Of a DNA stretch of 33,874 nucleotides, positions 1 through 33,874 are shown in pieces (the stretch's first letter is position 1; the number at the start of each line of letters is the position of its first letter). This stretch comes from Oscillatoria sp. HE19RPO. GTDB lineage: Bacteria; Cyanobacteriota; Cyanobacteriia; Cyanobacteriales; Laspinemataceae. Location of the stretch: the NCBI RefSeq assembly GCF_024220515.1, contig NZ_JAMXOT010000046.1, forward strand, positions 1 to 33,874, given 5' to 3'. Made by a program: the position numbers and the translations under genes. The notes beneath the pieces were generated by a model, which saw only the letters and a program-made list of their open reading frames with translations, was not told where the DNA came from and did not search any database.

Positions 1-118
1 CAGTCGTTCACGCTTATCACCCTGGATTAATCGCCGATCGCCGGGAAAAAATATCTAGTCAGTCTTTGGGCGATCGCCCGTCGTCTGTCCTCTGTTGAGA
101 ACCTAGCCCTCGTTAATT

Positions 119-1861
119 ATGACCCAATTTGACGAATTGCAGCCCCCCGAAGGGTTAACCCCACCCCCATCGCCCCCGGAAAGTTCACCTCCGGCGAGAC
201 CGATTGCCCCGGTGTGGTCCTGGGTCAACCACTTACTGGGGGCCGGTTCTGACTATGAAAGAGGGAACCGACTGTATGAACAAAAAAATTATGCCGGGGC
301 CGTTACATTTTATGACAAAGCGATTCAAAAAAAGCCCACCATGCATCGGGCTTTGCTGAAACGCGGCACGGCCCTAATGAATCTACATCGCTATGAAGAG
401 GCGATCGCCGGTTATGATGGGGCGATTCAAGTTAACCCCGATGATTATTGGGGCTGGACCTTCAGAGGTCGGTGTTTGTTTCATTTAAGCCGATATCAGG
501 AAGCCTTGGCATCTTTGGATCAAGGCATAGAAATTAATAGCAACCAATATGAAGCTTGGTATTTCCGAGGGCGATCGCTCTTAGAACTCCAACAATACAA
601 ATCCGCTGTTACCGCCTTCAATAAAGTCGTCAAACTCAAACCCAAACTCTCTAGCGGATGGTATTACCGAGGTCTGACATTCCTGGCCCTCGATCGCCCG
701 GAACCGGCCCTAACCTCCTTACAACAAGCCGTTGCCCTGGACCCCCAAAACCCCGCCGCTTGGTTCAATCAAGGAGTCGCCCTCGATCGCCTGCAACGCT
801 ATAGCGAAGCCATCACCGCTTACGATCGCACCCTGCAACTGGTCCCAGAAAATGCCGCCTCCTGGTTTAATCGCGGCGTCGCCTTGGAAAAGTTGCAACG
901 CTATACCGAAGCCGTCGCCTCCTTTGATCGGGTGATTCAATTTGCCCCCAGCAATCCCTTAGTCTGGTTTTATAAAGGCCGCGCCCTCAAACATCAATGG
1001 GTAGAAGCGGCGATCGGCTGTTTTGATAAAGCCATTGAATTACATCCCAACTGGCCCGAAGCTTGGATGAATCGAGGCATTGCCCTCTCTGATGCCGGTC
1101 AGTATGAACTGGCTTTAACCTCCTTTGACCAAGCCACTAAAATTAATCCCAATTTATCCACCGCTTGGTTAGGGCGCGGCATGGCTCTGTATGGGCTGGG
1201 CCGCTATAAAGATGCCATTCAAGCCCTGAGTAATGCCATTCAAATTCAGCCCAATTTTCCCGAAGCTTGGTATCACCGAGGACTGGCTTTAGAGCAACTC
1301 AAAAAATATGAAGAAGCCCTGACGGCTTATGAAAAAGTTGTACAAGTTACCCAAGAACCCATGTTTCTGTATCGGTCCTGGGTGAAGCGCTCAGAAGTGT
1401 TGGAAAAACTCGAACGTTATCCAGAAGCCCTTGATGCTTTTGCGAAAGTGCTCGAAGTTAAACCCAACGATGCTCAAGCTTGGATGAAACGGGGGGATTT
1501 ACTCTCATTAGCTCAACGGTATATTGATGCAATTGTGGCTTATGACCAGGCGATCGCCATCTGGCCCAACCATTATGAACCCTGGATGAAACGAGGGAGA
1601 GTCCTGAGCAAAATTGGTCAATATCCCCAGGCGATCGCCGCTTATGATACGGTGATCCAAATGAAACCTACCCATTCCCCCGCTTGGTTGCGCCGTGGAG
1701 AATGCTTGGAGAAATTACACCGCTATCCAGAAGCTGCGAGATCCTACGGCGTGGCTCTCGAAGTTGACCCCTCCTGTACCGATGCGATCGAAAAGCGCAA
1801 CCGCCTCCATGAAAAACTGGCACAAGATCCGGTTTTTCCCAATGAAACCGATTTAACTTAG
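119..1861 (+). CDS. TPR-repeat protein, about 15 tandem TPR units
   Basis: This 580-residue protein is almost entirely tetratricopeptide solenoid. After a proline-rich N-terminus (residues about 8-32) come about 15 units of 34 residues, from about residue 45 to 560. Each carries the AW..RG.AL...L.RY.EAI..YD.AI...P pattern. TPR solenoids bind other proteins, so a scaffold role is likely, but no partner can be read from the sequence. There is no signal peptide, membrane segment or enzymatic domain, so it is probably cytoplasmic. Unit 8 is one residue short and unit 11 is slightly long; the others are regular. The ATG follows TTAATT without a strong Shine-Dalgarno. A hairpin and a 43-bp spacer separate it from the pentapeptide gene. 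Open frames on both strands inside it are repeat shadows. Confidence 0.93.
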   Translation: MTQFDELQPPEGLTPPPSPPESSPPARPIAPVWSWVNHLLGAGSDYERGNRLYEQKNYAGAVTFYDKAIQKKPTMHRALLKRGTALMNLHRYEEAIAGYDGAIQVNPDDYWGWTFRGRCLFHLSRYQEALASLDQGIEINSNQYEAWYFRGRSLLELQQYKSAVTAFNKVVKLKPKLSSGWYYRGLTFLALDRPEPALTSLQQAVALDPQNPAAWFNQGVALDRLQRYSEAITAYDRTLQLVPENAASWFNRGVALEKLQRYTEAVASFDRVIQFAPSNPLVWFYKGRALKHQWVEAAIGCFDKAIELHPNWPEAWMNRGIALSDAGQYELALTSFDQATKINPNLSTAWLGRGMALYGLGRYKDAIQALSNAIQIQPNFPEAWYHRGLALEQLKKYEEALTAYEKVVQVTQEPMFLYRSWVKRSEVLEKLERYPEALDAFAKVLEVKPNDAQAWMKRGDLLSLAQRYIDAIVAYDQAIAIWPNHYEPWMKRGRVLSKIGQYPQAIAAYDTVIQMKPTHSPAWLRRGECLEKLHRYPEAARSYGVALEVDPSCTDAIEKRNRLHEKLAQDPVFPNETDLT

Positions 1862-1890
1862 AGGGAAAAAGTCCGTTCGTTTCCCTTTTA
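1862..1890 (+). terminator. possible weak terminator or attenuator after the TPR gene
   Basis: AGGGAAA (1862-1868) can pair with TTTCCCT (1880-1886) around an 11-nt loop, followed by TTTA. The stem is only 7 bp and the T tract is short, so partial read-through into the next gene 15 bp further on is plausible. Confidence 0.3.
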
Positions 1891-1904
1891 TTCAGGGTGA
1901 AGCT

Positions 1905-2339
1905 ATGTTAAAACGAATCACAGGAATAACAGCCATCGGATTGATTCAACTGGGGATATTCCCCGATCTGGCCTTGAGTGCTAACCCCGATCACCTCTTG
2001 CAGCTACAAACTGGGAATGAATGTCGAAACTGTGACCTCAGTGGTGCGGATCTCACCGGGTTAGATTTACGGGGGGCAGATTTGATTGGGGCCAATTTGC
2101 GAAAAGCCACTCTCAGCCACGCTAATCTGATGGGTGCCAATTTAACCGGCGCTGACCTTCAAAATGCCATTTTGATTGAGACAAATTTGTTTAGTAGTAA
2201 CCTCAGTTATGCCAATCTCAGTGGTACAAATTTGCAAGATGCAATTTTAGTGAGTGCGAATATGAATGGTACCGACTTTACTGGTGCAGTTCTTGAGGGC
2301 AGCAGTGGCGTAGAAGTCGGCAGTCAGAGTTTAGAATAA
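1905..2339 (+). CDS. secreted pentapeptide-repeat protein (144 aa)
   Basis: An N-terminal hydrophobic segment (residues about 5-24, ending around ALSA) looks like a Sec signal peptide, so the protein is probably periplasmic. Just before the repeats is a Cys pair, ECRNC (C40, C43). From about residue 44 to 130 the sequence follows the A(D/N)LXX pentapeptide rule (SGADL, TGLDL, RGADL, IGANL and so on), which folds as a right-handed quadrilateral beta-helix. The biochemical role of this cyanobacterial family is unknown; it has no catalytic motif. It lies 43 bp after the TPR gene in the same direction and may be co-transcribed. The protein encoded at 21097-22164 has the same plan: signal peptide, CxxC, then pentapeptides. 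Confidence 0.9.
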   Translation: MLKRITGITAIGLIQLGIFPDLALSANPDHLLQLQTGNECRNCDLSGADLTGLDLRGADLIGANLRKATLSHANLMGANLTGADLQNAILIETNLFSSNLSYANLSGTNLQDAILVSANMNGTDFTGAVLEGSSGVEVGSQSLE

Positions 2340-2400
2340 TAAATTGCGTAGGGGACTATAGGATAGGTATCCGATGACATTCAGGGGACAAGAAAAAGGG

Positions 2401-2481
2401 AGTGGGAGCATCTTGCTCCCTCCTGCTATTAGGGAGCAAGATGCTCCCACTTCTGCATTCGATAGTCATCAGGATTTAGAC
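2401..2481. repeat. dispersed palindromic repeat, family A, copy 1
   Basis: A 20-bp perfect inverted repeat: 2401-2420 (AGTGGGAGCATCTTGCTCCC) against 2432-2451, with an 11-nt loop. It is followed by a tail containing GGATTTAGACTCG. Related copies lie near 3600, 19771 and 30565. There is no T tract, so it looks like a mobile or structural repeat rather than a classical terminator, though it could stabilise the 3' end of the pentapeptide mRNA. Confidence 0.85.
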
Positions 2482-2559
2482 TCGTTATAACCCGCGCTAA
2501 CCCTTGCTCAAATTCTCTGATTTAGGGCATGAAAATTACTAAAATCCTGCCAATTCATT

Positions 2560-3552
2560 ATGCGATTATCTTATATTCATTCCGGGTTATGGTTGCTGAT
2601 GCTGGCTGCGGTGCAGTTAGCGTTGTTTCCCCTTTTTGTCGAGATGATGTTCCAGGAACAATTCATTCTCGGGGTAATTGAATGGGGCGGATTGCTTCCC
2701 CAGACACCGGGGAATTGGCAGTTGATTTTCTGGATACAGGCCGTTGCTTCCGTTGCGGCTATCCCTCTGCTAGGAAAGTTTTATTATCCACAAATGGGAG
2801 CAGACCTCAAGAAGATATTCAGGGGAGAAAATACCAAGGTATTAAAGACTGCTATCCTCAGTGGATTCTCCCTGTTTGTGGCGTGGGAGGCGATCGCCAT
2901 GAGTTGTTGGCAAATTCCCCCTGGGGTGGTGGTGGGATTTTTCCTGATCTATCCGATTTTAACCACCCTTGGGGCCTGGAAATTCTGGGGATATCGTCCC
3001 CATCAAACCCGAATTACGGCGATGACGATTGTCACCATTGGCAGTTTATTCGCCTTAAAAGTTCCTCCGATGTTTGCCGCAACTCCCATGCAAGGTTTTT
3101 TGGGAATTCTGGCGGCAATTGTGGGGGGGATTGCTTTTGCTGGTTATTTGCTGTTAACCTATCGCGGGACGCGATCGCTTCATCCCCTCCCTTTTAGTGC
3201 GATCGCCTTGGCAACTCTGCTGGGATGCGCTTCCTTGAGTTTAATCCTCCCGTTACCCGGGACTGCGATCTCAATGTCCCTCTCGGAGTTACCCCGTTTG
3301 ATGGTAGGGAGTCTGATTTTAGGGAGTTTAACCTTAGTCGGTTATTCGTTCACTGCTTATGGGATTTTACTCGCTGGGGTGACGCGCGCAGCGATTGCGA
3401 TCGCTACTGTCCCGGCGTTGTTTGTTCTATTTGGCTCAATTCTGATTCAGGATGTGCTCGATCTAAAACAAATCTTTGCTTTAGTGATTGTCATTTTAGG
3501 GTTATTAGTCTTAATTACTGAACCGATGGTTCGGCAAGATTGGTATGATTAA
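2560..3552 (+). CDS. EamA/DMT-family transporter-like membrane protein
   Basis: A 330-residue, strongly hydrophobic protein with roughly nine to ten membrane segments, as in drug/metabolite (DMT) transporters. The C-terminal half (about residues 170-322) has the EamA layout: glycine-rich helices, then RAAIAIATVPALFVLFGSIL, a short polar turn with the family-like DxKQ, and a final helix GLLVLITEP. DMT proteins export small metabolites or amino acids; the substrate cannot be told here. The N-terminal half is more divergent and has a periplasmic-looking loop around residues 38-52. The ATG lacks a clear Shine-Dalgarno. The codA-like gene follows 127 bp later in the same orientation, but two hairpins in between make a shared transcript uncertain. 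Confidence 0.85.
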   Translation: MRLSYIHSGLWLLMLAAVQLALFPLFVEMMFQEQFILGVIEWGGLLPQTPGNWQLIFWIQAVASVAAIPLLGKFYYPQMGADLKKIFRGENTKVLKTAILSGFSLFVAWEAIAMSCWQIPPGVVVGFFLIYPILTTLGAWKFWGYRPHQTRITAMTIVTIGSLFALKVPPMFAATPMQGFLGILAAIVGGIAFAGYLLLTYRGTRSLHPLPFSAIALATLLGCASLSLILPLPGTAISMSLSELPRLMVGSLILGSLTLVGYSFTAYGILLAGVTRAAIAIATVPALFVLFGSILIQDVLDLKQIFALVIVILGLLVLITEPMVRQDWYD

Positions 3553-3563
3553 TCCTGGGGAAT

Positions 3564-3592
3564 CGATGGAACCGCTATCGTTCCATCGTTAT
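3564..3592 (+). terminator. possible terminator hairpin after the EamA gene
   Basis: CGATGGAA (3564-3571) pairs perfectly with TTCCATCG (3581-3588) around a 9-nt loop, 12 bp after the stop codon. The T tail is short (TTAT), so this is tentative. Confidence 0.3.
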
Positions 3593-3594
3593 CA

Positions 3595-3655
3595 GGTACA
3601 TTTTGGGGAGTGCGAGCATCTTGCTCGCTATCGTCAAGAGCATGATTTAGAGAAA
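3595..3655. repeat. dispersed palindromic repeat, family A, copy 2 (variant)
   Basis: CATTTTGGGGAGT leads into GCGAGCA TCT TGCTCGC (3612-3628), followed by CATGATTTAGA. Compared with copies 1 and 4, both arms carry a matched G-to-C / C-to-G change (GGGAGC becomes GCGAGC, and GCTCCC becomes GCTCGC), so pairing is kept. The second long arm is missing. Confidence 0.7.
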
Positions 3656-3679
3656 ATTTAGCCAATCCAGGGATAAAAC

Positions 3680-4954
3680 ATGGTAGAGGGCGATCGCTTA
3701 ATCTTGCGGGACTGTTGCTTACTCACTGGGGAACGGGTGGATATTCAGGTTGACGAGGGAACGATCGCCGCGATCGCCCCCCATCTCTCCGGGGGGGCTC
3801 CTCGTGAACTGAATGTTCAGGGCCACCTGGTGAGTCCTCCGTTTGTTGAATCTCACATTCATTTAGATTCAGCCTTAACTGCCGGAGAACCCCGGTTTAA
3901 TCAAAGCGGTACCTTATTTGAGGGGATTCAAATTTGGGGGGAACGCAAGCCCAAATTGACCCGGGAGGATGTCAAGCAACGGGCAGTCGCCACCTTGAAA
4001 CAATTGGCCTCCCAGGGGGTGTTATTCGTTCGTACCCATGTGGATGTGAGTACCCCGGACCTCACCGCGTTACAGGCGATGTTGGAAGTGAGAGAGGGGA
4101 TTAAAGAATTTGTCACATTGCAGGTGGTGGCATTTCCCCAAGATGGGATTTATGGAGCGGTGCAGACGGAAGAATTGCTAGAAGAAGCGTTAAAACTGGG
4201 AGCGGATGTGGTGGGGGGGATTCCCCACTATGAATTGACTCGGGAGGATGGGGTGCGATCGGTTCATCGCATCTTTGAACTGGCGCAACAATATGACCGA
4301 TTAATTGATATTCACTGCGATGAAATTGATGATGACCAGTCGCGCTTTTTGGAAGTGGTGGCTGCTTGTGCCATTCGCAGTGGTTTAGGGGAGCGAGTGA
4401 CTGCTTCTCATACTACGGCTTTTGGGTCTTATAATAATGCTTATGCCCATAAATTGATGGGATTTTTGAGGCGATCGCAGATTAACTTTGTGGCAAATCC
4501 CTTAATTAATATTACCCTGCAAGGACGGAGCGATACCTATCCCAAACGGCGCGGTATCACCCGAGTCAAGGAATTATGGCAACAGGGTTTAAATGTTTCT
4601 TTAGGACAGGATTGTATTCAGGACCCTTGGTACAGTTTGGGGACCGGAAATATGCTCGATGTGGCTTATATGGCGCTTCATGTTTGCCAGATGACTGGGG
4701 TTGATGAAATGAATGCTTGTTATGATATGGTCACGAATCACGGGGCAAAAACGCTCCAAATTGAACAGAATTATGGTTTAGAACTGGGTAAACCGGCCAA
4801 TTTAATCATTTGGGAAGCAGAGAATAAATTGGAGATATTGCGCCGTCGTCCTCCGGTGAGATATGTGATAGCGCGAGGCAAATTACTCGCGCAAACCCAA
4901 CCTGCCATTACCACTTGGGAGCTGGACAACTGGGGTGAGCGGGTTGAATGTTGA
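3680..4954 (+). CDS. codA: CodA-like cytosine deaminase (amidohydrolase superfamily)
   Basis: This 424-residue protein aligns along its whole length with E. coli CodA as I recall it. CodA hydrolyses cytosine to uracil and ammonia in pyrimidine salvage. The metal site is complete: HIH (H59, H61), HCDE (H212, E215), ASHTTA (H244) and the catalytic Asp in GQD (D311). Other family signatures are PPFVESHIHLD, QSGTLFEGI, VRTHVDVS, VAFPQ(D/E)G, DIHCDEIDD, DTYPKRRGITRVKE and DPWY.LGT.NML. E. coli has GHDDVFDPWY where this protein has GQDCIQDPWY, so the substrate-pocket residue D314 is replaced by Cys (C312) and the preceding His by Gln. The deaminase fold is secure; cytosine as substrate is likely but not certain. 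No signal peptide, so it is cytoplasmic. Confidence 0.9.
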   Translation: MVEGDRLILRDCCLLTGERVDIQVDEGTIAAIAPHLSGGAPRELNVQGHLVSPPFVESHIHLDSALTAGEPRFNQSGTLFEGIQIWGERKPKLTREDVKQRAVATLKQLASQGVLFVRTHVDVSTPDLTALQAMLEVREGIKEFVTLQVVAFPQDGIYGAVQTEELLEEALKLGADVVGGIPHYELTREDGVRSVHRIFELAQQYDRLIDIHCDEIDDDQSRFLEVVAACAIRSGLGERVTASHTTAFGSYNNAYAHKLMGFLRRSQINFVANPLINITLQGRSDTYPKRRGITRVKELWQQGLNVSLGQDCIQDPWYSLGTGNMLDVAYMALHVCQMTGVDEMNACYDMVTNHGAKTLQIEQNYGLELGKPANLIIWEAENKLEILRRRPPVRYVIARGKLLAQTQPAITTWELDNWGERVEC

Positions 4955-5034
4955 GATGAGAAAGGATGAATCGTAGGAGTTCCTTGGAGAATAGGGGATA
5001 TAGACCGATGAATCCGGAAATATCATGGAGTGAA

Positions 5035-7143
5035 TTAATGGGGAGGGGGGGGGTCATCAAGTTCGGAAATCGCCCGGAGAATATTTTGATAATCTAAATG
5101 CTCTAAATAATAGTCTAACTGTTCTGCTAAGGTCATATTTTGCGGTGGGAGTTGAACAATCAGTTGCTGAATCTCACTGGCATCAGCTCTGTAGATAGCC
5201 TGAGTCATTTGAACAATCCATTCGCTAGAGAGGTGGGAGTGAGCAAATCGTTCAGACTTCACGGATTTAATCGCTTCCAAAATGGTATGATAATCAAAAT
5301 TTTCTAGGCAATCTCGAATAATTTGCTCTAGTTCGCCGCATTCTGAGGGAATTTCTGAAACCAGGCGATTGAGTCGTTCATCATCAAGGGCTAAAGTCGC
5401 ATATTCGAGGTCACAAATCAGGGAAGTGGATAATTTTCTTAAATTGTTCCATTGATCTTCTCTGAAGCGCAATTTTTCGCTTAAAATAGAGGTTATTTCT
5501 TCGTAAATATAGGAAACCCCCAAATGTTCAGAAATTTTTTCAAAAACTTTGGATTCTTGAATGGGTTTAATCAGGAAATCATCATAGCCAGCGGATAAAA
5601 TAGCCGCTTTATCTTCTTCAAAAACACTGGCAGTCACCGCGATAATGATGGGGAGTGACCCTTGACAATTGGTTTTGATTTTTTGGGTGGCTTCGCATCC
5701 ATTCAGGATAGGCATTCGCAGATCCATCCAGATTAAATGGGGGTCAAAACTGTGGTACATTTCAACAGCTTCTTGTCCATTTGTGGCTTCTATTACCTCA
5801 AATCCCACCGATGAAAGCATCGTAGTCAGCAGTGTGCGGTTAGTAGCTTGGTCATCAGCCACCAAAATCCGATAGGTGGGTTGATTGGGGGCGATCGCCA
5901 CGACTCGTGGGGACCAAGTTTGCTCTCCAGAGTGGTCTGTTGATTCCACAGGTTTAACGGCAATTTGAAATTTAAAAGTTGTTCCCACATTGGGTTCAGA
6001 ACTGACTGTAATTTCGCCTCCTAGCAGGCGGACATATTTACGGCAAATCACTAACCCAAGTCCCGTCCCTTCTGCTGCTGCCCTGCCCGTTTCCGTCTGT
6101 ACAAAAGGCTGGAATAACTTGCTAATTTCCTCGGAACTAATCCCTTTGCCGGTATCGGTTATTTCAAAACTTAAAAAGGTTTTTTCCGGGGCGATGATGG
6201 CATTTACGCGCAATTTAATTTCTCCCGAGGGGGTGAATTTAATCGCATTACTCAAAAGGTTGATTAAAATTTGCCGGAGTTTGAGGCGATCGCTCTCAAT
6301 GGCGATGGGAACCCGGTTCTCTACGATAATATCTAGATTCAACCCTTTTTCACGGAGCTTGAGGCGAAACATCTCTTCCAGTTCGACCAACATATCTTTT
6401 AAGATAAATTCCGTCCAATTAATCGGAATTTTATCGTCATAATTTTCAATTTTCGATAAATCTAAAATATCATTAATTAAATTAAGTAGATGTTCTCCAC
6501 TCCGATAAATAATCCCTAAATTATTTTTTTGTTCGCGAGTTAAGTTAGAACTATGGGTCAACAATTGAGTGAACCCGAGAATCGCATTCAGAGGAGTCCT
6601 TAACTCATGGCTCATGTTCGCGAGAAAGCTACTTTTAGCCCGATTCGCCGAATTCGCTAACTCTACGGCCTGTTGTAGGGCTTCTTCTGTCCGTCGCCGA
6701 ACCGCGATTTCAGTCTCAAGTTCCTGATTTTTTTCTTCTAACTTTTGCTTGAGTTTTTTATTGGTTAACTGAGCTTCAATTCTGACTAAGATTTCTTCCG
6801 ACCGAAACGGTTTGGTAATATAATCATTAGCCCCATTTTTAAATGCTTCGAGTAAATTTTCTACTTCATTACTAGCGGTTAAGAAAATGATTGGAATTTC
6901 GCTAAAATTAGGGTTTTTCTTTAAAATTTCACAGACTTCTAGGCCGCTCATTTCTGGCATCATCAAATCCAGTAGAATCAGATCCGGATGGGCGCTTTCC
7001 ACGCGGGCTAAAGCTTGTTTACCACTCGGGGCAAAAGTAGTTTCATACCCCGCTACTTCTAATATTTCACCAATAACCTGGAGATTTTGTCTGACATCAT
7101 CTACGACTAAAATTAAACAATCCTCGGGTTTAAATAGCAACAT
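5035..7143 (-). CDS. hybrid histidine kinase REC-HisKA-HATPase-REC with duplicated C-terminal module
   Basis: A cytoplasmic 702-residue kinase without membrane segments. Residues 8-125 are a receiver (DD at 15-16, phospho-acceptor D59 in LLDLMMP, K111). A coiled coil (about 126-165) leads to HisKA with H179 in NMSHELRTP. The HATPase domain (about 280-397) has N-box NLLSNAIKF, G1 DTGKGIS and G2 GTGLGL. A second receiver (425-542) has D474 in WMDLRMP and K526. The rest (about 565-696) is two copies of a helical module, each ending in (N/L)(F/D)DY..IL.AI. It lies 251 bp downstream of the giant kinase and may act with it in a phosphorelay. The last codons encode PPPPH from a G-rich run at 5040-5054. 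The ATG at 7143 starts directly at the receiver fold. Confidence 0.95.
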   Translation of the reverse strand: MLLFKPEDCLILVVDDVRQNLQVIGEILEVAGYETTFAPSGKQALARVESAHPDLILLDLMMPEMSGLEVCEILKKNPNFSEIPIIFLTASNEVENLLEAFKNGANDYITKPFRSEEILVRIEAQLTNKKLKQKLEEKNQELETEIAVRRRTEEALQQAVELANSANRAKSSFLANMSHELRTPLNAILGFTQLLTHSSNLTREQKNNLGIIYRSGEHLLNLINDILDLSKIENYDDKIPINWTEFILKDMLVELEEMFRLKLREKGLNLDIIVENRVPIAIESDRLKLRQILINLLSNAIKFTPSGEIKLRVNAIIAPEKTFLSFEITDTGKGISSEEISKLFQPFVQTETGRAAAEGTGLGLVICRKYVRLLGGEITVSSEPNVGTTFKFQIAVKPVESTDHSGEQTWSPRVVAIAPNQPTYRILVADDQATNRTLLTTMLSSVGFEVIEATNGQEAVEMYHSFDPHLIWMDLRMPILNGCEATQKIKTNCQGSLPIIIAVTASVFEEDKAAILSAGYDDFLIKPIQESKVFEKISEHLGVSYIYEEITSILSEKLRFREDQWNNLRKLSTSLICDLEYATLALDDERLNRLVSEIPSECGELEQIIRDCLENFDYHTILEAIKSVKSERFAHSHLSSEWIVQMTQAIYRADASEIQQLIVQLPPQNMTLAEQLDYYLEHLDYQNILRAISELDDPPPPH

Positions 7144-7394
7144 AAAAATTGGGGTTTGACGGGTAAGAATTAAACAGCGGCACCGGATCGTGATTCAAGG
7201 AATGCCATATCATCAGAGAAAATTATAGGCAAGTTGGGCCTAGGAGTCCCTAAAACAAGCGGAATTCTGGTTTAGGGAGGACAACGGACGGGAAGGGGTG
7301 TGGATTGAGTGGACTGCAACCGGGGAGGCTTAGGGAATCAATTCCCTGGACGAGATTTTCTCAGCCGGAACCCTCAAACCCCGTGAAATTTGAC

Positions 7395-10300
7395 TCATAA
7401 TAATGAGCGTCTAACCTCGGGGAAATTTTCTAGGGTTTTAGGCAGGCGTTCCCAGTCAAAGGCGGCTATCTGGGTTTGGAGAGTCGTCGCATAATCTAAG
7501 AGTGCCTGACACTGATATTCTAACCCCCAAGCGTGCAAGCGATCGCTAAACTTTCTTAAGTCACGTCGTTTCATGGTTTGAGACAATATCGGCCAGGTTG
7601 TTTCTTCTTCCAGACGGAGTTGTTCAAGTAAAACCGGCAATTTCTGTACCACTTCCCGATCCTGGGGTTGTACCGTTTCCCAAATTGGCTCACTTGAGGA
7701 AGAAAGCGTCAGGGCTTTTTCCCCTTCTTCCGGGGGTAAAATACTCTTTAACAGGGAAACCAGTTGCGATCGCATCAGGGGTTTACGCAGAAACCCCTCG
7801 CATAAGGATTGGACGAGGGCTTCATCACTGGATCGCGAAGAAGCAGTGACCACCACAATCGGTATCTGCTGGGTTTCTGGGTTGTTCTTGAGAAATTTGG
7901 CCACTTCGATCCCGTTAAACTCAGGCATCCACAAATCCAGTAAAATCAGATCCGGTTGGGAGGCGATCGCCTGTTCAATGGCTTCGCGACCATCCCGAGC
8001 AAACAGCAGTTGGTGCTTTGTTTTGCCAAAATACCCCGCAATTAACTCTAAATTCGACGGGACATCATCCACGATTAAAATCGTCCCCGGTTGGAACTGC
8101 TCTAAATTTTCATCCACAGGTGCAGACTCGATTTTTCCAATCTCCGTCCTGGCAATTTTTACCTCGGGAAAGACAAAGGTAAAGGTACTGCCGCGATGGA
8201 GTTCACTCCTTAAGTGAATCGTTCCTCCCAGCATTTCAGTGAGTCTTTTAGTAATGGCTAACCCTAACCCAGTGCCGCCATACTTCCGAGTTGTTTTACC
8301 ATCATTTTGGATAAACGCCTCAAAAATCTGCGCTTGGCGACTGGATGCTATCCCGATCCCTGTATCAGACACTGTTAACTCTAAACTCACGTGGAATGGG
8401 TCGCGGGACCTGGACAAATCAGCCGTTAAAAAAATCGTTATATTCCCCTGTTCTGTAAACTTCAGGGCATTACCCACCACATTAAAGAGGATTTGCCGCA
8501 AACGGACTTCATCAAAGACAATCCCCTCCGGCACCGAGTCGCTAATTTCAACAAATATTCCCAGACCCTTAGCTTCGGCCTTCTGCGAAAAAATCTGCTG
8601 GATATCTCGCAATAACGCTCGAATTAATACAGGCTCATAGTTTAGTTCCAGCTTCCCGGATTCAATTTTAGACAAGTCCAGAATATCGTTAATCAGTACT
8701 AACAAGGTTTGACCACTGATGGCAATCGTCTGAAGATAGGACTGCTGTTGTGGCTCATCGATCATGGTTTTGAGTAATTCGCAAAATCCTAAAATAGCAT
8801 TCATCGGGGTGCGAATTTCGTGACTCATATTGGCCAAAAACTCGCTTTTTGCTTGGTTAGCCGCTTCCGCTTTTTCCTTGGCCTGTTGCAGTTCCTTTTC
8901 GATCTGCTTGAGTTCGGTGATATCCATTTCCAGACCATCCCAAATGGTACGACCATCCTCCATCCGACGCGGCACTGACCGCACTTGAGACCACTGAATT
9001 TGACCGTCCTGGTTGTACTTCCTCATCTGCATTTCAAAGATTGTCAAATTTTGAAAAGATTCTTCCGTAAGTTGGATATTCAAAGCTTGATCTTCAGGAA
9101 CAACTCGGTTGTGCAATAAGGTCATATCCGCTAGAATTGCCTCCGGATCCAGTCCAATTAACCGTTTAATTCCCGCACTGATATAAGAAAAATGATAGCG
9201 TCCATCGGGTTCACGGACTATCTGATAAATTAGCCCTTTATCGAGGTTGTCTCCGAGGTTTCGCAGGATCATTTCCTGTTCTTGGAGGGCGAACTCAGCT
9301 TGTTTGCGATCGCTGATATCTTCGATAATGTAAGAAAATCTCGGATGAACACTGGAGATTCCAAAAATTGGACAGACACTAGCCGCTAACCATTTTTCAC
9401 CCCGAGGGGTGAGATGCTTGTACTCAAATTTAACCGGCATTCCTGTGTCTTGGGCGGCGCAGTAGTGACTCAACCAAATCTCCAGGGCCACTGGAGAAAT
9501 ACCCATCTCCGTAGCGAAGCGATTTTTCATGGCTTCGGTGGTTGTGCCAAAAAATTGGGCGCTGGCTAAATTGTCGGTCAAATGCCGAATATCATCAGGA
9601 TAGAGTTCCACAATTCCCATCAGCATGGAAGCACTATTAAAGAAGCTGCGGAGGGTAGATTCGCTCTCCTGTAACGCTTCTTCTGCCTGTTTGCGATCGG
9701 TGATATCTTCGGCAATTCCCACAAAGCGGTAGGATTCCCCAGACGGATTTTGGATGGAAAAGGACCGCGCCCGAATCCAGCGAATTTCTCCCTGGGGTTG
9801 CACGATGCGGTAGATTTCATCGAAATCGCTTCCTTCGCTAATTTGCTGCATTAACCTTTGGCGAATATGCTCGCGGTCCTCGGGGTGAACCGATTCTAAC
9901 CAATTCCGAGGATTTTGATATAAACTCTGGCAATTCATACCCCAAATTTGTTCATAAGCGGGACTGATATAAATCATCTCCCCAGATTGAGTCAGGATAA
10001 AGAAAACTTCGCGTATATTTTCAGCAAGTTGTCGGAATTTTTCTTCGCTTTCCCGTAATTCCTGCTCGGCGAGTTTAGCAGAAGTGATGTCTTGGAATGT
10101 GCCAAAGAATTCGACTCTTTCTCCGGATTCATTAAAAACGGGCTGCCCTTTGGCGAGGATATAGCGCAGAGTGCCATCGGGCAAAAGAATCCGAAATTCA
10201 TGTTTTTCGAGGAATTCTGCGGTGAACAGACCCTCAACATTCCCAGGAAAATCAGGTAAATCCTCCGGGTGAATTCGCTGTAAGAATTCGTGATAAGTGG

Positions 10301-13300
10301 GTTCGGTAGCTTCGGATTCAAATCCGAAAATCCGAAAGGTTTCTTCAGACCAGAGGACCTTTTGCGTGAGCAGATTAAAGGACCAGTTCCCCAAATGAGC
10401 GATGCGTTGCGCTTCGAGTAAGGCATTTTGACTTTGGCGGAGTTTTTCTTCGACCAATTTGCGATCGCTCACATCTAAAACAATTCCATGCCAGACGATA
10501 TCCCCATTTTCTCGCTGCTCCGGTTGCGAGTTCCCTTGGATCCATTTGATTTTTCCCGAATGGGTAATAATTCGCCATTCATGTTTAAACACGGTCAAGG
10601 TTTCCCCGGCGGCTTGAAGGACCTCAAAATATCCGGCTTTATCTTCCGGATGAATGGTCTCAATAATCGCAGCCTCTACATTTTGAAAGACTTGGGGCAA
10701 GGGAATTTCTATGATTTCTTCAATGGCCTGATTAATATATTCAAATTCTAAAGACTGATCCGGATGTTGAACGAGGGAATAAATATTTCCTGGTACAGCT
10801 CTAGCCAGATTTTGCAGCCGATTTAACGTAATTTTTAAGATTTCTTCAGACTGCTTGCGATCGGTCATATCAATGGACATTCCGATCATGCGATTGGAGA
10901 TTCCGGTCCCATCAGGGACAACCTGAGCATGGACCTGAATCCAGCGCCATCCCAGCTCACTGAGGGGAAAACAAATTCGATATTCTGTTTTAAACCCTCC
11001 CCCATAGCGAATTGCTTCTTCATGTAAACCCTGCAATTCTTCTCGATCTTCGGGATGCACAAGAGCGAGGTATTCTGGGTAGGACATCACTTGAGGAACT
11101 GAATCAAAGGTTGTGGTCGAGAAGACGATCTGATGGGTTTTGAGGTCTCGTTCCCAAGCAATGGTATTGGAAACTTCTAAAGCTAACCGTAAGCGCGATT
11201 CACTGTCTCGGAAAGCCGCTTGAGCGGCTTGGCTTTCCTGATAGAGATTCGCTTGATGAATGGCAATCCCCAAGGGGTCCACGACTCGACGAACCAGTTC
11301 GATTTCTTCTTCGTGCCAAGGGAGGTATTTTGGACTCCATAAACTCAGGGAACCCCAGATCGTGCCGTTCACGGCGAGGGGAACTAATAACCAAGCTCCT
11401 TGGCGATCGCGCGCCAATTCTTCATTAATCGGGTCGTCAATGGTACTGGTATCCACCACCACCACTTGCAGTTGCTTGAGTTGTGCAGCAAAGGGATTAC
11501 CTTCATCGGGGATATCTTCCGCGACGTCTTCGGGTAATTCCGACTCGGGATTATAGGAATATAAATGAGTCCAAACCCCCTGTTCGGGGAGATAACGGAC
11601 GATGGAAGCACGCTCAAAGTCCACCAGTTTGGCAATCCCCGTGGTGGCAGTGGAGAAGATTGTGCTTAAATCAAGGGATTGATGGATAGCTTGAATCACC
11701 TGGTTTAAGACTTGTTCTTGCTGAGTTTTGCGCCCTAGGGCCTGTTCAGCTTGTTTGCGGGTGCTGATATCCGTCACCATTGCCAAACTTCCTACATACT
11801 CTCCCGCTTCATTAAAAATTGGCGTTGCCGAGAGCAGGGTCCAAAGGGGTGAGCCATTTTTGCCATAAAAGAGGAAGTCATGCTGTTCGACGATTCCTTG
11901 TCTACGCCGTTCTAATTTTTCTCGGGCCTCTTGTTTTCCGGCTTCATCCATAAAATAAAGGAGGGATTTTCCCAGCATTTCTTCTGGGGTATATCCAAGG
12001 AGTTCAGCCATTTTGGGATTGACAAAATTCGTACAATCTTGGGCATCAATGCTCCAAATTCCCTCATTGGCTGTTTCTACGATGCGGCGATATTGTTCTT
12101 CCCTCTGTTTGAGGGCCGCTTCCGCCTGCTTGCGCTCGCTAATATCCACAGTGACCTGGGTCACAAACCAGCAGTTTTCCTGGGGTTCAAATCGGGAGGT
12201 ATATCGGGCCGATAAGTAGCGAAGGCTCCCGGATTTAGACTGGAATCGATACTCAAAACTGCTGGTTTTTTCTTGAAAAATCTGCTCAAATAAAGGTAAA
12301 ATAACGTTCTCGATATCCTCCGGGACGATGCGACCCATCCAAATAGATTTATCCTGCAAAAAGTCCTGGGGAGTATAGCCAAAGACAATTTCACATCCGG
12401 CAGATAAATAATCTATTGTCCACTCTTGATTACTCAAGATTTTAATTCGCACGATCGCGGCGATCGAGCTATTGAGAATATCATTTAACTTTTGTTCGGA
12501 GGCAGTGAGTGCCAGTTCCAGCGCTTTGCGATCGGTGATATCTTCAGCAAACCCGATGAATCGTTCCGGGTTACCGGCTGCTTCCTGCAAGAGGTTAATT
12601 TGAGCAAAAATCCAGCGAATTTCCCCATCCGGTCGCCGGATCCGATATTCTCTTTGTACCGGCTTCCCGGTAAGTTGTTCAGCGACAGAGGCTTCCACCA
12701 AAGCGCGGTCTTCTGGGTAAATTGATTCCTGCCAGGAGTTAGAATCTTGATACAAACTTTCACAACTTAGTCCCCAGATTTCTTCGTAAGCGGGACTAAC
12801 ATACATAAACTCTCCCGTGGTGGCCGATCGCACAAAAAACACCTGTCCAATCTTCTGGACAATCTCCCGAAACCGTTCTTCACTCTCGCGCAACGCTGTT
12901 TCAATGGCTTTGCGTTCACCAATGTCTTTCAAAATAGAAAGAATCACCGGCTCTCCATCCAGTTGAATGACTTCACAAGAAACCAGCGCAATTTTAATCT
13001 CTCCGGATTTGGCCCGCCAGTGCAATTCCTGATTTTTAACCACCCCAGTTTCCCTAAGTTGTTGCCGGATGATATCCGCTTGTTCCTGGTCAACAACCAG
13101 ATTAATATCTTTCGAGGTATGATTGATAATTTCATCATATCCATACCCCGATAATTCTAAAAAAGCATTATTAACATCCAGCAAGTGTCTACTGTGGACA
13201 TGAGTAAGGAGAATCATATCGGGACTGCGACGAAAAATCGTAGCATATCGAGCTTCAGACTCGCGCAAATTAGTCTGGAGACGTGCAAAGGCATCCCGCA

Positions 13301-14573
13301 ATTGTGCGGACATTTGATTGAACGATCGCGCCATCTCCGCCAGTTCCTGAATGGGCAAATTTTCATCCAGATTTCGCTGCAAATCCCCGTGCGCTAAAGT
13401 CGCAGCAGTTTGGCTGAGGATCACAATCGGACGAGCAATCCACTGCGTCACCCAGGTCCCCAGAGCCACAGCTATCATGATGGCGAAGACTCCCAACCCC
13501 ATGCTCTGTTTAAAGGATTCATTCAACGGTCCCATTAAATCCGCTTCCGGGAGCACCGTGACAATCCGCCAATTCAGGCTATTCTCTCCATTTTGACCAT
13601 TTTGATAGGGCTGGCTATGGGCAAAATAATGTTGACCTTGCTCCCTAAAATCCCACTGATCGAGGCTCTGTTTTTGACTCCGATTCGACAGTTTTGAAAG
13701 CAAATAGTCCCAATTTGAGCGCAGAAAATGAGGAAAACTGTCCCGGTCTTCTTTCCACTGAATCAGGGTCGGGACACGGTGAAATAAAGGGGATTCCCCC
13801 GTAGAACTCGCAATTAAGTTTCCATCCGGTTCCAGGATTAAAATAAACCCAGACTCCCCTAACTTAATTTGTTTTAAAAACTGATTGACCTGGCTCAGAG
13901 GTAAATTAATCCCAAAAACTCCGGTCAGGGTTTGAGTAACAGGGTCCCTAATCGGCCAACTCGCATTAATCGCAAACTCTTGGCTATTCCAAAGTTGAAA
14001 GGGAGAAGTCCAAATCGGTCCTTGCTGCTGTTTAGCCGCCAGATACCAGGGACGTTCTCGAATATCCCAATCCGACGAGATCACTTCCCGTTGTAGCGGT
14101 TCTAAGCTCCGTTGACCGTTAGCATCAATCTCGTATTCATCAAAAGTCTGAATCGGGGAATGATTCATCACCCCTAGGGTCGTCTTCCCCTCCAAATTAC
14201 GAGCAATTCTGAGTTCCCCTTGTTCATTAGCATACAGAATAGAGGGAATCTGATTGAAGCTGGAAATTTCCCAGATGAGCTGGCGTTCTATCTCCTCTAA
14301 ATTATCGGGGTTGAGGCGCTCAAACGCAACTGCATTCACATTACTGCGATTAATCTGTTCGGCTAGAGCGAAATAGTTATCCAAGTACAAATCCACCCTA
14401 GCCCCCGCTTTCGTCATTAACTCGTGGGCCATCAGACGGGTTGCCTCATGAGTGCGATGCAAAAACAGCGAATTGGTCAGTCCGACGGTCAAAACTAAGA
14501 GGAGGACAAGGGGCACATTTAATACAAGTTGCAGGGGAATTTTTAGTTTAAATCTGGAAAAAATAGCTCCCAT
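7395..14573 (-). CDS. giant membrane hybrid histidine kinase: dCache-HAMP-PAS(x4)-GAF-PAS(x6)-HK-REC
   Basis: A 2392-residue sensor. TM1 is about 17-38, a periplasmic dCache-like ligand domain 45-345, TM2 357-379 and HAMP 380-431. PAS/PAC units then follow at about 437, 562, 690 and 822, a GAF at 947-1121, and PAS units at 1122, 1247, 1379, 1507, 1635 and 1764. HisKA has H1918 in NMSHEIRTP. The HATPase (to about 2137) has VVGNALKF, DTGIGI and GTGLGL. A receiver follows at 2163-2278 (DD 2168-2169, D2213, K2264). Residues 2290-2392 are helical and HPt-like, with SDRLHAW, but not a clear HPt signature. The GAF lacks the bilin-binding Cys, so no chromophore is expected there. It probably integrates an extracellular ligand with several cytoplasmic signals. 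Units 2 and 8 look like internal duplicates. It is read toward the smaller hybrid kinase. Confidence 0.95.
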   Translation of the reverse strand: MGAIFSRFKLKIPLQLVLNVPLVLLLVLTVGLTNSLFLHRTHEATRLMAHELMTKAGARVDLYLDNYFALAEQINRSNVNAVAFERLNPDNLEEIERQLIWEISSFNQIPSILYANEQGELRIARNLEGKTTLGVMNHSPIQTFDEYEIDANGQRSLEPLQREVISSDWDIRERPWYLAAKQQQGPIWTSPFQLWNSQEFAINASWPIRDPVTQTLTGVFGINLPLSQVNQFLKQIKLGESGFILILEPDGNLIASSTGESPLFHRVPTLIQWKEDRDSFPHFLRSNWDYLLSKLSNRSQKQSLDQWDFREQGQHYFAHSQPYQNGQNGENSLNWRIVTVLPEADLMGPLNESFKQSMGLGVFAIMIAVALGTWVTQWIARPIVILSQTAATLAHGDLQRNLDENLPIQELAEMARSFNQMSAQLRDAFARLQTNLRESEARYATIFRRSPDMILLTHVHSRHLLDVNNAFLELSGYGYDEIINHTSKDINLVVDQEQADIIRQQLRETGVVKNQELHWRAKSGEIKIALVSCEVIQLDGEPVILSILKDIGERKAIETALRESEERFREIVQKIGQVFFVRSATTGEFMYVSPAYEEIWGLSCESLYQDSNSWQESIYPEDRALVEASVAEQLTGKPVQREYRIRRPDGEIRWIFAQINLLQEAAGNPERFIGFAEDITDRKALELALTASEQKLNDILNSSIAAIVRIKILSNQEWTIDYLSAGCEIVFGYTPQDFLQDKSIWMGRIVPEDIENVILPLFEQIFQEKTSSFEYRFQSKSGSLRYLSARYTSRFEPQENCWFVTQVTVDISERKQAEAALKQREEQYRRIVETANEGIWSIDAQDCTNFVNPKMAELLGYTPEEMLGKSLLYFMDEAGKQEAREKLERRRQGIVEQHDFLFYGKNGSPLWTLLSATPIFNEAGEYVGSLAMVTDISTRKQAEQALGRKTQQEQVLNQVIQAIHQSLDLSTIFSTATTGIAKLVDFERASIVRYLPEQGVWTHLYSYNPESELPEDVAEDIPDEGNPFAAQLKQLQVVVVDTSTIDDPINEELARDRQGAWLLVPLAVNGTIWGSLSLWSPKYLPWHEEEIELVRRVVDPLGIAIHQANLYQESQAAQAAFRDSESRLRLALEVSNTIAWERDLKTHQIVFSTTTFDSVPQVMSYPEYLALVHPEDREELQGLHEEAIRYGGGFKTEYRICFPLSELGWRWIQVHAQVVPDGTGISNRMIGMSIDMTDRKQSEEILKITLNRLQNLARAVPGNIYSLVQHPDQSLEFEYINQAIEEIIEIPLPQVFQNVEAAIIETIHPEDKAGYFEVLQAAGETLTVFKHEWRIITHSGKIKWIQGNSQPEQRENGDIVWHGIVLDVSDRKLVEEKLRQSQNALLEAQRIAHLGNWSFNLLTQKVLWSEETFRIFGFESEATEPTYHEFLQRIHPEDLPDFPGNVEGLFTAEFLEKHEFRILLPDGTLRYILAKGQPVFNESGERVEFFGTFQDITSAKLAEQELRESEEKFRQLAENIREVFFILTQSGEMIYISPAYEQIWGMNCQSLYQNPRNWLESVHPEDREHIRQRLMQQISEGSDFDEIYRIVQPQGEIRWIRARSFSIQNPSGESYRFVGIAEDITDRKQAEEALQESESTLRSFFNSASMLMGIVELYPDDIRHLTDNLASAQFFGTTTEAMKNRFATEMGISPVALEIWLSHYCAAQDTGMPVKFEYKHLTPRGEKWLAASVCPIFGISSVHPRFSYIIEDISDRKQAEFALQEQEMILRNLGDNLDKGLIYQIVREPDGRYHFSYISAGIKRLIGLDPEAILADMTLLHNRVVPEDQALNIQLTEESFQNLTIFEMQMRKYNQDGQIQWSQVRSVPRRMEDGRTIWDGLEMDITELKQIEKELQQAKEKAEAANQAKSEFLANMSHEIRTPMNAILGFCELLKTMIDEPQQQSYLQTIAISGQTLLVLINDILDLSKIESGKLELNYEPVLIRALLRDIQQIFSQKAEAKGLGIFVEISDSVPEGIVFDEVRLRQILFNVVGNALKFTEQGNITIFLTADLSRSRDPFHVSLELTVSDTGIGIASSRQAQIFEAFIQNDGKTTRKYGGTGLGLAITKRLTEMLGGTIHLRSELHRGSTFTFVFPEVKIARTEIGKIESAPVDENLEQFQPGTILIVDDVPSNLELIAGYFGKTKHQLLFARDGREAIEQAIASQPDLILLDLWMPEFNGIEVAKFLKNNPETQQIPIVVVTASSRSSDEALVQSLCEGFLRKPLMRSQLVSLLKSILPPEEGEKALTLSSSSEPIWETVQPQDREVVQKLPVLLEQLRLEEETTWPILSQTMKRRDLRKFSDRLHAWGLEYQCQALLDYATTLQTQIAAFDWERLPKTLENFPEVRRSLL

Positions 14574-14943
14574 AGCCAGTTATCCAACGGTAAAAAACTC
14601 AATCAGAACCCTGAAAAACTCATGTTTGGCCGCCGATCAATTTATTGATTTTTCTGTCTCGGCTTCTTCTAGAAATCATCCCTGTATTGATGAGCGCTTC
14701 GACCCTGAATTGACTGGAAAGTGGCCCAATTCAACCGAGTGAGTTTGACCGAATGTCCCTTGAACCGTTCATCGGGATGAACTGATGGCGCAACATGAAC
14801 CCGGAGCTGGGGGGTTTTTCTCTGACCCCCCAAAACTCCCGATTTTGGTTCTACTTCTGTCCTGTAGTTTACCCGATTTTTATTCAGGGTTGTCTAAAAT
14901 CGCCTAAAATAGTGAATTAATACCGTGATATAGGAGTCTAAAC
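14574..14943. other. divergent intergenic region with a GC-rich hairpin
   Basis: This 370-bp spacer separates the giant kinase (leftward) from the 53-residue protein (rightward), so it should hold both promoters; I could not fix either one. A hairpin pairs GGGGGGT (14809-14815) with ACCCCCC (14825-14831), reinforced by GGAG (14803-14806) and CTCC (14836-14839). No T tract follows on either strand. No convincing gene lies in the spacer. Confidence 0.6.
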
Positions 14944-15105
14944 GTGCCTAAAGAGCCAGATAAGGATACCCAAACTCAAAACGTTCAGGATAGCACAAAC
15001 CCGGGCAGCCAAATCACTAAATTAGCCTCGGGTCCTCATGGTCGTCCGATCGCCGCCAATAATAACCCCGCGAAGGAATCGGAGTTAATGGGTTATCTGG
15101 ATTAA
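14944..15105 (+). CDS. small cyanobacterial protein of the LMGYLD-ending type (53 aa)
   Basis: A GTG-initiated 53-codon frame with a good Shine-Dalgarno, AGGAG at 14932-14936, seven bases before the start. The product is hydrophilic, rich in D, N, P and Q, with no signal peptide. Its second half reads HGRPIAANN followed by ESELMGYLD at the C-terminus. From memory, cyanobacteria encode many small proteins with repeated (N/H)GRP(I/V)A motifs and a terminal LMG(Y/F)(L/I)D; their function is unknown. This looks like a short member with one GRPIA motif. It is transcribed away from the giant kinase. GTG as start is favoured because no in-frame ATG exists before codon 49. Confidence 0.7.
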   Translation: MPKEPDKDTQTQNVQDSTNPGSQITKLASGPHGRPIAANNNPAKESELMGYLD

Positions 15106-15295
15106 GGGATTACAAACGCTGCGGAAGCGGTCAGTCGATGGCCATCATTCACCTTGTCGCTGAAATGAGCGCGCCACCACCCCTATCTTTTCCCGCTCTG
15201 ATTGGGGTGGAAACGGGCGCTTCAGTCCGGTTATTTTGGGACTGGGGATTATGCTATCTGGGTGATTCCGTAAAGTGCCTAAACGAGGCTTGATC

Positions 15296-15937
15296 TCAAG
15301 CTCTAAAGGGTTGAATCGCAAAATCTCCCAGGGTCACGGTATAGCTAGAACGCACTTGGGCGATCGCAAACTTAATAATCACCTCACAAGCGACTGCCAC
15401 GGTGAGGGTGACTAAATTTCTCGCCAACGGATAATCGCAAATATCATCCTGAACCGGGGAAGGAATCCGATACAGTTCGTTCCAAATGATTTCTGCATAA
15501 TCCGTCGCCAGTCCTACATGAAGACAGGGGATTTCCTGAGTGGCGCACCAATCTGCCACGGCTTTTCGAGACCCACTATTGTCAAAGGTATCAATCACTA
15601 AGTCGGTTTGATTTCCGATGAGTTTATGGGCATTTTCCGCCGTCAATTCTTTAGTTTGAATATCAAGTTTAATCCCCACTGCCCGATAGAGACTGTTGGC
15701 TAAAATCTTGGCTTTAAATGCGCCAATATCGGAACGATAGTACGGCTGAGTGGACAGATTGCGCTCCTCAATGCGATCGCGATCGATCACTGTGAGCCGT
15801 TGGCAGCCACTGCGGGCTAAACTTTCCGTCAGATTCGCCCCCAAAGCACCCGCCCCACAAATCGTCACCGGAAATCCTTGAAGTTTCCCCATGACTTCCG
15901 GTGTTCGATACAGTTGTTCATGAAAATAAATTGACAT
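15296..15937 (-). CDS. ThiF/MoeB/E1-like adenylyltransferase
   Basis: A 213-residue E1-superfamily enzyme, which typically adenylates the C-terminal glycine of a ubiquitin-like or sulfur-carrier protein. The Rossmann nucleotide motif is CGAGALG (27-33), followed by IDRDRIEERNLSTQ (51-64), AFKAK (73-77) and DTFDNSGSR (116-124). The usual NLxRQ arginine is Thr here. The two CxxC zinc pairs of MoeB and ThiF are absent; C167 is the most obvious Cys after the adenylation core. No ThiS, MoaD or ubiquitin-like partner gene is visible nearby. The frame stays open upstream to a TTG at 16060, but those 41 codons run through a dispersed repeat (about 15987-16042), so I start at ATG 15937. It is the last gene of a co-oriented block with the unknown 284-residue protein, KptA and an AAA+ ATPase. 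Confidence 0.85.
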   Translation of the reverse strand: MSIYFHEQLYRTPEVMGKLQGFPVTICGAGALGANLTESLARSGCQRLTVIDRDRIEERNLSTQPYYRSDIGAFKAKILANSLYRAVGIKLDIQTKELTAENAHKLIGNQTDLVIDTFDNSGSRKAVADWCATQEIPCLHVGLATDYAEIIWNELYRIPSPVQDDICDYPLARNLVTLTVAVACEVIIKFAIAQVRSSYTVTLGDFAIQPFRA

Positions 15938-15986
15938 TTTTTTGGGTAATGTTTCAAAAAACAGTTGATACGGAATAGAAAAAATC

Positions 15987-16042
15987 CACACCCTCAAGGG
16001 TGGGGCTACAGGGACGAAGCCCGCCTGCGCGGGCTGAAGAGG
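15987..16042. repeat. dispersed hairpin repeat, family B, copy 1
   Basis: It contains ACCCTCAAGGGT (a small stem), a GGGGCTACAGG linker and AGCCCGC CTGC GCGGGCT (16018-16035, 7-bp stem). A related copy with different but still pairing bases lies at 33768-33823. This copy sits directly upstream of, and in frame with, the ThiF-like gene. Confidence 0.8.
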
Positions 16043-16081
16043 AAAGTCGGTCTTTGACAACTGGATTTGGTAGGAGTAAAC

Positions 16082-16936
16082 TTAATCAAAGCCTTCATCT
16101 CGATTTTCAATCACCCCAATTAGGGATTGTAAATCAAAATCGCGGTCCCTTCCGCTCAAACAAATCCCGGAACTGAATACAGTTAAATCCTGTTTATAAA
16201 TTGCGGAAGTATGTTGTTCTCCGTTCCGGGTAGTCCAGTGAACAGTCCAATACTCATCTCCATTTTCCTGAAAACTTTGTAACTCACCTCCGCCCATTTT
16301 TAACGCGGCTTGCAACCGTTTTTCATCCTGGTAATGCTGCCAATTGGGATTAAATTCGGCCATTTTTCCGCAGACTTGTTCATAAACCGTTCGCATTTCT
16401 GGCGTCAGTCCTTTAAAACTCAAGTCTTTGGGCTGAGTTAAGCGCTTTAACTCGGTTTTAAGCTGTTCTGTGGGCATGGGGTCGGCACGGCGATCGCCAG
16501 ATTCAAACCAGCCATTTTTGCCATCCCAACGCACGACTACGGGGTCAAACTTTCCCCCTTCTCCCACCAAATGGACCACCACAGGTTTCACCGTTCCCGT
16601 ACGCTGACGCCAATCTGATTCATTCATGGGATAAGCCAACCAAGTTTGACCCTGCAACGGATAAGCTAACCACAACCGAGCTTGGGGAAATTGCTCCAAA
16701 TATTCGGCAATTTGTATGAACTCTGCGGGTTCGATTAGCTGGGCTTTTCCCGGCGTATTTGCCTCAAAAATTCCCCACCCTTCAAACCCTCTAGGTTCAA
16801 TTTCAAAGGTGTAAATGATTCCCGCCATTCGTAGTCGAACTCGTCCCCCTTGCACCGCTGGGGCGAGAAACTGTTTCCCCTGCAAATCAGCCTCTTGAAT
16901 CGCCAATTGTTTGAGCAAGTTACGAATATTTTTCAT
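16082..16936 (-). CDS. uncharacterised protein (284 aa) upstream of the ThiF-like gene
   Basis: I do not recognise a characterised domain. The protein is soluble, with no signal peptide or membrane segment. Residues 1-105 look alpha/beta with repeated aromatic and Gly content (EPRGFEGWGIFE, RLWLAYPLQGQTWLAYP). The middle (about 150-230) is charged and helical. The C-terminus has SSGICLSGRDRDFDLQSLIG, which reads like a conserved family signature because of its invariant-looking Gly, Cys and Asp. It precedes the ThiF-like gene by 144 bp on the same strand, counting from the ATG chosen there. An accessory or substrate-binding role with the E1-like enzyme is possible but is only a guess from position. 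The ATG is preceded by AGGAGAAAAGCCT on the minus strand, a usable Shine-Dalgarno. Confidence 0.8.
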   Translation of the reverse strand: MKNIRNLLKQLAIQEADLQGKQFLAPAVQGGRVRLRMAGIIYTFEIEPRGFEGWGIFEANTPGKAQLIEPAEFIQIAEYLEQFPQARLWLAYPLQGQTWLAYPMNESDWRQRTGTVKPVVVHLVGEGGKFDPVVVRWDGKNGWFESGDRRADPMPTEQLKTELKRLTQPKDLSFKGLTPEMRTVYEQVCGKMAEFNPNWQHYQDEKRLQAALKMGGGELQSFQENGDEYWTVHWTTRNGEQHTSAIYKQDLTVFSSGICLSGRDRDFDLQSLIGVIENRDEGFD

Positions 16937-17040
16937 AGGCTTTTCTCCTGAAACGATTTTCCTAATTTATCCAGAATTTTTGTGGGTTTAAGGAAGGAAT
17001 AGAAAGCGAGACGGTCCCACTCTTTTATCTAGTTTTTGGG

Positions 17041-17230
17041 GAGCATCTCAATTTGTCCAAGAGACCTAACCCCCCAACCCCCTTCCCTCAGAGGGAAGGG
17101 GGAGCCGGAAGGGGAGCCGGAAGGGGGAGCCGGAAGGGGAGCCGGAAGGGGGAGCCTCAAAGCCCCTCCCCTCTGAGGGGAGGGGTTTGGGGAGAGGTCA
17201 GACTGGTTTTTAGGCAAAATTGAGATGCTC
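17041..17230. mobile_element. MITE-like element with 14-bp terminal inverted repeats
   Basis: The left end GAGCATCTCAATTT (17041-17054) is the exact reverse complement of 17217-17230. Inside are a palindrome around CCCTTCCCTCAGAGGG (17080-17100), a minisatellite (17096-17156) and a second palindrome CCCCTCCCC T GAGGGGAGGGG type (17163-17185). The element has no coding capacity. It fills most of the 314-bp spacer between kptA and the unknown gene. No exact target duplication is visible at the edges. Confidence 0.75.
17096..17156. repeat. 25-bp higher-order minisatellite
   Basis: Units AAGGGGGAGCCGG (13 bp) and AAGGGGAGCCGG (12 bp) alternate: 13-12-13-12, then a partial 11-bp unit. The strict alternation indicates duplication of a 25-bp dimer rather than of single units. 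Confidence 0.9.
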
Positions 17231-17250
17231 TCATTTTTTGGAAGTTCGGT

Positions 17251-17799
17251 TTATCCCAGAAGCAGATATTTTGGCGGTACTTCATCCACGAGCCAAACCC
17301 CATTATCCGAACAGTAAAATAAATGCCCATCTTGGTGCATTTTGGCAGCTTTAATGGTGAAAATTACAGGTTTTCCTTGACGCATTCCCACCTGTCTAGC
17401 GGTGTCAATATCCGGGGATAAATGAACATGATGGCGCGATCGTTTTTGTAATCCCTGGGCGAGAATTGACTCAACCGCTTGATGTCCCGTGCCATGATAG
17501 AGGATATCCGGGGGACAACTCGGTTCAAGTTGCAAATCTATGGGAATACTATGCCCTTGATTCGCCCGAATTTTTGTGCCGGTGGAATCGAAGGAAAAGC
17601 GCTGCTTATTGCTTGTTTCCACCACTAAATTCAGTTCTGAACGGGTGAGGGGGAACTGGTGAGCTTGTGCGGCTGCGAGTAAGGTTTCCACGGCCACCCA
17701 CCCCCCAGGTTCCAGTTCTAATCCGATTTCTTCGGGATGGTGTCGCAAGTGATAACTGAGATATTTACTGATTTTAATCAGTTGATAATTTTGGGTCAT
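17251..17799 (-). CDS. kptA: KptA/Tpt1 RNA 2'-phosphotransferase
   Basis: A 182-residue protein of usual family length. Tpt1/KptA enzymes move an internal RNA 2'-phosphate to NAD+, giving ADP-ribose 1'',2''-cyclic phosphate; bacteria lack the tRNA splicing that produces such ends in yeast, so the natural substrate is unclear. Signatures are present: SKYLSYHLRHHPEEIGL (R19, H20), a winged-helix N-terminal lobe with GGWV, then KIRANQGHS (R78), LYHGT (100-104), the RHHVHLS block (122-128) and a C-terminal GVWLVDEVPPKYL. It lies 143 bp downstream of the AAA+ gene and upstream of the MITE-like element, all on the minus strand. The annotation is firm; involvement with the ThiF-like gene is not shown. 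Confidence 0.95.
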   Translation of the reverse strand: MTQNYQLIKISKYLSYHLRHHPEEIGLELEPGGWVAVETLLAAAQAHQFPLTRSELNLVVETSNKQRFSFDSTGTKIRANQGHSIPIDLQLEPSCPPDILYHGTGHQAVESILAQGLQKRSRHHVHLSPDIDTARQVGMRQGKPVIFTIKAAKMHQDGHLFYCSDNGVWLVDEVPPKYLLLG

Positions 17800-17900
17800 T
17801 ACATTTTCCGGATTGAGTTGGCTAAATAGTCCCGAGGGTTTTCAGACCCAATCCATCAAAGGTCTACTTTAAGCTGGTCACTCTGCGGATTTGGGCTTTG

Positions 17901-17921
17901 ATTTTTTGGAGTTCCCTTAAT
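17901..17921. repeat. GGAGTTCCC motif, copy 1
   Basis: ATTTTTTGGAGTTCCC plus TTAAT, 21 bp, is identical to the reverse complement of 33733-33753. A 16-bp core recurs at 22348-22363. It lies in the spacer between kptA and the AAA+ gene. Confidence 0.75.
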
Positions 17922-17942
17922 CCCGAATTTAACCCTTTTCTA

Positions 17943-19169
17943 TTAAACAAAAGGATAGGTAAATTCAGAGAGTAAATCAATCCGGCCTTTGCGTAATACA
18001 GCCGGATCTAGTCGTTCCGTTGTATTGCAAGTCATTAAAAACACCAATTTTTGTTGAGCTTGGATTCCCTCCGTATCTAAGATGCTTTGATATAAAGTGC
18101 CATCGAGTAAGCTGAGGATATGTTCAGTTTTATTACTGCGTTGAGCGGCTTCGCTGCCCCGGTCTTGGGCGAGGTTATCTGCTTCATTAATAATGATGCA
18201 AATTTTTTCTAAATAAGTCGGGGGAACGAAATTTTCTACGGCATCATGGTCGAGAATAAAAATCACATATCCCAAGGGGACTAGAATTTCTTTGGCAACA
18301 GCTTGGGTCCAAGCAGTTTTGCCGGTTCCCGGTGCGCCATGAACGAGGACGGCGAGTTGAGGTTGGGTAAAGATGGCCTCTTGGACGCGATCGCTAAAGC
18401 TTTGAATATCGGCAGGAAAGGTGCGAATGGGAAATTCGCTATGAACTTGACCGACACGGCTTTGATAGCCACTGAGCATGACTGCTAGATTGTAGGTGGC
18501 TTTGTTAATGAGCGATCGCAAGTCGTTGGCAATCAGAGTATATTGAAATTGATTACGCCCTATATTTTGAATGCGCCCGAGGTGGTCGATTTGTAGCCAA
18601 ATATCCTGTTTTTTCCAATAGGCATAAACGGTCCCGATGATTTCAAGGCGCTCCCAAGTGGAAAATCGCTCGATGGGATAATAAAAATGCCGGTCTTGGT
18701 AATATTGGGTAATCAAATCGGGCCGACCCAAGAGGTCGAGAACTTTGAAAATGGTAATCTCTTGGAGGCGTTTGAGGACGTAATCAATGGGGATGCTGTC
18801 TCGGCTAACTAATTGCACCACGGGGGTTTCTGCTGCCAGCATATCGGCGGTGCGATAATTGGGTCCAGCCGGTGCGGGAGTAATGTAATCCCAAAACTCG
18901 TTGAAATCTCCTCGGGTGTATTCGGAAAAGACATTTAAAATATTGGCCCACCAGGTGAAATTTTGACGACCTAACGCATCGGCAATATCACTACTCACAT
19001 CTAAGGTTTTGTGGGCCAATTCCCAGGGGTCTTTAGCGGCGAGATGGAAAAAATAACCCCAATCAAACTCCCGGGATAAGGGCCGCCAACCCGCGCCCAG
19101 TAATCCCCGGTCTTGATTAGATTGGCGATCGCTAAGTTCGTTTCCGTTGTCAAAGTTGCCAAATGCCAT
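17943..19169 (-). CDS. AAA+ ATPase with a unique N-terminal region (408 aa)
   Basis: The C-terminal third is an AAA+ module: Walker A GAPGTGKT (278-285), Walker-B region CIIINEADN (324-332), sensor 1 in MTCNTTERLDP (379-389) and RKGRID (393-398), similar to BCS1- and RuvB-like remodelers. The usual Walker B Asp is Asn (N328), while the catalytic Glu (E329) remains. The protein stops about 10 residues after GRID, so no AAA lid is visible. The first 250 residues are unfamiliar, mostly helical and aromatic-rich, without membrane segments. It is the first large gene of the leftward block with kptA, the unknown gene and the ThiF-like gene. AAA+ proteins usually unfold or remodel partners; its target is unknown. 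Confidence 0.85.
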   Translation of the reverse strand: MAFGNFDNGNELSDRQSNQDRGLLGAGWRPLSREFDWGYFFHLAAKDPWELAHKTLDVSSDIADALGRQNFTWWANILNVFSEYTRGDFNEFWDYITPAPAGPNYRTADMLAAETPVVQLVSRDSIPIDYVLKRLQEITIFKVLDLLGRPDLITQYYQDRHFYYPIERFSTWERLEIIGTVYAYWKKQDIWLQIDHLGRIQNIGRNQFQYTLIANDLRSLINKATYNLAVMLSGYQSRVGQVHSEFPIRTFPADIQSFSDRVQEAIFTQPQLAVLVHGAPGTGKTAWTQAVAKEILVPLGYVIFILDHDAVENFVPPTYLEKICIIINEADNLAQDRGSEAAQRSNKTEHILSLLDGTLYQSILDTEGIQAQQKLVFLMTCNTTERLDPAVLRKGRIDLLSEFTYPFV

Positions 19170-19282
19170 AATTTAAGTGAGTTTTGATGGCCTAACTAAA
19201 CTAAAAGTTTGCACTGAGCCTTGAATGGGTTGGAAAAATTAAGCCTTTATTGAAATCAGCCCTTAGAACAAATGGGTTTCAT

Positions 19283-19320
19283 CCCCTCAAGAATAAAAAC
19301 CGGTTCTTCGGGGTTTATTT
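19283..19320 (+). terminator. hairpin with a T-rich tail
   Basis: CCCC..AAGAA (19283-19291) pairs with TTCTT.GGGG (19305-19313), with small internal mismatches, and is followed by TTTATTT on the plus strand. No plus-strand gene upstream explains a terminator here, so it may instead shape the leader of the AAA+ transcript on the other strand. Confidence 0.25.
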
Positions 19321-19326
19321 AACTGA

Positions 19327-19392
19327 TTATCCTGCTACATTTATACCAATTGATGACAGCAAAATGACTGAAATGAATGTGATATTTTTCAT
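19327..19392 (-). CDS. possible 21-residue hydrophobic peptide
   Basis: On the minus strand an ATG (19392-19390) follows a perfect Shine-Dalgarno GGAGGA (19403-19398) at a spacing of five bases. The 21-codon frame encodes MKN, then an uninterrupted hydrophobic run (ITFISVILLSSIGINVAG), and ends with TAA. This could be a leader peptide or small membrane peptide upstream of the AAA+ gene, 157 bp further along, or the stump of a lost secreted protein. The strong ribosome site is the main evidence. Confidence 0.4.
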   Translation of the reverse strand: MKNITFISVILLSSIGINVAG

Positions 19393-19770
19393 AAAGTTCC
19401 TCCAGATAGAATGTTAACAAAAATGGGGGGCGATCGCCGAGTCAATGAGCTGGGGGATGGGGGTGAGTGATTCTGCCCATTCTCCTAGCTGTCCTCCTGG
19501 GAATTCCGATCGGTGCCGTTGGTCCGAGTCCTCCATTGGCAGCATGGCGATCGCCATGCAGACGTTGGGGACTGATCTCAGGAGCAAACATCCTTGGGGT
19601 ATATCTTTACAGGGAAGGCGATCGCCCCCTTTTTAACTGTATGGCAATTTAAAAAGTTAGGCTTTTGATACTAGCATAATACACATATGTTACAGGCTTG
19701 TCAAGAGGGGAAAAAATTTTTTGGGGTCGGTATTTATCCCCAGTCTAAATGAAGAGGACAATTTTACACC

Positions 19771-19864
19771 GGAGTGGGAGCAACTTGCTCCCGACTCCAG
19801 GCAGATGCTGCAACGGATTAATTGGAGGCTCAGAATGATTTAGACCCCCTCTATCTGGGGTCTA
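19771..19864. repeat. dispersed palindromic repeat, family A, copy 3
   Basis: GGAGTGGGAGC..GCTCCC.ACTCC forms a hairpin (19771-19798). The tail has ATGATTTAGACC and a second stem, TAGACCCC (19841-19848) with GGGGTCTA (19857-19864). The ATGATTTAGA tail links it to copies near 3643 and 30640. Confidence 0.75.
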
Positions 19865-20028
19865 GGGGTACGAGGAGGGGTAGAGATCTGGTATTGAGCT
19901 GAAATCTCCCATGACAGGTTGTTCATCCTTCTGTTGGCCCTTATTCTGAATCTAAGGGTTCTGAAGTAGGATAGGCAGGCTATAGTAAAAGAAGGAAGCC
20001 ACCCAGGATAAAATCGAGGGGTTCTATT

Positions 20029-20958
20029 ATGCAATTAGCCGATTCAGAGATTGATTTATTTTACCATCTATACTATTCTCTTTTAACTTACGTGAACCAA
20101 AAAATTGGTCTTTTTGCAGGAGTTGGTGCTTCCGAAGGAATGTCAGAACTGACGCCTCTACAGGTGAATGAACTGCGTCAGCAACTCTATGCCTACCCCT
20201 ATCTTTTTGATTTGTTTGCCGAAGAAAATCCCCTGAAATTTTCTCCAGATTTACTCGATATTGTTTCGAGTTGGCACAATTTTATTTCAGGGAGATTTTA
20301 TATTTATAGTTATCAAAAAAATTATGCCGTGTTAATTGCCGATCGCCCTCCGAGTAAAGCCTACGGGGTATTAGCCTTAGATTGTCCCTTTCCGGAACTG
20401 GTCGGGAGTGTGTTGCCGGTGATGGTGGAAACGGTACTTTTACCCTTTAAAAATAAAATTATCTACGATGGCACGTTACAAGCCTATCCCTTTTATTTAG
20501 GCTTGAGCATTAAAGGGAGTCTCACTGAAACCTATCATCATGCCGTTGAAAAATTTGGAATTATCGCCTCTTTGACCGAATTGGAGGCAGAGTCCCAAGC
20601 CCCAGAACCGCAGTCCGAGGATGAACTCGGCCCCCTGAGCGATGGCGATCGGCTAAAATTTTATCTCCAGAGTGAAAAGAATCGCAAAAAATATGAAGCT
20701 CAAATTCAAGAATTGGTCGAGAAAGCTGGAGATTTAAAAGTTATTTATTACCAAGAAATGGGGCGGTTATACGCAGAAATTTATCGGGAGCGTTGGCGAG
20801 AAATTGGGATGAAAAAGGGTTGGATTGCCCTGTTTGAAGAAATGCCGATCGCCAGCGGTGCTACCAAAGCCGAAGTCGAGGGAATTTTAAAGAAAATCAT
20901 CCCTGCCGATCGCCGAAAATTTGTCTATATTTTTCGTCTCAAACCCGGCGATCGATAA
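20029..20958 (+). CDS. uncharacterised cyanobacterial protein (309 aa)
   Basis: I do not recognise the family. The protein is soluble, with no signal peptide. Residues 1-180 look like an alpha/beta domain (FYHLYYSLLTYVNQK near the N-terminus; RFYIYSYQKNYAVLIA and the IIYDGTLQAYPFYLGLSIKG region later). An acidic linker (about 186-206, EAESQAPEPQSEDE) leads to a charged helical segment and a C-terminal part (about 220-305) rich in Lys, Arg and Glu. The second part could bind nucleic acid or protein, but no catalytic motif is visible. GAGGGG precedes the ATG by about nine bases. It stands alone, with long spacers on both sides. Confidence 0.8.
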   Translation: MQLADSEIDLFYHLYYSLLTYVNQKIGLFAGVGASEGMSELTPLQVNELRQQLYAYPYLFDLFAEENPLKFSPDLLDIVSSWHNFISGRFYIYSYQKNYAVLIADRPPSKAYGVLALDCPFPELVGSVLPVMVETVLLPFKNKIIYDGTLQAYPFYLGLSIKGSLTETYHHAVEKFGIIASLTELEAESQAPEPQSEDELGPLSDGDRLKFYLQSEKNRKKYEAQIQELVEKAGDLKVIYYQEMGRLYAEIYRERWREIGMKKGWIALFEEMPIASGATKAEVEGILKKIIPADRRKFVYIFRLKPGDR

Positions 20959-21096
20959 AATCAGAAAAACTCGCACCCTTTCCCTCAGAGCTTGGAAGGG
21001 AAAGCGCTTCACCCCCTGACCCCCGACATCGGAGGGGATACACTAGGAACAAATTAGGGTGCTACAGGGTTAAACATCGATTAGAATCACCGTCTG

Positions 21097-22164
21097 GTGA
21101 ACATGAAGATTTTCTACGGGACTCCAGAGGTGGCCCCACGAATGGCAAATCAACGAATCATCAAAAACAACAAATTGAGTTTACAACTAGGGCAGATTTA
21201 CCGATGGATGGGATTTTGCATCATGATGTTAGCGGCGGTTTGCCTAGCGCTTCCTGGGCGATCGCAAGATTCTGCCGGGGTGATGCGCTTGATGCAAACC
21301 AATCAGTGTTCAGCCTGTATTCTGACGGGGGCCAACCTGAGTAATATGGACCTCACGGGTGCGGATTTGAGTGGTTCTAACCTCACCAGTGCCAATCTCC
21401 GAGGGTCCGATTTGAGAGGGGCCAACTTGACCGGGGCTAACCTCACTGGGGCCAACTTACAAAGTGTCAATCTTCGCGGGGCGAATCTGACTGGGGTCAA
21501 CCTCACTGGGGCCAATTTATCTCGGAGTCAGCTCGTGGGGGCAATTTTATTTTTAATTAACCTCGCCAATGCCGATTTGTCCGACGCCAATTTAAGCGGG
21601 ACCGATCTCAGCCGCATCTACATCGAGCAAGCCAACCTGAATGGTGCACAACTCCAGGGGAGCAATCTCACGGGTGCGGAACTTTTTGGGGTGACTCTCA
21701 ACAATGCCAACCTCAGTGGGGCAATTCTCAATAGTGCCAATCTCAGTGGTGCCAGTGCGCGGCAAGTGTTCCTGCAAGGAGCACAGATGCAAGGAACCAG
21801 TCTCAGAAATGCTATCCTGACCACGAGTAACTTGCGAGGAGCTTTGTTAACCCAAGCGGACCTCTCCGGTGCCGATTTATTGGATGCCGATATGCAGGGG
21901 GCTGTTCTTGATGAGGCGATTTTGATTAATACTCAGATGAGAAATGTCGAGCTTCAGGGAGCGAGTTTAGAGGGGACAATTCTCTCCGGTGCGGACCTAG
22001 AGGGGGCAATTCTCACCGGGGCCACCTTCCGCAATGTCCAACTCACCGGCACGAATCTGCGCGGGGCGGATCTCACTCAGATTGAGATTGAGAATGTAGA
22101 TTTTACCCAAGGGACAATTTGTGACGCGACTTTACCCGATGGCAAAACCGCCCGATGCCGTTAA
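21097..22164 (+). CDS. secreted pentapeptide-repeat protein (355 aa)
   Basis: About 50 pentapeptides of the A(N/D)LXX type run from about residue 75 to 340, forming a long right-handed beta-helix. A hydrophobic segment (residues 37-53, ending before GRSQDS) suggests export. QCSAC (C71, C74) precedes the repeats, and the end has GTICDATLPDGKTARC, so two further Cys could cap the helix. Function is unknown. The GTG at 21097 gives the longest frame; ATG 21142, preceded by AGAGGTGG at good spacing, would give a shorter and more typical signal peptide and may be the real start. The plan matches the 144-residue protein encoded at 1905. Antisense frames here are repeat shadows. Confidence 0.9.
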   Translation: MNMKIFYGTPEVAPRMANQRIIKNNKLSLQLGQIYRWMGFCIMMLAAVCLALPGRSQDSAGVMRLMQTNQCSACILTGANLSNMDLTGADLSGSNLTSANLRGSDLRGANLTGANLTGANLQSVNLRGANLTGVNLTGANLSRSQLVGAILFLINLANADLSDANLSGTDLSRIYIEQANLNGAQLQGSNLTGAELFGVTLNNANLSGAILNSANLSGASARQVFLQGAQMQGTSLRNAILTTSNLRGALLTQADLSGADLLDADMQGAVLDEAILINTQMRNVELQGASLEGTILSGADLEGAILTGATFRNVQLTGTNLRGADLTQIEIENVDFTQGTICDATLPDGKTARCR

Positions 22165-22239
22165 CCGGAGTTTTCATCCAAAATTCCTTGTTACCTAGGC
22201 GATCGCAAAATATCAATCCTCCAAACGTTCAAAGGTATG

Positions 22240-22293
22240 TGTAGGGGCGCAATGCTTGCGCCCAAAAGAGGGCCTGCGCATTGCGCCCCTACA
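22240..22293. repeat. palindromic repeat with a perfect 15-bp stem
   Basis: TGTAGGGGCGCAATG (22240-22254) is the exact reverse complement of 22279-22293. The inner bases (CTTGCGCCC and GGGCCTGCG) also nearly pair. This GGGGCGCAATGC palindrome resembles repeats common in cyanobacterial genomes. Confidence 0.85.
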
Positions 22294-22343
22294 TTGAGAA
22301 GGCTACTCCGTTGATCCGTCACTACGAACGAACGTTTTGGAGA

Positions 22344-22363
22344 TTTTATTTTTTGGAGTTCCC
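22344..22363. repeat. GGAGTTCCC motif, copy 2
   Basis: TTTTATTTTTTGGAGTTCCC (20 bp) is identical to the reverse complement of 33738-33757 and shares a 16-bp core with 17901-17916. Confidence 0.75.
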
Positions 22364-23508
22364 CTAAAGGCGATGGGGGGGTTTTTTCCAGTCCCGAGGG
22401 AGCGCGGGGCCCTGGCCCTGACTTGGGTCTTTTTGAATCTCGGCAATCCCTGGGGTAGGAATTTGCTCGGTTGACTGTTAAAATAATCGGCTATGAAGAT
22501 TTTTGAATTGAATTAAAGGACCAAAACCAAGAGTCAAGGATTAGACATCAAATGTTAACTTTATGGGACAGAGCCTGGACTGAAGGGTGATTGCAGCCTA
22601 CCTAATTATGACTCCGATTGTAGACCTGTAACCCATCGGTATCAACCGGGTTGGATGCGGTCTAAATTTGTTCAAATTCGGACCCTTATCAGCAGGTGGA
22701 GGCAGCTTTTCTAAACTAAATTCTCTGGAGAGGAACGCAGGGGAGGTAACTTATCACCGGGCAGCGATTCCGAGAATAGATTACCCTTGAGCGTTGATTG
22801 CCCCCGGCCCGGGTTAGAATTCAGAGAATCTTGGGTAATCTAAATAGGGTCAATTTGCCTAGAAATACAGGAAAAAAAGGGGACAGTAGAAGTGATCGCT
22901 GAATTGAAGTCATCATCAATTGTAGCCCAAATCACTGTTTTGCAGCAGTGGGATGGGGTATCTCTAGGGGGTAAATTTATAAACAATGTCAACCCACTTA
23001 AGATGTTTTAACAGCCGAACCCAGAAGGCTTTTAAAGCCAAAAAAATAGCAACCCAGAGGCAGTCCCTCCGGTGGTTGATATTCAAACCCCACCCTTGGA
23101 TGGATCCGCTCCCCCCTGGGGAATTGAATCGTCCAAAGGGAGTCAATTCTTTGGCAATACCCAAGAAAATTTCCCGAGAACTGCATCGAACTAGAAAGTG
23201 GCAGGACTTAATCTTCGAGGAAATAGCGGGAATTTCATTCCTGAAACCGGGGTGAACAAAGCTAAAAAACAAATCAATTTTCAGTTGAAAACCGGGTAAA
23301 CTATTTCCAAGCGCGATCGCTTCTCAACCACTCCAGAGTATTCACCCCTATTCAGGGAACTTTTACCCCGGCGATCGCGGCTTAAATATCCAAGACCGGC
23401 GCTTTTAATCTGGCCAATCTTAAAGGGGGTTAACCGTGATCAACCCCAGATTTCCGGGAGCGTCGAAGTCCGCCAAGAATAACCCTAGAGAAGTTCAGTA
23501 TTCAGGTT

Positions 23509-24168
23509 ATGCTCACCTCCCGTAAAGTCAACTTAATTGGTGCTTGTCTGGGATTCGTAACCGTGGGTTTCGGAGCCTTCAGTAATCCCGCGATTAATCC
23601 AGAAAGCCACACCTGCCCAGATGTCCAAACCATTGGAGGTCAGATTTGTCGGGGAAAAGTTCCCAAAGAAATGCCTGAAGAAGCCTGGGGACAATTTGGG
23701 GCGGTTGCTTATCAAGCAGCCTCAGAAGTGATGCGCTCCAATAATGCTGAACCGCAACCTTTAACCGAGACTCAAAAGAAATATTTACGCCCCCATTTTG
23801 GCGATTTAGTTGATCGAGTGGAAGTGGTCTATAATGCTACTTTAATGGAAGATTGGGTAGCGGCGAGTTTCAAAATTAATGTCGGTGAATCCAACGCTCA
23901 AGTTTATGGAAACACCATTTATATTAAAAAGGAAATGAAAGAACAGGACTTTGAGCAACTGGTCCTGCTCTCTCACGAACTCATCCACTGCCAGCAGCAC
24001 GAACAACTCGGCAGCTTAGGAAATTTTGGCTATCATTATTTCAAAGAATATAAGAAGGCTGGAGAAATTTACCGAAATAATCAAATGGAAGTCGAAGCCT
24101 TCGATTTCGAGAAAGAATTTGCGGAAGAGTTGTCCAAGAAAATGCCCGGATCTTACCGTCGCCGATAA
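23509..24168 (+). CDS. secreted HExxH metalloprotease-like protein (219 aa)
   Basis: An N-terminal hydrophobic segment (residues about 8-25) suggests export. The core (about 85-200) resembles the DUF4157-type zincin fold: YGNTIYIKKEM, then LLSHELIHCQQHEQLG with H156-E157-xx-H160, and a later NQMEVEAFDFE in which E194 or E196 could be the third metal ligand. DUF4157-like domains occur in toxins, extracellular contractile injection system cargo and secreted proteins; protease activity is often unproven. Cys residues C36 and C47 could form a disulfide after export. The ATG follows TTCAGGTT, a weak ribosome site. It lies 92 bp before the small CSCAIC protein on the same strand. Confident about a zinc-binding motif, less so about proteolysis. 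Confidence 0.8.
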   Translation: MLTSRKVNLIGACLGFVTVGFGAFSNPAINPESHTCPDVQTIGGQICRGKVPKEMPEEAWGQFGAVAYQAASEVMRSNNAEPQPLTETQKKYLRPHFGDLVDRVEVVYNATLMEDWVAASFKINVGESNAQVYGNTIYIKKEMKEQDFEQLVLLSHELIHCQQHEQLGSLGNFGYHYFKEYKKAGEIYRNNQMEVEAFDFEKEFAEELSKKMPGSYRRR

Positions 24169-24260
24169 CTCCAGTGGTAACGGCTAAATTTTTAACCCGG
24201 AAGGGGGGATCCTGGCGACAAACAGAGGCACTTACAGGGTAGTCAGTCCGGAGGAGTTTA

Positions 24261-24671
24261 ATGCTATCCTGGAAGGAACAAATGGTCAGCTTACACATCA
24301 TCCCAACTCAAGACACTCCACTCGCACAAGCAGAACTTATGATTCGATTTAAACTTGCTCCGGCCCTCAGTTTAGCGTTAACCTTGGCGATTACTTCCAT
24401 CCTCGCTGCGGCGCAACCCATGTTTGCCTTGTCTAATCTGAGTCAACCCGTCACCCCAGTGACGCAAATTGCTCCATCTGGGGCGATCGCCACGCCTTTC
24501 CATCCGAGTCTGCTGTCTCAAGTTTCTGGCAACTTAGCATCAGTCTGGATGACCCCGGAAATCCGCCATCAGGGGGCCTTAATTGCTCAGGGGTCCGGAA
24601 GTGACCCGATCCGGGATGCCCTCGGATGCTCCTGTGCAATCTGCACCGGACAGTCACAAATCGAAGTTTAG
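24261..24671 (+). CDS. small secreted protein with a C-terminal GCSCAIC motif
   Basis: A strong Shine-Dalgarno GGAGG (24250-24254) lies six bases before the ATG, giving 136 residues. From about residue 27 (MIRFKLAP) a typical signal peptide follows, with a likely cleavage after AQPMFA; ATG 24339 is an alternative start. The mature part is about 80 residues, low in charge, and ends DPIRDALGCSCAICTGQSQIEV-like, with three Cys in the order CxCxxC. I do not recognise the family. The Cys cluster could bind metal, form a disulfide or be modified. It ends 66 bp before the convergent kinase gene. Confidence 0.6.
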   Translation: MLSWKEQMVSLHIIPTQDTPLAQAELMIRFKLAPALSLALTLAITSILAAAQPMFALSNLSQPVTPVTQIAPSGAIATPFHPSLLSQVSGNLASVWMTPEIRHQGALIAQGSGSDPIRDALGCSCAICTGQSQIEV

Positions 24672-24736
24672 CACGGACACCTCGCAGGGGACTCAGAGCG
24701 ATTATATCCTTCAGATTCGCTCTGTCCTTTGCTGAT

Positions 24737-26140
24737 TTATGTTTCGGGGTGCAATTTTTCAAGTTCGGGTTTGGACAGGGGAAGGTTAACGCTGACTGTA
24801 GTGCCGAGATTAAGCTGACTGTCTACCCGAATCCAACCGTGATGATTTTCCACGATCGCCTGGACGATCGCCAGTCCCAATCCGGACCCTGTAGAACCCC
24901 ATTCCGACGATTGTTCAGATTCATGACTCCGCGCCGGATCCACCCGATAAAAGCGCTCGAAAATATGAGGCACTGACTCGGGGGGAATGCCGATCCCGCT
25001 ATCTTTTACCGTAACTTGGACAGCGCCATTGGCATTCGGGCGATTGCTCACCCCGCTACATTCTAAGGTGATAGCAATTTGGCCCCCTTTCGCCGTGTAT
25101 TGCAATCCATTACTGACTAAATTCGTAAACAGTCGCGCCAGTTGGTCCCAATCTCCGGAGATGGTAAAATCCGGTCCCGATTCTGTTTCTATCTCCATCA
25201 GGGGGGACGGAGGGGGATTGCTGCTATCAGGGGGATCAATAATTTCTAACACTAATTCAATGCCTTTTTCGGCGGCGATCGCCTCTTGTTCCTCCATCAC
25301 TTCCATCAATAAGGCATCTATTGGCACGGGTTGTTTCCTCACTTTTACCATGCCGCTATCTTGTCGCGCTAAAAACAGCAAATCATCCACCAATCGTCCC
25401 ATGCGGCGCGTTAAGCGTTCCACTAATTGCAATTGCTGGCGATGGATGGGTGACTCTAATTCCGGGTCCGCAAGGGCCACTTGTACATTAGTTTGAATCG
25501 TGGCGATCGGATTTCTGAGTTCGTGGGAGGCATCGGAGGTAAACTGTTTAAGACGCTGGTATGATTCTCGGACAGGTTTCATGGCCAATCCTGACAGTAA
25601 CCAGGCGATCGCACTAATAGCAATTGCCATGAGGGAAGTGCCCAAACTTAAATCAATAATTAATTGGCGAATCGGTTTGGTGACTTCAAACCAGGGATGA
25701 CTGACTCGCAGATATCCCACCACTTGCCGTCCCATTTCCACGCGATCGGTAAATTGGCGCAGGAGTTGTCCCCCAGACAGTTGTACCGTTTCCCCATTCT
25801 TTTTCGGGTGAAGCGGAATTTCTAACGGTTCCCAGAGGGTAGACCACAATAATTCCCCAGTGGAACTAAACCATTCTAAATCGATATGGTCATCTTCGAC
25901 AGTTTTGGTATTGTTGCGGAAACTCGCGACCACATTTACGGTATATTGGCCGGTGTTGGGGTCTTCATCGATCGCCAGCGATCGTTCCACCACTTCCACA
26001 ACGTGCTTGAGGGTGTCATCAATGCGATCGATTAACGTACTCCGCACATACACATAAAATCCCGTAGCAAACACCAGCAGCAACACTGCGGTGAGTGCGG
26101 CATACCAAATCGCTAACCGTCGGCGCGTTGCTTGAAACAT
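24737..26140 (-). CDS. RppB-like two-component sensor histidine kinase
   Basis: A 467-residue classical sensor kinase. TM1 is about 11-32, a periplasmic sensing region runs to about 157, and TM2 is about 159-184. A short linker resembling HAMP leads to HisKA with H206 in SDASHELRNP. The HATPase (about 325-458) has NLVSNGLQY, DSGIGIPPESVPHIFERFYRVD and GSGLGLAIVQ. The layout and wording resemble cyanobacterial RppB/NrsS sensors, which pair with an OmpR-type regulator and respond to redox or nickel in Synechocystis. No regulator gene is adjacent, so the partner must lie elsewhere. An acidic and proline-rich insert (about 276-300) lies in the ATPase domain. It converges with the small CSCAIC gene. 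The ATG at 26140 is preceded by GAAATG-poor sequence, and no alternative start fits better. Confidence 0.9.
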   Translation of the reverse strand: MFQATRRRLAIWYAALTAVLLLVFATGFYVYVRSTLIDRIDDTLKHVVEVVERSLAIDEDPNTGQYTVNVVASFRNNTKTVEDDHIDLEWFSSTGELLWSTLWEPLEIPLHPKKNGETVQLSGGQLLRQFTDRVEMGRQVVGYLRVSHPWFEVTKPIRQLIIDLSLGTSLMAIAISAIAWLLSGLAMKPVRESYQRLKQFTSDASHELRNPIATIQTNVQVALADPELESPIHRQQLQLVERLTRRMGRLVDDLLFLARQDSGMVKVRKQPVPIDALLMEVMEEQEAIAAEKGIELVLEIIDPPDSSNPPPSPLMEIETESGPDFTISGDWDQLARLFTNLVSNGLQYTAKGGQIAITLECSGVSNRPNANGAVQVTVKDSGIGIPPESVPHIFERFYRVDPARSHESEQSSEWGSTGSGLGLAIVQAIVENHHGWIRVDSQLNLGTTVSVNLPLSKPELEKLHPET

Positions 26141-26338
26141 TTCTCGGATAGTTCTGGAGGTTTATTATCATTGTAGAGTGAAATTCCAATAGGGAGGTAC
26201 GGAGATTTGGTATTCAGTATGGGAGAATTGAGGGGAGAGGAAGGAGGCTATCGGGCCTAAATCAAGGGGTTAACCATCAAGATTAATCGGCCCGAATTTT
26301 CTTAAACTCCTGCAACTCTTTACCAAAGCATAAAAAAA

Positions 26339-26395
26339 TTACAAGAACCCGATGAATGTGGTAAAATTTGACAAATGTACAAGTGATCTTAAACA
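26339..26395 (+). promoter_or_regulatory. candidate promoter of the ATPase-TOPRIM pair
   Basis: A TG-extended -10-like TAAAAT (26362-26367) lies 17 bp after TTACAA (26339-26344). Just downstream, a perfect -35-like TTGACA (26368-26373) is followed by the weaker TAAACA (26390-26395). Either could serve; the surrounding 80 bp are AT-rich. Confidence 0.3.
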
Positions 26396-26416
26396 TGACC
26401 CAATAACCAACCTATT

Positions 26417-27562
26417 ATGAATAGTTTTGAAAAAATTGACATTTATGGATTCCGCCGCTTACGCTCGGTGCAAGTTGAGATGAGACCTTTAACAGTCATC
26501 ATCGGGGCCAACGGAGTCGGAAAAACGTCTTTTTTGGAAATGTTCTCCCTTTTATCAGAATCTGCAAAAGGTGAGTTACAGTCAAAAATTTCGGAATTTG
26601 GGGGCCTGGGTGATATATTGACGCGAGACCAGGCTGATAATTTGCGCGTGGTTGGGTCAGTTTTTTTAGAAAAATATGGACAGTTTAACTATTTTTTAAA
26701 ATTAGACATTAAGGGCCAACAATTCTATGAAATAGAACAGGAGGTTCTGAAGAAAACGCCTCTTTTATTTACTTACATAAACTCTAGCGGTTTAGATATT
26801 CAATATTTTGCTAATAATAATCAGGTTCCGGTCCGTCCCAACTGGGAACATAATCCGTTAGAAACCTCGCTTTCGCAAGTTCCTAAAATGTACCCAGAAG
26901 CGGAAGCTGTACGGAAGCAATTCGCCTCATGTAGCTTTTATCGAGCTTGGGAATTGAATTTATCTCCTACCAGTCCAATCCGGTTACCGCAAGCGATGCG
27001 TCCCGCCACCTTACCCGGAAATCGGGGGGAAAATTTAGTCTCTTGCCTTTATAATTTACGGGAAACAGAACCGGATCGATTTGAACTGATAACCGATACT
27101 TTATCTGCTGCCTTTCCTAGTTTTGAACGCTTGAGTTTTCCCCCAGTAGCAGCAGGCACATTGGCCTTGACTTGGAAGGATAAAAATTTTTCACACCCCC
27201 TTTATATGCATCAGCTTTCCGAGGGAACGGTGCGTTTTTTGTGGTTAGTCACCCTGCTGCAAAGTCCGAATTTAACTGCTGTAACGCTTATTGATGAACC
27301 GGAAGTCAGCTTGCATCCGGAATTGTTGCGATTGCTAGTGGATGTCATGCGAGAAGCATCGAAGCGAACGCAGCTAATTGTTGCTACCCATTCCGATCGC
27401 CTAATCCGCTTTTTGCAACCGGCAGAAGTGCTGGTATGCGATGCGGATGAAGAGGGCTTTACGACGATGACTTGGGCCGATTCTCTGGATTTAGAGAACT
27501 GGTTGGAAGAGTATAGTTTAGATGAACTGTGGGCGATGAATATCATCGGAGGGCGATCGTGA
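26417..27562 (+). CDS. AAA (ABC-type) ATPase, partner of the DUF4276 protein
   Basis: A 381-residue ATPase of the AAA_21/OLD-like, RecF-type class. Walker A is GANGVGKT (30-37), a signature-like LSEGT lies at 268-272, Walker B is VTLIDEPEVSLHP (289-301; D293, E294) and the H-loop is ATHSD (H325). The middle (about 90-240) is a family-specific lid or arm region. The tail SLDELWAMNIIGG matches a motif I associate with ATPases paired with DUF4276 proteins. The stop codon overlaps the GTG start of the next gene (GTGA), so the two are translationally coupled. Such ATPase-TOPRIM pairs (OLD, PARIS) sense phage or other invaders and control an effector nuclease; a defence role here is inferred. Confidence 0.9.
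   Translation: MNSFEKIDIYGFRRLRSVQVEMRPLTVIIGANGVGKTSFLEMFSLLSESAKGELQSKISEFGGLGDILTRDQADNLRVVGSVFLEKYGQFNYFLKLDIKGQQFYEIEQEVLKKTPLLFTYINSSGLDIQYFANNNQVPVRPNWEHNPLETSLSQVPKMYPEAEAVRKQFASCSFYRAWELNLSPTSPIRLPQAMRPATLPGNRGENLVSCLYNLRETEPDRFELITDTLSAAFPSFERLSFPPVAAGTLALTWKDKNFSHPLYMHQLSEGTVRFLWLVTLLQSPNLTAVTLIDEPEVSLHPELLRLLVDVMREASKRTQLIVATHSDRLIRFLQPAEVLVCDADEEGFTTMTWADSLDLENWLEEYSLDELWAMNIIGGRS
27548..27553 (+). promoter_or_regulatory. Shine-Dalgarno that fixes the DUF4276 start
   Basis: GGAGGG lies five bases before GTG 27559, inside the end of the ATPase gene. It makes the 4-bp-overlap GTG a better start than the in-frame ATG at 27529. Confidence 0.75.
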
Positions 27563-28167
27563 AAATTGCTATTTTAGTTGAAGGGGCAACTGAAAAAGCC
27601 TTGATGCCGAGTTTGCGCCGCATTCTGAATTCCCGCTTACCCAGAAAAATGCCTAGATTAAAGCCAATCCCTTATCATGGACGGATTCCGAAAGGAGACA
27701 AACTCAAAAGTGACGTGGAAAAGCTCCTCAGTGGCAAGGATGCTTATGATGCAGTGATTGCTTTAACCGACGTTTATACCGGAACTAATGATTTTAAAAA
27801 TGCAGCCGATGCCAAACAGAAAATGAGAGAATGGGTGGGAAACAATCCCAACTTTTATCCCCACGCTGCACAACATGATTTTGAGGCATGGCTGTTACCG
27901 TTTTGGCCGACCATTCAAAAGTTAGCCAAGCATAATAAATCGGTTCCTAGCGGCAATCCGGAGAAGGTCAATCATCAAAAACCGCCCTCGAAACATATTC
28001 AAGAAATTTTTGAACAAGGCAAAGCCCCCAGAAGTTATAGCAAAACTCGCGATGGTTTAAAGATTTTAGAAGAAAACGATTTGATGGAGTCTATCCAGGT
28101 TTGTTCTGAGTTCAAGGCTTTTATTAATACAATTTTGTTGTTATGTGGCGGTGAAGAAATTCTGTAA
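27559..28167 (+). CDS. DUF4276 family protein, TOPRIM-like putative nuclease
   Basis: A 202-residue soluble protein. It begins with the TOPRIM-like beta strand and acidic residue KIAILVEGATEKAL (E8, E12), continues to VIALTDVYTGTNDF (D71, corresponding to the DxD region) and has HDFEAWLLPFW (E109), the characteristic DUF4276 (H)(D/E)FEALL block. TOPRIM folds use these acidic residues to bind Mg2+ and cleave nucleic acid in OLD-like nucleases. Activity here is not shown. GTG 27559 is chosen because of its strong ribosome site and the GTGA overlap with the ATPase gene; ATG 27529 would add ten residues. The frame stays open for about 100 codons beyond the stop, probably by chance. Confidence 0.88.
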   Translation: MKIAILVEGATEKALMPSLRRILNSRLPRKMPRLKPIPYHGRIPKGDKLKSDVEKLLSGKDAYDAVIALTDVYTGTNDFKNAADAKQKMREWVGNNPNFYPHAAQHDFEAWLLPFWPTIQKLAKHNKSVPSGNPEKVNHQKPPSKHIQEIFEQGKAPRSYSKTRDGLKILEENDLMESIQVCSEFKAFINTILLLCGGEEIL

Positions 28168-28304
28168 AGTGTAATTAGTTTATGGGACTCGCCCCTGGAT
28201 GCGGATATTTTATACTCACTGGAAGAACAACAGAGACAATTAGGATGGATAATCAACCCACAGGTTTTCCTCCTGGGGTTGATGTCACTTAGGAGTTGGG
28301 ATGA

Positions 28305-30476
28305 CTATACCGATGCAGGGATTGCCCAAGGTTGCCAAGGTTTTTGCTGGACGGAAATGGTGCCACTGCGGACTGAGGCATCCCAGCAAGTGCGATCGCC
28401 TTCGCGCCAAAACCGTAAGTCTATGGAGGAATCCCCCACCTCTAAATCGCACAGGGTTAAATCCGGTAACCAATCGGGCAAATAGGGATCAACATATAAG
28501 CAACCGTGGGGTGCATCCGCTTGTAATCCTAATAGCGCCTGGATCAGGTGGAAGACGGAACCAGCAGCCCAAGCTTGGGGGATATTGGCGTCAATATAGG
28601 GGACGGGAAATGCTCCCTTCTGGCGCTTGGTCCCGGCATAAACTTCCGGAATCCGATAGCAGGCGAAATGGCTGGCTGTCTCGAAAATATCCGCTGCTAC
28701 ACCCGCAACGGCTTCATGAAAGCCATAGCGTTTGAATCCGAGGGCAATGATGCCGTTATCATGGGGCCAGACGGACCCGAGATGATAGGAAAAGGGGTTA
28801 AAAGAGGGATGATCCGAGGACAAGGTGCGAATCCCCCAACCACTGGACATATCCGGTTCTAGCAGCCGTTTAACCACCCGTTGGGCGCGTTCCGGGCTGA
28901 CGATGCCACTCCAGAGGCAATGACCCGGATTTGAGGTAATTGAACGGACCGGCTGTTTATCCGGATCTAGGGTTAAGGCATAAAATCCCAAGTCTTCACA
29001 CCAAAAGCGGTCCTCAAATTGCAGGCGCAGTTTTTCGGCTTTGCCTTGTAATTCGGTGGCGCTATCCTTCTCACCGAGTGCCTCAAAGACTTCCGCCATC
29101 CGCATCCAGGCATCAAAGACATAGCCTTGGAGTTCGCACAGGGCTTTTGGGGATTTGACTTGAGTGCCATCGGGATAGATAATAGACTCTCCGGAGTCTT
29201 TCCAGCATTGGTTTTCGATGCCTTTTTTTGAACGCATTTGATACTCTTGGAAGCCATCCCCATCGAGGTCCCCGTAGCGATCGATCCAGTCCAAACAGCG
29301 GAGGGCGACCTCTCGGTAATCTTTTAAGAGAGAGTCATCTCCGAGCCATTTCCAAGTTTCATGGAGGACAATTGTATAAAGGGGAGTGGTATCTGCTGCC
29401 CCGTAATAAGGCGATCGCGGACTTTTTTTCAAGTAAACCAACTCCCCATGACGCAGTTCATGGAGGATTTTCCCCGGTTCTGCATCCTGCCAATCACTAT
29501 GTTCCTTGGCTTGAAACTGTCCTAATTTCTGCAATGCACCTCGGGCAAACCCGGGATGAATAATTTCATTTTGTAAGCTGGCGGTTAAGCTATCACGACC
29601 AAATAGCGCCACATATTTGGGAACTCCGGCTGCGGGTAACCACACATCCGGGGCCAAATCGTAATCATACAGACGCATTGCACTCATGTCTTCGAGACTC
29701 TGGCGGTATAGTCGCTTGACATCCTCGTTCGAGGTGGCGATCGTGGTGCAGACATCCTGCCACTGCCGCTGCAACTGTTGCAGTTCGGTATTCACATCGG
29801 ATTTGATTGCTTCGTGATAGCACAAGGCGATCGGTTCGTGGCAGTGTTCATTATCAATCAGGATGTAGCAGCAGCAGGCGTGCCAACTTGCACCCGCTTC
29901 TAATTCAATCTCAAAGGTGACTCGACCATTGGCATAATGCGGGGGTGATGTCAGGTGATTCCAATGGGCGATCGTGCTTCGATAAAACTCCCCATTGTTA
30001 TAAGTATTACGAAGTTTATATTCTTTCTTATCCCACTCGGTTTCAATTTGCCCCCGGCGCACAAATTCCCCGGATTCCACTTCAAAAATATCTGCAAAAT
30101 CTGAACTGATATCCAAATCTAAATGGAAATTGACCGATTCAAGGCTATGATTCGTAATATCTAGGTCTTCATGAATCCCCTGTTCTACAGTCCGCGCGAT
30201 GGTTAAGGATAGCGCGCCTTTCGGAATTTTTCCGTTTTGGCTAGAGATGCTGGGATTGGTTAAATAGATTTGGCTGGCATAATAGCGCGTCACTGACGAA
30301 GTGAGGCGAACCCAGGGCATATTATCGATATAACAAGCATAATGGCTTAAAAAGCGGGTATCATCAGCAAAAATTCCTTGGAACTGGTCACATTGAATCT
30401 GTCCATCCAGTTCAGATACCATAAAAATGCTGCCATGATTAATGGTTAAAAAGGGAGGTTCTACTGTGATTTTCAT
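28305..30476 (-). CDS. amylo-alpha-1,6-glucosidase / glycogen debranching-like enzyme
   Basis: A 723-residue protein. Residues about 15-210 match the beta-sandwich N-terminal domain of bacterial debranching-like proteins (GDE_N_bis): ADDTRFLSHY is its typical opening. The rest (about 240-690) is an (alpha/alpha)6-barrel with YVALFGRDSLTASLQ, GDLDGDGFQEYQ, QCWKDSGESI, WGIRTLSSDHP, NPFSYHLGSVWPHDNGIIALG and a late PQAWAAGSVF. Such enzymes hydrolyse alpha-linked glucans or related oligosaccharides; the exact substrate (glycogen branch points, sucrose-like or other glycosides) cannot be decided. There is no signal peptide, so it is cytoplasmic, consistent with glycogen turnover. It converges with the DUF4276 gene (137-bp gap). 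The ATG at 30476 lacks a strong Shine-Dalgarno. Confidence 0.9.
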   Translation of the reverse strand: MKITVEPPFLTINHGSIFMVSELDGQIQCDQFQGIFADDTRFLSHYACYIDNMPWVRLTSSVTRYYASQIYLTNPSISSQNGKIPKGALSLTIARTVEQGIHEDLDITNHSLESVNFHLDLDISSDFADIFEVESGEFVRRGQIETEWDKKEYKLRNTYNNGEFYRSTIAHWNHLTSPPHYANGRVTFEIELEAGASWHACCCYILIDNEHCHEPIALCYHEAIKSDVNTELQQLQRQWQDVCTTIATSNEDVKRLYRQSLEDMSAMRLYDYDLAPDVWLPAAGVPKYVALFGRDSLTASLQNEIIHPGFARGALQKLGQFQAKEHSDWQDAEPGKILHELRHGELVYLKKSPRSPYYGAADTTPLYTIVLHETWKWLGDDSLLKDYREVALRCLDWIDRYGDLDGDGFQEYQMRSKKGIENQCWKDSGESIIYPDGTQVKSPKALCELQGYVFDAWMRMAEVFEALGEKDSATELQGKAEKLRLQFEDRFWCEDLGFYALTLDPDKQPVRSITSNPGHCLWSGIVSPERAQRVVKRLLEPDMSSGWGIRTLSSDHPSFNPFSYHLGSVWPHDNGIIALGFKRYGFHEAVAGVAADIFETASHFACYRIPEVYAGTKRQKGAFPVPYIDANIPQAWAAGSVFHLIQALLGLQADAPHGCLYVDPYLPDWLPDLTLCDLEVGDSSIDLRFWREGDRTCWDASVRSGTISVQQKPWQPWAIPASV

Positions 30477-30549
30477 GTTAATTTTGATTTTGATAGAAAA
30501 TTATTTGCTCGAAAAAATTATATTATGGGTGTTTTGCATCTAAATCAAG

Positions 30550-30660
30550 TGGACATTTTGGGGAGGAGTGGGAGCATCTTCCTCCCTACGACTACAGCCA
30601 GGGAGCAAGATGCTCCCACTCCTTCATCCGAGGGTTAAAATGATTTAGACTTGCTCTATC
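30550..30660. repeat. dispersed palindromic repeat, family A, copy 4
   Basis: CATTTTGGGGA leads into a long inverted repeat (30565-30586 against 30601-30622; arm GGGAGCAAGATGCTCCCACT), with one arm carrying a C for G change in CTTCCTCCC. The tail ATGATTTAGACTTGCTCTAT resembles copies 1 and 3. It lies between sodA and the debranching-like gene. Confidence 0.85.
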
Positions 30661-30693
30661 AGAACATCCTTTCCACCGGCTCAGATTTAGGGA

Positions 30694-31458
30694 TTAACTC
30701 GCTTGAGAAGCTAGTTCAAAGCGGCGGTTAACTTCTTCCCAATTGACGACATTCCACCAACTGTTCAAATATTCGCCCCGCTTATTTTGGTAGTTCAAGT
30801 AATAGGCGTGTTCCCAGACATCATTGCCCATGATGGGATATTGTCCATCCATGAGGGGACTATCTTGATTCGGGGTACTGGTAATTTCAAGTTGTCCTTG
30901 ATCATTGCGAACTAACCAAACCCAACCACTGCCAAATTGACTGCTTCCTGCTTGATTAAATTGCTCTTTGAAGGTCTCAAAATTGCCAAAAGTTTCGTTA
31001 ATGGCTTGAGCGATCGCCCCGGTGGGTTCTCCCCCGCCATTGGGACTCATGATTGCCCAAAACATGGAATGATTGACATGACCTCCGCCATTATTTCTGA
31101 CGGTTGTGCGGATATTTTCTGGCACCTGGTTTAAATTGCGAATTAATGCCTCAACGCTTGGGTTGCGGAGATTGGCATTATTTTCTAATGCCTTGTTTAA
31201 ATTACTAACATAGCTGGCATGATGCCGATCGTGATGTAACTCCATCGTTTGAGCATCAATATGAGGTTCTAGGGCATTATAGGGGTAAGGCAAGGGGGGT
31301 AATTCAGCGGGAGAAGCACTGAGTTCATTTCCGGGAGTGGGGGTTGCTGGTGTTTGAGACAGGTTGTTTGGACCCATTCCCTGACAAGCAATCAGCAGGA
31401 ATACCGCCATCAATCCGGCAAAAACTGAACTGAACCGCCATTTTTTTGGGTTAATCAT
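30694..31458 (-). CDS. sodA: lipoprotein Mn-type superoxide dismutase
   Basis: A 254-residue Fe/Mn superoxide dismutase, which converts superoxide to oxygen and hydrogen peroxide. Residues 1-25 form a lipoprotein signal with lipobox LIAC (C25), so the enzyme is membrane-anchored, facing the periplasm or thylakoid lumen. A Pro/Thr-rich linker follows, then the SOD fold: [28 protein letters not shown] and [11 protein letters not shown] supply the three His and the Asp metal ligands. GGHVNHS..W and the NQDSPL position favour Mn over Fe. It lies 34 bp after the sugar dehydrogenase gene on the same strand and is probably co-transcribed with it. Membrane-bound MnSOD is known from filamentous cyanobacteria. 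Confidence 0.95.
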
Positions 31459-31492
31459 GGTTAAATCTCCAATGGGTGAATCTAATTAAAAT

Positions 31493-32725
31493 TTAGCGAG
31501 TGATGCGAAGAATTTTATCACCATCCGGGGGACAAGCGCCACGACCATCACAATTGCTGGTGGTGAGATAAAGCTCACCATCAGGTCCGATAATCGCCTC
31601 TCGCAGTCGTCCATACTCCCCTTCCAAATAGACTTCATACTGTTGCACTTGTTGGGGAGATTGCGGGTCAAAAACCACGCGCTGCAAATGTTTCGATCGC
31701 AGAGAAGCAATCATTAAATCTCCTTGCCATTCCGGAATCGCTGTCCCTGTATAAATCGCCGCACCTCCCGGGGGTAACGCCTCTCGCCAGACGATAGAAG
31801 GGGTAACTAATCCCGCCTCCGATTCACAGCGATAAATCGTCGGCCATCCGAGATTATCCCCCCCTTGTGCCACACTCAGTTTATCATGGCCTCGTCTGCC
31901 TAATTCCCCACTGGGTCCATGATCGGTGACTTGCAAGGTGGACTCATTCACCCAATCAAACCCTTGAGTATTGCGAATGCCCAGAATATACACAGGATTC
32001 CCCGGAAATGGATTATCTGGGGGAACATCGCCCTCGGGGGTGACCCGGAGAATTTTACCGGCGAGACTGCTGACATCTTGGGATAAGTCCGGTTCGCGGG
32101 CATCTCCTGTACCAATATACAGCATTCCATCGGGTCCAAAGCGAATCCGTCCGCCATTGTGGAATTGGGCGACGGGAATATCATCCAAAATAATGCGATC
32201 GCGAGTCGCACTTAACCCATCTGGGGCAAGTTGCCATCGTTCCACCCGATTAACGGATGAGCCATTTGTATCGGCAGTATAATAAATATAGAAAAATCGA
32301 TTACTGGCAAAATCCGGATGCATGGCAATTCCCAGCAGTCCACCCTCACCCCTGGCCGTCACATTAATTGTAGCAACTGCTTCGGGCCGCAGTTGACCAT
32401 TTTGGACCAATCGCACCCGTCCGGGTCGTTCCGTGACCAGCATATCCCCATTGGGCAAAAACCCAATGCCCCAGGGAACATCCAGTCCAGTCACGACCTC
32501 TTCTACCCGAACATTGACTTGCCCTTGAGGACCATAACCATTTTCTACCAAGATGCAACCGGCCTCACCATCAGGGGTACTCACCCCTTGGGCCAGTTCC
32601 TGGGGCCGATTTCCTTGTCCAGTGGTGCTACTTTCCAGAAATGTGCCGGTGGGGGCGGTACAACTGGCCACCCCGATCAGACTCACGATGGGTATGAGGG
32701 TGAGAATATGGGTTAACTTCATCAT
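31493..32725 (-). CDS. lipoprotein PQQ-type sugar dehydrogenase (GSDH/YliI family)
   Basis: A 410-residue protein starting MMKL, with a lipoprotein signal and lipobox VASC at about residues 19-22. The six-bladed beta-propeller of the soluble aldose (glucose/sorbosone) dehydrogenase family follows: PWGIGFLPNGDMLVTERPGRVR, EGGLLGIAMHPDF, FHNGGRIRFGPDGMLYIGTGD, NTQGFDW, TDHGPSGELGR and the closing GPDGELYLTTSNCDGRG. E. coli YliI oxidises aldoses with PQQ. Most cyanobacteria are not known to make PQQ, so activity may depend on external cofactor or differ. The frame is open for 140 further codons upstream to 33145, but those residues show no homology-like pattern and would bury the signal peptide, so ATG 32725 is chosen. 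It is followed after 34 bp by sodA. Confidence 0.9.
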   Translation of the reverse strand: MMKLTHILTLIPIVSLIGVASCTAPTGTFLESSTTGQGNRPQELAQGVSTPDGEAGCILVENGYGPQGQVNVRVEEVVTGLDVPWGIGFLPNGDMLVTERPGRVRLVQNGQLRPEAVATINVTARGEGGLLGIAMHPDFASNRFFYIYYTADTNGSSVNRVERWQLAPDGLSATRDRIILDDIPVAQFHNGGRIRFGPDGMLYIGTGDAREPDLSQDVSSLAGKILRVTPEGDVPPDNPFPGNPVYILGIRNTQGFDWVNESTLQVTDHGPSGELGRRGHDKLSVAQGGDNLGWPTIYRCESEAGLVTPSIVWREALPPGGAAIYTGTAIPEWQGDLMIASLRSKHLQRVVFDPQSPQQVQQYEVYLEGEYGRLREAIIGPDGELYLTTSNCDGRGACPPDGDKILRITR

Positions 32726-33279
32726 CAACTCTAAAACCTCAGTGATTGGATTCTCCCGATTTAAGCGGGTAGATCGACCCCTTAATGTCAGAAATGTCAG
32801 AGTGTAAACCTCAAGAACTGCCCGGATTCTATTATAACGGGTATGGCTATTTGGGCATACAAATTCCACGCTATAATAAGGACGTGACAACTGACATCTG
32901 TCTTGGGGAAGAGTCGCCCCGGATGCCAGACTCAGATAGGTGATGGGAAATCGGAGATGAATGGATAATGAGGATCGTACCTTTACTCTAGCCGATCGCC
33001 GTGATTCCCTTTGATTGATAGGAACGATCGCCTGGAGAAACTCCTCTACAACTCTTGGATAAATGATAGAAACGCCCCCTCTGTTTTCATAGAAAGACTG
33101 CCGATCCGGGATTAACCGGGGGTTTCTGTAATAGACCTCTTGCAAACTAATTTTATGCTCTAATAAAAACTTTTGCTTAATTTTAGGGAATGGCCGGGTA
33201 TAGTTAATTCTCAGGACCTTTTGCTAAAAAACGTATAAAATGCTAAAAAGGTATTTTGCAGTTTTACAATAAATTAATC
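32726..33279. other. intergenic region before the transposase remnant
   Basis: No gene is supported. It should hold the promoter of the sugar dehydrogenase-sodA unit. TGCTAAAAA occurs twice (33222-33230 and 33241-33249), and GGACCTTTTGCTAAAAAACG near 33214 could be the left end of the insertion sequence. The open frame extending upstream from the dehydrogenase (to 33145) crosses this region. Confidence 0.5.
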
Positions 33280-33732
33280 ATGAACAATCTATTTTATCTG
33301 AATTTGAAACCCGAGCAATTTAAACGGAGATTTGGTGTCCAAATTCAAACCTTTAAAGAAATGGTGAAAAGTATAGAGCAATACCGTTTAGCCAATCCGA
33401 AAGATAAACGAGGACGTCGAAGCACATTGACTCTTGAAGAACAAGTTTTAGTAGCATTAGAATATTGGCGAGAATATCGAACCTATTTCCATATCGGCAC
33501 AAATTGGAGAGTCTCGGAATCAACAGTGTGCCGAATTGTCACTAATATCGAATCCACTTTGATGAAAATTGGAAAGTTGAGGATTCCTGGCAAGAAAGCC
33601 TTGCTTAAAGGTTTTGGGCATCCAGAAATTGTCGTAATGGATGTCACAGAAACAGCAATTGAACGGCAAAAAAAACAGAAGAAATACTTTTCAGGAAAGA
33701 AAAAATACCACAGTCTAAAAATGCAGGTGGTC

Positions 33733-33757
33733 ATTAAGGGAACTCCAAAAAATAAAA
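33733..33757. repeat. GGAGTTCCC motif, copy 3 (reverse orientation)
   Basis: The reverse complement gives TTTTATTTTTTGGAGTTCCC followed by TTAAT. It matches 17901-17921 over 21 bp and 22344-22363 over 20 bp, and marks the point where the transposase reading departs from its family. Confidence 0.8.
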
Positions 33758-33767
33758 CCTTCAAAAA

Positions 33768-33823
33768 ACCCGCAGGCTCAAGCCTGGAGGCTCACAGGAC
33801 AAAGCGGTGCCTGCGCGGGCTAA
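33768..33823. repeat. dispersed hairpin repeat, family B, copy 2
   Basis: AGGCTCAAGCCT (small stem), a GGAGGCTCACAGG linker and GCCTGCGCGGGCT share order and wording with the copy at 15987-16042. The first stem differs at paired positions (ACCCT/AGGGT there, AGGCT/AGCCT here) but still pairs. Confidence 0.75.
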
Positions 33824-33874
33824 AAGAGCCTTGTTAGGTGCGATCGCATCAAAGCAAGGATGATTTATTTGTTG

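Follow-up and report, generated by a model that had tools for sequence, protein, structure and literature searches.

Two genes in the window, by which we mean the whole analysed stretch of 33,874 nucleotides from Oscillatoria sp. HE19RPO, encode an E1-like adenylyltransferase and a protein of 284 residues (X284), and together they form a conserved core to which two further genes, for the RNA 2'-phosphotransferase KptA and an AAA+ ATPase, belong as recurrent optional companions. We favour, with a little more confidence than doubt, the reading that this core is half of a five-part system, whose other half consists of a ubiquitin-like protein (Ubl), an RNA that mimics a tRNA and a protein with a vWA domain. 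The E1-like enzyme would activate Ubl, X284 would relay or target it, and the substrate would lie in the RNA-protein partner. In this genus, the other half is located elsewhere in the genome. Apparently, the system has not been described so far.

All four window genes lie on the minus strand. The AAA+ ATPase (positions 17943-19169, 408 aa; Pfam AAA, 2.1e-13) matches models of the FtsH/Cdc48 type and is followed by KptA/Tpt1 (17251-17799, 182 aa; Pfam KptA, 1.1e-54; NF002014, 274 bits against a cut-off of 239), X284 (16082-16936; no Pfam match at E ≤ 1) and the E1-like enzyme of the ThiF fold (15296-15937; Pfam ThiF, 7.7e-27). The last has 213 aa from the ATG favoured by its homologues; the ORF tool had chosen an upstream TTG, giving 254 aa. 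The initial annotation had described four co-oriented leftward genes for AAA+, KptA, an unknown and a ThiF/E1-like protein. The reading frames were confirmed, three of them with Pfam matches, and re-measurement gave the same spacers of 143, 314 and 144 bp. Scattering of the genes in close relatives had been named as evidence against a common system, but AAA, KptA, X284 and E1 keep the identical order in the five closest fetched relatives (L057-L061), in which X284 is 89-92% identical.

A ThiS/MoaD-like partner of the E1-like enzyme had been reported as not visible, which holds for the window and not for the genome, where a 66-residue Ubl is encoded on another contig (G000:C402, here L178, positions 8725-8925). 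It is followed by five copies of the RNA (L178:8988-9786) and by the vWA gene (L178:9962-11395). The tail of Ubl, RPxA(V/I)(Y/F)G, is invariant, and its glycine is the very last residue in 30 of 30 sequences, down to 23% identity. AlphaFold predicted a beta-grasp fold with high confidence (beta-beta-alpha-beta-beta; pLDDT 91.3, pTM 0.75). The best VIA-align Z was 5.4, in a range that the tool grades as middling, and the 50 matches listed are all, by title, ubiquitin-like or beta-grasp entries. Foldseek gave nothing significant (best E 0.58), Ubl did not match ThiS/MoaD profiles (hhalign 0.75%), and PRTRC models were not among the matches of the two Ubl proteins scanned.

The adenylation site of the E1-like enzyme is kept in 17 diverse members, with the GxGxxG loop, D52, K75 and D119-N120; the invariant residues are G28, G30, G33, D52, R55, E57, N60, Q64, K75, D119, N120, R124 and C167, among others. 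Cys167, which lies in a CxYPL motif, is kept in all 17. The observation that the enzyme lacks both CxxC pairs and the Arg of NLxRQ proved correct: the two CxxC zinc pairs canonical for ThiF/MoeB are absent, CxxC occurring in 0 of the 17 aligned sequences, and the NLxRQ position reads NLSTQ in 11 of the 17 and other non-Arg variants in 6. With 43.7 bits against a cut-off of 144.75, the enzyme fell short of the PRTRC model; PRTRC is the system known as type 6d.

For X284, searches of Pfam, NCBIfam, PHROGs, PADLOC and PDB profiles gave no useful match; neither UBC/E2 homology (Pfam, PDB profiles) nor PRTRC models were detected. A relationship to ThiS/MoaD was considered and rejected, as no profile matched. 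A GIC motif near the C-terminus (G257-I258-C259) is invariant in 71 sequences and, because of this invariant Cys259, X284 is a candidate E2-like relay or targeting subunit. The AlphaFold model, made with 16 sequences, is poor (pLDDT 56.9, Cys region unplaced); its N-terminal part comes closest to TRAM/OB-type domains of RNA-modifying enzymes, at low Z of up to 5.3. E2-like chains do not appear in the structural-match list of X284, an absence that excludes nothing.

From the parts with their conservation and co-occurrence, the gene order in phages, the structure of the RNA and the predicted fold of the modifier, we infer the chemistry and the target as follows. The E1-like enzyme would adenylate the C-terminal glycine of Ubl, as suggested by its conserved ATP site and by the invariance of the Ubl tail, and would hold Ubl on Cys167. 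In the weakest step of the scheme, Ubl might then be passed to Cys259 of X284. The tRNA-mimic RNA would be bound by the vWA protein, perhaps a relative of Ro60, as gene order and a tentative homology suggest, and this protein would be either the platform or the target of the tag. Where a phage encodes a JAB protease, that enzyme would trim the tag or take it off again, and KptA would heal 2'-phosphate ends after cutting of RNA from the same pathway.

The same activation might serve sulfur transfer instead, with Ubl carrying a thiocarboxylate in the manner of TtuB/Urm1, thiolation of the tRNA-mimic RNA or of damaged tRNAs, and X284 as acceptor or RNA-modifying subunit; we regard this as unlikely, though with a real chance of being correct. 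TtuB/Urm1 pathways would share with the present set a beta-grasp protein, activation by a small E1 and tRNA as substrate, and the structural matches of Ubl include the TtuB complex 5gha (Z 4.4), a chain named 'sulfurtransferase' (5ztb, Z 4.5) and human molybdopterin synthase (5mpo, Z 5.3). The tRNA shape of the RNA fits as well, as do the TRAM/OB-type matches of X284, although the model behind them is too poor to support this hint. However, sulfur carriers as a rule end in GG and Ubl ends in YG or FG, the E1-like enzyme has no CxxC, and no sulfur-handling partner (rhodanese, SirA or a TtuA-like gene) was noticed on inspection of the loci examined.

Ro60/Rsr proteins pair with Y RNAs, including the tRNA-mimicking YrlA RNAs. 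Over its whole length, the vWA protein aligned with TROVE in hhalign at 97.3% (E 2.5e-11), and its vWA half with the vWA half of TROVE at 96.5% (E 8e-10). An unrelated membrane vWA protein (L172) came close to this value with the same half (93.4%, E 2.6e-7), so that specificity for TROVE has to come from the helical half, which by itself reached 26.8% (E 7e-4), compared with 0.1-0.5% for mismatched halves. Pfam TROVE matched neither of the two vWA proteins scanned nor anything in this genome. A firm Ro60 identity was given up because L172 matches too, and by its sequence the vWA protein is only tentatively kin to Ro60/TROVE. The RNA, of about 126 nt, consists of a tRNA-like cloverleaf embedded in a long bulged stem. 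This stem of paired ends and the position beside a tentatively Ro-like gene would fit the Y RNA type; a search of L178:8920-9970 that allowed E values of up to 10 gave no Rfam Y RNA family. The system resembles Ro60 and its Y RNA in a possible TROVE-like helical part with a vWA domain, and in a long-stemmed RNA that contains a tRNA-like module and has its gene next to that of the protein. It differs in the tentative kinship, the missing Rfam Y RNA match, the attached ubiquitin-like pathway and the highly variable anticodon.

Among 30 RNA copies of the Nostoc type, differences per site are 5.8 times more frequent in the anticodon than in the remainder of the RNA. Of 31 pairs of near-identical copies, 20 carry different anticodons, whereas similar tRNAs of the arrays in six loci had unchanged anticodons in 102 of 102 cases. 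The anticodon is nevertheless not ranked as a whole above all other parts in its rate of change, as other sites of the RNA are about as variable: in the Nostoc-type copies, anticodon bases 1, 2 and 3 have variabilities of 0.67 (the top value), 0.56 (the third) and 0.35, and one site in the variable loop reaches 0.62. When all 71 cyanobacterial copies are taken together, the entropy of the anticodon is similar to that of several other sites.

Large phages share the system and carry the set compactly. After duplicate contigs had been dropped (L198 and L205 of L196; L200 and L206 of L197; L204 and L207 of L195; L203 of L194), seven of the eight phage records have vWA, X284 and E1 in this order on a single strand, and five of the eight have Ubl upstream. 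A Prok-JAB match lies between X284 and E1 in three records, two above and one below the Pfam cut-off, and all three proteins contain the JAMM-type motif HTHPx6SGxD; in a search limited to these phages and the Kovacikia plasmid, the plasmid and the other five records gave no JAB. That large phages and plasmids of cyanobacteria carry the set points to a possible function in conflict. The vWA protein, if Ro-like, might display the tRNA mimic as bait, whose exchangeable anticodon loop would copy the tRNA targets of anticodon-cleaving nucleases in phage-host conflict; cutting or release of the bait would switch tagging by E1 and X284 on or off, and KptA would mend the 2'-phosphate ends. This elaboration is quite unlikely to hold, and in a bolder variant the tRNA mimic itself would receive the modifier, through an ester bond at its 3' end.

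It is very improbable that the RNA between Ubl and vWA stands outside the system, as a normal tRNA or a site of integration. It folds as a cloverleaf, matches the Rfam tRNA family and is called as a tRNA by ARAGORN in 63 of 68 Ubl-vWA regions (which include at least one double). In addition, tRNA genes are frequent integration sites of mobile elements, and arrays of 15-32 tRNA genes (27 in this genome) adjoin Ubl upstream in six loci; at least three tRNAs within 5 kb upstream were found in just 10 of 59 loci. Against this, the cloverleaf is enclosed by a longer covarying stem, whose outer parts are paired in 245 of 257 and 221 of 232 cases, with compensatory changes at 7 of the 10 pairs in the one and 6 of the 8 in the other, and the divergent anticodons stand against the stable array tRNAs. 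The full RNA also follows the Ubl gene: matches above 70 bits were found in 15 of 15 genomes with Ubl and in 1 of 277 others, among the matches listed for 292 cyanobacteria. The model (R1) was built with RNAs from 10 of the 15, G229, G060, G185, G103 and G099 contributing none, and since at E 1e-5 it also picks up ordinary tRNAs in every one of the 292 genomes, the cut was set post hoc in the gap that, among the matches listed, separates the weakest member of the high group (73.1 bits) from 59.6 bits. Two phages outside R1 (L196, L197) scored 66.8 and 65.3 bits, with the next scores there at 44.2 and 32.6.

The linkage of the genes was assessed in 292 cyanobacterial genomes and at 95 X284 loci, which include at least two doubles (L028 and L088 are one contig, as are L029 and L118); of 150 relatives found, 80 were examined. 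X284 and E1 occur together in 16 of the 18 genomes having either, Ubl and vWA in 15 of 20, and all four in 14 of the 292; as homologues share history, Fisher p-values for such co-occurrence overstate independence. G116 and G125 have E1, X284 and vWA with no Ubl or RNA detected, and G185 shows the reverse. E1 is present at 84 of the 95 loci, always downstream on the same strand with a median spacer of 37 bp; four of the 11 remaining loci were searchable, and their genomes (G116, G118, G213 and G060) contain E1 unlinked. KptA (18 loci) and AAA (11 loci), where near X284, always lie upstream on the same strand. KptA is found in 12 of the 16 genomes with X284 and E1, compared with 21 of 276 others, and an AAA+ homologue in G008 (L181:12267-13508) is encoded next to the system's other half. 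The clusters c4, c5, c6, c8, c9, c10 and c11 are further recurrent neighbours of X284.

It is hardly credible that only accident placed the four window genes side by side in one orientation, as their loose spacers (143-314 bp) and the majority of X284 loci without nearby KptA or AAA might suggest. Against it stand the constant same-strand placement of E1 (84/84), KptA (18/18) and AAA (11/11), the genome-wide co-occurrence and the phage clusters, and for E1 and X284 it is already contradicted. The initial annotation had left the choice between a conjugation or RNA-repair-related system and mere neighbours. Its conjugation-like part gained ground through the ubiquitin-like protein associated with E1 and X284 and the JAB-type proteins of the phages, and its link to RNA through the RNA that tracks the Ubl gene and the enrichment of KptA; not all four genes are obligate. 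The four genes are neither equal partners nor mere neighbours.

Every part comes from a known superfamily or type, and the combination appears to be undescribed. According to Iyer, Burroughs and Aravind (2006, PMC1779556), types 6a-6e always have JAB fused or adjacent, and the E2-like protein of type 6d has a conserved His after the Cys. Type 6d as given there resembles the present system in a small protein with C-terminal Gly, an E1-like enzyme, a separate Cys-bearing protein, JAB (here in some phages only), a patchy distribution and mobile elements. By contrast, the present set includes an RNA and a vWA protein, Cys259 of X284 is followed by no conserved His, and no PRTRC model is matched above its cut-off. 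According to the sections consulted of PMC7159879, vWA-MoxR ternary conflict systems of multicellular bacteria associate with prokaryotic ubiquitin-like conjugation; the vWA protein, the AAA+ near some loci, the multicellular cyanobacteria and the ubiquitin-like link are shared, whereas the AAA+ is optional here and of the FtsH/Cdc48 type rather than a MoxR match, and those sections do not describe a Ubl-vWA-RNA set. The tRNA arrays upstream of Ubl recall the long cyanobacterial arrays of PMC10272220, such as the trn operon of Anabaena PCC 7120 with its repressor TrcR, in the consulted part of which a ubiquitin-like system is not mentioned. CBASS Cap2 (PMC12355090) likewise uses E1-like chemistry in bacteria, but as an E1-E2 fusion, whereas E1, X284 and the beta-grasp modifier are separate here. 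Within the open-licence PMC literature, no described Ubl-RNA system was recognised.

The system offers a tRNA-shaped RNA with an anticodon among its most variable sites, and its phage versions are compact enough for reconstitution. We know of no described system in which ubiquitin-like activation is coupled with a structured RNA of its own and the protein that partners this RNA. If the proposed reading is true, it would tie ubiquitin-like chemistry to bacterial RNA quality control, and the biology of Ro and Y RNAs might gain a new enzymatic arm.

The gene order proposed in the initial annotation was confirmed in the window, where four co-oriented genes on the minus strand encode an AAA+ ATPase (17943–19169), the RNA 2'-phosphotransferase KptA (17251–17799), the 284-residue protein X284 (16082–16936) and a ThiF-fold E1-like adenylyltransferase, called E1 (15296–15937). 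X284 had no useful match in the family scans that named the other three. The order AAA, KptA, X284, E1 is also kept in 5/5 close relatives (loci L057–L061). The genome holding the window, as contig C437, is cyanobacterial and has 7.67 Mb, and its closest named relatives among those fetched are Laspinema strains, an Oscillatoria MAG and Phormidium pseudopriestleyi, with X284 identities of 89–92%. A repetitive Pro/Ser/Gly-rich ORF (17029–17217; SPNPSPQRGG...) occupies part of the 314 bp that separate X284 from KptA. Downstream of the E1 gene lies a 2392-residue protein (7395–14573), interpreted as a hybrid sensor kinase that contains numerous PAS-like repeats, relatives of which were found near X284 in five loci. 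An ATPase at 26417–27562 resembles MAD3 of the methylation-associated defence system, its 91 bits being far below the cut-off of 420.

The core of the system is X284 plus E1. Among 292 cyanobacterial genomes, X284 is present in 17 (in G167 as a C-terminal piece only) and E1 in 17 (E ≤ 1e-30), and 16 genomes have both. E1 was found in the locus for 84 of 95 X284 loci, downstream and on the same strand in 84/84, with a median spacer of 37 bp and an overlap in 23; in G116, G118, G213 and G060 it is present elsewhere in the genome, unlinked to X284. KptA (18/95 loci) and AAA (11/95) are optional companions upstream on the same strand, and KptA occurs in 33/292 genomes, namely in 12/16 with X284 and E1 versus 21/276 others. 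Nudix, GNAT, NADAR, RNase T-type exonuclease and endonuclease V neighbours were each seen in single scanned loci. GIC259 of X284 is kept across 71 sequences. E1 retains the adenylation residues and an invariant Cys167, and it does lack the CxxC pairs and the NLxRQ Arg, as had been noted from the sequence. Microcoleus vaginatus HSN003 carries, besides a first X284–E1 pair (L107), a second one (L110) with a ParA-like gene upstream and neither a ubiquitin-like gene nor a vWA gene in the locus.

The neighbourhoods of 97 loci revealed two further proteins, both upstream on the same strand: a small protein of 66–69 residues (Ubl) in 48 and a vWA protein of about 477 residues in 67. Ubl occurs in 15/292 genomes, in 14 of them together with X284, E1 and the vWA protein, and seven further genomes of the genus tested contained both X284 and Ubl (7/7). 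The earlier remark that no ThiS/MoaD partner is visible holds for the window but not for the genome, which encodes the small protein on contig C402 (8725–8925). In G295, a genome of three contigs, a single contig carries both X284 and Ubl, at a distance of about 1 Mb. The Ubl and vWA genes are present in G185, where no X284 or E1 was detected; there KptA follows the vWA gene downstream at about 3 kb, near a contig end (L186:12623–13216).

Thirty Ubl sequences, with identity down to 23%, share invariant R5, R60, P61, A63 and a terminal G66. No relatives were found in Pfam, NCBIfam and PDB profile searches, and a profile comparison with ThiS/MoaD gave no match. The AlphaFold model from 29 sequences (pLDDT 91.3, pTM 0.75) predicts a beta-beta-alpha-beta-beta order followed by a loose tail. 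Foldseek returned nothing significant (best E 0.58). The best 50 of 927 chains re-examined with VIA-align had Z 4.3–5.4, a range that is middling for this tool, over 50–63 of 66 residues, and comprised ubiquitin, ISG15, NEDD8, PB1, FERM, molybdopterin synthase, TtuB, protein G and similar entries, which we take to be beta-grasp folds.

Between the Ubl and vWA genes lies a tRNA-mimic RNA of about 126 nt. After removal of six duplicate phage loci, ARAGORN called a tRNA in 63 of 68 such intergenic stretches, although in L196 its call is another tRNA. The RNA itself was detected by the covariance model R1 in L196 and in the ARAGORN-negative L077, L093, L108 and L197. L195 has no RNA in its Ubl–vWA gap of 33 nt. 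The cloverleaf forms only the inner part; the strands on either side of it pair into two outer helices that flank a CCYNRAC/ACUUG internal loop. In 29 aligned RNAs, on one of which the structure was drawn, the outer helices are paired in 245/257 and 221/232 cells, with compensatory changes at 7/10 and 6/8 pairs; in the two phage rows of this alignment the outer helix is paired at 5/10 positions. TACATA occurs within the first eight bases of 69/71 cyanobacterial copies, and the genome of the window has five tandem copies. Among the matches listed, R1 exceeded 70 bits in 16/292 genomes, these being all 15 with a Ubl gene plus G278, and the next score was 59.6 bits; R1 had been built with RNAs from 10 of the 15, with none from G229, G060, G185, G103 and G099. 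The copy in G278 (C172:200–323) is full-length, scores 106.7 bits and lies at a contig edge, and no ubiquitin-like gene was detected in that genome. Rfam Y RNA families gave nothing at E ≤ 10 in the tested stretch.

The anticodon of this RNA varies strongly. In 30 Nostoc-type copies, per-site differences were 0.526 (210/399) in the anticodon triplet versus 0.090 (853/9476) elsewhere, and among the 31 pairs that differ at no more than three other positions, 20 have different anticodons. Single-site variability is 0.67, 0.56 and 0.35 for the anticodon bases and 0.62 for one variable-loop site, and across all 71 copies several other sites are as variable as the anticodon. Arrays of 15–32 tRNA genes (27 in the genome of the window) lie upstream of Ubl in six loci, where closely similar tRNAs keep their anticodon (102/102 pairs); in 10/59 loci with enough sequence, the 5 kb upstream of Ubl hold three tRNAs or more. 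Within one array, 56 bases (L178:6202–6257) match Rfam LSU_rRNA_archaea (52.2 bits, cut-off 50). A long tRNA operon of Anabaena PCC 7120, with the repressor TrcR, is induced by translation stress according to PMC10272220.

The vWA protein is tentatively kin to Ro60, as judged from its sequence profile, which matched three cyanobacterial TROVE proteins with 97.3% probability (E 2.5e-11, 314 columns). By halves, the vWA half gave 96.5% (E 8e-10), the helical half 26.8% (E 7e-4) and crossed halves 0.2%. Since a control with an unrelated membrane vWA protein (L172) matched the vWA half at 93.4% (E 2.6e-7) and the helical half at 0.2%, the vWA match is of little value for recognising Ro60, and the TROVE relation is carried by the weak helical match and the adjacent RNA. 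The Pfam TROVE model had no match in the two vWA proteins scanned.

The system is also present on plasmids of Dolichospermum flos-aquae and Kovacikia minuta and in phages. Viral contigs and phage records yielded eight distinct records with X284 relatives, one being the 595 kb phage genome LR756511.1. Seven have vWA, X284 and E1 in that order on one strand, five have Ubl upstream, and the eighth (L194/L203) shows only X284, close to a contig end. X284 of L195 is 25% identical to that of the window, and a 66-residue ORF ending in RPRAVYG precedes its vWA gene. Between X284 and E1, the phages have one or more small ORFs, and in 3/8 records one of these matches Prok-JAB, above the cut-off of 25 bits in L199 (34.4) and LR756511.1 (32.5) and below it in L202 (20.2), with an HTHPx6SGxD motif in all three. 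The JAB gene adjoins E1 in L199, and further ORFs intervene in the other two. In L196, the Ubl gene is separated from the vWA gene by one for an HNH endonuclease (9461–10072), and two phages carry a second RNA copy upstream of Ubl (L208:16974–17103, 80.7 bits; L199:2746–2874, 73.0 bits).

Taken together, the E1 residues, GIC259 of X284, the invariant tail of the modifier and the JAB protein in some phages point to a removable modifier that is putatively activated by E1. X284 would relay the modifier, the RNA–vWA particle may be its target, and KptA could heal cut RNA. The main rival is a sulfur transfer to the tRNA-like RNA in the style of TtuB/Urm1.

The proposed working resembles that of the prokaryotic Ub-like operons 6a–6e. 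JAB is part of all of these according to PMC1779556, whereas here it occurs in some phages, and the portions seen of that paper describe neither a vWA protein nor an RNA with 6a–6e. None of the proteins scanned reached the cut-offs of the PRTRC models. vWA-MoxR conflict systems associate with Ub-like systems, as stated in PMC7159879, and the present gene set is not described in the portions seen of that paper, PMC7824862, PMC9503650 and PMC12355090. While an account in literature outside the search is possible, we call the integrated system new, its parts coming from known superfamilies.
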